Source: Semisulcospira habei (Eukaryota > Mollusca > Gastropoda > Semisulcospiridae). Taken from it: 64,000 nt of DNA. Positions 1 to 64,000 of the stretch are shown piece by piece (the first letter of the stretch is position 1; every line of letters starts with the position of its first letter). Under the pieces are notes generated by a model. It was given only the letters and a program-made list of their open reading frames with translations, was not told the origin of the DNA and ran no database searches. Position numbers and translations under genes: made by a program. The stretch spans positions 206,634,291 to 206,698,290 of the forward strand of contig BTPG01000005.1 in NCBI GenBank assembly GCA_036245525.1. Direction: 5' to 3'.

Positions 1-208
1 AATATGTTTAGTTTTTAAGCGTCAATAGTCAGAAATATGACCCGATATCCACCGATACAAACCAGAGCATGTGTCAGTGAACAGTTGCTTCCCCTGTACC
101 AGGCGAAATGAATTTTCACCGCGTTTCTGCGTGTGCGGAAAAGGCATTTCGATGCAATGAAAATGTTTCGTTTCTTGTGCATTTAATTTCTCCGTGTAGG
201 GAAGCCAT

Positions 209-521
209 AAGGGAAGTCACTGACAGTCTTTCATGACGGGTGATCTTTCATAAGGGAAGTCACTGACAGCCTTTCATGATGGGTGATCTTTCATAAGGGA
301 AGTCACTGACAGTCTTTCATGACGGGTGATCTTTCATGAGGGAAGTCACTGACAGTCTTTCATGACGGGTGATCTTTCATGAGGGAAGTCACCGACAGTC
401 TTTCATGACGGGTGATCTTTCATAAGGGAAGTCACCGACAGTCTTTCATGATGGGTGATCTTTCATAAGGGAAGTCACTGACAGTCTTTCATGACGGGTG
501 ATCTTTCATAAGGGAAGTCAC
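209..521. repeat. 43-bp minisatellite, about 7.3 units
   Basis: Units begin at 209, 252, 295, 338, 381, 424 and 467, with a truncated one at 510. Each starts AAGGGAAGTCACTGACAG (or CCGACAG) and ends GGGTGATCTTTCAT. Units differ by only a few substitutions, so the array is young. Confidence 0.95.
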
Positions 522-841
522 GCAAAAACAGGTTCTTCACTGTCTTCTAACAATACTAACATCAAGAAAGCCACAAACTGTTCATAAGTAAAAACAAAGT
601 GTACCTGCTCAAGCAAGTGCGTGTGTGTGTGCGTAGGCGTGTGAGTGACTATTCACCTGTTTTCCGGACCACATACGGCAGGGTTTGACAATGGCTGGGG
701 GCAAGAGGTGGATACGGCTCCGTTGGTGTGTCAGGGCGGACTGCAGCAGGTTGCAGTAATCATGCCTGCAATATCCGGCAAAATCCAGTCAAAATCCAGT
801 CAATATTCCAAGTGTGCTTGTGCGTGTGTGCTTGTGTGGTG

Positions 842-965
842 GGTGCTCATGTGTGTGTGTGTGTGTGTGTGTGTATATCCAGCAAAGTCCAGTCCATATT
901 CTAAGTATGCATGTGTGTGTGTGCTCGTGTGTGTGCTCATGTGTGTGTGCATTGTTCCTAGGTGC

Positions 966-1039
<74 letters not shown>
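842..1039. repeat. GT microsatellites
   Basis: Interrupted (GT)n runs, the longest about 969-1039. The long Cys/Val and His/Thr ORFs on either strand here are translations of the dinucleotide, not genes. Confidence 0.95.
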
Positions 1040-1040
<1 letters not shown>

Positions 1041-1175
1041 GCGTCTTGGTGCACGTTTGTGTGTTGCGTCTTGGTGCACGTGTGTGTGTGCGTGTGTTGT
1101 GTCTAGGTACACGTGTGTGTGTGTGTTGAGTCTAGGTACATTGAGTGTGTGTGTGTGTCTAGGTACACATTTTTA

Positions 1176-1392
1176 TTAACCCAATTTTAGCCCCAATGTG
1201 CTACAGCAAGAGATGGCTCAACCATGATAATTCAAGGGCAGTGCCAGATTAGCTTGGCGCCCTCAGGCGCCATGCTAATCTGGCTCTACCCTTGAATTAT
1301 CATGGTCAATCTACCTCCTGCAGATAGTACATAGCCATTTAAGTGAAACCTCAAAAATCCTGGAAATGCAGCCATGGGCTTAAATGGGTTAG
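1176..1392. repeat. F1 hairpin element (MITE-like)
   Basis: Central stem 1221-1306 pairs CCATGATAATTCAAGGG..GGCGCC with its complement around a 3-nt loop. The left end is TTAACCC. The right end AAATGGGTTAG has lost a perfect TTAA. Confidence 0.8.
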
Positions 1393-2097
1393 ACAATATG
1401 TTATAGGTCATGGGGACAATGTCTGGCCAACTGCAGCTGAGGTCAGCCCAATGATCTTTAGCTTACAAAAATAAATCTGACTATAACGTGCATTATCTCA
1501 TGGAGGAACATTTCAGTTGTTTGATCCAGGCACCCAAGCACAGCGCACGGTTATACTACAGCCTTTTATGGGCGCTTGCGACAGGTGGCCCATATTTTGG
1601 GTGTGGAAATATTAAGGACATAAGGTGTGACACACACAGAGGTACAGCCTCACCTGTTAAAGAACTGTCCACGGATTGTGAGAGCTGCTCCGCCTACCAG
1701 GTGATCCTGGATCAAGCCGGCTAGCGGTGTGGCATCCTTTGGCACCAGGTAATTGTTGTCAGTGCTGGCTGTAACAAATACAATGCACAAAATGTTCTGG
1801 TTGGTACTTGGCACCTTACAACTCTTCAATGTGTGCTAGTCTGTATTTTTCTCCTCTACGCATAGAATTGTGTGTGCTGGACTGTGTTTTCAGACCTTTG
1901 GGCCAGTGGCAACTACCCAAAATGTCACACCCTGACTGCCAGCATCGAGGAAGTTTCTCTCTGAAACCACAGATTCATTGGTGGAAACCTCATCTGACTG
2001 AGGAACCTCTATGCAAATGAGGCCAACATGAAACATAAATCCTCATGAACCATGCATCGGATGGTTCAGTATGCATGTATACATATAATAAACTTAC

Positions 2098-2236
2098 CTA
2101 TCCCGTACGCCTCAGCTCTGCCGAGTTCACTTTGTGGGAAGTGAGCATTCATCTCGTCACCATCAAAGTCTGCATTGTATGCCTTACAGTTAGAGTAGTG
2201 CATACGCAGAGTCTTTAGCCCATATAACACGCGAGC
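2098..2236 (-). CDS. POLR1A: POLR1A exon 11: catalytic aspartate loop
   Basis: Encodes the active-site segment of the largest RNA polymerase I subunit, which copies ribosomal DNA in the nucleolus. The translation contains [20 protein letters not shown]; the three aspartates of DFDGD bind the catalytic magnesium. The sequence [14 protein letters not shown] separates Pol I from Pol II and Pol III. Acceptor TTTTCAG/GCTCGC and donor GATAG/GTAAGT bound a 139-nt exon that begins in phase 0. The downstream C-terminal two thirds of the protein lie outside the window. Confidence 0.96.
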
Positions 2237-2513
2237 CTGAAAATAACCATGATACACATTCATTATCCCGGCCAGCCTTCATCTCATTCTTGCCACTGCG
2301 TCAAGATATAATAATAATAACAACAAAACAATAACAAAATTTATCAAGTGCAAAATTCTAATTAACCCAGACCTGTTTACCCTCCAAATGACTCATGAGG
2401 AAGATAACAGTGAATTATGAGGGAGATTTATCACCGAAAGAGGGAAAAGAAAACACTCACAATTCAAGATATATTTATTGTCCACTCATGATTTCAAGTT
2501 GTACCACACATGG

Positions 2514-2892
2514 TTGATTGATTGTACATTGCTTAACGTCCCGACAGCAACAAGGCTTTCTCAGGACGTGCCTGCACTGCTTGTGAAAAAAAAAAAACAG
2601 AACATTGAATGTATGTCGCCAGCCGGTCAAATACGTTAAATAAACCTAACACATGAGGCCTAAATAAAGCTAAGACCATTTAGCAACACACATCCAATAT
2701 CAAGAGCTACAGGCAGTGCAGACAGTAGGGAGAGTTTTTAAAAGGCAAATACAGGTGAATGGACAAAGGGTAGACAGAAACACATGCCCCAGAATAGAGA
2801 GAAAAACCCACCCTGTGGGGCTGACCAGGGTGACCCTGAGAACTAAAAAATACCTAACCCCACCCAAGTCCCCCAGGGCAGACCCGGGTGGG
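2514..2892 (-). mobile_element. SINE-like retroposon, copy 1
   Basis: Flanked by the 13-bp duplication GTACCACACATGG (2501-2513 and 2893-2905). One end is TTGATTGATTGTACATTGC and the other GGGCAGACCCGGGTGGG. The same unit recurs at 21622-21979 and 50143-50527. No tRNA-like promoter boxes were recognised, so SINE is inferred from length, target duplications and the simple-repeat end. It lies in the transcribed 3' part of the hAT. Confidence 0.8.
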
Positions 2893-3053
2893 GTACCACA
2901 CATGGACAAAGAGTCATTTCTCATATCCTGGATCCACATACTGCACCACAAGTACTGATAATTTACAATCTGATGCATACAAGCTCATACTGCACTACAA
3001 GTACTGATAAATTCCAATGATGAGGGAAGCCTGCAGTGCAATCAGAGAACAGC

Positions 3054-3646
3054 CTATTTCTTCAGACTCTGGTAATAAGCACCCTTTAGCTGCTGCAGGG
3101 ATGCATCACTCAGTTTGGCAGCTGGTTGGGTCTTCAATACCATGAGTGCCTCTGTTGTATCAGAGTGCAGGCTGTGCCTCTGATCGGTGCAGGTTTTCCT
3201 AACCATGGAAAACAAACGCTCACATGGAGCACTTGAATGAGGGATGGTCAGGATGCCTTTCATGACCCTCACAAGCTCAGGGAACCTTTTCTGTAGCTTA
3301 AACCAGGTTTGGTCAACCCTTTCCACCTCATCTAGGTCCATTTCAGAGCATTGCATCTGGGCAAATTGTTCTAGTACAAGATCTCTCTCTGCATCTCCAC
3401 GAAGCATTGGAAATGTTTGCAAAAAGTAGTCGAGCTGTGAAGAGGTCACAGATGTCCTTTGACGGGGGTCGACCACAGCTGCATTCACCAGGACTTTGTC
3501 ATCCAATGGGAGGTTGTCAACAAGGTACTGACAAACAGTGACAAAATACATCCTCACAGCCTTGAAGAAGTCAGGGATCCTCTCCTCCCTGATGTTGTGC
3601 TTCTTGGGTTCAGCTAGCATGTCCTTCACGCCTTTACCATAGCCGA
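3054..3646 (-). pseudogene. hAT transposase C-terminal exon part with dimerisation domain
   Basis: Open for about 197 residues to the TAG at 3054-3056. The motif PHSSAPCERLFSMVRKTCTD followed by leucine-rich LMVLK is the hAT C-terminal dimerisation signature. The reading frame runs straight into the inverted-repeat end of the RAG1-N-like transposon at 3646/3647, so the upstream part of this exon is displaced to 6333-6430. Confidence 0.88.
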
Positions 3647-4307
3647 CACTTAGTTCGCTTCCAGCTGCCAGAGAGATAAGGCTGCCGCGAGTTCCACTCT
3701 CGCCTGCTCATTCTATTTATATCGCACTACTGAGCGGTACACGGCGTGACCGGCTCTCTGCCGCTATAACAACTACCTACACATTTGTATTCATAACACA
3801 TCTCTGCCTAAAGTGACTGTTGTGGAAGCAACATCGTTCAAATGTTGAAATTCTCACCTACACACTGATACCAAACATGACAACATTACGACTTGCACTT
3901 GTGTAGCAGGTCATGGTGAAAATAAAGAGAACGGGAATTTGTTGATGTACGAAAACGAGAATTTATTGTGAAATTGACAAAGTTCCCACAGCCATAACAC
4001 AAAGACGCTACTTTTCCCAGTGAAACACACTTGCATGCATAAGGGTTAGCATGCCTACAGTACGTATCACTTAATGGATTTTGGGTTCATGGTGGGGGAC
4101 GGAAGCAGGAGGGTAATTAATGAGGTCACTGACAGGTGTCGACAGACAAGTTCCAGACATCCGACTTGGTGTACACTCCCGGCATTGGGGAAAGAGAGGG
4201 CTTAGTTACACGGATACTATTGAGGAGATAGCCACGTTTCTTTCTTGGGAAATAGTGTAACACTAACAGTCAACCTTGTAAATGTACTTTTGATTTAACT
4301 TTTGATC

Positions 4308-4904
4308 ATGATGGAGTCTGATGAAACGCGTACAGTCTGCGTACACACAGGTGTGTTCCATGCAATGAGAGTTAATGCATTGTGCAGAATATGTGGCGAG
4401 AGATCACAAAAGAGATACACGGATAAAAAGTCATTTCTTTGTATCAATTATGAACACTTAATCCACAAGTGTTATGGAATTAATATCCAGGAAGACAAAG
4501 ACATGATGCACTCCAAAACAATGTGTAGGAGTTGCTATTGTCGGATGAAACGGATAGACTCGACTGAAACACGTGTGTCCGAGGGGACAACGCGAAATGC
4601 GGCGTCTGATATTGCCTCATCACAACACATTTGGACCATGTTCCATCCAAATACGAGTGTTGAAGAATGTGTCGCGTGTGTTCACTTCATGCAGCTAGGT
4701 AAAGGAGGACGACCAGCGAAGCGGGGTTCCCGGCATGGAAAGAAACGATCGTTTCGATCCGCGGAATGTGACACTCATAACACTGACACTGATAACAGCA
4801 CTAATGAAGGTGATAGTGGTATACAAGTTTTTATTCCGCCGACGTCTACTCCCCGTAAAACGGTTCTTATGTCTAGTGTGTCAGAAAATGTGTTAAACCT
4901 CAAG
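4308..4904 (+). CDS. RAG1 N-terminal-domain-like protein (first exon, partial)
   Basis: About 199 residues from ATG at 4308 (or 4311). Zinc-ligand spacing follows the RAG1 N-terminal region: LCRICGERSQKR near residue 27, then an SFLCINYEHLIHKCYGI helix, CRSCYCRMKR near residue 73, IWTMFHPN, ECVACVHF, then a basic stretch (GRPAKRGSRHGKKR). In RAG1 this region binds zinc, interacts with partner proteins and supports recombination but is not catalytic. A consensus donor AAG/GTATGT at 4904/4905 suggests a further exon has been lost. Without splicing the frame runs on to a stop at 5090, through inverted-repeat sequence. The function within the transposon is unknown. Confidence 0.75.
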
Positions 4905-5016
4905 GTATGTTTAAAAACACTGTTGAATATTGTGACCTGTTATGGACTGATCGTATTTCGGGATGGCAATAGCAGTCTGTGGAGTACCGAGACGGCTGCG
5001 GGCGAGAAATGCCAGA

Positions 5017-6332
5017 ACACGCGACCTGTCAGTGACCTCATTAACCACCCTCCTGCTTCCGTCCCCCACTATGAATCCAAAATCCGGTAAGTGATACTTA
5101 CTGTAGGCATGCTGACCCTTATGCATGCAAGTGTGTTTCGTTGGGAAAAGTAGCGTCTTCGTGTTATGGCTGTGGGAACTTTGTCAATTTCACAACAAAC
5201 ACCGACATCAACAAATTCCCGTTCCCTTTATTTTTACCATAACCTACTACACAAGTGTAAGTCGTAATGTTGTCATGTTTGGTATCAGTGTGTAGGTGAG
5301 AATTTCAACTTTTGAACGATGTTGCTTCCACAACAGTCACTTCAGGCAGATTTGTGTTATGAATACAAACCAGTAGGTAGTTGTTATAGCGGCAGAGCGC
5401 CGGTCATGCCGTGTACCGCACAACACGCGACCTGTCAGTGACCTCATTAACCACCCTCCTGCTTTCGTCCCCCACCATGAATCCAAAATCCGCTAAGTGA
5501 TACTTACTGTAGGCATGCTGACCCTTATGCATGCAAGTGTGTTTCGTTGGGAAAAGTAGCATCTTCGTGTTATGGCTGTGGGAACTTTGTCAATTTCACA
5601 ACAAACACCGACATCAACAAATTCCCTTTCCCTTTATTTTTACCATAACCTGCTACACAAGTGTAAGTCATAATGTTGTCATGTTTGGTATCAGTGTGTA
5701 GGTGAGAATTTCAACTTTTGAACGATGTTGCTTCCACAACAGTCACTTCAGGCAGATTTGTGTTATGAATACAAACCAGTAGGTAGTTGTTATAGCGGCA
5801 GAGCGCCGGTCACGCCGTGTACCGCACAACACGCGACCTGTCAGTGACCTCATTAACCACCCTCCTGCTTTCGTCCCCCACCATGAATCCAAAATCCGGT
5901 AAGTGATACTTACTGTAGGCATGCTGACCCTTATGCATGCAAGTGTGTTTCGTTGGGAAAAGTAGCGTCTTCGTGTTATGGCTGTGGGAACTTTGTCAAT
6001 TTCACAACAAACACCGACATCGTACATCAACAAATTCCCGTTCTCTTTATTTTCACCATAACCTGCTACACAAGTGCAAGTCGTAATGTTGTCATATTTG
6101 GTATCAGTGTGTAGGTGAGAATTTCAACTTTTGAACGATGTTGCTTCCACAACAGTCACTGTAAGCAGAGATGTGTTATGAATACAAATGTGTAGGTAGT
6201 TGTTATAGCGGCAGAGCGCCGGTCACGCCGTGTACCCCACAGTAGCAAGCGATATAAATAGAATGAGCGGGCGAGAGTGGAATGTAACCTCGCGGCGCCT
6301 TATCTCGCTGGCAGCTGGAAGCGAACTAAGTG
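5017..6332. repeat. 406-bp tandem repeats forming the right inverted-repeat arm
   Basis: Three units start at 5017, 5423 and 5829 with ACACGCGACCTGTCAGTGAC. The first two are nearly identical. The third continues into the true transposon end at 6332. The left arm has a single inverted copy, so the right arm was amplified after the element formed. Confidence 0.9.
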
Positions 6333-6430
6333 CTAGGCGCCAGCACTGGCTGGTAAAGCCGTGCCTTAGCTGCTGTTCCAATGAGAAGATCTGCATCTGC
6401 CTTCTGCTTGTCTTTCGCCTGGAATTGCAC
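6333..6430 (-). pseudogene. hAT transposase exon 7, upstream part
   Basis: Acceptor TGACTGTTAG/GTGCAATTCC starts a phase-0 frame reading VQFQAKDKQKADADLLIGTA, typical of the segment before the last hAT domain. It stops abruptly at the RAG1-N-like transposon end (6332) and resumes at 3646, shown by the matching domain order. It is too short to stand out as an ORF. Confidence 0.75.
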
Positions 6431-6849
6431 CTAACAGTCAAAAACAATCGTGCCTGCTTCAGTTGGCATTTCAGTCAAAATAGATGTGCTAAGGAAACAA
6501 TATACCAAATTTTGCAAGCAATTAATATGACTGCAAGAACCTATTCTTTAATTGTGTGTCATTCTATTTTCTTGCATAGAAAACAACAACAAAAATTCAT
6601 TTTTCTTTAAAAGGTATTTTTTCGAAAAATACTTACCGATGACATGACTGAATGGAAGTGTCTACTACTTACTCATTCTAGCCTAAGAGCCAGTTGTGTT
6701 AAGACACAACCCGGGAGGCACTCGGGGAACCCCGAGGGGACCAAGAGTTGTCTCCCTATACCCACCACCCGGAAGCCGGGTACCCATAATCCCTCAGTCA
6801 GGATACTTGGCGCACGAGCGGCAAGCGGGGCAGGTGGGAGGGTCGTTTG

Positions 6850-6947
6850 AGTCATGTCATCGGTAAGTATTTTTCGAAAAAATACCTTTTAAAGAAAAAT
6901 GAATTTGTTTCTTCAAAAACATTACCGATGACATGACTGAATGGAAG
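6850..6947. repeat. Internal complementary region of DIRS-like element 1
   Basis: Its reverse complement runs from CTTCCATTCAGTCATGTC, through the terminal TTGAAGAAACAAATT, directly into CATTTTTCTTTAAAAGG of the left end. It is therefore a stored complement of the circular junction. Both sides match the real termini essentially perfectly. Confidence 0.85.
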
Positions 6948-9754
6948 AATTGCGAACAGGAGGTGGGTGCCGCGCTCCAGCACACTTTAGGGCCCAAGGG
7001 CCGTCCTCCCGAACGCAAACTCCCGACGACCCTAGGTAGGTGAATACCTACGGCGCTGAGGCGCCAGGAGGGAGTTGTGCCCCCCGCAAAAAGGCCTCCA
7101 CCAGAGCGAGGAGTCTCTCTGGCCTGGCAGAGCTCTGCAATCGAGGCGGGCGAAGTCATCCTGCCCGCCAGCCTCCAGTAGCCACGAAGTGCAAGCCAGT
7201 ACAGTCCCTGACGCATGTGACGTTCGTGGCCCTGCAAGTGCCTTGATAACGCACCTGTAGCCTCTAACCTCCCTGAGGGAGGGGTCCTGTAATTCAGAAC
7301 GTATGACTGAGCTTAACCAGGAAGAACGTCCGGCATGTAGCGTCAGTGCTGCCGGAACCGGCAAAGAGGCGAGCGCGTCCGAAGCGAACGGCTATGTCGT
7401 AGGCACCCGTGAGGCTTGTACAGGGATTTGCTACGTGGTCTCCTGGTGGAATAGCGCCCCGTAAGCGGGCGCAAGGTGAACCTGTGGACCAAGGCGCGGC
7501 GGTCCAGGTAAGGTATGGTCCGAGAGGAGCTGTACGTAATTGTTCCCTCGAACTGTAGGCAGACAGGGTGAGGCGTAGCTCCTGAAGCTCGTTAACCAAT
7601 CCACCACGGCAACATCCCTCAGGCGCCGTATGGCTGCAAGGGCAAGACGTAGCATTCGATGACTCCTCCCGAGGGGAGTCGACAGGAGGCTCCGGACGAG
7701 CGCGTGTAAGTCTCTCCGACCCGGGCTCTGAGGAGAGGCGGGTTCCTGTCGGCAAGTGGACCCCCAGCAGGATCCCGGCGGCTTACTTGGAGACGAGTGG
7801 GTACCAAGATTGTACGTGGGACTACGTCGCCAAGCGCGACTCTCTGAACTGGGCTCTGTGAGGCGAGTTCTCTGCTTCTCAAAAGCTGTGTCCGGGCTCG
7901 CTCCGTCCGGGTAGCGGCCTCGGTCAAGGCCCCATCCTGTGCCCCAGTCCACTGAAAACGTAGGATCATCCTGGTCTCATGCGCCGATCCTCCGAAGGTG
8001 TCCTGGTGTATTCCGTGTGTAGCCACTGGTCCCACCGGGGAAGACTGGCCCAGATCTACCGTCGGTCCAGGTAGCGTCACGCACGGAGGGAGATGAAGTT
8101 CTTTCCCCAAGCACCAGGGTAGGGGGTATGCACTGGTCGGAGGATCGCCAGCTGCCCTGATCCTGGAAGAACACCTCCGCTGTCGCGTAGCCGAAGAGGA
8201 GAAGCTCCTGTGACCTATCCTTCCCCCCACGAGCCGAAGAAGCAGGCCTAGTAGTCCGCGTCAGATCCAAGCTAAGCACGCTCTTGTCCGCGAAGTCCGA
8301 AGGTCGAAGGGTTGGACCTCGAGAAGAATCACGGAAGTAGGAAGCGTAGCTTCAGCAGCCGGGCTTAGAGACGACTAAGGTGAGTAGATTCGCCTCCGTG
8401 TAGTGGCTAGGCCTCCACTCCGAGCACAGCCAAGCGGTACCACCTGTCCGAAGTACGGCACCCCCCGGGTGCCCAACGAGAGTTGTCGAGATGGTTAGAC
8501 GTCAGGGAGAAGGGGCTGTGCTTTGGTTCCCCAGTGTCCACGATGGATGAGAACCCCCGGTGAGTCAAGGGGCGATGCCGGGCAACTTCCACAGCAGGGC
8601 GGCGGCGATGAGCTTGGATGTCCCGTCCAGCGCCGGCCGAGTGTCCATCCGCGCAGAAGAACAGGTCTGATGGAACCGCAGCACTGGAAGCCGAAGAAGA
8701 GGAAGAGGAGAAACGGCTGAGACGTCCGAGCAACCAGTCCGAGGGGTCGTCAGCCGTCAAACTCAGGGTGTCAAAGTCCCGCTGTCTGGAACCGGCGACC
8801 GAGGAGGGCTCCGAGGGAGGGAATCCCGCTGACGGCGAACCGCAGGTCGAAGACTCCCTCCGAAGGGGAGAGCGAAGACGGAGCGACGCGGCGAGGTTCT
8901 CCCGTTTGCCGAAGGCGGGTTCCGACGAGGAGAACGGCTGCGACGAGGAGGAACGGAACGGAGAGGACGAGGGAAGGGGAAGTGGCCGGTCGATGGGAAG
9001 AGGAACGGGACGAACGGGAGTCCGAACGAGATGAGGAACGCGAAACCAGTCGAGGGAGTCCTGATCCGTCGAACGATGAGTGGAGAAGGTCCTCCTACGA
9101 TCTTGCGAAGCAGAGCGATAACGGTGAGTAGAATCCCAGCGCCTACGATCCTCGCGAACAGGAGGATCCGGACGAGTGCGTGTAAGTCTCTGTGAACCAG
9201 GCTCTTGGGAGAGGCGGGTTGCTTGCCGGCAAGGGGATCCCTGCGGCCAGAGATGAGTGGGGAACGAACCAGGCTCTTGGGAGAGGCGGGTTTCTGTGCA
9301 CTAATCCGTTGAATACTCAAGTGGCGTCTTCTGTGTCGGATCAAGTTGGTTTCGCGCGTCCGGTGCCGGGGGCACAGCGGAAGGCGTCTTGGGCAACTCC
9401 AAGCACCCGAGCGGGAAGGTCCTCTATGATCTTGCGAGGGAGAGCGATAACGTCGAGTAGAATCCCTGTGTCTACGCTCTTCACAACCAGGAGGTTCCGG
9501 ACGAGTGCGTGAATGTCTCTGTGAACCAGGCTCTTGGGAGAGGCGGGTTTCTTGCCGGCCAGGGGACCCCCAGCGGGATCCCGGCGGCTTCTTCAGAGAC
9601 GAGTGGGGAACGACGGTGGAGGAGGGACGCCACGAGCGTCCCACCAAACCAGGCTCTTGGGAGAGGCGGGTTCTTTCCACCAGCTGTATCCGGGCGCGCT
9701 CTCTAACGGAGGCGGTCTTGACGGTCGAACTCCCACACTGCACTAATCCCTCGA

Positions 9755-10480
9755 TTACTCAGTGGCGTTTTCTGTGTCGGATCCAGCTGGTCTCGCACGT
9801 CCGGTGCCGGGGGCACAGCGGAAGGCGTCTCGGCAATCTTCAAGTACCCGAGAGGGTAGGAGTCTCCCTCCTCTAAAGTTCCAGAGATTAGACCATCGCA
9901 GCTCCGGCCAGGTAGCACAGACGTTACAAGAGTGGTCGGAAGCACACCCAGCGCACAGGAGACAGACTGTACGGTTACCCGACGGCCACTGGAAGCCTCC
10001 GCATAGCTTGCATGTCCTCAGCAGTCCGATAGTGGTCCCTATTCTGGCGCCGCGCAGAGCGAGCGGGACGAGAGGTGGCCCGGAACTGTGTTGATAGTAG
10101 TCTCCGCTTCCTTGGAGACGAGCATTCTTACTAGAGTCCCTGGACGTGCACGTGAATGTCTCTGAGCCGGGCTCCGAGGGAGGCGGGCTTTCTTGCCGGT
10201 AAGGGGGACCCCCAGCGGGATCCCGCGGGCTTCTTGGAGCCAAGTGGGGCAGAAAGTGGACATGGCTTCTTGGAAGTCTTAGTCCGGGCGCGCTCCCTCC
10301 TGGAAGCGGCCTCATCGATCCAGGCCCACTTCGTGCACTAGTCCACTGAATCCGGTGTGGGGATTCCCACAGGGACGTCCTGGTCTCAAGCGACCGGTGC
10401 CAAGGATACGTTGGAAGGCGTATCCACATCCTGCGCATAGGAGACCCGACCCAGTGGTTGTCCGACGGCCACCGGAACAT
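9755..10480 (-). pseudogene. Gag-like Cys-rich ORF of DIRS-like element 1
   Basis: A 241-codon frame. Near residue 155 it contains CKLCGGFQWPSGNRTVCLLC followed by CASDHSCNVC and a Trp-rich tail. The cysteine pattern and the words WPS.N.TVCL and SDHSC recur in element 2 (27700-27850), and CAGC.SD recurs in element 3 (35300-35395). Shared protein words between diverged copies imply former coding. A structural (Gag) role is inferred from position at the 5' side of the element and from DIRS Gag proteins carrying similar Cys clusters. Confidence 0.5.
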
Positions 10481-11311
10481 CTGCCTTGCGTGAAGGACAT
10501 CGGCATGCCCCTCTTCATCGGGGCGGAACGGGATCCTTCAAGCACCAACAGCATAGGTCGCTCCCGCCTGCAGACGCTTCAATGCTGCCATCCGCGCTGC
10601 TGAGGCCAGGTGACGCAATCATCCCAATGTGGTAGGAGGCACCTCCCGTGTCGGAAGACAGGCCTAGTCCCAATGGGCGCTGCCTGGACATGAAGAACAC
10701 ACCTACCAGTAGCAGCCGGGCTGGGGCTTACAGCCGAGAAGCTGCTTGTCCTCTCAAGGTGGTAGTGTACTGCAACGTCCTAAGACGTCGGACGTGTGCG
10801 TAATTGTCTTTCCGAGCGGGCCTTGCCAGAGGCTGTTCCCGTGCGCTCCCCCTGGCAGCGGCCTCCACGATCCATGCTCGCGCACTAGTCGCGACATCCG
10901 GTGTGGCTTCTCTCCCAGGGCAGTCCGTTGTCGTGCGGAAACCCGCAGTGTCTGGAAGGCGCCTAAACCGGTGCCGATCGCTTGCAAGCAAGCATGGTCG
11001 GCGGGGCATCCGGTGCAGTGGCGAAAGACCCCTGGGGGCTGAACTAGCCACTGTCATCTGTGTGAATGGGTAGCGCATCCCTGCAACAGATAACACCCGA
11101 AGGCCTGCGGGCGAGTCCTGTGGGACTAAGCCACGAAAGGTAGCCTTCGTAACAACAAAACACACAAGCACCAAGCGGGGTAACAGACTGTCAAGCCTGC
11201 ACGCCAGCAGTGCAGCAAGAAGGTAGACTCACTGCCCTCAAGCACTAAGGTGAGCAACCAACATATGTAGCAAAAGTCAAACATGTCATGACAGAAGCGA
11301 GGTACCAAACT

Positions 11312-11450
11312 CAGACCTGTTTACCCCCTGGGTGTAGTCAGTGTACTTTCAACTGACTAATTGTGTACTTTGGACCTCACATGTGTAATTATTCCCAAGC
11401 CAGTGAGTTGTCAGTTTCTCCAAAAGTGTATTCTTGGGTAAACAGGTCTG
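11312..11450. mobile_element. Short hAT MITE related to the 2368-15366 transposon
   Basis: 139 bp with inverted ends CAGACCTGTTTACCC, identical to the long hAT. Flanking CAAACT on the left and CAACT on the right fit a 6-bp duplication with a 1-bp deletion. It is inserted in DIRS-like element 1. Confidence 0.75.
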
Positions 11451-12718
11451 CAACTGCATGCCGACAACTAGCCGTGCAGTAAGCAAGCAGGCCCACTGCC
11501 GCCAAGCGCTAAGGCGAGGGAACAACATATGTACACAAAAGACGAATACGTCATGACGGAAGCGAGGTACCAAACTGCACGTCTGCAATCTAGCAGTGCA
11601 GTAACGAGGTAGATTCACCGCCGTCAAGTGCTAAGGTGAGCAACAACATATGTACCAACCCCTGTGACAAAAGGAGTCAGGCCCCCAAACATTATTACTA
11701 AGGGTGACCGTGTGTGGAAAAAAAAACCAACACCGGCCGCATGCTGTACAACTCAATACGCAATGACAATCAAGACAAGAAAAACATCTGGGGCAGAAAA
11801 TCACCACTTTATGTGGACATGCCACGAGGGGCCCGCCCAGCCAAGGAGCGTAAACCCCCCAGCTGCCCGCCGGAACGTATATCCACTGTCTAAGGTACGT
11901 GAGTACTTGTCTACCGCGTATGCCTGCGTATGCGAGTGTGCGCTTAAATCCATCACCCGTGAGCGAAAACAGAACAGGCGCTGGTCCCGAACAAACCACG
12001 CGATGACAAGGCGTGACTCAAGCTGTGCCACTCAGCTAATCAGGCCATGGAGTAAAAGAATTTTCCACACCCAAGGTACAAAAGCGTAGGAAACTTCTCT
12101 ACGATTCACCGAAGGTGAGTGGGGGCGCAATTACAGTGAGAAGAAGACGAAAAACTTCGTACCTGCACAACCAGTGCCCAGCCCGGGAACCAGCCGAGGG
12201 TCAATCCCGCTACCTTACCTCTCCGCCGAAGGGGAACGGGGGGAGACGTCTAAAACCCGCCTGGCACGACCGGCGAAGATCACCGGACAGCTCACCAGCG
12301 GCCGAAGCGCAGGCGCCAAGCAGTGGGGACGAGAAAACCACGCAGCAGCACAGGCAGGGCCGACGAAACGATCCTATCTCCCGCTCTTCATTCCAACAGC
12401 AAGTCCGAACCCGAGAACGGTCGAAAACCAAAGTCCGTAGGCTAGAGCCGAGCGCAAGACAACCGAATCGTGCGCCTAAGTAGACTAGACTGGGGGATTA
12501 TGGGTACCCGGCTTCCGGGTGGTGGGTATAGGGAGACAACTCTTGGTCCCCTCGGGGTTCCCCGAGTGCCTCCCGGGTTGTGTCTTAACACAACTGGCTC
12601 TTAGGCTAGAATGAGTAAGTAGTAGACACTTCCATTCAGTCATGTCATCGGTAATGTTTTTGAAGAAACAAATTACTTCATTCTATTGTTAGGTTCTACA
12701 TGACATGACAATGCATAC

Positions 12719-14182
12719 CAGCTTGACATCCAGCTTTGCAGATTCTGTGGGGATGACAAACCGGGAAAACAAATCGCGAAGAAGCTCACACAGGTCGGGT
12801 CGAAGCCTATGGATCATTGGCTCCTCTTTCTGCAGCCCCACCAGAACCTAAAGACAAGTATAATTTGCACTAATAAATTAGATGATCAACACAATGTTAT
12901 TAGTGACAATCACTAAACTGTACTAGTACCAAGCACACACATCTTTCAGTTCTCTAATACAAAGAAAACCATTTCACAAATGGCAGCTGAGCTTGCAGAA
13001 AATAAACCCACCTTGTCATACACCTGTAGTGTATACTTCAAGAACTGGCAGAAAAGCTTGTTTGTTGGGGAGCGAAGAAAGTTGTAGATAAGCTGAACCT
13101 TGTGGTTTTTGCTCTTCTCTGACTCGCTCTTGCTCTCTTGCCGGAAGAAGTGAAGGAGAGGGTCCCAATTGTCGACCAGACGCTCCAAACACCTGTAACA
13201 ATAGCAGTAGAAGTTTGCAAATCAGCTCGTCAAATAGACGAAGATGCTTTTAAATCTGTCTGGAACATTTCAAAATTCAAGTTAACAAAATAGGAGATAA
13301 TTCACCACACACCTTTTAATGCTTAGCCATCGGGTACACACGTGCTTGATAATTTTTCGCTGTGCGACATCATAGAGTTGTTGAAGCTCTTTCAACTCGG
13401 ACTGCCTATTCACGCTGCGCTGCAGGTAATAGAAGATGTCAGTGAGCACATCCTCCACAGGTGGCAAACAACCAGCACCTACAAGCACAATAAAGCGCTG
13501 AATCAGAATACTATGCCTACAGATCATGTTAAATGCATAGTCAAACTGAGGTAAATGCTCTAAATAAAAAGATTAAATATGAGTTGTTATAATTAAAAAA
13601 CTTGCACAACTAACCTTTTTTAGCTGCAATGTGCACAAGATGCAAGCAGCATCTTGCTAAATGTACATTTGGTTGCTTCTGTCGCACGAAAGCAACCACA
13701 CCCTTGTGAACACCTGTCATGACAGGGGCATTGTCTGATCCAAATGCGACACAATTTTCCCAGCCAACATTGTGAGCTGAAAGCTCCTGGTTCACCATCT
13801 GGAAGATGTTTTCACCTGACAACACCACACAAAAACATGTGACAACTATGGAAAATCAAAATAAGACAATGATAGCTAAATATTTAAAAAAAGTAATAGA
13901 AAATTAAAAACTATGAAAGCATAATACACAATTAGCTGTATGAAAAAACCTCACCTGTTGCATTGTTCTCACAGTTAGGCAGAGCCAACAACTGTGGAGT
14001 GACCAAGCCATCTTCTCCTTCAATGGTCACCACCAATGGAAATTGCTTTTTGTCTTTGTCATTGCTGCCGTCTGTGGCCAGGCTCCATGGTCGACTGTTC
14101 ATCCGTTTGGCTAGGTCCATCATGGCCATTGCTGACATTTCCTTAATCATAGCTGTAGCTTTGTTTCTACAGCACCGCATGC
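12719..14182 (-). pseudogene. hAT transposase exons 2-6
   Basis: Five exons: 13955-14182, 13615-13815, 13313-13478, 13012-13192, 12719-12847. All have GT-AG boundaries and matched phases. The order of motifs is SRPWSLATDGSNDKDKK, then FGSDNAPVMTGVHKG with the probable catalytic Asp, then ARCCLHLVH, then HVCTRWLSIKRC, then LCELLRDLFSRFV. This is the RNase H-like core of a hAT transposase. DIRS-like element 1 begins only about 45 bp beyond the last donor. Confidence 0.82.
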
Positions 14183-14376
14183 CTAGTTAACAAAACAAAC
14201 AAAAGCCTTGTCCCAGTGTGACGAAACTTTCTGCATAGCAATAACAAGCAATAGATCTGGCTGATAGTAGTAAATACAGTGCTACAATATACTAACATCA
14301 AAGAGATAGAGAGAGAGAGATGAATTCCACACTGCCGGGTCAGTGCTAAATCAAGTGAATCAATTGTCAAAACTAA

Positions 14377-14377
<1 letters not shown>

Positions 14378-14407
<30 letters not shown>

Positions 14408-14632
14408 GATGATGAAACGTTTTTATTCAGGATAAAACGTTTTAGGCATAGCAATGCCTATCTTCCAAACTGCCCTGCTACTCTACACATATAAAAATAC
14501 ATAAGACGATACAGCAAAAGATAAAATATATATAAGTACCCATACCCCCCCCCCCCCCACCATCAGAAAGAAAAAAATAAAAAATAAAATACAAAAAGAA
14601 TTAAAACAATAGAGAGAGAGAGAGAGAGAGAG
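14378..14632. repeat. AG microsatellites and a C-run
   Basis: (AG)n at about 14378-14402 and 14610-14632, with a C10-12 run near 14547, all in a transposase intron. Confidence 0.9.
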
Positions 14633-14662
14633 AGTTAATAATTCAACAATGTCAAGACTTAC

Positions 14663-15098
14663 TTGCTGCAATCTTGGAGTCTGGAAACATCTCTTTGAAC
14701 ATCGCCGTAAGATAATTCGCTGATGACAGCGACAGATTGTTCTCTGCCATCATCCTACACATCAAAGCTTCTGCTCGTGTTGTATTCAACGCATCAGATG
14801 ACGTAGACGGCTGTCCAAAAAACGTAGATATCTTTCTAGAAGATGCAGATTTTGCGTTTTTGTGCATCGCACTTTGTATGTGTCGTTCACAATCAAACGC
14901 TCCCCCCGTGAGTAATGGTGAAGTCTGTGCTACACACGGTACAAAAAGCATGCGTGGGGCCATGTTTCTTTGTGTGAGCTCAGGAAAGTCATGTGAATAT
15001 TCCCTTTTCCACTTTTGGTAGTACTTCTTTTTGCCCTTCTTCACGCTCACTTCCTCCGACTCGTCGTCTGTTTCGTGGTGTTTTCGCTTTGGAGGCAT
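14663..15098 (-). pseudogene. hAT transposase exon 1 (N-terminus)
   Basis: Starts MPPKRKHHETDDESEEVSVK, an acidic/basic tract typical of nuclear targeting. It continues through YYQKWKREYSHDFPEL and a degenerate BED-like finger (C..C.....H) to KISTFFGQPSTSS. Donor GCAGCAA/GTAAGT. The N-terminal order agrees with intron-containing hAT genes of invertebrates. Confidence 0.82.
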
Positions 15099-15533
15099 AG
15101 TTGAGTGAAAACTTGGGAACTATTACAAGTGATCGCGGACTGCTCGATAAAATCTCACGCTCGACCGACATAAAATGCGGGCTTTACGCATGCGTCAAAC
15201 AGAAGATGGTCGCCAAGATGACTATTCACAGAAAATGAGCCCCACAAAAAAAAAAAATGTCCGAGAAAACGAAAAATGCGGAAGATTTCACAGATACGCG
15301 GAAAAGCGGAAAAAATGGTTCAAATGCGGAAATCTTCCGCATAATGCGGGAGAGTAAACAGGTCTGTTAACCCCTTAGCCACTGGTACTCTTTACTGGGT
15401 GCATGAACGAAGGGATTAAACAATCAGCTTTGACGCGTTCAATGCCAGTGGACACAAATCATATCTTACCATCATAAATTCAACATCAAAGATCCCCAGC
15501 CATCAAAGGAACGTGGATACAAGTGGTGTCGGC

Positions 15534-15812
15534 AAGAGGCATAGATCCACATGAGCCCTTCAGCAAGAGGCATAGATCCATACAAGCCCCTCAGCAATAG
15601 CCATAGATCCACATGAGCCCTTCAGCAAGAGGCATAGATCCATACAAGCCCCTCAGCAATAGCCATAGATCCACATGAGCCCTTCAGCAAGAGGCATAGA
15701 TCCAAACAAGCCCCTCAGCAATAGCCATAGATCCACATGAGCCCTTCAGCAAGAGGCATAGATCCAAACAAGCCCCTCAGCAATAGCCATAGATCCACAT
15801 GAGCCCTTCAGC
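15534..15812. repeat. 31-bp minisatellite grown from an F4 hairpin arm
   Basis: About nine 31-bp units, arranged as 62-bp dimers of AAGAGGCATAGATCCATACA and AATAGCCATAGATCCACATG types, each ending CTCAGC or TTCAGC. The unit is one arm of the F4 palindrome seen at 62727-62794. An F4-type left end, TTAACCCCTTAGCC, begins at 15367. Confidence 0.9.
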
Positions 15813-16095
15813 ACAAAGGGGGGTAATTCCTCGTAAATCCCAAAGCCAACGGTTGGAGGCTGGAGCCGGAGAAACGTGCGCACGGCGAGCTATGGATAAG
15901 AATGGCGGGAACACACAGAGCGCGCACCCGGATGGAGGGAGGGGAGACTACCCAGGTGCTTGGTTACAACTCCCTAGAGTTACGGTCCGTGTCGTGTGGG
16001 TACACACGAACGGCTTTGAGGCTGAATTCGGTAAGCTAAAGGGTATATTCCATACAGTAATGCCATCGGTATGGATTTTGAAGAAACAAAGGGGC
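15813..16095 (-). mobile_element. Right-end fragment of a fourth DIRS-like element
   Basis: Ends with GTAATGCCATCGGTATGGAT then TTTTGAAGAAACAAA, the right-end signature of the three long DIRS-like elements, preceded by GC-rich terminal-repeat sequence. It is flanked by the 9-bp direct repeat ACAAAGGGG (15813-15821, 16087-16095). Confidence 0.6.
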
Positions 16096-16176
16096 TCAGT
16101 GCCTGCACACCACACAGAAACGTATGCACACGTTAGCTTGTGTACGTGCTGAGCCTTGGCACTTGACCGTGTGATG

Positions 16177-16388
16177 TTTAGCCCTTATCATTCGGAATAC
16201 ACCAATGTGTATAATAAGTGTGGCTAAAATAGTTCAAGGGTTCAAGGGTAGTGCCAGAATAGCTTGGCGCCTCTAGGTCTAGTCAATATGACCATTGGTC
16301 TATATCCTTATCTGTAAGTACTATCATGTAGCTTGCATATGGCAGTGTACAAATTTTAAGCTTTTAGCCTCAGTATGGTAAGGGTTAA
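16177..16388. repeat. F5 hairpin element, degenerate
   Basis: Left end CCCTTATCATTCGGAATACA, right end GGTAAGGGTTAA. The central palindrome keeps only its left half (TAGTGCCAGAATAGCTTGGC). It abuts the donor side of POLR1A exon 10. Confidence 0.7.
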
Positions 16389-16393
16389 CCCAC

Positions 16394-16477
16394 CTTGTGT
16401 GCCTGTATACTGGCCCTGTGTAGAGTGGGCTGTCTGTTGAGGAGCAGCACGTCACCGTCCTTCAAGTGGCGGAACAC
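16394..16477 (-). CDS. POLR1A: POLR1A exon 10
   Basis: 28 codons reading [20 protein letters not shown]. The NRQPTLHR signature is the conserved segment just before the catalytic loop in all multisubunit RNA polymerases. Acceptor GTGCACCAG/GTGTTC, donor CACAAG/GTGGGT. Both neighbouring exons join in phase 0. Confidence 0.95.
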
Positions 16478-16499
16478 CTGGTGCACAAAAACGCAAAGT

Positions 16500-16571
16500 T
16501 AACCCTTTAGGTGTCAGTAGCGGTTTTAGTCCTGCAGGAATCATCGCGACTTAAACCACCACCCACACCCA
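16500..16571. repeat. F3-type hairpin element, degenerate
   Basis: Starts TTAACCCTTTAGGTGTCAGT and pairs GGTTTTAGTCCTGCAGG with a worn complement. The right terminus is eroded. Confidence 0.55.
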
Positions 16572-17250
16572 AAGACTATACTTATATTTCAAACTCATTT
16601 GTAAAAATCGGGCAAGAGTGCATGCAATATCCAACAAAAAGCTCGCTGTTCGATACTCCCTCTTTTCCTCCGTATTTTGATCTCCCGTCTACAACTGATC
16701 ACAAAACCACGACCCCTGAATTACAAGTTAACCTGCAGATGTTTTGTCCACAACAAAGTTCAGCTCACAATAACAGGCTCACTAGAAAATAAACAACTGG
16801 AAATAGAAGGTTTACAAAGTAAAGTAGTCTCCCCTTTTCTTTTTCAACTGGAAATAGAATTTAAAATCAGAACAAGGTTAATCAAAATTACACGCGTTTC
16901 AAAGAAAAATGAGGATTAAAAGCCTAGACAAACATGCAACATCGCATGGTCGTCCACTCTCTTAATCCATTGTTTTCATCAAAGTAAGTGCAATTTCTTT
17001 TATCGACCTGCTTCACAAAATCACAAAAATCTGTCTGGTGTGCAAGCACTGAGCCCCTTTTTGGGTGAAAAACTGCGAGCAACAAACAAATGCAAGGGTG
17101 GATCTATTCCTCTTGCTGACACCACATAATCATGACCTACTTCTGATTTCTAAAGATCTATAAAGAGTGCTTGGCTGTTTCTTTCATTCTTTTGTTACAT
17201 CAGTGTAATATCAAGCACTTCTACGATAAAAACCTGATGCATTTTCAGAC

Positions 17251-17386
17251 CTGTTTGGGCAGCATGAGTCTCTTTTCGAAGTCATCACCAGGCGTGAGGA
17301 GTTGTTTGGCCTCGGCTTCTCTCTGTGTGGCGTTGGTCGCACTCAGTTTGATCACCGTGCCATTTTCATTCACTATCATCGAAGCT
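17251..17386 (-). CDS. POLR1A: POLR1A exon 9
   Basis: Encodes ASMIVNENGTVIKLSATNAT then QREAEAKQLLTP, the Pol I segment after the GPN..PG motif. It starts in phase 2 (completing Gly from exon 8) and ends in phase 0 at CCCAAACAG/GTCTGA. Confidence 0.93.
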
Positions 17387-17460
17387 CTGCCAGTGAAGAA
17401 ACGAAATAATTTGATGTGTATGTTAAAACAATTCACCAGTGACCACGCAGTACTGGTGGC

Positions 17461-17653
17461 TATCTATGTGTCTTTTCCACTGAGTAGTATTATCAGAAGC
17501 TGGCAGTGGGTTAACCCTTTGCGTGTCGGTAGCAGTTTTAGTCGCGATGATTCTTTTCAGGAATCATCGCGACTAAAACCGCTACAGACACGCAAAGGGT
17601 TAACCCACTGCCTGCTTCTGATGATACTACTCAGTGGAAAAGACACATAGATA
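17461..17653. repeat. Nested palindrome: F3 element at the centre of another hairpin
   Basis: The outer arms are about 50 nt (TATCTATGTGTCTTTTCCAC and complement). At their dyad a TTAA has been duplicated around an F3 element with arms CCCTTTGCGTGTCGGTAGC. The whole 193 bp can fold into one stem. Confidence 0.88.
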
Positions 17654-17655
17654 CC

Positions 17656-17965
17656 TCATTCTACCCCAGCACACACACGAGGCAAATGATAAGAGATTCG
17701 ACCAGTGAAGTTCTAGGTGATGCACAGGTGGGGGGCGTAGATGTTGGGGGATTTGGAGAGGAGAGCGGCGGAGAACCCGCAGACAAGATAAGGATCGACC
17801 ATGATAGTTCAAGGGTGATGCCAGAATAGCTTGGCGCCTATGGGCGCCAAGCTATTCTGGCATCACCCTTGAACTATCATGGTCGATCTGTGTCCTGCAC
17901 TGCAATGCAGTCTTCAGAGGACAACGGCAACATTTGGGGATTTCGGTGTTGGGGTAGAATGAGAT
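17656..17965. repeat. F2 hairpin element
   Basis: Central stem 17793-17888 has perfect 46-nt arms and a TATG loop. The outer ends CTCATTCTACCCC and GGGGTAGAATGAG are inverted. Confidence 0.88.
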
Positions 17966-18033
17966 AAACATCTTTTCTGCAGAGCCGCATCGTCAAGAGG
18001 ATAACGAAGCAGAACAGCTACTGCTGCACCTAC

Positions 18034-18254
18034 CCCGGGTAGATATTTGGCCCGTTGATGACGTTCTGCCTCAACTCGTGTACGTTCCAGGGAGTGACAG
18101 GCTGAGGATATGTCAGTTTACGGGCAAAAATCACCGGCACGCCAATCTCGTTGGTGCTGATGCAAGGGTCAGGGGAGATGACTGAACGCGCAGCGTAGTT
18201 TACTCTCTTGCCCATCATGTGCATGCGAAACAGGCCTTCCTTCTTCTCTAGCAG
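18034..18254 (-). CDS. POLR1A: POLR1A exon 8
   Basis: Encodes [20 protein letters not shown] then [27 protein letters not shown] and GPNIYPG. These are highly conserved clamp and switch regions of the largest polymerase subunit. Acceptor TTTCAG/CTGCTA. The donor CCCGGG/GTAGGT leaves 2 nt of a Gly codon. Confidence 0.95.
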
Positions 18255-18421
18255 CTGAAAGAACCAACAGAAGTCTTGTTAGAGACATTATGTCACAGAA
18301 GACCTGAAATGAGCTACCACATTAATGATGACCAAAAACAATTGTAGTAACTGTGAAATTACCAAAGAGGGCATTTTCATTATTTTCCAGAAATAAACAA
18401 AAAACTCAAAATGTTAAACAT

Positions 18422-18634
18422 TTAACCCATTTAGTGCTAGCTGACCCAGACTGTCACTGCAATCTTTGTTAATTCAACACCAGAAAATCCTAGCTGTCCG
18501 GGGAACATGGATTCAAAGTGGTGCCAGCAAGAGGCAAATATCCTCATGAGCCCCCGCAACTGCGGCGGCTCATGAGGATCTATACCTCTTGCAGTTAAGT
18601 GGTGTTCAAGTTTTCTCAGCACTAAACAGGTTAA
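18422..18634. repeat. F4 hairpin element
   Basis: TTAA at both ends (TTAACCCATTTAGTGC and GCACTAAACAGGTTAA). The stem 18527-18592 pairs GCAAGAGG with CCTCTTGC and contains CTCATGAG. Confidence 0.82.
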
Positions 18635-19011
18635 GGCTTCACATCTTTTGTCCACCATGAAGATGATTTAAGAGATGGGCACCGAAAAGGGCCTGCATAA
18701 ATTTTGATCCTGGGTGGGTCTGAACCCATAGACAATCTGATAAGATTTGATCGCTCCAGCGCATGAGCTGCCCAGCCAAGCAGTAGGCACATCTGTATCT
18801 CAAATGTGGACCCTTCTCTGCTAGCAGCTCGAAATAATAGTGTCCCTGAAAGTGTCACAGATTTAGTGCAAAATAATCCTGTCCTCTCGAGACTCATCAA
18901 CATGAATGAAATCAAAAGACACAGATCCTCATGAGCCCTGCACTGAAGTGATGTTATCTGTCTTGCAGGTTCACCAGGGCTCATGCCTCTTTGACTACAG
19001 CATTGTATGAT

Positions 19012-19206
19012 CTATCTATCTATCTATCCCGTAGTCTTGCCGACCGTTGGGGCACCACTGATGACTTGGCAACCAACTCTCTCCATTCCACTCTGTTCTC
19101 TGCCATTCTTAATGTGTCTCTCAGCTTCAGTCCTGTCCACTCTGAGATATTGTCCTCCCATCTTTCTCTGTCTTCCTCTCCTTCGCCCTCCTTGCACAGT
19201 GCCTTG
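19012..19206 (-). mobile_element. 5'-truncated LINE fragment, C-terminal coding end
   Basis: Flanked by the 14-bp duplication CAGCATTGTATGAT (18998-19011, 19207-19220). On the minus strand it reads RERWEDNISEWTGLKLRDTL then VPQRSARLRDR, the C-terminal tail of RTE/BovB-type LINE proteins, and ends in a GATA-repeat tail (19012-19027). Confidence 0.8.
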
Positions 19207-19240
19207 CAGCATTGTATGATGCGCACTAGCAACACAGGGG

Positions 19241-19300
19241 TTAACCCTTTGCATGTGAGTAGCGTGTCACAAAAATTGCTACCGACACACCAAGGGTTAA
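19241..19300. repeat. F3 hairpin element, short
   Basis: TTAACCCTTTGCATGTGAGT paired with ACCGACACACCAAGGGTTAA. The middle has been lost. Confidence 0.75.
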
Positions 19301-19337
19301 ACTCTGGTCATAAACGAGGTATGATGCAAATGCTCAC

Positions 19338-19475
19338 CTGTCTAATGCCAGGTATCTTGTTGCCGGCAGCAGAGATCTTGTCCAGGTCGCTGTCCATCAG
19401 ACAGTTGACGTGAGACTGGAGTTTCACCCACTTGGACTGCAGCTGGGCCGTTGTATTGTCCTCTGCCTCCTTCAC
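19338..19475 (-). CDS. POLR1A: POLR1A exon 7
   Basis: 46 codons including LQSKWVKLQSHVNCLMDSDL and PGIRQ, matching the Pol I segment before the conserved LEKKEGLFR block. Acceptor CTCACCAG/GTGAAG, donor AGACAG/GTGAGC, both phase 0. Confidence 0.93.
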
Positions 19476-19596
19476 CTGGTGAGGAAAATAAAACATGGAA
19501 ACATTAACCCATTACAACCTAAGGCTGAATTTTTTTTTTATTTCCGTATTGTATTAATAAGGCTACATTACAGATTAGGAAACAGATCAACCATTC

Positions 19597-19667
19597 TAGT
19601 TCAAGGGTGATGCCAGAATAGCTAGGCGCCTCTGGCGCCAAGCTATTCTAGCACCACCCTTGAACTA
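19597..19667. repeat. Hairpin element core (F1/F2 type)
   Basis: Stem TAGTTCAAGGGTGATGCCAG..GGCGCC with a TCT loop. A left-end-like TTAACCCATTACAACC lies near 19505. Confidence 0.7.
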
Positions 19668-19784
19668 TCACAGTCAAATTTATTTCAAGCAGAAGTGCAT
19701 CAGGATGAAAGGTGTAATTTATTTAACTGCTTTGCTGCATGTTTCTAATTTGGGAGGTGTCACCTAACGGTCATGTATTAGTTG

Positions 19785-19898
19785 CAGGAGATGGATCAAC
19801 TATGACAATTCAAAGGTAGTGTCAGATTAGCTTGGCGCCATCAGGAGCCAAGCTAACCTGGCACTACCTCTAATTTATCATGGTCGATCCATCTCCTG
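19785..19898. repeat. F1 hairpin element core
   Basis: The stem begins CAGGAGATGGATC and closes GATCCATCTCCTG. Several mismatches show age. Confidence 0.75.
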
Positions 19899-20057
19899 CT
19901 GTAGTGTGTCAGGGCTGAACAGGTTATCTCAGTGTCAATGCAGCCATCGCCGCTGTTCACAGGACAGCAGAACCTGTGTCAAGTGAACCTTACAAGACAT
20001 AGACAGAAGTAAAGCCCATCACTGGGATTGCTGTAACTACCTGAACGATGATCTTTA

Positions 20058-20262
20058 GCCCTTTTAGCCCCAAGGTCTCATTCCTCACATTTTGCAGGTG
20101 TTGCCTAACGACCGTACCAGTTGTAGGAGATGGATTGAATATAATTCAAGGGTAGCGCCAGATGAGCTTGGCGCCTGCAGGCGCCAAGCTCATCTGGCAC
20201 TACCCTTGAATTATCATGCTCAATCCATCTCCTGCTGCAGGCTCCCGGGGCTAAATGGGTTC
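20058..20262. repeat. F1 hairpin element
   Basis: Central stem 20125-20233 with TGCA loop. Ends CCCTTTTAGCCCC and GGGGCTAAATGGG are inverted. Confidence 0.8.
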
Positions 20263-20277
20263 ATGACAGAACTTGTC

Positions 20278-20340
20278 TTAACCCTTAGCGTGCCGGTAGC
20301 GGTTTCAGTCGCGACTAAAACCGCTACCGACACGCAAATG
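20278..20340. repeat. F3 hairpin element
   Basis: TTAACCCTTAGCGTGCCGGT with complement CCGCTACCGACACGC around GTCGCGAC. The right TTAA is lost. Confidence 0.78.
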
Positions 20341-20415
20341 GGGCCCGCTCAACACCGGTTCTACTGTAGTGAGCGGTGGATGTACACACAAGGGGTTAAT
20401 TCGCTCCCTTTCTAA

Positions 20416-20500
20416 CAATGACTTTGGCAGATGCTGGAGGCTTGTACAAAGTCTGTGCACAGACTTTAGTACAAGCCTCCAACATCTGCCAAAGTCATTG
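20416..20500. repeat. Isolated 85-bp palindrome of a distinct family
   Basis: Arms CAATGACTTTGGCAGATG and CATCTGCCAAAGTCATTG meet at GTGCAC. No other copy was seen in this window. Confidence 0.85.
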
Positions 20501-20543
20501 TTGGGAGGTGGATCAGCCATGACAGTTCAAGTGTTGTGCAAGA

Positions 20544-20624
20544 TTAACCCTGTGGCTGTTGGTAGTGCTTTTTGTCACAATCATTCCTGTAGGAATCATC
20601 ATGACAAAAGTGCTACTGACAGCG
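20544..20624. repeat. F3-like hairpin inserted within another hairpin
   Basis: Begins TTAACCCTGTGGCTGTTGGT and pairs TGTCACAATCATTCC with GGAATCATCATGACA. It splits an F1/F2-type core (CATGACAGTTCAAGTG on the left, GCACCAAGCTGATCTGGC on the right). Confidence 0.72.
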
Positions 20625-20822
20625 CGGCAAGCACCAAGCTGATCTGGCGCCGCCCATGAACCTACATAGTTCAAGGGTGACCATGACAGTTCCAAGGATG
20701 GTGCCAGAATTCTGGTGCTATTCTGGCACCACCCTTGAACTAAAGTGGTTGACCTATCTTCTTAGCTGTAATGTAGCCTTCATAGGACAAAAAGCAACTT
20801 TTTTAAAAGTCAGCCTCCTGAC

Positions 20823-21036
20823 TTAACTCGTTCTACCCCAGACACACCACAGCAAGATAAGGATCGACCTTGATATTTCAAGGGTGATGCCAGAATAGCT
20901 TGGCGCCTATGGACGCCAAGCTATTCTGGCATTACCCTTGAACTATCATGGTCGATATGTGTCCTGCACTGCAATGCAGTCTTCAGAGAACAACGGCAAA
21001 ATTTTGGGTTTTCGGTGTTGGGGTAGAATGAGTTAA
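20823..21036. repeat. F2 hairpin element with intact TTAA ends
   Basis: TTAACTCGTTCTACCCC and GGGGTAGAATGAGTTAA. The stem at 20865-20957 has near-perfect arms with a TATG loop. Confidence 0.85.
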
Positions 21037-21092
21037 TGGGTTAAGAATGAATGTGTTACCAGGTGACTTAACACACAATCTAGAAAAATTTC

Positions 21093-21308
21093 TTTAACTC
21101 ATTTAACCCCATGGGCACCATTTCCAAAATTTAGAAGGTGTCACCTAAAGACTATGTGCTAGTTGAATGCGATGGATTAACCATGATAATTCAAGGGTAG
21201 TGCCAGATGAGCTTGGCGCCTATAGGCGCCAAGCTCATCTGGCACTACCCCTGAATTATCATGGTTAATCCATCTCCTGCTGTAGGGTGTTGGGGCTAAA
21301 TGGGTTAA
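21093..21308. repeat. F1 hairpin element with TTAA ends
   Basis: TTAACTCATTTAACCCC and GGGGCTAAATGGGTTAA. The stem at about 21172-21272 is nearly perfect with a TATA loop. Confidence 0.87.
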
Positions 21309-21478
21309 ACTTTGTTCACAACCATGCATTATTACTACCTATCCAGTTCTCAGAATATAAAAATGAAAACAAAAAAATACATGGATCAAACATAAAAATA
21401 CTATCAATCTGCCAGTTCTTCTACTCAGAGAAAAAAGACAGGCAAAGAACTATTCTGTTGCCTGTTTAACAAACGTAC

Positions 21479-21613
21479 TGTAAGGTCTTCCATCTTGGTG
21501 ATGTCCGAGCCCATTTTGGTCAGCAGTTCACGGATTTCAAAGTTGTCAGAGAGCACTTTTGCGAAATTCGCCGTCTGCGGGTTTTCAAACTTTCGATCTC
21601 CCATCACACTCAG
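21479..21613 (-). CDS. POLR1A: POLR1A exon 6
   Basis: 45 codons starting LSVMGDRKFENPQTANFAKV, which continues the RFRP motif of exon 5 as in other Pol I subunits. Donor CTTACA/GTACGT. The acceptor TTTTCCAG/CTGAGT now exists twice, because a SINE-like insertion duplicated it (21608-21621 and 21980-21993). Confidence 0.92.
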
Positions 21614-21621
21614 CTGGAAAA

Positions 21622-21979
21622 GTTGGTTGTACATTGCTTAACGTCCCGACAGCAACAAGACTTTCTCAGGACATGCCTGCACTGCTTGTGAAGAAAAAAA
21701 ACTAAACAGAATATTGAATGTATGTCGCCAGCCGGCCTAATACACTAAGTAAACCTAAGACCATTTAGCAACACACATCCAATATCAAGAGCTACAGGCA
21801 GCGCAGACAGTAGGGAGAGTTTAAAAAAGGAAAATACAAGTAAATGGACCAAGGGTAGACAGAAACACATTCCCCAGAATAGAGGGGAAAACCCACCCTG
21901 TGGGGCTGACCAGGGTGACCCTGGGAACTAAAAAGTAGTTAACCCCACTCAAGACCCCCAGGGCAAACCCGGGTGGGGG
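21622..21979 (-). mobile_element. SINE-like retroposon, copy 2, at a POLR1A splice site
   Basis: Same family as 2514-2892. The 14-bp duplication ACTCAGCTGGAAAA flanks it. That duplicated word is the 3' splice site of POLR1A exon 6 in complement (TTTTCCAG/CTGAGT), so the element lies immediately upstream of the exon in transcription order. Confidence 0.88.
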
Positions 21980-22309
21980 ACTCAGCTGGAAAACAAAAAT
22001 ACATATAATCAACTGCAACTCTACTCCAACACACCAGCGCTATCCTCACCTATCTGGTTTGCGAGTAACAACAACTCTGATTAATCCCCTAACTGCCGAG
22101 GCAAGGTGAATGCTGCAAAGCCGCAAGAGAAGTAAACCCTCGTGAGTTCCTGCAGCTGTGGGGCGGCTCAGGAAGATTTATGTCTCTTGTTCGTCCTGTG
22201 TTCTTTATGGCTATTTGTGGTCCAACATATATCCGCGTTTTACACACGAATGTTGGTCAGTATGAAGTGATTTCCAACAAGCAATTCGTGATCAATGACA
22301 GCGAAGGGG

Positions 22310-22401
22310 TTAACATTTTGGGTATGGGTAGCGGTTTTACTCACGATGATTCCGGTAGGAATCATCGTGACTAAAGCCGCTACCCACACCAAAAGGGTTA
22401 A
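22310..22401. repeat. F3 hairpin element with TTAA ends
   Basis: TTAACATTTTGGGTATGGGT against its complement ending AAAAGGGTTAA. The stem TACTCACGATGATTCC is closed by a 4-nt loop. Confidence 0.85.
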
Positions 22402-22488
22402 TACACATCTGCAGTCAACTGATTCTAAACTACTGGAAGAGAGCAAAACATGCACGCCCACAGATTTAAAACAGAAACAACAGCTGAC

Positions 22489-22768
22489 CGGTCTGAATCG
22501 AGATGGGGGCACCAGCACAGCTTCCAGAAAGAACATGTCGGTGGGTGTCTCAGAGTTGTGCATCTGGTTCAGACAGCTGAAAACTTTCCTCAGGACTGGA
22601 GCATCCTGCTTCAACAGCCTCCTGAGAATCTGTCGCGCCAGGTGGGGCATAATCAGCGCCTGACCTTTACCCTGCGTCAGCAAACTCTCCACCTCCACTC
22701 GCTCCTCCGAGTCCTCTATTTGCAGGTCCTCCTCCGTTTCTGGTGCGCCTGTCGTCGGCTGAATTTTC
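22489..22768 (-). CDS. POLR1A: POLR1A exon 5
   Basis: Encodes an acidic linker (TEEDLQIEDSEERVEVE), then LIMPHLARQILRRLLKQDAP and LEAVLVPPSRFRP, the last being a strongly conserved polymerase motif. I chose acceptor TGCGACAG/GAAAATTC because it is the only nearby AG that matches the phase left by exon 4 without meeting an in-frame stop. Donor GACCG/GTCAGC is weak but preserves phase. Confidence 0.88.
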
Positions 22769-22844
22769 CTGTCGCAGACAACATTCACGATTTGAATATT
22801 TCCAGCGCACTCCCGATATTCGGATCACCTCCATCTTTGACCCG

Positions 22845-23047
22845 TAACCCATTTAACCCCAAGGTCACATTTCCCAAATCTTGGAGATGTCACCTAGTGA
22901 CCATGTAAGAGTTGCAGGAGATGGATTGACCATGATAATTCGAGGGTAGTGCCAGATTAGCCAAGGCGCCAAGCTAATCTGGCACTGCCCTTGATTTATC
23001 ACGGTCAATCCATCACCTGCTGTAGTGTGTCAGGATTAATGGGTTAA
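22845..23047. repeat. F1 hairpin element
   Basis: Ends TAACCCATTTAACCCC and AATGGGTTAA. The stem at about 22927-23001 contains AGATTAGCCAAGGCGCC. It lies 76 bp upstream of the exon 5 acceptor. Confidence 0.82.
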
Positions 23048-23240
23048 AACTGCCAATGATTTTTTAAAAAAATATTTTGTCTGGTTTCTGTTTTGTGAAA
23101 TATATCTTCATTTTCCTACGTGGAAAAAGCATGTCGACAGAGAGAGGTCCATGAATACATTCTGCCCCAGGACCGAAATGCCCAAAGTTTGAAGTTGCCC
23201 TCTGAAGGATGCATTACAATTCTAGAGACAGATCGAAATT

Positions 23241-23292
23241 GATAGTTCAAGGGTGGTGCCAGAATAGCTTCTGGCACCACCCTTGAACTATC
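23241..23292. repeat. Hairpin element core, shortened
   Basis: Perfect short arms GATAGTTCAAGGGTGGTGCC with the GGCGCC centre deleted. The right end GCGAGTTAA is at about 23341. Confidence 0.75.
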
Positions 23293-23424
23293 ATGTTCAA
23301 TCTGTGTCCTGCTGCCGTGGGTCGGTGCTGAGCGAGTTAAATATTCAGAAAAGTCTGTACAATTTCTGCTTGTAGGATAAGAATTTCATGATTTTGCAAG
23401 TGCCAGTGGTAATGGGTCATTAGC

Positions 23425-23635
23425 TTAACCCCTTTAGCCCCAAGGTCCCATTTCTCAAATTTTGGAGGTGTTGCCCAAAAACAACGTACCAGCTGCAGGA
23501 GATGAACTGACCATGATAATTCAAGGGTAGTGCCAGATTAGCTTGGCGCCTGAAGGCGCCAAGCTAATCTAGCACTACCCTTGAATTATCATGGTCAAGC
23601 CATCTGCTGTAGGGATCCGGGGCTAAACGGGTTAA
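23425..23635. repeat. F1 hairpin element with TTAA ends
   Basis: TTAACCCCTTTAGCCCC and GGGGCTAAACGGGTTAA. The stem at about 23508-23604 has a TGAA loop and few mismatches. Confidence 0.86.
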
Positions 23636-23894
23636 TAATCCCACAGTACAGCAATTCATAAGGGCATGAGGATCACTTCACAAGTTTAGCTCTTCATAGG
23701 GACACAAGCAACATTCCTGAAAGGTAGATAAACTTTGAGGGCTCAAGGGTTAAGCCTCATTGGCTTGCCAGGTTAGCGAGGCACTACCATTTAATTATGG
23801 ACAATTCTATCAATCCTAGGCAATCTGTTTTCTGTGTATGAACAAGTGAAGAAGATGTGTATTTAAAAAATATTTTACACATATATACATATTG

Positions 23895-24040
23895 TTAATT
23901 CAGTCCGAAAGAGCTCAGGCCATCCAAGGAACACGAATACAAAGTGGCTTCAGCATGAGGCATAGATCCTCATGAGCCCCCGCAACTGCGGGGGCCCATG
24001 AGGAGCTATGTCTCATGCTACTGAATTGTGTTTTTAAGGG
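23895..24040. repeat. F4 hairpin element
   Basis: The stem 23952-24019 pairs AGCATGAGGCATAGATCCTC with its complement. The centre is CCCCGCAACTGCGGGG. It lies just outside POLR1A exon 4. Confidence 0.8.
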
Positions 24041-24061
24041 GCTAAACATTTCCATATTTAC

Positions 24062-24269
24062 CGCTTAGCCAATGGCTTCTGGAAGTCTGGATCAGCAGCA
24101 CCAATGACACAGATCCGACTGTTGTATTCCTGTCTGAGGGCTCGCGAAGAACACTTGCAGTGCACACATTTCTTGGTGTAAATGAAATATCGCCTCAACA
24201 TGTTGGTCACCAGACGGGACATTTCTGAGTCCACCATCTTTGTGCACAAGGTCAAACCAGCAGATGCAT
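24062..24269 (-). CDS. POLR1A: POLR1A exon 4
   Basis: Encodes NMLRRYFIYTKKCVHCKCSS followed by RQEYNSRICVIGAADPDF. CxxC within this context is the second zinc-ligand pair region of the Pol I clamp head. Phase matches exon 3 (G/AT, Asp) and exon 5 (CG/G, Arg). Donor AAGCG/GTAAAT. Confidence 0.9.
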
Positions 24270-24441
24270 CTGCACGACATTAACAAAGATGGCAAAAGCA
24301 ACATTCAAATTTAAGATGAGATCATCTGAAGTGACCATGAAATTGAATGAAAAGCTTTACTAGAGGTCGAGTCTGGTGTGGGAGTACGTGTATGTATTAT
24401 TTTCTTCTTGTTGTTTTTGCTATGGTTTATAAACTGATATG

Positions 24442-24530
24442 TTAACCCTTTGCGTGTCGGTAGCGGTGTTTGTCGCAATGATTCCTATGTAGTCATTGCA
24501 ACAAAAAACGTTCGGCATGCAAAGGGTTAC
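24442..24530. repeat. F3 hairpin element
   Basis: TTAACCCTTTGCGTGTCGGT with worn right arm GGCATGCAAAGGGTTAC. Confidence 0.8.
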
Positions 24531-24633
24531 TTTTCTGGTTCATTTGGTGTACAAATAACACTAAGTTGCCTTTGTCTGATCCACTTGGCCCTGAATCAAT
24601 AAAACAGGCGACGGGTCAACAATGACAGTTCAA

Positions 24634-24689
24634 GCGTGGTGCCATAATAGCTTGGTGCCTCTAGGCGCCAAGCTATTATGGCACCACGC
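24634..24689. repeat. Hairpin element core
   Basis: GCGTGGTGCCATAATAGCTT pairs with its complement around a TCTA loop. The outer ends are not recognisable. Confidence 0.75.
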
Positions 24690-25164
24690 ATTACTCTTCC
24701 GCGCACGGCAGCCAACCTCCAAGTGCATGCAGTCAAGTTTTCATGACTTCTAATGCATCCATGCAGGCAGGAAAACTTGTCCAATACCACACATCCCTCT
24801 TCTCATATTATTTCTGTATCTTTCTCGCACTACCAGTGTTAGAGTGTGTGTGTAGATGTTTATAAACCTTGTCAGGTGTGATAAATTGGGGGTAATTGGT
24901 TTAAACAGACACTGTCAATGCTGGTGTGGGTGATGATGACACTTGGGGAATGGACAACTAAATGTCTGCTGTATTTACCATGCTAAATGTCCCCTATGTA
25001 ACTCTGTTCCTTTATGTATTTTCATTTAACGGTGAATGGAACCAGTTCAACTTTAGTAGAAGAAGTACATTACAGCTGGTAGGGTCGAGAAAGCAGTCTT
25101 GGGAAATTGAATTTTGAGTATTTTAGGTCACGCCTTCTCCACAGATTGGTATGCGCTTAGGGGA

Positions 25165-25254
25165 TACGCTGGTGTGCGCTTCATAGAGGTCAGGTTTTCT
25201 TGACTGGGGTACGCTGGTGTGCGCTTCATAGAGGTCAGGTTTTCTTGACCGCGT
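25165..25254. repeat. 45-bp tandem duplication
   Basis: TACGCTGGTGTGCGCTTCAT starts at 25165 and again at 25210, each followed by AGAGGTCAGGTTTTCTTGAC. It is the only clear feature between the 24634 hairpin and exon 3. Confidence 0.85.
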
Positions 25255-25436
25255 ACGCAGAAGAGTTAAACTGTCATTGTTGATTAGTCTCCTGAGCTTG
25301 TGTGTAGTTTTCAAAGGGCAACTCCCAAAATTTAGGGATACTGACCTTAGGGGTCAATGTTTTAACCCTCTTGTACATACAGCCACCTGTACTGTGAACA
25401 ATACATGCGTGTACAACGGGGTTCATGTATTCATAC

Positions 25437-25662
25437 CTGTCATAAGTTCCTTGGCCATAGTGTTAATCAGAGAAATGAGCTCTCCCTTCAAGTCATGCAT
25501 GACGTCCAGCTTCTGTGCCTCATACTGTCGCACAAACTCCTCAAGCGCCATGGACCCGACCACGCAGCCTTTCTCTAACAGATTCATCTGGTGCACAAAG
25601 AGTGCTGACTCAATGTCTGGTATGTTTACACGATAACATATCAAACACGTGCCTTGCAGAAT
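25437..25662 (-). CDS. POLR1A: POLR1A exon 3
   Basis: Begins ILQGTCLICYRVNIPDIESA, directly continuing KTLYK of exon 2. CLIC is a conserved clamp zinc-ligand pair. The rest is helical and less conserved. Acceptor TTTCCAG/ATTCTG, donor ATGACAG/GTATGA. In transcription order it is preceded by the 12.8-kb intron 2. Confidence 0.9.
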
Positions 25663-25783
25663 CTGGAAAGACAAGTTAAAAACTTGCAATTGTGTTCAGT
25701 TTTAGTTACTGTCAAGAATCAATAACGGCAAATCACAATGATTTCATCTAAACAAAGTTTAACTTATTATTGGGGTTTTTAGA

Positions 25784-26394
25784 CGAGTTCACGTACCTGG
25801 GCAGCAAGGTTACCACAGATGGAGACTGCACAAGGGAGATCACCACAAGAATCAGCAAAGCCAACCAAGCCTTCGCAATGCTGAAACCCATCTGGAGGAC
25901 CACAAGCCTGAGCATCCACACCAAGCTCCGTATTTTTAAGAGCAACGTGCTGAGTGTCCTTCTATATGGGTCAGAATGCTGGAAATCCACTACCGCTACG
26001 GAACGCAAGCTGGATGTCTTCCAGAACAAGTGCCTGCGACGGATCATGAAGGTCTTCTGGCCAAACATGATTACAAACGAGGAACTACGGAAGAGAGCAG
26101 GCGCAGACAGCATCGCTGAAACCATCGCCACACGGAGATGGAGATGGCTAGGCCACGTTTGCAGAATGTCACCTGACTCATTACCAAGGGTGGCACTGAG
26201 ATGGACACCACAGGGGAAGAGAAACCGTGGGCGACCAAAGGAGACGTGGCGCCGAACCGTGGAGCGAGAGCTCAAGAACAGAGGCCTTACTCTGCAAACA
26301 GCACCCAAAATAGCAGCTGACAGACAAAAGTGGCGCTCCCTTGCCGTCGCCTCAAGCACCAGACGGCGCAGAGAGGACTGAATGAATGAATGAA
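25784..26394 (+). mobile_element. 5'-truncated LINE, C-terminal third
   Basis: Flanked by the 13-bp duplication TGGGGTTTTTAGA (25771-25783, 26395-26407) and tailed by TGAATGAATGAA. The ORF continues to TGA near 26380 and reads EFTYLGSKVTTDGDCTREIT, SNVLSVLLYGSECWKST and RRWRWLGHVCRM then GKRNRGRPKETWRR. This is the segment after the reverse transcriptase palm in RTE/BovB-like LINEs. The frame is intact within the fragment. The clade is uncertain. Confidence 0.88.
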
Positions 26395-26422
26395 TGGGGT
26401 TTTTAGAGCAAAGATAAAAGTG

Positions 26423-28459
26423 AATTTTTCTCTCAAATGTATTTTTTCGAAAAATACTTACTGATGACATTACTACTAGGAAGATATGCCGAGCTTACCC
26501 AATTTCAGCCTAAGAACCTGTTGTGTTCCTACACAACCAGGGAGGCAACTCAAGGGGGCCGTAACCAGGGGCCCTGAGTAGCCTCAGGCCCTGAGTAGCC
26601 TCCCGCCCTGCCCATCCGGTCACGTGCCACGTGGTGTCGCGCCAGTCGGAAATGCTTAGCTTACTGGCAGCAAGCGGGGCAGGTGGGAGGGTCCTCCGAG
26701 TAATGTCATCGGTAAGTTTTTTTTTTTTTAAATACATTTTAGAGAAAAATTTATTTGTTTTCTCAAAATACATTCCCGATGACATTACTACTAGGAAGAA
26801 TAGCGAATATTCTGCCCATAATATTACCTGTATAAGGGCTTAGCCAGACCAGCCCTCCCCGGAGTAAACTCCCAACAATTTCAGCTAAGCTATGCCTACG
26901 CCGCCTGTGGCGCCTGAGGGAGTGTTGCGCCGCGGCGATGTCCCCCACCAGGGCCAGGTTCTCTGGCTGGCATGCCAGGTCCCTGAGGTTGAACAGGGCG
27001 AAGGTTGAATCTGCCCATAGGAAGTCGCCGCACTGCAGTGGGGGTGCGAACTTGGCAGCTCTGCAACGCAAATCAGACGTAAAAGGCGACCGGGTGTGGG
27101 GTTCCCCGTGGCACCGCCAAATGCGTCCACGCATTTGAATCAAGTGTCGGACAATCAAATGAGGAGCGCCAGGGGCTGCGTCTGCTGTCGCGCTACGCAT
27201 CACGGTCCGTCCTAGGAGTAATGTCCGAAGAGCAGGGGCACACGGGGCTCCTGGCGTCGTGTGGCTTGTCAGGTCTGCCAGCGGTCATAGGACGAGGTGA
27301 CGAAGGTCGCTGCAGGCCGGCCTTGATGAGATTGGCGCTCTGCATGCTAGACTCCCGGTGGGAGTGAGCGAGCTTGTCTCTGTGCGATACATCAAGGCCC
27401 AGCGTATCAGTCGCCGCAATGCGGGGTACGAGCGAACGGGCGGGCCTCGATGAGGCTGGCGCGCTGCCGGCTGGTCTCCTCCGAGGAGCGGGCGGGCCAG
27501 GTCTGAGGGGGCACAGTGGTAGACAAAGTCTGGGACCCGAGGTGTAATTACGGGCCCGACGTGTTGTCCTCTCCCCAAAGTCTGTCTGAGCGGGCGCGTC
27601 TGGTCTCATCTCCTAGCAAGGAGGGGGGCACCATGGCGGGCGGGCGGTCACGGGCCAGCGTCGGGCGCTCATGCCGGTAGAAACTCCAGAATAGCGACTA
27701 AGTTCCTCCAGCCAGGCGGTGCAGACATCGCAAGAGTGGTCGGAGGAGCAGCTGGAATAGGACAGGCAGACCGTGTGGTTATCGCTCGGCCATTTAAAGT
27801 CACCGCGCTGCAGGCAGGTGCGAACATGGCAGCTGCAACACATATCAGACATGAAAGGCGACCGGGCGTGGGCTCCCCGTGGCCCCACCAAACGAGTTCG
27901 AGCCTTCGACGCGAGCTGTCAAAAGAGCAACGCGAAAAGCACCCACGTTCGAAGCCGCCGCCCGGCCAAGGACATGGACCGAGGCCTTACCTTGAAAGGG
28001 CCACACGGCCCTCGGAACGCACCAAGCCAGGAGGTAGAGTCCCAGAAGGCACACAGTAATCCCAGGGAACCACACCCGCAACCACGTAATCCAAGGTACA
28101 AAGGGGAACCACAAGTAATCCGTAATCCAAAGGGACACACGTAATCCAAAGGTACACATGTAATCCAAAGGGAACACCCGTAATTCAAAAACGACCGGTC
28201 ACACCGTACACAGCCAAAGGTCCTGTAGGCTAAAACACAACCGCTCACTGTAAGCTAAGCAAATAGACTGGCGTGACACCACGTGGCACGTGACCAGATG
28301 GGCAGGGCGGAAGGCTACTCAGGGCCCCTGGTTATGGCCCCCTTGCATTGCCTCCCTGGTTGTTTAGGAACACAACAGGTTCTTAGGCTGAAATTGGGTA
28401 AGCTAGGCATATCTTCCTAGTAGTAATGTCAAGGGGAATGTATTTTGAGAAAACAAATA
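26423..28459 (-). mobile_element. DIRS-like retroelement 2 (2.0 kb, short derivative)
   Basis: The left end includes TATTTTTTCGAAAAATACTT and the right end TTTTGAGAAAACAAATA. The inverted repeats share AGCCTAAGAACCTGTTGTG. The internal complementary region is at 26699-26798. The interior encodes on the minus strand only Gag-like Cys words (QRGDFKWPSDNHTVCLSY, SSDHSCDVC), so it is a deletion derivative. Confidence 0.7.
26699..26798. repeat. Internal complementary region of DIRS-like element 2
   Basis: Its reverse complement joins the right end (CTTCCTAGTAGTAATGTC ... AGAAAACAAATA) to the left end (AATTTTTCTCT). A T12 run replaces the TTTTTCGAAAAA core seen in the other copies. Confidence 0.8.
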
Positions 28460-28795
28460 CACAGCAGTGGATGTAGCTACACTCAAAACTTAAAAAACAG
28501 TCAAACCTTTTCACCCTGATACACTACTGCTTGAAATATTCATTTTTCTCTAAAAGGTATTTTTTCGAAAAATACTTACCGATGACATGACTTTATGGAA
28601 GTGTCTACTTACTTGCTCAATTTTAGCCTAGAATCCGTTGTGTGCCAATACAACCCGGGAGGCACTTGGGGAACCCCTCGAGGGGCCGAGAGTAGTCTCC
28701 CGTTCCTGCCCTACCGGATCCCGGTCATGTAGTAGACCAACCAGTCAGATACTTCGCTCGCCCGCGGCAAGCAGGGCAGGTGGGAGGGTCCTCCA

Positions 28796-28893
28796 AGTCA
28801 TGTCATCGGTAAGTATTTTTCGAAAAAATACCTTTTAGAGAAAAATGAATTTGTTTCCTCAAAAACATTACCGATGACATGACTTTATGGAAG
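28796..28893. repeat. Internal complementary region of DIRS-like element 3
   Basis: The reverse complement joins CTTCCATAAAGTCATGTC ... GAGGAAACAAA to TTCATTTTTCTCTAAAAGG without a gap, which is the complement of a circle junction. Confidence 0.85.
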
Positions 28894-29378
28894 AATTGCG
28901 AGAAAGAGGCGGGTGCCGCGTATAAACCTCCCCGAAGGGATAAACTGGCGCCGTCCTCCCTGTCGCAACCTCCCGACAATTTTAGCGAAGTATGAACGTA
29001 CGGCGCCCATGGTGCCGGGAGGGAGTGTTGCGCAGCGGCAGTGACTCCCATCAAAGCGAGATTGTCTCGCTGGCCTTTCAGATCTCGGGGGTAGAACGGG
29101 CGAAGGTCGAATCTGTCCTCCAGCCCATGGCTGCCACAACAACAAGACCATCCACTTGGGTACGGTTCAAGGCGCGTCGCTGTAGGCCGGGGTCAGTGAG
29201 GCGGGCACTCTGCCGGCAAACAGACCTTACAGAAGGATCAGCGGGCACCGTCCTGTGGTCAGCCGTTCTAGCCAGCAGAGGTAGATCCCGGAGGTAGAAG
29301 CGGGTGAGGGTCGATTCTGCCCTGAGCGCATGGTTGCCAGGATGTCTTGGACCGCGCAGTTCTGGTCGAATGCAACGC

Positions 29379-29833
29379 TCATGGCCAAGGCCTCGAGTGC
29401 GCGTAATCCAAGCCTCTTAGCTCCGTCTGAGGAGAAGTCCTGCTAGGTGGACGGTATGACCCAGCGTAGTCAGGAAAATATAGTCCGGGCTGTAATGTCC
29501 TGTCTGCCGGGTCTCCAGGTAGGAAGAGGCGTGAGCATTCGCTCCGGATGGCTTGTATCGGCGCAGGCAACGCAAAGGGTGCGCACAGGATCTCGTTGCC
29601 TGGTCTCCTGGGGAAGGCAATGTTTCCGAGCAGCCGAAAGGTGAAAACCTGAGGCGCAGCCAGAGGAGACCTGTCCTTGGTAAGGGAGGCAGGGTCCGAG
29701 AGGAATGAGCTCCCTGAGGGGAGCGGTCCTGGTAGGCGGACCGCCGGGTGCAGCGTAGGCCGGAAGAGATCGCCTGGGCTGTTGGGTCAGTTCCGCCGGC
29801 GTTAACGGCTGAGAGAGGCGTGAGCGGCCCCAC
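29379..29833 (-). pseudogene. Possible tyrosine recombinase relic of DIRS-like element 3
   Basis: Frames around 29.4-29.8 kb read CAHPLRCLRRYKPSGANAHA and, in another frame, LRALEALAMSVAFDQNCAVQ. These resemble the block between the Arg and His-x-x-Arg boxes of DIRS recombinases. Catalytic residues cannot be assigned, and several frameshifts separate the pieces. The position 3' of the polymerase and next to the internal complementary region fits. Confidence 0.4.
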
Positions 29834-30182
29834 CGGACGGCGTTGATTCGGCGTCAGAGCACACGAGGGGCTCGCACAGGACTTGTTGCCTGGTCTCCTG
29901 GGGGAAGTCCAACCCTTTCAGCGGCCGCAAGGTGAACCCCCGTGGCGTGGTCATGGGGGACCTGGTCTTGGCAATGAAGGCAGGGTCCGTAAGGTGCAGT
30001 ACGGAACCATCCGCTCAAAACTGCAGGTAGGCAGGGCGCGCTGACCGCACGTGTAGCTCGCCAACTCGGGCTGCCATGGCAAGCGCCCACAGGAAGCATG
30101 TCTTACGAGTCACATCCGCAAGGAGGGCCAAAGACAGGGGTGCGAATCGGGCAGAAATCAGCCAAGTCAGTACACAGGGAAG

Positions 30183-32886
30183 AGCGCTGATGGGCTGGGA
30201 ACCTCTTGGGCCAAGAATTATCACAGCAGCCTTTAGAACCAAGAAAAAGCTCAAGCTGAACGTCATCCAGTGTTATGCGCCCACTAATGACAGTGACGAG
30301 GAAGAGAAACAAGAGTTCTACGACCGACTCCAGAGTGCCGTGGACAAATGTGCGGAGCGAGACATCACCATCGTCATGGGCGATTTTAATGCCAAAATAG
30401 GGGAGGACAACACCGGATACGAAGAGGTGATGGGGAGACAGGGACTAGGGGAGATGAGTGAGAACGGGGAGAGGTTTGTAGACTTTTGTGCTCTAAACCG
30501 ACTTGTCATTGGAGGCAGCATCTTCCCACACAGAAGAATACACAAAACAACGTGGGTCTCACCTGACCATACTACAGAGAACCAAATAGACCATATCTGC
30601 ATTAGCAAGAAATTTAGAAGATCCCTTCAAGATGTTCGAGTGAGGAGGGGAGCAGATATCGCCTCAGACCACCATCTGCTCACCTTAAGAATAAAGCTCA
30701 AGTTAAAGAAAAGCCGCACAGAGACAACAAGAAGACAGCGCTATAATGTAGGCCTCCTGAGAGAGACTGGAGTGAGAGAAGAGTTCAAACTGGTGCTGTC
30801 CAACCGGTTTCAAGCGCTACAGGAGCTAGTAAATGAAGAGGAGGCGGTCACCACAGAGCAGCAGTGGAAGGCAGTTAGAGAGGCGCTGAACTCAACCTGC
30901 AAAGACACTGTAGGGTTCAGGAAACACCATCACAAGGACTGGCTGTCGGCACAGACCTTGAAGAAGATAGAAGTGAGGAAGCAGAAGAAAGCAGTTGTCA
31001 ACAACAGTCGCACGAGAGCAGCCAAAGCAAGGGCACAGGAGGAATACTCAGAAGCCAACCGCGAGGTGAAGAGGAGTATCAGGGCAGACAAGAGGGCCTA
31101 CACAGACAGCCTGGCAGCAGAGGCAGAAAAGGCAGCAGGCAGCGGCAACATGAAACAGCTCTACGACATTACCAGAAGATTGTCGGGCAAGTATGGCCAT
31201 ACAGAAAGACCAGTAAAAGACAAGGAAGGCAAGCCTATTGCAGACAGAGCAGACCAACTCAACAGATGGGCCGAGTATTTTGAAGAGTTACTGAACAGAC
31301 CCAGCCCACCCGACCCCCCAGACATCCAGCCAGCAGAGACCGACCTACCCATCAGCTGTGACAGACCCACCCGGGAAGAGATCAGAAGAGCAGTGGCATT
31401 TTTGAAGAACGGCAAAGCAGCAGGGCCAGATGGCATCCCAGCAGAGTCTCTGAAAGCAGACCTAGAGACAACAGTAGAGATGCTGTACCCACTGTTTGGA
31501 AAGATCTGGGAAGAGGAGGTGATGCTGGCTGACTGGAAGGAGGGGTACCTAATCAAGCTTCCCAAGAAAGGTGACCTCAGCAAGTGTTCCAACTATAGAG
31601 GAATCACCTTGCTGTCAGTACCAGGAAAGGTCTTCAACAGGATCATCCTGGAGAGAATGAAGAGCTCCGTTGACCCCCAGCTGAGAGACCAGCAAGCAGG
31701 ATTCAGGAAAAACCGATCATGTACAGACCAGATCGCCACTCTCCGCATCATCGTGGAACAGTCTCTGGAGTGGAGCTCCCCGCTGTACGTCAAATTTGTG
31801 GATTACGAGAAAGCATTTGACAGCGTGGCCCGAGAGACTCTGTGGAAACTCCTACGACACTATGGTGTACCCACAAAGCTCGTCCGCCTGATCAAGAGCA
31901 GCTACGATGGCATGACATGTCGCGTGATCCACAAAGGGCAGTTCACCAGGGAGCTCCAGGTCAGAACCGGTGTCAGGCAGGGGTGTCTGCTGTCTCCGTT
32001 CCTCTTCCTACTGGCCATAGACTGGGTCATGAAGATGACCACATAGCACAGACGAAGTGGAATACAGTGGACACTGTGGACACAGCTTGACGACCTCGAT
32101 TTTGCAGATGACTTGGCATTACTGTCCCACATGCATCAACAAATGCAGGACAAGACCACGAGGCTTGCTGACATCTCGTCCCAAGTGGGCCTCACCATCC
32201 ACAAACAGAAAACAAAGACAATGAGGCTGAACGCAACCAGGGAAGAACCAGTCTTGCTTGCTGGCACCCCGTTGGAGGAGGTGGAGTCCTTCACCTATCT
32301 CGGGAGCATCATAGACAAAAAAGGCGGCACTGATGAAGATATCAGAGCACAAATCGGTAAAGCCAGAGCAGCCTTTCTCCAGTTGAAAAAAGTGTGGAGT
32401 TCCAGAGAGCTGTCACAAAACACCAAAGTCCGGATTTTCAACTCCAACGTAAAAGCAGTTCTCCTATATGGAGCAGAGACTTGGAGATTGACAAAAACCA
32501 CTGTCAACAGAGTACAGATCTTCATAAACAGTTGCCTTAGAAGAATTTTGAAAATCCATTGGCCAGAGAAGATCAGCAACATCAGACTCTGGGAGAGAAC
32601 AGAGCAGATAACAGCAGAGAATGAAATTGGGCGAAGAAGATGGGGATGGATTGGTCACAGTCTGAGAAAGCCAGCTTCCAGTATCACTAGGCAGGCATTG
32701 TCATGGAATCCCCAGGGAAAGAGGAAAAGAGGTAGGCCGAGAAACTCCTGGCGTCGAGACCTCCAAGCAGACATCAAGAGAATGGGAACCACCTGGAGTA
32801 AAATCGAAAGAGAAGCACAGGACAGGAGTCGCTGGAGGTCTCTCGTCGACGGCCTATACCCGGGTAGGGGTGACAGGCGTAAGTAA
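30183..32886 (+). pseudogene. LINE endonuclease-reverse transcriptase ORF with one nonsense codon
   Basis: The endonuclease part shows NVIQCYAPTNDSDEEEKQEF, VMGDFNAKIG, NQIDHICISK and SDHHLL (the catalytic Asn, Asp and His of APE-type nucleases). The reverse transcriptase shows KAAGPDGIPAESLK, NYRGITLLSVPGKVFNRIIL, QAGFRKNRSCTDQI, VDYEKAFDSV, GVRQGCLLSPFLFLLAIDWV and FADDLAL. The C-terminus shows LLYGAETWRLT and GKRKRGRPRNSWRRD. A single in-frame TAG at 32044-32046 lies just before the FADD box; otherwise the frame is open from 30183 to 32886. Endonuclease residues before NVIQCYAP are missing. Confidence 0.92.
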
Positions 32887-32888
32887 GT
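30183..32888 (+). mobile_element. 5'-truncated LINE inserted in DIRS-like element 3
   Basis: Flanked by the perfect 14-bp duplication AGTACACAGGGAAG (30169-30182, 32889-32902), with a short GTAA-repeat tail. It keeps most of the endonuclease, the whole reverse transcriptase and the C-terminal domain. It belongs with RTE/BovB-like elements annotated in many animals as craniofacial development protein 2-like. The clade is not certain. Confidence 0.92.
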
Positions 32889-32899
32889 AGTACACAGGG

Positions 32900-34500
32900 A
32901 AGGTCCCAGCGATGAATGAGCGAACAGGGCACTGGACGCAGCAGGCCTAAGAGAGAAGTAAGGTCGCCGATGCCCTACAGGGGCCGCGGGCTGTAGCGAA
33001 AGCTTCCACTGCTGCACTCGAGACGCCTCTTGCGGCGAGGGCTTGCGGCACAACTCCAGGCGTGAAGGAGTAGGCGCTCCGGGCACGGGTGGAACAGCGA
33101 TGTCGTGGTTGCTTGAGCATCGTGCGGGAAGCAGCCGTGGGGGGCCCATGGCGAGGCTGAGGAGGTCAGAGGACCAGGACCGGTTCCACGAGAATGGGGA
33201 GAGCCGTAGGACGACCGTATGCACCCCGAAGCTGAGGAGGACCTTGGGAAGGAGGACAGTCCGAGGGTATGGGTACACAAGAGTCCATCCCACGGGATGG
33301 ACAGCGAAGACTGCCCAGGCCAGAGGGTCAGGGACCGGGGAGACAAGGGGAAGCTGGTAACTCCACCGCGGCGAACAGAACGACCAATGGCGTCTCCCAT
33401 CGCGTGCAGATAATCCGAAGGTGTCCTGGCGGACGGCTCCTTCCATGTGTAGCGACTGGCCGTGTTGGGAGCGTGAGACATCCAAGACATTCCGACGGCC
33501 GGGGCTGTGTCGGGCCAGGAAGAAAGGTAGCGGTCCTCGCATCAACGCATCAGACGGCAGAGAAGCAGCACAGGACGGGTGAGCACGGCCCACCCTGTAC
33601 GAGGCAGTACCCCACCAGTGTCGCGTTGACAGAGAAGACGAGCAGTTGTTCCTCCCACGCGATGCGGACTTGCCAGACTGCTTGCAGCTCCAACCCGATG
33701 CTGAGCTTGTCCACAAACTCCGGAGGCCAGGGGCCGGACGTCATGAGGAACCACGGTAGCAGGTGGGATACCCAATCAGCAAGACTTGTATCGACGCCCA
33801 GTGAGAGATGAGAAGGTGGAGCGGTCAGGGGGACTCCCGAAGCAAGCCACGAAGCACCCGTCCAATGCAGGAGGTGGGGGCGGAATAACGGGGACCCGGG
33901 TACCAAGGCGGACAGGTCGCCTGAGGCGAGACGTAAAGGGGCCGGAGGAGCCGCCGAAGCGGCCAGGCGCAGAGACGCGAAAGGACAAGGCGACGCGAAG
34001 TTGCGAGGTCCGACTTGCCTGAGTTGACTAGGAACCCGTGGAGGCCTGGTGCAGATGAACGCGACGAACAAGTCCAGGCTGGCCGTGAAGTCTCCAGGCG
34101 GGACGGCGGCTCTCCGGGCCCCGGAGGAAACCATCCGAAGGAAGGGAGCCGAGAATGACTGGAACAGCGCCAAGAGGACGACGAGGAGGTGCCAACTCTT
34201 CCCGGGACTTTCCAGCGTATCCCCTGGTGTGCGCTGGTAGGCGGCCGTCGGCACGTACACAAAGAGTAGGGAAGGAAGATCACTCCTCTCTAGGACCAGG
34301 GATAGCTCTTTCACTCTGCCTGAAGTGGCGCGCGCTAAGATCACTTGCCCCCACGCCGGGAACTGCCACAGATGGTTGACAAAGCGTGATGTCCAGGCGA
34401 CCCTAGAGCGGGCAGATCCTTCCGACAGTGGAACGGGAGGAGTCGGGAGCGTGGCTGAACCGTGCACGTTGTAGCTGACGTGTCTGCTGGCCGGGCTCAA
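32900..34500 (-). pseudogene. DIRS-like reverse transcriptase/RNase H relic
   Basis: The frame at 33550-34500 ends with VDTSLADWVSHLLPWF, LSIGLELQAVW and VFSVNATLVGYCLVQGG, the RNase H-like block of DIRS polyproteins (the usual SDNATVV has become SVNATLV). The overlapping frame 32655-33716 continues with DPLAWAVFAVHPVGWTLVYP, LLPKVLL and SSDLLSLAMGPPRLLP, the block after RNase H. Frameshifts separate the two. The preceding reverse transcriptase palm is not recognisable. Confidence 0.65.
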
Positions 34501-35165
34501 TGAGGCGGGCGCTCTGCCGGTAACCAGACCCCTCGGAAGAGCCCGCGGGCTTATCGAGGAGAGACAGGTGAGGACGGCCAGTCAACGAGGGACAGCTTGT
34601 GGCCCACTGCTGCAGGCCGGGCTCAGTGAGGCGGGCGCTCTGTCGGCATACAGATCCTCCGGAAGGATCAGCGGGCGTGGCAGCAGGGGCAGTCCTGTGG
34701 TCAGCAGAGCCGGAGGTTATCCGACGAAAGGACGGCCAGTCAACGTGGGACGGCTCGTGGCACACTGCTGCAGGCCGGGCTCAGTGAGGCGGGCGCTCTG
34801 CCGGCATACAGATCCTCCGGAAGGATCAGCAGGCGTGACAGCAGGGGCAGTCCTGCGGTCAGCAGTTCTGGTGGTTACCCGACGAAAGGACGGCCAGTCA
34901 ATGTGGGACGGCGCGTGGCACCCTGCTGCAGGCCGGGCGCTCTGCCGGCATACAAATCCTCCGGAAGGATCAGCGGGCATGGCAGCAGGGGCAGTCCTGT
35001 GGTCAGCAGTTCCGGTGGGTACCCGACGAAGGACGGCCAGTCAACGTGGGACGGCTCGTGGCACACTGCTGCAGGCTGGGCTCAGTGAGGCGGGCGCTCT
35101 GCCGGCATACAGATCCTCCGGAAGGATCAGCGGGCTTGGCAGCAGGGGCAGTCCTGTGGTCAGCA
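34494..35165. repeat. About 155-bp tandem array inside DIRS-like element 3
   Basis: Four to five units, each with GGCTCAGTGAGGCGGGCGCT, CATACAGATCCTCCGGAAGG and GGACGGCCAGTCAACG, beginning near 34494, 34619, 34777, 34930 and 35077. One unit is internally deleted. The array generates long open frames on both strands that are not genes. Confidence 0.88.
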
Positions 35166-35826
35166 TGTGGTCAGCCGGTCCAGCAAGTCCCCGACGAGAG
35201 ATCCGTTCCGTAAGGCCGAGACGGGAAGAAGCGGCTGCTACGTGAGGCGGGAGGGGACGGCCTAAGGGCCGGCCATGAGGCAGCTGGGTGTGGGAGCTCG
35301 CGCTGGTAAGGTTCCAGGTGAGACCACCGTTGCTCCGGTCGGGACGTGCAGAACCCACGAAGGGGGTCCGAGGAGCAGCCGGCACAGGGAAGCACGCCGC
35401 ATGGTCAACCGTCGGCCACAGGGAGACGCCAGACCAGGAGCAAAATCCGCGTAGCGCACTAAATCACATTTCAAATACCAAGAATTTGAAATTCCAAACT
35501 GCAGTAGCCCCTTAACCCCCCGTGAACGAACTGTGTGCCGTGCAGTGTGTGAGCTAATGCGTGTGGCACACGTGCGCGTGTGCGAGGGTCCAGGAAGTAG
35601 CGGCGCTATGAGCCGATCTCCAACCCCGGTAAAAGCGTCTATAAAATGCGATTGTTACTATATGATTATTACTATTAGCTCACTAACGTAGGTGCTGCCA
35701 CACAACCAAGGTATGCTAGGCGACCAAGTGGGTCGCAAACCGCCAAAAACGACCGACGCAGCCGCTACAGGGTCCCCAGGGCCAAGTCATTCTCTCCCTT
35801 CCCTTTAGGGTTTAACGTAAACGTCA

Positions 35827-35855
35827 CCCCCCCCCCCCCCCCCCCCCCCCCCCCC
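35827..35855. repeat. Poly-C tract
   Basis: A near-uninterrupted run of about 29 C. A G-rich counterpart lies near 36081-36098. Confidence 0.95.
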
Positions 35856-36792
35856 GAGGAGATATCAAGGAGGGGACCGAAAGGTTCTGAACCCATTAAG
35901 ACCCAAGCTGGAAACGAACCATGTACCCTTCCCTCGAGAGGTGAACCCTTTTACCCCTGCGCCAACCAGCTCCCCAGCGAAGAAAAGCGCCGGGCGCACA
36001 AAGGTACAATATCAGTAAGCAGCACTAACTTGCTAAGGCGGCGCTCCGCCGGCATACATGGCGGGCCAGATTATATCGCTGGGGGGAGGGGGGGGGGGAG
36101 AGTAAAGAGGGCAATGAATAGCACAAGCAAACCACGCGCCGAAGAACAAAATGGCGCCGAGCCAAGATGCTAACCAGGCGTTAATGACGAGGGCATAAGG
36201 CAGGCCCAGCGTCGGGAGAGCCGTAGAGATAGCCGTAAAACGAGCAGCCGCGAAACGGCTGGCGCCCGGCCGGGGGACCAGTCAAGGGCAGCTACTGCTA
36301 CCTTGCCTCCAAGACGAAGCTGGGACAGGGGCCACCATAACACCGCCACACCACATGGAGGGGAGCGGAGCCGAGCCGGCACAGGCGAAAGGGCGGTAGA
36401 CCAGGCCATGAGGACAGCCAAGCCAGTAACCTGCCAGAAGGCACAGAAGAAAGGCCATGGAGTACACGAGGGTGTACGGAAACGAACGTAGGAAAGAAGA
36501 CCGGTAGAAGTCACCGTCCGAGAGCTAGGCTAAACACGTCTTATCCGCGCGAGCGAAGTAGACTGACTGGTTGGTCTACTACATGACCGGGATCCGGTAG
36601 GGCAGGAATGAGAGACTACTCTCGGCCCCTCGAGGGGTTCCCCGAGTGCCTCCCGGGTTGTGTTGGCACACAACGGATTCTAGGCTAAAATTGAGCAAGT
36701 AAGTAGACACTTCCATAAAGTCATGTCATCGGTAATGTTTTTGAGGAAACAAAAGATTGATTCTGATAGTTCAAAAGTGATGCCAGAATTCT

Positions 36793-37576
36793 CAGAGATG
36801 CCAACCCCTTTCACTACTGACCTTACCATTTTCAGCATTTGACTATTTTGACAGGAAGAAACAAAATTTGACAGGACAATTTCGCGTGAACATAAAACTC
36901 GGTCATTCAAGGTTAAAGTTCTGTCTTTTAATGCTGCGCTAATGGGCATGTTGTGCTCGATAAGAAAATATGCAAACATCTCTGCCTGGATTGTTGAGCT
37001 TCCAGATGTTTCAGGTTTGCTTGAAGTAAAAAAAATTGTCATTTTCTTTTGCTTTTGTTTGCGCAGCACTTTTCTCTTTGTGTTGAGTTGTTGCACAATG
37101 CCTAGTGACATCGTCTAATCCACCATGACAGATTTTGAAATCTAATTCACATGTAACACAGCGAGCATGTCCTTGTGACACTTTGGACAGGGTTATGCAT
37201 GGAGAATCTTTGGAATAACGTTGCAAAAACTTCTGCTGATACACTGTTTTCTCTTTTTTCACCTCAGTATAGCCGCTGCAATCAGCACTTTTAGGTTTTA
37301 AAGATTCACTTTTGTCACCCATGCTTACAGTGTAAAACAGCGAAATCCCAAGAACTACTGAACTGAACTCACACTATTTTCAATCAGGTATTTATCTCGA
37401 GGGAAACGCAATGGCTCGGCGGTATAAGAGCAGCAAAGTCAGCGAGAAATTGGTAACTTTTAGCGGACAATTTCAGCACTTTTTTCACTGGAAGATAATT
37501 TATTTGGCCATAAAATATTAAGAAATTAATTTTGGCATAAGAAAATACGGCGAAATCAGAAGAATTGGCGTCTCTG
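36793..37576 (-). mobile_element. Short hAT element (784 bp) with a BED-type finger remnant
   Basis: Inverted ends CAGAGATGCCAA and TTGGCGTCTCTG. Flanks AATTCT (36787-36792) and AATTGT (37577-37582) are a 6-bp duplication with one change. It sits in the right half of the F5 hairpin already split by DIRS-like element 3. Confidence 0.78.
36840..37322 (-). pseudogene. hAT transposase N-terminus (BED-type zinc finger), frameshifted
   Basis: Starts MGDKSESLKPKSADC and contains ARCVTCELDFKICHGGLDDV then TRHCATTQHK, a C-x2-C...H-x4/5-H BED-like finger typical of hAT proteins. A frameshift at an A/T homopolymer near 37035 moves the reading into IQAEMFAYFLIEHNMPISAA, the next conserved hAT block. The catalytic domain is absent. 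Confidence 0.8.
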
Positions 37577-37716
37577 AATTGTGGCACCAACCTTGAACTG
37601 AAACAGTTGTTAATTCAGCCTCAGGATATAACGGGTTAACAGTCCTCTCACTGCCAGCAAGACCACAGGATCAGTAACTGGTGGTCACCTATAACAAGTT
37701 CTCCTTTTCATAACAA

Positions 37717-37846
37717 TTAACCCATTTAGCCCTGACGCACTACAGCAAGAGATGGGTTGACCATGATAATTCAAGAGTAGTGACAGATTAGCTTGGCACT
37801 TGTCTCGAAAATTTGGGAAATATGTGCGTTGGGCTCAATGAGTTAA
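37717..37846. repeat. F1 hairpin element, half deleted
   Basis: TTAACCCATTTAGCCC on the left and GGCTCAATGAGTTAA on the right. Only the left stem arm (GACAGATTAGCTTGGC) survives. A worn F2-like copy follows at about 37920-38040. Confidence 0.7.
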
Positions 37847-38432
37847 TGTGCACCCAAATGTCAAAGTTCTACAATTTGATAGTAGTCCTCTGAAGACTGC
37901 ATAACATTTTACTTTTAGTGAGCAGATCGAACATGACAGTTCAATGGTGGTGCCAAATAGCTTGGCACCAATAGGTGCTAAGCAATTTTTGCATAACCTT
38001 TAAATTAAACTATGTGTACCGTGATCGATCCATATCTTGTTGTAGTGTATCTGCATGGGTACCACCCTTGAACTGCATGCATCATGGCTGATATATTTTT
38101 TCAATTTGGCCTTTGAAAGGGATCAACCCTACGTTTTCCCATCAACATGTATATATCTTATCAGGCTCTTGAAATGTAATGTTTATTATTTCAGTATTGT
38201 GTCAGTGTGCATTTGGACCTATGAATGATTGCATTTTTGTATGTTGTTGGTACCTTAGTAAATTAACTTAGTTAATTTCAATTAGTTAGCTTATCTAGAT
38301 GTAAAGCGCTCTGAGCCTTTCATTGTGGGGATATTGCGCGATAGGAGTTATTATTATTATTGATCCACATATCTTGATACAGTCTCTCTGTTGAATGGGC
38401 TCAGGTGACTAACAAGATAAAGTTGTACTAAC

Positions 38433-38560
38433 CTTGTACAGTGTCTTGAAGAAAACCGGATTGAAGACAGGGAGTGCCAGCTTAATATGCCCCATGTGGC
38501 CTGGGCAGTATTTGGACGACTGCCCACACGTATCACACAATTCATCATGCCGACTGGGAC
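38433..38560 (-). CDS. POLR1A: POLR1A exon 2: N-terminal zinc-binding segment
   Basis: 128 nt reading PSRHDELCDTCGQSSKYCPG then HMGHIKLALPVFNPVFFKTL. CDTC....CPGHMGHI is the invariant zinc-binding signature at the start of the largest polymerase subunit. Acceptor CTTGCAG/GTCCCA, donor TACAAG/GTTAGT. The published-style ORF frame covering this exon is a different one, so the exon is easy to miss. Confidence 0.95.
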
Positions 38561-38938
38561 CTGCAAGGAAATCACAAACTTAGGGACACTTTTGGGAGAT
38601 GGACAGGCAATGAGAATAGCCAAGCACATCAGGCAATACTTTTTGAGATATCATTGTCCATGCCCACTCCAGACTCTACTCTAGAGGCAGCAGACACTAC
38701 TCTAGAGACAGCAATCTGGCACATCCAGTGAGTGTAAAACAATGTTTGGCACATTCTCAACATCAAACAAACGATGATCATCTCAGCCCAAACAATAACC
38801 CAGTAAGTGAAAAAGACACAGGGCTGACAACAGGCACAACTAGCCTGCGCAGTTGTCCAGGGGCCAATGGAGGGTGATGCAGACCTGAGGATTTTTTTAA
38901 AATCATTTAGCATTTAAAATAATAAAAGTATTTCACAC

Positions 38939-39098
38939 CAAAGGCAGGATCGTAAAGTCCCCCAATAGTTGGCAGCTGCAGACTGTCGAACAGCTGTGGG
39001 TTCGTTATCTCCACAACACTAAGTGCTAGGATCTCGCTCTGGCTGTACACGCGAAAACCAAGCTGTGAAAGATGGCTGGTAATCACTTGCTGCTCCAT
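38939..39098 (-). CDS. POLR1A: POLR1A exon 1 with start codon
   Basis: Starts MEQQVITSHLSQLGFRVYSQ and contains EITNPQLFDSLQLPTIGGLY then DPAFG, matching the N-terminal ITNP..D..G.P..GGLYDP block of Pol I largest subunits. The ATG has a good context (AACCATGG). The donor CTTTG/GTGTGA leaves one nucleotide, which completes a Gly codon with exon 2. Confidence 0.93.
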
Positions 39099-40174
39099 GG
39101 TTCTACCTGAAATAATAGAATAACCATAAAAGTACTTCTCTCGTATTATTTTTGCATCATTTAGGCTGCTGGGACATATCCGGTTAAAAACTACATAAAC
39201 TTTAGCTGCCTGCGTGTACTAGGGCAATGTTGTTCCTCTGGTGTATGGTTTATTATGCTTAGTAAAAGGAACTGTTCTGCTCGTGTATTTACTCAAAGTT
39301 GTAAGCCGATACAAAAACTATAGGGTATTTGTCTCCGACTACGGGGGAAACTAAAACCTCCAACGTGCTTGCGTTTGTAAGGCTAGTGTGTATGCGACAA
39401 GATTGACACGCGTATGGCATATTATCGTCAACAATAGAATAAAGCAATAATATCACTCAAATGGCAGCATAGAGTTGTCAAATATAACGTTCAGGGAATC
39501 ACCTTACACTTTGCTACTAACGGCGATTTAGACAAAAGAAGTGGTTGTTTTGGTCAGAAACCTCGCGCACATGTTTGGCTGAAGCTACCTAGTAAAATGC
39601 ATTCCGAGCCGTTTCGGAATATGTCTGCAAGTTGGAAACTTCGCGCTCGCACGTGTGTGTAATGATTCATCTACCGGTTCTTTTATTGTGTATCTTAGCC
39701 ACATTGGCACATTCTGACCATCCATTGATTTCTTTGTTCACTTCCACATAAATTATGATAGTGGCAGTGGGCAAGTCCGCTTAGGGCCGCCGGCGGACTT
39801 GCCGCCGGGGAGTTAGGCGGCGTACCGCGGCCACGCCGCACCACAGTCTCGGGCAGATGGGGCTCGTACGGGATAACACGGCAGCCCATCTAGGAGGGAA
39901 AACGCTGATTCAAAACCTCCGCTACTGCCTTGTGGTCATACCCCGACTCATGGAAAACTGAAGGCTTCAGGAGTAGTGGAAAAATCCGGGCCCGGCTCGC
40001 GTCCGCGGCAGCCCGGCCGTTGCCGCATCAGTGGCACAACTTCGTTCTGGCAGCTCGAGTCCTGCGACGGTGCCGGTGCTAAACTGTAATTGCTCTGCCG
40101 TTCCTTTTGCCGGATCCATCAGCGTCGTGGCCGAGGGGTTGGGGGGGTAGGGGGGTAGGGGTGGGTGGGGACGT
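39099..40174. other. POLR1A upstream region
   Basis: Presumed 5' UTR and promoter. No long ORF. GC rises after about 39770, with a perfect GC-rich hairpin at 39770-39803. No TATA box or initiator can be assigned with confidence. Confidence 0.45.
39770..39803. repeat. GC-rich 34-bp hairpin
   Basis: GGCAAGTCCGC pairs perfectly with GCGGACTTGCC. The loop itself contains complementary GGC/GCC. Confidence 0.8.
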
Positions 40175-42245
40175 GCTGCATGGGCAACAGGCCACGGTAC
40201 ACTGCCGTTTCCGTATCGCTGTCCAGTCTCTTAGCCATGTCAGTCCCAGGCATCCCCTAATATTTCAATCCCCTAAAAAACACTACCGCCCACCAGCAGC
40301 ACATTTGCCATGCACAAAATAGCAATAAAAGCAGCACATCACCCGTCTCATTTCTTGGCTACAGGAGTGGGTTGCATGTAGCGTGCTTAAATATAGTGTG
40401 TTAAGCTCGCTGACTTAAGGTCTTTCTTGCTTAGTAAAGCTCTTGCTTAGTGCGCGAGTGTTTTCTGTTGCATGGAGCGACTTAGCAATGTGCGTAGCTC
40501 CGAACGAGTTCTTAGCGAGCGGGGATAGGTTATTTATAGCTTATGGTGGGGTTCTCCCCTACGTCATCATAGATTGTAGAAATCGGCCAATAAAAACGCA
40601 CGGTTTTCGCTTCTTCTGACCTAACGGAAACGAAGTAGACAAAACGCCGGTGAAATGGCGGCGATGGAAAACAAGAAGTCAAGAGAGAAAGAATGCCAAA
40701 TTTTTCGTGCAGGCAACCCTGCTTGTCAGTCTAATGTAGACGTACATTAGTTAATGAGTACCGTGTAGGCTCCCATAGTATGAGGATCTATGTCTCAAGT
40801 CTAATGTAGATGTACATTAGTTAAGGACTACCGTGTAGTAGGCTCCCATAGTATGAGGATCTATGTTTCTCTGACAACGGCTGGTGTTGGGTTATACCCA
40901 TCGGTGTGCAGGGTCAGTCGAATCAGTTATGCAGACTCCTCACCGATAATTCCCAGATGTCCGTGAGATGAGGCTGGGTGGGGGGTCCGTGCGTTCCCAC
41001 GTACATTTCGTGTTCCTCCTTCTCTATCCTAGATGGAAGGCTGTTTCTGCCACAAGGTTTAAGAGAGTGAATTCACATTTCCGTTCTCGCCTTAACACGG
41101 CAGCTAAGAACTCTTCCTCAGCTAAGCACGCCGCTACGCACGGGGGGGACCGTCCTTAGAATTAAGCACGCCACTAAGCTCGCTCCAGCAGATAAGCACG
41201 CTCATGCAACGCACATTTTCAGCTAAGCTTGTGAACTTAGCGCTAAGCAAGAAATTTGCGCGCTAAGCAAGCATATGCAACCCACCCCTGATTCCTTACC
41301 AACCCCACACCCAAGCACAGCTGAAATCAGCGTGCCCGGCCCTCAAATCACTACGTCAACGGCAACTCAACATAGGTCCACATATCTCTACTGAATAAGC
41401 TCAGGATGGTATGAATCAAAGCACCAAACATGTGGAGATCTCCTCTCATCTGACCAGAAATTTCCAGCAGTTTCAACATTCAGCCCTACTACAAATTTTC
41501 AAACAAGGCAAAAATTATTTTTTTTTTTACACGGTCCGCCTTGCACTGCCTGAACCGGCCAAATTTGACTATGTAATATGACCAACAGCCCGTCCTACAT
41601 AGTACCGGAACGCCGCACTGCGGCGGCAACAGTTTTCAAAAGCCGTGACCGACTACAAAACTGAACACATCAGTGAAGTTTATGTGATGCACAAAACATT
41701 AAAAAGAACACACGTTCCGAACGAGAAGCCCGTCCATTTAACTATGTTGCAAAAGAGTGTACGTGTTTTAATGGCCTAAAACGCGAGTCAGGCAGTGCAA
41801 GGACCGGTGTTTTTAAAAATAATTTTTGCCTTGTTCAAAAATTTGTAGTAGGGCTGAATGTTGGAATTTGCTGGAAATGTCCGGTTAGCTGAGAGGAGAC
41901 ATGTTTGGTGCTTTGATTCATGCCATCCTGAGCTTATCCACTGGAGAATTGTGGGCCTATGTTGAGTTGCCGTTGACGTAGTGATTTGAGGAGCACGCCG
42001 ATTTCAGCTGTGCTTGGGTGTGGGGTTGGTAAGGAACCAGTTTCATAGCCAAGAAATGAGACGGGTGATGTGCTGGTTTTTTTTTTTTTTTTTTTTTTTT
42101 TATTTTGTGCATGGCAAATGTGCAGCTGGTGGGCGGTAGTGTTTTTTAGGGAATTGAAAAATTAGGGGATGACTGGGACTGACTAAGGCTAAGAGACTGA
42201 ACAGTACGGAAACGGCACTGTAGTCCGTGACCTGCACTGCCTGTG
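40175..42245. mobile_element. Large fold-back element with about 0.5-kb arms
   Basis: The left arm (40175-41575, interrupted) and right arm (41783-42245) are inverted copies, for example CAGTCTCTTAGCCATGTCAG against the complement of CTGACTAAGGCTAAGAGACT, and GCCTTGCACTGCCTG against CAGGCAGTGCAAGG. The loop 41576-41782 is unique. No coding capacity is seen. The arms are diverged by small changes, so the element is not recent. Confidence 0.75.
40362..41290. mobile_element. hAT-like MITE nested in the fold-back arm
   Basis: Inverted ends CAGGAGTGGGTTGCAT and CAGGGGTGGGTTGCAT (complement), 929 bp. The fold-back arm sequence resumes exactly on either side (TTTCTTGGCTA and ATTCCTTACCAACC). No clear target duplication. 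An internal 80-bp direct repeat lies at 40726-40865. Confidence 0.7.
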
Positions 42246-43075
42246 CGCGCAGAGTCCACCGAAAACAAACTCGCTCAGAAGTAAACTTGACGAAACTTAT
42301 GATTAAACTCGAGTTGAATTGTTAATGTAGTATATACACATCAAGTTCTATCACCTTACAACTTCATCAGTCGTCTCGTATCGTCAATCGTATTTAAGAT
42401 AAGATAGTTTATTGCCATATGTTTCCATGTACGGCAAAACAATAAAAACATTGAAATTTGTCAGTCTTGATGTCAGTTACTAACACACACACACATGCAG
42501 ACAAAAGCGTCAGAGTGGGTTACCTACCATTTTATGTCAAAATGGGTTCCCATATTTCTATTTATTCTAGGGCTCTGGAATTGATGCGAATGTTTAGAAC
42601 TCACCTTATAACTAAGCTCTATAACTTAAAATAAAATAGACATTTTCTAGAAACAGAGCCACTAGATGGGAAAAAAAAATGGGTTTCTACCAATAATGTG
42701 GGTGCCTCTCACACACAAAAACTGGCATTACAGTCAAAATGGGTGTCTTCACAACAGTAGGCATCTGTAATAAGGTCAAGTTCATGGAATACTTTTTCAC
42801 ATTAATTTTTTTTCCAACTTAATGTGTATGTGTGCTTTAACATTTTTAACATTGTATGGTGCAAAATTCAATAAACACTGGCCCGTAAACTTTCGATTAT
42901 GATTTTTACAGAGGAAATCTTTTAAACATTGCTGCGTTTTGTCCTTCTGAAGCAAAACAGTTTATCATGGCATTGATGTGAGAATCAACATAATGTATTC
43001 TGGAAATTAAAAGACTTTTTTTGGTTTTGGGTACTCTGGACTTTCAGACAAACAGCAACAGAGCATTTTGAATAA
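42246..43075. other. Intergenic, no gene recognised
   Basis: AT-rich sequence with an A/C-rich simple tract near 42483. No ORF of interest and no element ends identified. Confidence 0.5.
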
Positions 43076-43310
43076 TAACCCTTATCATTCGGAATACACC
43101 AGTGTGTGCAACAAGTGTGACTGAAATAGTCCAAGGGTTAGTGCCAGAATAGCTTGGTGCCTCTAGGCGCCAAGCTATTGTGGCACCACCCTTGAACTAA
43201 AGCCATTGGTCTATGTCCTCATCTGTAAGTACTGTAATGTAGCTTGCATAGAATTATGGCAGTGAACAAATTTGAAGCTTTTAGCCTCAGTATGATGCGG
43301 GTCAAAAAGT
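43076..43310. repeat. F5 hairpin element
   Basis: Left end TAACCCTTATCATTCGGAAT. The stem 43127-43199 closes on a TCTA loop with one arm changed to CTTGGTGCC. Confidence 0.8.
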
Positions 43311-43359
43311 GTGGAAAAATATGAAAGATAGAAAAAGACCCAGACGAAGAAACTAACAC

Positions 43360-45000
43360 TTAACTTATTCTACCCCAGCAAAATAAAGATCCACCACGAT
43401 AGTTCAAGGGTGATGCCAGAATAGCTTGGCGCCTATGGGCGCCAAGCTATTCTGGCATCACCCTTGAACTATCATGGTGGATCTGTGTCCTGCACTGCAA
43501 CGCAGTCTTCTGAAGACGACTTCAACATTTGGGCTTAACTTATTCTACCCCAGACACACCACAGCAAGATATGGATCGACCACGATAGTTCAAGGGTGAT
43601 GCCAGAATAGCTTGGCGCCTATGGGCGCCAAGCTATTCTGGCATCACCCTTGAACTGTCATGGTGGATCTGTGACCTGCACTGCAACGCAGTCTTCTGAA
43701 GACGACTTCAACATTTGGGCTTAACTTATGTTGTAGTCGGGGGGTGTATAGGGTCTTTCTCACGCACTCACACCCTGGGGTTCGCTTCCGTGAGGGTTGA
43801 GAAGAGGCTTAATTGCAGAACATCTTTTTATTCACGGCATTAAATCGAGGCTGTAAGCCAAGGTCCTTAAATCAATGTCCTTAATTCAATGCCTTTAAGT
43901 CAATGCCTTTAAGTCAATGTTGCCACCCTGCAACAAACATTACAGGTCAAAAGTATATATATCATCTACAATATAGCGTGAACAGCTATTACTATCAAAC
44001 TACCACAAATATACATACGCCACTATAGCTTGAACATACATTCTAGCTATTGTCAAGCAACCGAAATTACAAAAGAATGTACAGTACAAATCGGCTCTAA
44101 ACAACGAATTATAAAAACAGACAGTCAAGTAAAAATAACATAAAATGCAATAACAACATTTTTCAGTTAATGCAATATTCTATTACCTTAACAAATAACC
44201 AAACATCTAGCTATTCAACATACCTTAGCAAAGTGTCAAAGGTGGATAACATGAAGGTAGGCTGAATCTCATATGATCCGATGCAGTCAAGTAGCAAAAC
44301 TGCTGTGTTTGACTGCCCAAAAATGTCACAGCAGCTTAGGTGAATACAGTTCAGTCAAAGCTCATGCACCTGACTGAAAAACTCATAACAGAACTTACCG
44401 CCCAAGATGCACTGGATTCTTGGAGCATTTATGGCTACATGCTGTCCAAACACAGAGTCAGGCAGCAATATTTATACATTTAGGCTAGAGCTAGGAACGA
44501 TATACATCTATGCTCCCACTGACTAAACTGTTCTGACTTACAGTTAAACCTGTCTGGTTTGCAGTGCAGTCTATCCATACCACCTTATAAAACAAGACAA
44601 CGGAATGAAGTAGATCAAGTTAAAAGAGAAAACGATATAAGAAGACAATACTACTAGGAATTAACAACCTATTTGGCTTTATCCATTAATTAACATTTAT
44701 TTTACCTTACAAATCATAATCAGTGGAAAATATAGACTATACACTTCCATTCCTCTATTTAACCGCATGATCAAAGATCACTCTACCACACTTATTCTAC
44801 CCCAGACACACCACAGCAAAATAAAGATCCACCATGATAGTTCAAGGGTGATGCCAGAATAGCTTGGCGCCTATGGGCGCCAAGCTATTCTGGCATCACC
44901 CTTGAACTATCATGGTGGATCTGTGTCCTGCACTGCAACGCAGTCTTCTGAAGACGACTTCAACATTTGGGGATTCTGGTCTTGGGGTAGAATGAGTTAA
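43360..45000. repeat. Three tandem F2 hairpin elements, the third split by an LTR
   Basis: Hairpins at 43388-43483, 43574-43669 and 44826-44921 share TGATGCCAGAATAGCTTGGC arms and a TATG loop. Units start TTAACTTATTCTACCCC at 43360, 43535 and 43721. Only the last keeps the right end GGGGTAGAATGAGTTAA. The three cores are nearly identical. Confidence 0.88.
43729..44790. mobile_element. Probable solo LTR (1.06 kb)
   Basis: Starts TGTTGTAG and ends CTACCACA, an inverted TG..CA pair, with CTTA directly repeated outside both ends (43725-43728, 44791-44794). No coding sequence. It interrupts the left end of an F2 element, whose sequence resumes seamlessly. Tandem TTTAAGTCAATGCC units lie near 43880-43920. 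LTR identity is inferred from the ends alone. Confidence 0.5.
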
Positions 45001-45061
45001 AATGACAGAACAGAACACTGACATTAATTAATTAACTGACAACATAAGAAATCACTTGAAA

Positions 45062-45390
45062 TTTCAGCCTTTATTATTGTCTTTCGTCCCCAACAACCAA
45101 CCATTCTTCCATTTGCAGAGTTTTAAATGGTATGCAGTATATTACAAAATGATCCAGCCCCCCCCCCCCCCCAATAACACTCTTGTAATCAATCTTTACG
45201 TTGTCAATGGTTTTCTTATCTTATCTTATTATTGTCTTTTGTCCCCAGCCAGCTGTTTCGTTTTGCAAATCCAAAGGTTATACAGTATACAAAATGATCC
45301 AGGCGTCCATCAGATAAAAAAAAAAAAAAAAAGCAGGCTATACATGCTGAAACCAACCCAATAATAACACTCTTGTAATAAATCTGTATG
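45062..45390. repeat. Diverged tandem duplication
   Basis: Two roughly 165-bp units share TTATTGTCTTT, GTCCCCA, AAAATGATCCAG and AATAACACTCTTGTAAT. A C12 run and an A16 run differ between them. A third partial copy (CTTTCGTCCCC) lies at 48740. Confidence 0.75.
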
Positions 45391-45426
45391 AAATTGAAAA
45401 TGCCGCGAGTGGCGGGGAACCTTAGT

Positions 45427-47899
45427 TCATGTCTTTTGTAACTTTTTCAGTCTGTTGCGGACGTAATCCTTAATGTTTGTCCAGCGCCTATGTCTAAGTG
45501 CCGGCTCTTCTGCCATTGCGTGCTGTATCTCGGCCTTTCCAGGAAGTTTGTTCATGACGAGGTGTGTCTTGAAACGAGTTTGAACAGCTTTCTCTTCAGC
45601 TTCCCCCCATGGTTTCCTTGTAAATCTAGCTTTCTTTCGAACAGGAGCTGACGCAGTACTGTCATCATCAAAACTATCTAGATTGTCATCAGGCTCTGGA
45701 CATCTTTTCTCCGTCATGCTCATCGATTCCTGTGTTGTTGACTTGCTACTTGCTTTATTCACAGGTGCTGTTCCCCCCCGAGACCTCTCTGCCAGTTTCT
45801 GATGTGTCTTCATTGTCAAAGTCAATCTCTTCATCATCGCCCAGCTCAGCTCTAATGCAACTCTCAAAATCTGTCATCCCATTGTTAACTGACAGAAGAA
45901 TCTTTGCCACTTTTGCCTTTTGAAGGACGTCTTGAGGTTGGCGGTAGATATGGCGATGTATCCGAATATCATGGCCAAGGAAATCTGCCAGCTGATCCTG
46001 GTCTAACTCCGAGATGGCCATTGACTGAGCCAAAGTTGCAACCTGCTTCCGTAACTGAGTAAATGCGAACATGGCTGGGTATGACACCCCTGCTTCTAGG
46101 GCATGGGCCTTTAGAACATCATGGCCTCTGTAAGGCCTCTGACCAGAAGGTGTGGCGAAGATGTACTGGGAATCAGCGAGAGCTGCACTGATTGCCTCAT
46201 TTGAAGGATTCTGTCCACAGTTGTCATCATCTTCTTCGTCAGCAAAACGGGAACACTCCTATTAAACTTGCCTCTGATTTCCACTCGCTGAAAATGATTC
46301 CCCATTTTCTTCTCAACCTCTGTGAGACCTTTCAAGATATCTTGATTGGTGATCGATCCAATCTTAGCATTCTGGAAGTCTGACACCTTCATTCTCTGAA
46401 CTTCTCCCCCTCGTTTTCGGTTGAAAAGTGATACAGCACAAAGAGTTGCTTTAACCACTGTCGGATAATCTTCCGAAACCATCCTTGTCTCAAGAAGCTG
46501 TTGGACCTTCCTCACATCTTTACATGATGGGATCAGCTTGGGTTTGTTCATGGTCATTTTCCCGACCGACTGGGCTGCTGTAGCGGACACACAATCATAC
46601 CAGTCCCCGTTGAAGACAGAGTCAAACCGCTGCGCCTCAGAGAGCTCCTGTCGCCACCAGTCGTCTAAACCCTGCCCAAGCTGTTTGGATGCCTGTGACT
46701 GTTTGATCTGTGAACACTTTTTCAAAGCATGGCCTACGCGCATTGCAAGATTGCCTTTTTTGAACTGATGTGTGTCCTCATCAAAATCTGCTAGCTCTTT
46801 TACAGCCAGGACAACATGATCAAAGCTAGCTGAATTGATCACAGCATTTAAACTTGCGATTTTCATTTCTGACCTCACTCTGATAATCTTTAATAGTCTC
46901 CCTAACTCCCGCATCCTGGAGCTGATTTGTCCAGCCATGTGTTCTTCAATGTCCCTGCAGTCAAATAATCTCTTTCCATACTCAAGAAGCAAGGGCCGGG
47001 GGTCAGTTCTGATGAGACGGCTTATCTCATCATCTCTCTGCCTGGCCAAGACCTTGTGATAGAAGGAAAATTCAATGTCTAAGGGTATTGGAAGCATTAG
47101 GCGACCACGGCGCGCCGCCTCCCCTCTCTGAGTGATCTAAAACCCTCCTGGTTTCTGACAGCAACGTTTTGAGTGTACAGAGATCAGCTTTTTTTGATAG
47201 AGCCCTTTGCAATGGCTACAGGCGAGAAGGTCGTCTACCTTACTAGTTTTGGTGCGATACTTAGGAATCAAACATCCAGATTTGTTTTCAAGAACAGCAA
47301 CGTTATGCATGTAATCACCCTCATCTTGTAGTCTGATCCATGCTCGACGTCTCTGCTTTGTCCCTTTTTTCATCAACAAAATTTTAGCAACGTCTGCCTC
47401 ATCTGCATGGACATCTTGTAAGTGCGTGCTCATTTTCAAGACAAGCTTGCCACACAATTTGCATGCATGTTTCTTGTCCCATTTGTACTTTCCTTTCCCT
47501 CTCTGCGACACGTGCACACCTGTTTCTTCTGTAAGTGCTCTTTCCCCTCCCCAGCATCATGTTCCTTCTGCCTATCCACATTCTCATTGCCACCCCCTAA
47601 CGCACACTGCTGGTACTAGCGTCACCGACACCTGGCCACCCCGAACCTGCCACTTTGATGAAATCTAACATAGTCGATACAATACTGTCTATGTCAGAGA
47701 TCCCAGCAATTGATGCTGACACACCATCTGAATCCGGTGAGCTCGAGCCAGGAACAAACTCCTCGTCATCACTGCCCTTGTATTGCGATGTGCTTGCACT
47801 ACTCTCAGTCTCAGGTCCATCCCAGGCTCCATTTGCCAACTGGAGAAAGAAAGAAAGACAGATTGAAACCAAAGCTGCATTAGGACAGAAACAGCCCAA
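45427..47899 (-). pseudogene. Zinc finger - tyrosine-recombinase-like - SANT-like gene, broken
   Basis: Pieces in transcription order: an acidic Ser-rich segment (47899-47597), a finger region (47517-47140, KHACKLCGKLVLKMSTHLQD, then CSHCKGLYQKKLISVHSKRC), a core (47097-46111, with KRGGEVQRMKVSDF resembling recombinase box I), then FTQLRKQVATLAQ and QLADFLGHDIRIHRHIYR (46087-45755), resembling box II with the terminal Tyr, and a SANT-like tail (RKPWGEAEEKAV ... RRWTNIKDYVRNRLKKLQ). The His of His-x-x-Arg appears as Thr. Breaks: in-frame TAG at 47137-47139, a frameshift near 46205, and a frameshift in the C7 run near 45775. Similar multi-copy proteins occur in invertebrates and fish. A Crypton-like origin is possible but unproven. 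Confidence 0.6.
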
Positions 47900-48389
47900 T
47901 TTTGGTTTAAGGGGCCTTGCACAAGAATAAAAAGAGTAATCCCGTGTATGACCGATTTACATATGTGTGACCTCGGTGACGAGGGCTGGCTTCTGCAGCA
48001 GCAAAATCCACGTTTTCTGAAAATGCAAGCAGTTTTCACACATTTGTCAACCCTGCGTGACCCTTCGAGAGAGGTCACCCAAATTGGCATGTTTAAAAAG
48101 GTCTTGCCACAAAGTATCCTTGGGCCAAGCTTGAAGAATGTGGCTTGAATAGTCTCCGAGAAAATGCCACCGTTAATGCTCACTATATATAAATAGTAAG
48201 AAACAATATATTATTATACTAAGAATTAAAAAAAAATACTTTACAAAGTTTTGGAGATGATATCTTTTTAATGCCTGAAGATTTTAAAATTATGACTGCA
48301 TCACAAAAAAAGATTACACACTTGTGAATACAACGCAGCAAACTCTTTTTCATCTCTAGAACTTTGTAAAGTTGTTTTTGATGCGTAGG

Positions 48390-48427
<38 letters not shown>

Positions 48428-49865
48428 ACGAAACCACTAAAATGGGTGACTTTCTTTACCATCCTTATGCAAAATGGGTATGTGTAAAATTCTGGGTGAC
48501 CAAGTCAGGCACACATTTTTTCTGAGGGTTGTTTCTGCATTATCTTTCATTCAAAAGTCAGAAAAAAATATCAAAATAGGATGTCCCCATTTCCCCAGAT
48601 TTACTTCATGTTGTGTTTTTGCGACACCCTGGGCCTGTGTGTTGACACGGAAGCGAGTGTTTTCAGATCAACTTGATGATCGCTGATTGGTTAGCCCAAC
48701 ACCGATGAATGAAGTTGTTTCCCTTGCCCTTCCTAAAACGTCTTTCGTCCCCCCGCTGGCCATTCTTCACGTTTGCAGAGGTACTTTATGCAATATTTCT
48801 TAGTTAAGAGCACGCCCAAATGTACTTGTTCAGTGCAGTTATTTAACTGAGAGATGCCTCCAATCCCCGATACCCGTTTGGCCCAGAAAAATAAGGCGTC
48901 TGCTTCGGCCGTGGCTCGGTCCGTGTCTTCCTCTCTGACCGTTGAGTCTTGTAGTAAATGATAATAGAACCCCACGATTTTAACAAAAGCTTTCTTCTTC
49001 AATGAAAGGAATTCGTTCAATAACACCATTACAAGGTCAATCTGCCACGCGATTTTGTTTCTTTTTTTCTGACAAGTGTGATTGTCAGTGATCGAAAAGT
49101 AACTTGACACATGCGTGCACAGTATGAGTTGACTTTTTAAAAAAAAAAAGGCGCTTTGGGGGTGCTACCCGGGTTATGACACATCGTAAGGTGTGAATGA
49201 TTACACGGCTGGCACCGCAGGTGTCCGCAGTTCCCGGGCCTGGTTAACACCAGGATATTTATGACAGGAGGCGTGGAATGTGGCCTTGTCACGCAGTCCC
49301 CAACCACATGGACCACCATGGCATCATATAATCACCCTCATCCTCATGCAAAATGAAAAAAAAAATAAATAGACTGAATAACTTATTACAGCAAACCTCA
49401 AAACAATGAATTTTGCAGTAAAGGGACAAAACATCTAAATATCACTGAAAGGTACATGGTTAAAGGTACCATTAATGGTACATTGTGGTAAATAGACACT
49501 GAGTTTGCCACTCAATCAACCTCTCCCTAAGAGATGGGGGCACAGGTCCTTACAGCTAATCCATGTGACCTACAAAAGCAGTCGTACCAACTATATATAG
49601 TCTCATGCTTCATTAGCCAACTATACCTTTATCAGTAAAGTACTGTACTTATAATAGCTGTCCACTGCTGACTGCCATCAGACAAGATATAAATTACTGC
49701 TTTGAAGTGGGGGCAGCAGAACCTCCTCCTATTTGTTATTACCCCAGCTTCCATCTCCTGTGACAGTAACAGCTGTCCCATGAATACACTATCCCAATTA
49801 CCAAAGTGTAAAACTAGTCTGTAAGTGTATATAATAATGTCTCTAAATACTGTATTTATAACTAA
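47900..49865. other. Intergenic with minor repeats
   Basis: Contains a GTGACCTTTGACC-type repeat relic at about 47950-48170 (related to 61550-62130), a GT run at 48396-48425 and an unrecognised 125-codon minus-strand ORF at 48733-49110 with no detectable motif. Nothing else could be named. Confidence 0.5.
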
Positions 49866-49985
49866 TTAATCCTTTTAGCCCCATGGCTGCTTTTCCCAAA
49901 TTTTGGACATGTTATTGAACGACCATGTACCAGTTGCAGGAGGTGGATTGACCATGTTAATTCACGAGTAGTGCCAGATTAGTTT
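49866..49985. repeat. F1 hairpin element, truncated
   Basis: TTAATCCTTTTAGCCCC followed by GGAGGTGGATTGACCATG. It ends within the left stem arm. Confidence 0.7.
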
Positions 49986-50142
49986 TCAGCAACCCATGTC
50001 AAACTTAATTGCCTCATTAATTTAAAGAAATGATAATCAGCAACTGATCAACAGACTGAAGAGGTCACACAAAACACACACACATGTGAGACTAAGTCTT
50101 GGGCGAGTTGACTTCTACTTTGGGCGAGAAAGACTACTTTGG

Positions 50143-50527
50143 TTGATTGATTGATTGTACATTGCTTAACGTCCCGACAGCAACAAGGCTTTCTCAGGAC
50201 GTGCCTGCACTGCTTGTGAAAAAAAAACAAAAAAACAAAAAAACAAAAAACAGAACATTGAATGTATGTCGCCAGCCGGTCAAATACGTTAAATAAACCT
50301 AACACATGGGGCTAAATAAAGCTAAGACCATTTAGCAACACACATCCAATATCAAGAGCTACAGGCAGTGCAGACAGTAGGGAGAGTTTTAAAAAGGCAA
50401 ATACAGGTGAATGGACCTCGGATAGACAGAAACACATGCCCCAGAATAGAGAGAACAACTCACCCTGTGGGGCTGACCAGGGTGACCCTGGGAACTAAAA
50501 ATTACCTAACCCCACCCAAGTCCCCCA
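50143..50527 (-). mobile_element. SINE-like retroposon, copy 3
   Basis: Same unit as 2514-2892, with an (AAAAAAC)n-like expansion near 50220-50250. Flanked by ACTTTGG (50136-50142, 50528-50534). It begins with three TTGA repeats. Confidence 0.82.
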
Positions 50528-50791
50528 ACTTTGGGCGAGTTGATCCCTTTCCTCGGCGAGTGACTGGGCGAGATGGGCATGTTGCCCCTCCACTCCCAAT
50601 CCCCCCCCCCCCTTTCCTTCCCCAGCAGGAAACATGTCTCCCTGGAGAGGAGCAAGTGAGGGTTAATTGCATTTCCTTGTAAATGTCAGCTGAACAAATA
50701 ATGATTTGCCTGTCACCAAACTTTGCTTGTCATCTTTCTTTCCTGTTGGCCTGTCAGTGTGTCTGCATGGGACAACAAAAGCTGCAGCCAT

Positions 50792-50990
50792 TTAACCCTG
50801 TGGCTGCATGTCCCCAGTATTTTGCAGGCATCTAACAACTAGGTATCAGTTGCAGGCGATGGATGGGCCATGATAATTCAAGGGTAGTGCCAGATTAGCT
50901 TGGCGCCTTCAGACGCCAAGCTAATCTGGCACTGCCCTTGAATTATCATGGTTAACCTATCTCCTGTAGACAGCTGGCGTTAAATGGATA
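50792..50990. repeat. F1 hairpin element
   Basis: TTAACCCTGTGGCTGC on the left. The stem 50868-50951 has a TTCA loop and very few mismatches. Confidence 0.82.
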
Positions 50991-51293
50991 AATTCATCTT
51001 CCTGGTTGGCCCATTAATCCAAGCAAGCAAAAGGTCGTCGGATGAACATCTGACCCATGTGCAGGCGATCTGCACCTGACGTCAGCCGCAGGACTACATT
51101 TTACAGTTGCATGCACAATTGGCCCAAGGATGTTTTGCTCACTGGCCTTCCTGTTTGGTCCTAGTCAAAACGTGAGCCCGAAGTCTGAATGCTTCTCTGG
51201 AGAGAATGCAACTGCCCGTTATTGTCGAGGTCTGGAAGCTCTGTGCCACATACATGCGAGAGCGCACTTTGGTAGTATGTGCTATGTCAGCAG

Positions 51294-51504
51294 TTAACCC
51301 TTTTCATCCTGATACACCCACTGGTTGAAATACATTTGTGATAGTTCAAGGGTGGTGCCAGAATAGCTTGGCGCCTCAGGCGCCAAGCTATTCTGGCACC
51401 ACCCTTGACATAAAACGGTTGATCTTACTCCTAATCTGTAATGTAACCTTCATAGGACACTGAGCAAATTTGAAAGAAATCAGCCTCAGGATGTAATGGG
51501 TTAA
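51294..51504. repeat. F5 hairpin element with TTAA ends
   Basis: TTAACCCTTTTCATCCTGAT and CAGGATGTAATGGGTTAA. The stem 51344-51409 is perfect with a TCA loop. Confidence 0.87.
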
Positions 51505-51509
51505 ACTGC

Positions 51510-51710
51510 TTAACCCGTTCAGTACCAGATGCAATCTGCAATTCAACACACAAAAACCCAAGCTGTCCCAGGAACATTGACTCAAAGCGGTGTCAGCAAA
51601 AGGCACAGATCCTCATGAGCCCCCACAACTGCACCAGATCATGAGGCTCTATACCTCTTGCAAGCTTGCAGTTGGGTGTTGTTCACATTTTCTCGGCGCT
51701 GAACGGGCCT
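51510..51710. repeat. F4 hairpin element
   Basis: TTAACCCGTTCAGTACC on the left and GGCGCTGAACGGGCC on the right. The stem at about 51594-51663 is worn. It lies only 5 bp from the preceding F5 element. Confidence 0.72.
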
Positions 51711-52010
51711 AAATTGTGAATAGGATAGGCCCGGCAGTACTTCGACTGTTCACGCTCGGAAGCTTTAACGTGTGTCACCGTTCACCAAAACCTGTACAGG
51801 AAAACCACATGAGCAAAGTCTGTCTTTTTTGCAAGAAAAAAAAGTGATCTTAAAAGACAGGTACAACATCTTTTAGGTGGCTGTACTTGTCTCTAAGTAA
51901 CGGTCTTTAATGACAGGTTGATCTCTCGTAAGGGTGGTTGTTGAAAACGGGTTCTATTGTGTACATTTCTCTGCAAAGTCAATCTCGTAGAAAGAATGAA
52001 CAAAGGCATA

Positions 52011-52220
52011 TTAACTCACTGCGCACCAGGTACGAAATGCCCACATTTTGTTGTCTGCTGAGGACTGCATTGCAATGCAGGAGACAGACCGACCATGATA
52101 GTTCAAGGGTGGTGCCAGAATAGCTTGGCGCCTATAGGCATCAAGCTATTCTGGCACCGCCCTTGAACTGTCATGGCCGAGCCATATCTTGCTGTGGTGT
52201 GTCGGGGCTGAATGAATTAA
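52011..52220. repeat. F2 hairpin element with TTAA ends
   Basis: TTAACTCACTGCGCACC and GGGGCTGAATGAATTAA. The stem 52093-52176 carries GGTGGTGCCAGAATAGCTTG. Confidence 0.82.
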
Positions 52221-52720
52221 TATGTGTATACAGGTCTCATTTGTACAACTCTGCCGTGAGATGGCCTTGGTCACCTGCTCGGCGTTAAACCCAAATCATT
52301 TGTACAACTCTTAAGCTATGATCGCTTAGTTATAAGCTATAACATCACAGGCTAGCACACATTTGATCACTGGAGACTGAAAGGGTTAACGTGAACCCAA
52401 TTAGGCACCAGTATTGTTCACAGTACTGGTTGCACCAGGGAGTTGACCTATTTAACCCAACAGCCACATTTTGGAGCCGACACTTAACAACTATAGTATT
52501 TACCAATTGCATGAAATATATCAGACATGATGATTAATAATAATACATAGTTTTTCTATAGCACTTTACAGCTCAGAAAAGATGAGAACAATACAAACAT
52601 TTCCATGTTTATACAAGTATGCAATAGCACATACTGTCAGCAGACACATTCATAATCACAACCTACCCAAATCGACTTGCATGCATAGATGACCTTGACC
52701 CAACTTTTCCTGGTAGCCCA

Positions 52721-52926
52721 TTAACCCATATCATCCTGAGGCTAAAAGCTTCAAATTTGTACACTGCCATACACAAGCTACAGATATGGATAAGGATATA
52801 GACCAATGGCTTTAGTCCAAGGGTGGTGCCAGAATAGCTTGGCACCAAGCTATTCTGGCACTGCCCTTGAACTATTTTAGTCAAACTTATGTCACACACA
52901 GGTGTATTCCGAATGATAAGGGTTAA
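52721..52926. repeat. F5 hairpin element with TTAA ends
   Basis: TTAACCCATATCATCCTGAG on the left and TTCCGAATGATAAGGGTTAA on the right, so it combines the two F5 end variants. The stem at 52813-52874 lacks the GGCGCC centre. Confidence 0.82.
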
Positions 52927-53034
52927 GACTATTTTAGTCCTACCAGGAAAAGATGGGTCTTCAAATTTATTTTGAGTGTTGTTGAGTGGCCAAGATACGG
53001 GCTAGTGGATGGTGTGATGCAAGAGAAGAGGACA

Positions 53035-53297
53035 AAGAAGTACCCAACGGAGAAAGAAACACGCTTAGAAAAAACGGTACAACACAATTTATTAATATTT
53101 CGGGTAAATACCCTTTGTCAAAATAGACAAACAAACAGATAAGTAGTGGCTAATGTCTCTGTTTGTTTGTCTATTTTGACAAAGGGTATTTACCCGAAAT
53201 ATTAATAAATTGTGTTGTACCGTTTTTTCTAAGCGTGTTTCTTTCTCCGTTGGGTACTTCTTTGTATTTCACACGCTTGGCAGTCAACTTTTTGGTC
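53035..53297. mobile_element. Inverted-repeat insertion with perfect 105-nt arms and a target duplication
   Basis: Arms 53034-53138 and 53159-53263 are identical in complement and surround a 20-nt loop. The 14-bp word AAGAGAAGAGGACA flanks the insertion (53021-53034, 53298-53311). The arms contain TTTCGGGTAAATACCC, a stem-loop word like those in Penelope-like element terminal repeats. Inverted partial terminal repeats with such duplications occur in that class. Assignment is tentative. Confidence 0.55.
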
Positions 53298-53578
53298 AAG
53301 AGAAGAGGACAGATGCAAGGGAAGTACTATCAAAGTGTTTGTATGCCGACGTGGCCAGCTTGTACTCTGTTTGCTGTCTGATGTCACCAAAATAATCTGG
53401 CACTACCCTTGAATTATCATGTTCAATCCATCTCCTGCTGCAGACCTGCCTACCCTTTACATTTGAAATGTGTAGTGTTCCGGACCAAATGTGTAGTTTT
53501 TCAGGCAAATGAGTAGTTTCAACCGAAACTTGACAAGGTTAATTGTGGCACGCCACTCACTCACACACACACACACAC

Positions 53579-53665
<87 letters not shown>
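53579..53665. repeat. TA microsatellite
   Basis: An uninterrupted (TA)n of about 86 bp following a short CA run. Confidence 0.98.
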
Positions 53666-53667
<2 letters not shown>

Positions 53668-53742
53668 CGTTTGGTGTCGGCAGACAAATTTTGACCAACT
53701 TCTTCCGGGCAGTTATTGAAAGTATTTTGACCTTCTCCCTGA

Positions 53743-53973
53743 ATGGTTTGGCAGCACCACACAGAAAGAGCGATCCAAATTAAAAAGAGTAGTAAAAACT
53801 GCATCAAAAATCATAGGTATTTGGAGTCCCTCTTCCACTCACGAAAGAATGCTAAAAAAAAAAAGGCTAGATCCACCCTCCGAGACGATTCCCACCCAAC
53901 CCACGAGTTGTTTGAGATGCTGCCATCCGAGTGCCGTTATAGAGCGATCGGGACAGGCAATATTCATTTTTAA
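53743..53973 (+). pseudogene. LINE reverse transcriptase C-terminal remnant
   Basis: Reads ARSTLRDDSHPTHELFEMLP then SECRYRAIG, the conserved tail of CR1/L2-type or Jockey-type LINE proteins (HP.H.LF.LLPSG.RYR). It is short, lies inside the third hAT, and has no flanking coding sequence. Confidence 0.6.
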
Positions 53974-54197
53974 AAAAGTTTTATCCAACCACTGTCCAGA
54001 CGTTTAATGATGCAAACAAACGTCAAACCTGACCCATCCGTCCCACTGTTTGGGCATGTAATGTATTGTCCAGCTACATCAAGCGACATGTTTCATTATT
54101 ACGATATGTTCTCTGTGACTTGTCTCACTGTGAAATCGTGTTTATTGCCTTTACGATTAGACCACAATAGTTCAAGGCATGCAGGTGTATGCGAGTG

Positions 54198-54198
54198 A

Positions 54199-54230
<32 letters not shown>
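54198..54230. repeat. GT microsatellite
   Basis: A (GT)n run of about 30 bp. Confidence 0.95.
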
Positions 54231-54232
<2 letters not shown>

Positions 54233-54344
54233 ACGTGAGCAGCTTAACTATATTTTAATGTAGTAAAACTGTTGCCGCTAGGGTTTCATGTGAAAGAAAA
54301 ACAGAAGATAGTGGTGGAAAACTCTTTAAAATAGAAACAAGGAA

Positions 54345-54385
54345 CGACGTTTCGGATCAAAGATCCTTCTTCAGGTGACATGCAG
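54345..54385 (-). other. Penelope-type terminal motif, hammerhead-like
   Basis: The minus strand carries CCTGAAGAAGGATCTTTGAT followed by CCGAAACGTCG: a CTGAAGA box, a GGATC/GATCC stem and a GAAA box in the order of a hammerhead core. One extra A lies between box and stem, and the outer stems are not evident, so self-cleavage is doubtful. Confidence 0.35.
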
Positions 54386-55908
54386 TGTGGTTGCTGACAA
54401 GGGTGTGTGCCAGGTGGTAAGGTGTGAGATGCGCGAAGTGAACTGATGTCACGTTTTTTTAAAATTCAGGCTAAATGAACCGATAGATTCGATGACGGAA
54501 CACAATGTGACACCTAATTTTGAAACTGAATCTCGAAACAATATTTCTAAACAATTATTTGCAGAGATCGTGGATTTAATACGTACACTACATTCGTATC
54601 AGAAATCCACATTTATATGCCCACACAGTTTCATATAGTATGTGCAACGTACTCTACTTCTTCTAGTCTACTCTATGCTTTAAACAGTAATAACGTCCTC
54701 AACTTTAGGATGCAAACAAGGCCGATCCAAAATAATGACAATCAAACAGAGCCCTTTGATTCTCAGCAGCCTCTACAACATGCATGAGCTTATGAAAATC
54801 TATGCCTCTTGTAGATGGAAGGCCATGGATAAAAGCAAATAATTCCGCAGTGGCTTACTCATCCAGGGAATCTACAAAGGTGTAAAGTAGGCCTGCAAAA
54901 TGCACAGATTCCCATCAGCCGATTCAATCTCTGGGGCTTCATCATGATCTATGTCAAGTGCAGTTGTAAAGGTCCGACTAAGACACTGTTTCCAGGCAAT
55001 ATGAGGAGGGGACAGAAAAGAAAGGGGAAGCGTTGTATCGGTAACGGTCGACTGCACAAGATAAACATTGGGCTATGGGCACCAGCTTAATGAGTTTTCT
55101 GACCTCAGCCCGGGGAGGGGGTATCGGATTTCACTGAAATTTCAGACATTCCAGTGGCCCCCTTGCACACACACTCATGGAACACCGCGGGCTGTAACAC
55201 AGGCTGAACGGATCGGCGCGATAAAGAAAAATTTGGTTCTGAAGGTTACGTAGAATTGTGAAACAGAATTACGTAGTTGGACTCAGAATTGCGTAGTTAC
55301 GTAGTTGGTTAAAAAATGCGTAGTTTTCTATGGCCAAAACGTAGTGTAGGCAGGTCTGCTGCTGTAGGGAGTTCGGGCTAAATGGGTTAAAAATAAGAAA
55401 AGTAACAGCAGACTATGTCTCCCATCTTTATTTCAACTCTTTACTAAAACTACACTGAAATGTTCATTGTCCAACAGAATGAAGCAATAACCATAAACAG
55501 ATGTATGCGCACAGCGTGAAATGTACACAGGGACGGCAAAAATGAACAAATGATGTGGAGCACACACATCACTTTCACTCCTGGCGCCAAATGCAGCAGA
55601 TAAATGGACCATGACTGACGACGGCTGCAGGGAAGTGGTTCACTAGCGCAACACCTTGTAGGCACCAAGCTAATCAAGCAGTGCCCTTCAGATGAGCTGT
55701 CATGGTCATCCCACCAGTGTCATCTATGGGGTGCTTAGCAGGCAAAAATGTTAATAGTTGGCTCTGGAAGTGAAAGGGACATATCTGGTTAATATTCTCA
55801 TGACGCGTACATGCTTCACAACATCAAAACAAGAAAAGGCAATTTTCTTCCACTCTTAAAAACTGCAAATTGTGTGGAAAAAAAAAAGAAAAGCTGCATT
55901 CTGACATC

Positions 55909-56098
55909 TTAACCCCACTGCCGCATTTCCAAACTTACGACTATGTCCCAGTTGTAGGAGATGGGACAGATCATGATAATTCAAGGGTAGTGCCATATGA
56001 GATTGGCGCCTTCAGGCGCCAAGCTCATTTGGCACTATCCTTGAATTATCATGGTCAATCCATCTCCAGCTGCAGGGTTTTGGGGATAAATGGGTTAC
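55909..56098. repeat. F1 hairpin element
   Basis: TTAACCCCACTGCC on the left and GGGGATAAATGGGTTAC on the right. The stem 55972-56053 has a TTCA loop. Confidence 0.8.
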
Positions 56099-56127
56099 CT
56101 TCTTGTGCACTCAGCAACCCCGGGTTA

Positions 56128-56233
56128 GTTGCATGAGTGAACTTAGGCCTGCGCCAGCCGCTAAGTAAGGTGTTCCACTTTAGCAGAGCGCCCTACTTAG
56201 TGGCTGCTGCAGGACTAAGCTCACTCATGCAAC
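56128..56233. repeat. Separate inverted repeat family
   Basis: GTTGCATGAGTGAACTTAGG pairs with its near-complement ending CTCACTCATGCAAC, around a 25-nt centre. The arms contain CTTAG words like the 40362-41290 MITE. Confidence 0.75.
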
Positions 56234-56579
56234 TGGTCCCACAACTGTAAAACAGTGCCAGTGGCTGCGTGCATGTGGGTGGTAATCAAGGCATGTTTTG
56301 CGTAAAGCACTGAGACCAAGCGTATTTCCTCTTCTTTAAAAAGCTACCATTTTAAGAGACCTTCAATGCCTTCTCAAAGCTGAATAAAACACAAGCCAAC
56401 AAACGAGAACAAAAAAGAATCTCATGCCCAGCACTTTGTCTGCGCCCCAGATCAGTGCATGAGTAAGGCTGTATACAAATCTACATTGGCACACTACCCT
56501 TTTCAATGACTAGCTACCAAAGTTCAACCCTTCGGCTGTTGGGAGTCCTTGTTGTTGAGGTGATCCCATCAGTAATGAC

Positions 56580-56663
56580 TTAAACTCTTTGGGTGTCTGT
56601 AGCGGTTTCAGTCATGCAAAAATCATCGTGACTAAAACCCGCTACCGACACCCAAAGGGTTAA
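56580..56663. repeat. F3 hairpin element nested in a related hairpin
   Basis: TTAAACTCTTTGGGTGTCTG and CGACACCCAAAGGGTTAA. Outside it, ACCCTTCGGCTGTTGGGAG and GGAATTGCCAAAGGGTTAA are the split halves of another F3-like element. Confidence 0.78.
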
Positions 56664-57027
56664 CAAAAGGTGCTACCACAGGAATTGCCAAAGGGTTAAA
56701 AAGAATAACAATAAAACTGTTGTTCAAGCCACATACACACGCACACAAAGAAACATACAAGCAAGCACACAGGCTATCAGCTCACAGCCCAAAAGGTGAT
56801 GATTTCACCTATGACACTTGACCTCCCAAAATAGATTTTCATATGTGCACAAAAACAGTAAATGATAGACTTTGGAAACCAGACAAGATCAAATAATAAA
56901 CAAAAGCTGATAATGTACTTAAACCAAATGGTATATTCATTTGCACAGGTGTAAGCTGTACACAACAGAAAATACAAGCCAAGAGTTGATTAAATGAAAC
57001 ACTGTACAGAAACTTAATCGTCAATCT

Positions 57028-57099
57028 GGTTGTTGGTAGTGCTTTTTGTCAAGGTGATTCTGGCAGGAATCGCCTTGACTAAAAGCACCACCAGCAACC
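57028..57099. repeat. F3-like hairpin
   Basis: GGTTGTTGGTAGTGCTTTTT pairs with its complement around TGGCA. The outer AAGGATTAA is at 57100-57108. Confidence 0.8.
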
Positions 57100-57421
57100 A
57101 AAGGATTAAAACTCGACATTCCCCTCACAAATTACATTTCTATTCTTTGAACTTGGAAACCGTGTTCACCTAAATCCTAGAGATGTCTGATCCCGCTATC
57201 GGCAACAAAGCAAAAACAAAACCGAAACCCCAATGTAAGCAAAGCTGACCTTGGTGTCCTAGCATAAAACACACTCGGACCACATTTGATTCGACACTGC
57301 CTATCAAGTACTTTGTTGAGACGCATAATACACTTTCTTCCGACTTCATATGCTCACACTGGTTGTCTCCCTTGATTTGCTACTGTTCTGTGGTGGCGAA
57401 TCAAACGAGAACCAGTGTAAC

Positions 57422-57665
57422 TTAACCCTTCCCTGCCACAGTATGTACATTGCTGTTTCTGAAATCTTTGTTCGTTCAAAAGTCAAAACCGCCCAAAAGC
57501 ATGGATATCCATTGGTCTCCGCAAGAGGCATAGATCCTCGTGAGCCCCCCTCCCCCCCGCAGTTGCGGGGGCTCACGAGGATCTACGTCTCTTGTGGGCT
57601 CACGAGGATCTATGCCCCTTGCTGTTGGATTGTGTTCACTTTTTTCTCAGCAGTGAAGGGGTTAA
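57422..57665. repeat. F4 hairpin element with duplicated right arm
   Basis: TTAACCCTTCCCTGCC and GTGAAGGGGTTAA. The left arm CAAGAGGCATAGATCCTCGT is followed by two copies of the complementary arm (57571-57594, 57597-57621). Confidence 0.82.
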
Positions 57666-57772
57666 AATTACCACCAGAACATGGACATGAAAGTTTGATC
57701 AGTTGATACGCCTCAGTCAGATCAGTTTTATACGCCTCAGTCAGTCCTTTCCAAGATTGTCCTATCTGTTCT

Positions 57773-57972
57773 TAACCCATTCAGTCTTGATGCACTACAG
57801 CAGGAGATAGGTCGACCATGATAATTCAAGGGTAGTGTCAGATTAGCTTGGCGCCGATAGGCGCCAAGCTAATCTGGCACTGCCCTTGAATTATCACGGT
57901 CGATCCATCTCCTGCAACTGGTGCAACGCCTCCAAAATTTGGGAAATACGGCCATCGGGTTGAGTGAGTTAA
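57773..57972. repeat. F1 hairpin element with TTAA ends
   Basis: TTAACCCATTCAGTCTTG and CGGGTTGAGTGAGTTAA. The stem 57801-57916 is nearly perfect with a GATA loop. Confidence 0.86.
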
Positions 57973-58721
57973 AGTAGTTTAAAAGCACTCCCCAGCAAGC
58001 AAAATATCCTCAGTCCAACGTCAGCCATAGTTGGCCCATGAACAGCTGTGCACAGGCTATGGCCGATGGCAGTCCAAGGACGTTTTGCGCACTGGGTTGG
58101 TATAAAACATGCTCACTTGATTCCTAATGTTCTAGTGCTGTTTGTTCAAAGTGTACGATTTTCACAGGGGACAGATCCAGGCATATAAACAAAACCCTAA
58201 CAATCATACACGCTTACAAAACTCACACATGCACAATGCATCATAATTTATGTGTGAAATGATCACATATCTGGGATGCAGGATGGTATAGCTTGCGGTG
58301 AAATCCAGCTCAGGGAAATGTTTATACAATATCCTGTTGAGATAACACCAGAGGAAGTTAAACTAATCAGTGTTACCAGTACTTGTGATAGATAATGTGT
58401 GCACTACATGTACATGTATACAAACCAATCGATTGTTCAAGGAGGTAAATGCAGACTACAGTTTACTGCAAAACGAGACAACTGGATTGCTAAGCAAATG
58501 AAAGTGATTTTTTACTCCCACAAAACAACACAGATAAGACTCTACACAGGTGCCCTAGAAATGCAACTGCAATCAGTGTGTTCATGATAAAGTACTAGGG
58601 TCAGCTGTCGGAAGCCAAGACTCTCCTTAGACATCAGTTAGGAAGCAAGAGGTCGTCACATAAGGTCGCAGTGTTCTCACTTCTGCTGGTCTGTCTTCTG
58701 GGAAATAGGTCCCTTTGCACA

Positions 58722-58919
58722 TTAACCCTTTTAGCCTCAAGGTCCCATTTCTCCAAATTTGGAGGTGTTGCCTAACGAGTATGTAACAGTTGTAGGAGAT
58801 GGATTGATTATGATAATTCAAGGGTGGCGCCTGAAGGCGCCAATCTCATCTGGCACTAGCCTTGAATTATCATGATCAATCCATCTCCTGTTGCAGGGTC
58901 CCGAGGCTAAAAGGGTTAA
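58722..58919. repeat. F1 hairpin element with TTAA ends
   Basis: TTAACCCTTTTAGCCTC and GAGGCTAAAAGGGTTAA. The left stem arm is shortened to GGGTGGCGCC. Confidence 0.83.
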
Positions 58920-59069
58920 CATACTGACCCTGAACATCTACATATCTAAATTTGGGAGTTATCACCTGAAGGCTATGTTGCAGTTCAAGTGACAAACGTA
59001 CCACATTAGTTCAAGGGTGGTTCCATAACAGCTTGCATGGTGCCTCCAGGCATGGTTGACCTACATCTT

Positions 59070-60287
59070 GCACTATGAGAGCTGCAGGGGTTAACAAAAG
59101 GATCACAATGCTCTAAAGTACAACATACTGAGTCTTAGTCTTACGCGTATCAAGAAATCAACAAGATGTATAAAACATAGGTAATTAAGCCTGCGGATGA
59201 AACAGCTCATAAATTCATGATACACTCAACACCTAAAGGTTTTCATGACGTCTTGTAGATAACACTGCTTAAATTTGGCTGTCAATGCTGCCTGACAAAG
59301 GTACAATGCCAAATAGATAGTACGACAAGTTTGACCCATTCACTGCACAACAAACCTCTCTCCCTCCACCCTTGTGATACATTTAAAATGTGCCATTCTG
59401 TAAGTTGAAGATGTTACACATACTTTGTAATGCAGTCATATTTTTTGTGGACCATTGATCTTCCAACTGCAACACGCTCCACCAATACGAAATCTTCCTA
59501 CCAAAAACACAGACCCTCGTAAGGCCTTCAGAGCTCACATTAATGATCTATTCTTGCTACCTCCACTATGTCAGTGTTCCTCAAAAGGAGTGAGGTGACA
59601 TGGCATTCAATCTGTGATTGTCTAAAGAAATGTGGTGTGCAATAGAAATCTGCAGTACTATCATACATGAAATAACATACACTGGTTATCATAATATGCC
59701 ATGCATACGCACAAAGAGACCTTATTGCAATCACAGTTAAGTTTTCCGCCAACATGGTTTGTTGCCGAGTACAATATAACACAGACATGTGGTTAGTGGG
59801 AGACAATGTGTGATGGTGTGTAATTTTGGACCTTACAGATGGAAGCTGTAAGGTGCAAAGTGACAGACCATCACACAAATGTGATACGTTTTGAAGGACA
59901 TAAAGCCTTCTTGCTCCAGCTCACAACGATACAAGTCACTCATATCTGCACAAGGTGCTGCATTTCACACAAAACACTCATAAAAGCACAGAGAAAATGG
60001 CCTAACATTTCAAAAACATAAAACAGATAATTCAAATTCATGTTAAAATAGTCTATTTTACTCAGTAATCCATCAAAACCTGTCCATGAATTTGCCTCTG
60101 TTTAGCAACCACCTGTCCTAGCAGGCAACTGGTTCCTGGTCCCTTTGAGTCTGCTGCAGACATAGCCATCATGTGGCTATATAAAAGGACTCTGATTTGG
60201 ATACTCACAACCAAGATAGCAAATAAGTAATGGTCATACTGCTTATTTTTCTGGCTGAAAGGTTAAAATAATTATCCCTAACCCTTT
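59070..60287. other. Intergenic or RNF11 3' flank, nothing recognised
   Basis: AT-rich with only short ORFs. The worn hairpin relic just before it (58990-59060) is the last nameable element until 60288. Confidence 0.5.
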
Positions 60288-60486
60288 TCATCCTGAAACA
60301 CTATTGCTTGAAATAAATTTGACTCTATTGTGCAAGGGTGGTGCCAGAATAGTTTGGCGCCTGAGGTGCCAAGCTATTCTGGCACCACCCTTGAACTAAA
60401 ATGGTTGATCTATCTCTAATGTATCCTTCATAGCACAATAAGCAAATAATTTTTTTTAAAACCAGCCTCAGGGTGTAATGGGTTAA
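60288..60486. repeat. F5 hairpin element
   Basis: CTAACCCTTTTCATCCTGAA and CAGGGTGTAATGGGTTAA. The stem 60333-60393 has a TGA loop. Confidence 0.82.
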
Positions 60487-60853
60487 AGGACGATTACACG
60501 AGTTGTGACTCTACACAGGTCTAATGTAGCAGAACTGAACACATCACCACTTATGATCAGCTTCAAAGTCAGCCCAAATCTGGACAAAATACTGGTGTGA
60601 CCTATGTTGGCATCAGGATCAAAATCCATCAATGTTACAGTTCTAGCAATAAGCAAGGCAGTGAACAGATGGCAAAGGATTTAGCTTTTACCTAAATGTG
60701 CATGCAGCTACTTGTAATGTTCATATCATCAGTGGCTACACGCACATGGGGGTTAATTAGACAGCTGGTGTAGATTCACTCTTTCAGCCCCAGGCACAAT
60801 ATCACAAGAAAGATCCACGTTGATAGTTTATTTGTAGTAATGCAAAACCTGTT

Positions 60854-61069
60854 TTAACCATTCTAGCCCCAAGGTCTCATTTCTCAAATTTTGGAGGGGT
60901 TGCTTAACAACTATGTACCAGTTCCAGCGGAACAACTGACCATAATAATTCAAGGGTAGTGCCAGATTAGCTTGGCGCCTGAAGGCCACCAAGCTAATCT
61001 GGCACTACCCTTGAATTATCATGGTCGATCCAGCTCCTGCTGCAGGGACTCGGGGGCCAAATGGGTTAA
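60854..61069. repeat. F1 hairpin element with TTAA ends
   Basis: TTAACCATTCTAGCCCC and GGGGGCCAAATGGGTTAA. The stem at about 60940-61023 is interrupted at the centre (GAAGGCCACC). Confidence 0.82.
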
Positions 61070-61168
61070 ACACCCACCCTAGTCATCAAAGAAAATCATT
61101 TAGACGGCTGTAGCCGCCTCAATGTTGGTCTTCAATGACATATTAATTTCCTTGAAAGAGCATCTGTC

Positions 61169-61394
61169 TTAACCTATCATACTGATACTAAAAGCTTCAA
61201 ATGTGTACACTGCCATATATATGCCAGCTACATTATAGTACTGACAGATAAGAACATAGACCAATGGCTCAAGTTCAAGGGTGGTGCCAGAACAGCTTGG
61301 CGCCTACAGGCGCCAAGCTATTCTGGCACCACCCTTGAACTATTTTAGCCAAACTTATTTCACACGCTGGTGTGTTCCGAATGATAAGGGTTAA
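61169..61394. repeat. F5 hairpin element with TTAA ends
   Basis: TTAACCTATCATACTGATAC and TTCCGAATGATAAGGGTTAA. The stem 61272-61341 has a TACA loop and one mismatch. Confidence 0.85.
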
Positions 61395-61549
61395 ATTGTA
61401 AGAACACTTATTCCCTGCCAAAATCTAGTTGCTCAAAACAGGTTCTACTGTATCTGATGATCTTCCTAGCACCAAGTTTATCACTCAGACACTACCCTTG
61501 AACTATCACGGTTGATCCTGAAACAAGAAAGGCAAAAAAAACCTTTTGG

Positions 61550-62130
61550 CTCAAGTGCATGACCCATGCACATGTGTGTGACCTTTGTGACAATAGGTAT
61601 AAAGGGCTGGCTTCAGCACCAGCGAAACCCATGTTTTGTTTTCAAAATTTAAGCGTTTTTCACACACATCAAACCCCCGTGACCCTTGACCTTTTGTGAT
61701 GAGTCAACTAAATTAGTATGCATAGAAATGTCTTGCCATCAGCAAACTTCACACCAAATTTGATTGAAACGTTTGCATAAACTTTGATAAAAACTACAGT
61801 TCTAACAAAAAAAATGGCATTTTCACACATTTAACGACCTCTTGTGACGCTTGACCTTTTCAAGGGGTCATCCAAATAGTATGCATAAATAGGTCCTACA
61901 ATCAGGTATCTCTGTACCAAGTTTGGGTTTAAAGTTGAAATGACTATTTTTCACCTCTTTCCTCATCCCCTGTGAGCTTGACTTTCGAGAGAGGTCACTC
62001 AAATTGGTATGTTTAGAAAGGTCGTGCCACAAAGTATCCTTCGGCCAGGTTTGAAGACTGTAGCGAGAAAATGCCAACATTAAAGTTTACCACGGACGAC
62101 GGCGGACGGACAACAGATGGTCGACCACTG
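61550..62130. repeat. GTGACC(T)TTGACC-type dispersed repeat
   Basis: Recurring blocks of CCCGTGACCCTTGACCTTTT, GGTCACTCAAATTGGTATG and TTGCCATCAGCAAAC, ending in GGACGACGGCGGACGGACAA. A shorter relative lies at 47950-48170. Confidence 0.7.
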
Positions 62131-62332
62131 GCCCAGAACATACTCACTTTTGCTTCGCACGCGAGCCCAAAATTGGTCCTAGGACTGAAAGAGTTAAATT
62201 TTTTGTGTATGAGCATTTCATGTCTTTGGAAATCACGTTGACATAAATACCCTTATAGCCAGGAGGATAACCCCCTTGTGAATACAGCCATTTGTACAGC
62301 AAACAGTACCTGTGGCTGCACTCACGAAGGGA

Positions 62333-62419
62333 TTAACCCTTTTGCTGTCAGCAGCGCTTCTTGTTGATTCCTGCAGGAATTGCCTTGACAAAGAGCCCTA
62401 CCGACAGCCAAAGGGTTAC
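62333..62419. repeat. F3-like hairpin element
   Basis: TTAACCCTTTTGCTGTCAGC and CCGACAGCCAAAGGGTTAC around TTGATTCCTGCAGGAATTGC. Confidence 0.8.
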
Positions 62420-62726
62420 AAGATTCTCACAAAGCAGTCCAAGCATAGCACCCACAAGAAATAATGCCCCTCTAAATCTCCTACAAGTCTGGGCGGAGCC
62501 TGTTCGCACTCCATCAGAAGTCAAGCTTCTGGTGACAAAACAGACAGATCTGTAACAGAAACCACCACACATTCTATGCATCTGTGAAGACTGGCGGTCT
62601 GAACTGTCCTCACTCACGGCTATATGGGCAACAGTACCAAACTTGAAATGACTGTGAAAACAGTCCATGGGCTACTATGGATGAGTAACGCAATCTGCCA
62701 GTGTAAATGTTGCTGATAAATGCCAA

Positions 62727-62794
62727 CAAGAGGCATAGATCTTCATGAGCTCCTGCAGCATGCTGCAGGGGCTCATGACGATCTATGCCTCTTG
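62727..62794. repeat. F4 hairpin core
   Basis: CAAGAGGCATAGATCTTCAT pairs with its near-complement around TGCAGCATGCTGCA. Only two mismatches. It lies 120 bp past the RNF11 stop codon, probably in its 3' UTR. Confidence 0.82.
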
Positions 62795-62914
62795 CAAATG
62801 GAACAGGCTTGCTAAAGGACTGTTCTCAAAAAGCTGAATCAGTCTCCAGAACTGAAGACTGTCACCCACATAGGTTAAAATTACTCCACAGGGCTGAGAT
62901 GACCATGGCTGCTA

Positions 62915-63086
62915 TCAACTGGTCTCGTAGGTGGAGAGCAGCGCAGCGTCAACAGGTTCCATGCATGAAGGACACGTGAAGGACCTCATCAGCCAGTCGT
63001 CAATACAGTCCTTGTGGTACACATGCATGCAGGGCAGGAACCGCAGCATGTCGCCAAACAGGAATTCACACATACAAATGACACAC
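62915..63086 (-). CDS. RNF11: RNF11 last coding exon (RING-H2 E3 ligase)
   Basis: Encodes CVICMCEFLFGDMLRFLPCM followed by HVYHKDCIDDWLMRSFTCPS and CMEPVDAALLSTYETS, then TGA at 62915-62917. C-x2-C...C-x-H-x2-H-x2-C...C-x2-C is a complete RING-H2 finger. The DWLMRSFTCPSCMEPVDAALL context is specific to RNF11, a small ligase that regulates ubiquitination in NF-kB and endosomal signalling in vertebrates. Acceptor TCATGCAG/GTGTGTC at 63086/63087. The upstream exons are beyond the right edge of the window or unrecognised. Confidence 0.93.
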
Positions 63087-63560
63087 CTGCATGAAAGGAA
63101 AAAAACAGCAAAATCATCAAAGTTCAACACACTAAGCCCTAAGGTTCAAATTTCCGAGGTCTGAAACTTACAGAACTGTTAAGAGACAAATAAACCAAGT
63201 ACAGTTTGGTAACCCTAGGCGCCAAGCTATTCCACCCTTGACCTATCTGGTCAATCCATCTCATGTTGTGTATGAGGGCTGAATTTATTAACACTGAAAC
63301 AGATGACACTCATGTCTTCAGGCCATATGTGTATGTATCAATGTTCTACCATCCTGAGAACATGACATTTATAAAGCAGTATACAAAATATGAAAAGTTT
63401 GACTTCAATGAACACTAGCACAAGCGGCAAGGATATGAAAACGCACTTTTACTTAATTGGTAAACATGTTTGTAGTGGCACATTTGAAACATGTTTTTAT
63501 CATCTTTCTGGCCTTTGCACTAGTGCTTGCAAGAAAGTCAAGTGGTGTTAGAAAGACTGT

Positions 63561-63736
63561 TTAACCCATGAAGCCCTGAAAGACTATGACAGGATGTGGA
63601 TCGACCATGATATTTCAAGGTTGGTGTCATCAACCTTGAAATATCATGGTCAATCTGTCTCCACAACTGTGATATGTACCTCAAAGGATATCTACCCCCA
63701 AAATTGATAATTTCGTCTGCATGGCATCAGGAGTTA
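63561..63736. repeat. F2-like hairpin element with TTAA ends
   Basis: TTAACCCATGAAGCCCTG and GGCATCAGGAGTTAA. The stem 63603-63651 (GACCATGATATTTCAAGGTT) is perfect around GTGTCAT. A half-hairpin (GGCGCCAAGCTATTCC) also lies at 63218-63233, in the last RNF11 intron. Confidence 0.78.
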
Positions 63737-64000
63737 AGACCACTTTGCATGGAAGGTCTTGCAGACTGTTTGGGCCCCTCACCCCACTCCACGCAAAAAG
63801 AAGGCAATAATGATGAATGATTTTATAGGAAAATTGCATGCATAGCAGACCCATAAAGGAACTAAAGAAAGAAAGGACATTTATAAAGGCCTCACGGCCT
63901 ATTTTGTCCTCACGATACTACTACTAAAAGAATGGCCATTTCAGTTCAGGTTAACTCTTAAACTCTCAGAACTAAATTCTATAGAATGGAAGTCATTTAG

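Follow-up and report, generated by a model that had tools for sequence, protein, structure and literature searches.

In the N-RAG-TP of Aplysia, reportedly described by Panchin and Moroz in 2008, the only gene of the transposon resembles the RAG1 N-terminus. Chapaev transposons, of the CMC group, encode a DUF1280 transposase with a Chapa domain. A passage of PMC3985635 equates DUF1280 with the putative Chapaev transposases and places it in one clade with RAG1. An excerpt of PMC4079192 gives C(2)C, LH and H(4)H as motifs characteristic of Chapaev, with CAC...GTG ends and a target-site duplication of generally 3-4 bp as hallmarks, and an excerpt of PMC4411706 defines the Chapa domain as the N-terminal part of RAG1, common to Chapaev. 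Both this domain and its relationship to RAG1 have been published before (Kapitonov & Koonin 2015; N-RAG-TP).

Here we describe an element, located in a 64-kb stretch of DNA (the window), that most likely represents a non-autonomous, internally deleted Chapaev-type DNA transposon, in what is probably the genome of an animal, keeping only the N-terminal Chapa domain. Its CAC...GTG ends and its Chapa/RAG1 N-terminal domain are those of Chapaev, and the joining of that domain to DUF1280 is seen in its long relative, P0005; it differs from Chapaev in having no core, no visible target-site duplication and tandem units on one side. Like N-RAG-TP, to which we liken it from partial published descriptions, it has a single gene resembling the RAG1 N-terminus, with the difference that truncation is seen here against P0005. 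RAGL/ProtoRAG elements share N-terminal Cys pairs and CAC at the tips, whereas no RAG1 core, RAG2-like gene or 5-bp duplication was seen in this element and its terminal sequence is different. Insect ZAD (zf-AD) proteins have the same C-x2-C...C-x2-C layout and give sub-threshold profile matches, whereas the domain described here has a third Cys pair with a W motif and lies in a transposon.

The sequence-only reading had placed an ORF inside CAC-led inverted repeats of 0.5 kb, with a tandem 406-bp amplification on one side, and we found both features, and the element as a whole, to be real (Table 1). The 20-base tip CACTTAGTTCGCTTCCAGCT, searched with up to three mismatches allowed (shuffle expectation 0.00), occurs twice in the 64 kb, both times exactly, at 3647-3666 (+) and 6313-6332 (-), giving the 5'-CAC...GTG-3' termini of Chapaev. 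By blastn, the two arms are 92.4% identical over 499 columns; their realignment contains 10 gap columns. The tandem array, with a period of 406 and about 3.0 copies, is confined to the right side. Its units 1 and 2 are identical at 398/406 sites; unit 3 shares 389/406 with each of them and 383/414 with the left arm. We infer from this that the outermost unit probably represents the native repeat, the two inner units being a younger pair. Neither the tip search nor blastn found a second copy of the element within the window.

Table 1. Features of the element and its flanks (positions in the window)
Feature	Position	Strand	Details
Whole element	3647..6332	.	2,686 bp, CAC...GTG termini
Left terminal inverted repeat, 491 bp	3647..4137	+	shares 461/489 aligned bases with right arm
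Right terminal inverted repeat, 497 bp; includes most of outermost tandem unit	5836..6332	-	
Tandem array, about three ~406-bp units from inner part of right repeat	5016..6241	+	
Chapa-type (RAG1 N-terminal-like) coding segment	4308..4862	+	collinear with the first ~190 residues of P0005; uninterrupted by stops or frameshifts
C1 motif CRIC, residues 26-29 of P0001	4383..4394	+	
C2 motif CRSC, residues 73-76 of P0001	4524..4535	+	
WTMFHP, then putative C3 motif CVAC, residues 109-124 of P0001	4632..4679	+	
Frame still open but lacking clear homology, extends into right repeat	4863..5090	+	
C-terminal part of hAT transposase frame (Dimer_Tnp_hAT), open up to element edge	3054..3646	-	Pfam E 1.8e-13
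Open frame, by eye upstream part of same hAT exon; splice-acceptor-like TTAG before it	6333..6430	-	

The remainder of the window contains other repeats and reading frames. Just outside the element, at 6593-6906, lies a repeat with 60-bp inverted arms that are 98% complementary, parts of which recur near 12468, 26424, 28534 and 36546. Tandem arrays occupy 206-521, 15532-15813 and 34571-35165, with units of 43, 62 and 158 bp, respectively. LINE-type ORFs at 30031-32886 (+) and 25752-26381 (+) encode an endonuclease and a reverse transcriptase (RVT_1 E 9.5e-24), with a stop at 32046 splitting the frame and DUF6451 tails also present. Two overlapping long ORFs at 45755-47136 (-) had no Pfam match at E 0.01, and for the 341-aa ORF among them nothing in PDB matched convincingly (best E 1.8); inspected by eye, they may resemble animal tyrosine-recombinase elements. 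The window has no Rfam match at the gathering threshold and no tRNA by ARAGORN.

The reading frame of the element is open from 4299 to 5090. Between the repeats, within 4138-5012, it provides 238 open codons, a length attained by 1 of 2000 dinucleotide shuffles. Translation from the ATG at 4308 yields 200 residues to 4907 (P0001, the window protein). In a search of 5.8 billion proteins few relatives were found (P0002, P0003, P0004, P0005 and P0006), the last two recovered with an X-padded query of a four-row profile that admits longer proteins; none came from viral contigs or prokaryote genomes. The Cys pairs 26/29, 73/76 and 121/124 are invariant in all five aligned sequences. We equate the putative third pair with 121/124 by its layout and by the Pfam match of P0004, which spans residues 8-140.

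The relative that speaks to the missing part of the gene is P0005, one continuous frame of 993 aa on a contig that is either genomic or transcript (E 7.6e-58; 51% identity over 29% of the padded query). Its residue 1 aligns with the ATG at 4308, and its first ~190 residues are the domain of the window protein (tblastn 102/236 identical including a poor tail, E 1e-58). After the shared domain comes a DUF1280 core, which scores 67.6 bits (cut-off 25; E 1.6e-18). The protein carries the motifs C(2)C (598-601), LH (667-668) and H(4)H (913-918), located by patterns that each occur 3-5 times in the 993 aa. Through this relative, the core that followed the domain would be a DUF1280 core of Chapaev type. 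The link to P0005 is one of protein sequence. As the window copy is without a core, its superfamily label derives from this protein relative and the CAC tips, and would apply to this particular element by extension.

That the window copy has no catalytic core, as had been read from the sequence, is borne out by tblastn of P0005 against the element: a single match falls below E 1, pairing residues 1-234 with 4308-4940, the next has E 1.2, and neither a DUF1280 nor a DDE core was found. The one long ORF of the element (260 aa) has no Pfam match to a RAG1 core. Among the relatives, tblastn alignments end at 4862 for P0002 and P0003 and at 4877 for P0006; that of P0005 reaches 4940, with a gap and little identity beyond about 4862. 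The frame from 4863 to 5090 is probably read-through of a deletion junction. A GT after G4904 sits in a donor-like setting and had been taken as a sign of further exons. We rejected this candidate, as the relatives lend the donor no support: their clear homology gives out near 4862, ~40 nt short of it, and P0005 runs as one continuous frame.

Could the domain instead be the whole functional product, binding DNA so as to regulate or repress related transposases in the manner of a stand-alone N-RAG-TP, and not deletion debris? About 185 codons are open with all three Cys pairs kept, P0002 is likewise short (180 aa), and an excerpt of PMC8355894 describes an N-RAG-TP made entirely of RAG1 N-terminal-like sequence. 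Against these points, clear homology breaks off in mid-protein at ~4862 with the frame continuing into the repeat, and in P0005 the same domain is the front of a long transposase; the short relatives may be mere fragments, the longest contigs being of 798-2541 bases. We consider a stand-alone product rather unlikely, and favor a remnant of an internally deleted Chapaev-type gene.

The sequence-only reading had called the ORF RAG1 N-terminal-like, with the zinc-ligand layout of that region. This description is upheld by the three Cys pairs and by RAG1 being the only significant match among solved structures. Taken alone, the window protein is borderline: its best Pfam family is RAG1_imp_bd (PF12560), with E 0.0023 for the 200 aa and 0.0044 for the 260-aa frame, and its 18.0 bits fall below the curated cut-off of 23.3. 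P0004 passes that cut-off, at 23.5 bits, with a match that spans all three Cys pairs (8-140). The matches of P0005 (E 0.14) and P0006 (E 0.063) to the same family are weak, and P0002 and P0003 match neither RAG1_imp_bd nor zf-AD in Pfam. In a PDB search with the window protein as a single sequence, RAG1 was the only match, at E 0.033; its E value fell to 0.002 with a profile of three rows and to 3.5e-6 with four. With a profile of five N-terminal pieces (A6), RAG1 was the sole significant match at E 1.1e-7, a whole-sequence value, as are all the PDB profile E values, that sums two pieces of which the better alone has E 0.0063; the next non-RAG1 match had E 0.65. In the proposed check against the RAG1 N-terminal family the protein alone stayed below the curated cut-off, and significance came with the profiles in the PDB search. 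Adding full-length tails to the five-row alignment gave E 3.6e-5 for RAG1, and the A6 profile against full-length RAG1 chains gave E 3.2e-4. The PDB alignments to RAG1 include C1 and C2 and not C3, which is covered only by the Pfam match of P0004. A further profile (A8) included a RAG1 piece, so its RAG1 matches in PDB are by construction. By sequence profile, then, the ORF is related to the N-terminal region of RAG1. AlphaFold models of the 200-aa protein (4 sequences; pLDDT 38) and of a 123-aa domain (5 sequences; pLDDT 50) were too poor to use, and Foldseek with the latter found nothing at E <=0.001 (best E 7.1).

A better match to an unrelated zinc-finger family had been named as what would speak against the RAG1 assignment, and such a match came close to being found. 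For the 200-aa window product, zf-AD (PF07776) has E 0.0043, about equal to RAG1_imp_bd, and is unlisted for the 260-aa frame; for P0004, P0005 and P0006 it outscores RAG1_imp_bd, at E 6.7e-6, 5.1e-4 and 0.0093, respectively. All of these matches stay below the curated cut-off of 28 bits (P0001 17.7, P0004 26.7, P0005 20.7, P0006 16.6). The gene could on this basis be an unrelated ZAD-type zinc-finger gene of the host or of a mobile element, resembling RAG1 by chance, and the role of the cysteines fits such a possibility: with every Cys masked, none of three proteins matched anything in Pfam, and RAG1 in the PDB search fell to E 0.062. Yet RAG1 remained first in the PDB list even then, and it was the sole significant PDB match in the unmasked profiles. 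Cys-preserving shuffles of P0004 matched RAG1_imp_bd or zf-AD in 0/10 cases; the cysteines are therefore necessary for the matches and insufficient for them. The RAG1_imp_bd match of P0004, moreover, takes in all three Cys pairs.

The RAG1 segment of 21wb_A, which we take to be mouse RAG1, itself matches zf-AD (E 0.0024), so matches to zf-AD and to RAG1 need not compete. FYVE, another zinc finger, follows closely for this segment at E 0.0044, and common Cys spacing may therefore explain part of the ZAD likeness. No chain labelled ZAD appeared in the sequence-profile PDB lists (A6; A8 with 26 PDB sequences), and the low-confidence model had a ZAD as its one weak VIA match (18 chains; RAG1 not among the rows). 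An excerpt of PMC4999995 describes zf-AD as a treble clef and, within that text, mentions RAG1 for its RING only. Chance resemblance of a ZAD-type gene seems to us very unlikely; common ancestry of the C1-C2 module and ZAD is possible from these sequence comparisons.

Homology of the domain to RAG1, together with the CAC ends, might also suggest a relic of a RAGL/ProtoRAG transposon that retained only the N-terminus of its RAG1-like protein. The ends CACTTAGTTCG agree with the protostome RAGL consensus CACTWMCAAAC at 6/11 positions and differ at positions 7-11, the agreement being limited to CACT and two degenerate positions; the terminal repeats were accordingly rejected as RAG-type recombination signals. 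No 5-bp duplication is seen, and the closest core-bearing relative, P0005, has DUF1280 and no RAG or Transib core in the PDB search, where its only match is the RAG1 N-terminus (E 0.15). A Transib/RAG lineage thus finds no support, and the RAGL relic, already disfavored, is highly improbable.

The element was further said to lie within a hAT transposase exon. At the left edge this holds: a minus-strand hAT frame, with the Dimer_Tnp_hAT match at 3054-3629 (50.5 bits against a cut-off of 21.4), stays open as far as the edge of the element. On the right flank, from 6333 on, two of three minus-strand frames are open, and one was taken by eye as hAT; the Dimer_Tnp_hAT match, found on the left only, does not extend there, and this candidate frame has no Pfam family match. 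The right flank may be the same exon, the continuation being assigned by eye.

No target-site duplication is visible, the bases beside the tips being CCGA on the left and CTAG on the right. The duplication is absent at 3642-3646 and 6333-6337 although the ends of the element are well kept. As the arms have kept about 94% identity, one would not expect three of these four bases to have changed, which makes the missing duplication puzzling. Removing 1, 4 or 7 bases keeps the flanking join open in the frame taken as hAT, removing 0, 3, 6 or 9 does so in the second open frame, and 2, 5 or 8 fit neither. The length of a duplication read from this test depends on the frame chosen.

We propose that the sole gene of the element is the 5' remnant of a transposase gene whose DUF1280/DDE catalytic part would have been lost by deletion, leaving a segment predicted to encode the zinc-binding N-terminal Chapa domain common to RAG1. 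An intact transposase supplied from another locus could recognize the CAC-ended repeats, excise the element and reinsert it. The element would have landed beside or in the hAT transposase exon, and slippage or unequal exchange may later have turned inner parts of its right repeat into tandem copies.

The bearing on the origin of the N-terminal part of RAG1 that the sequence-only reading saw here is real and already in print; as elements of its kind are known, this one serves as a good example and comes as no surprise. P0005 provides a long reference in which a RAG1-like front is joined to a DUF1280 core. Loss of the core from a Chapaev-type transposase can give rise to an N-RAG-TP-like element, so there is no need to regard such elements as independent donors of the RAG1 N-terminus. 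The shared ZAD matches, in turn, suggest a testable deeper origin for the N-terminal region of RAG1.
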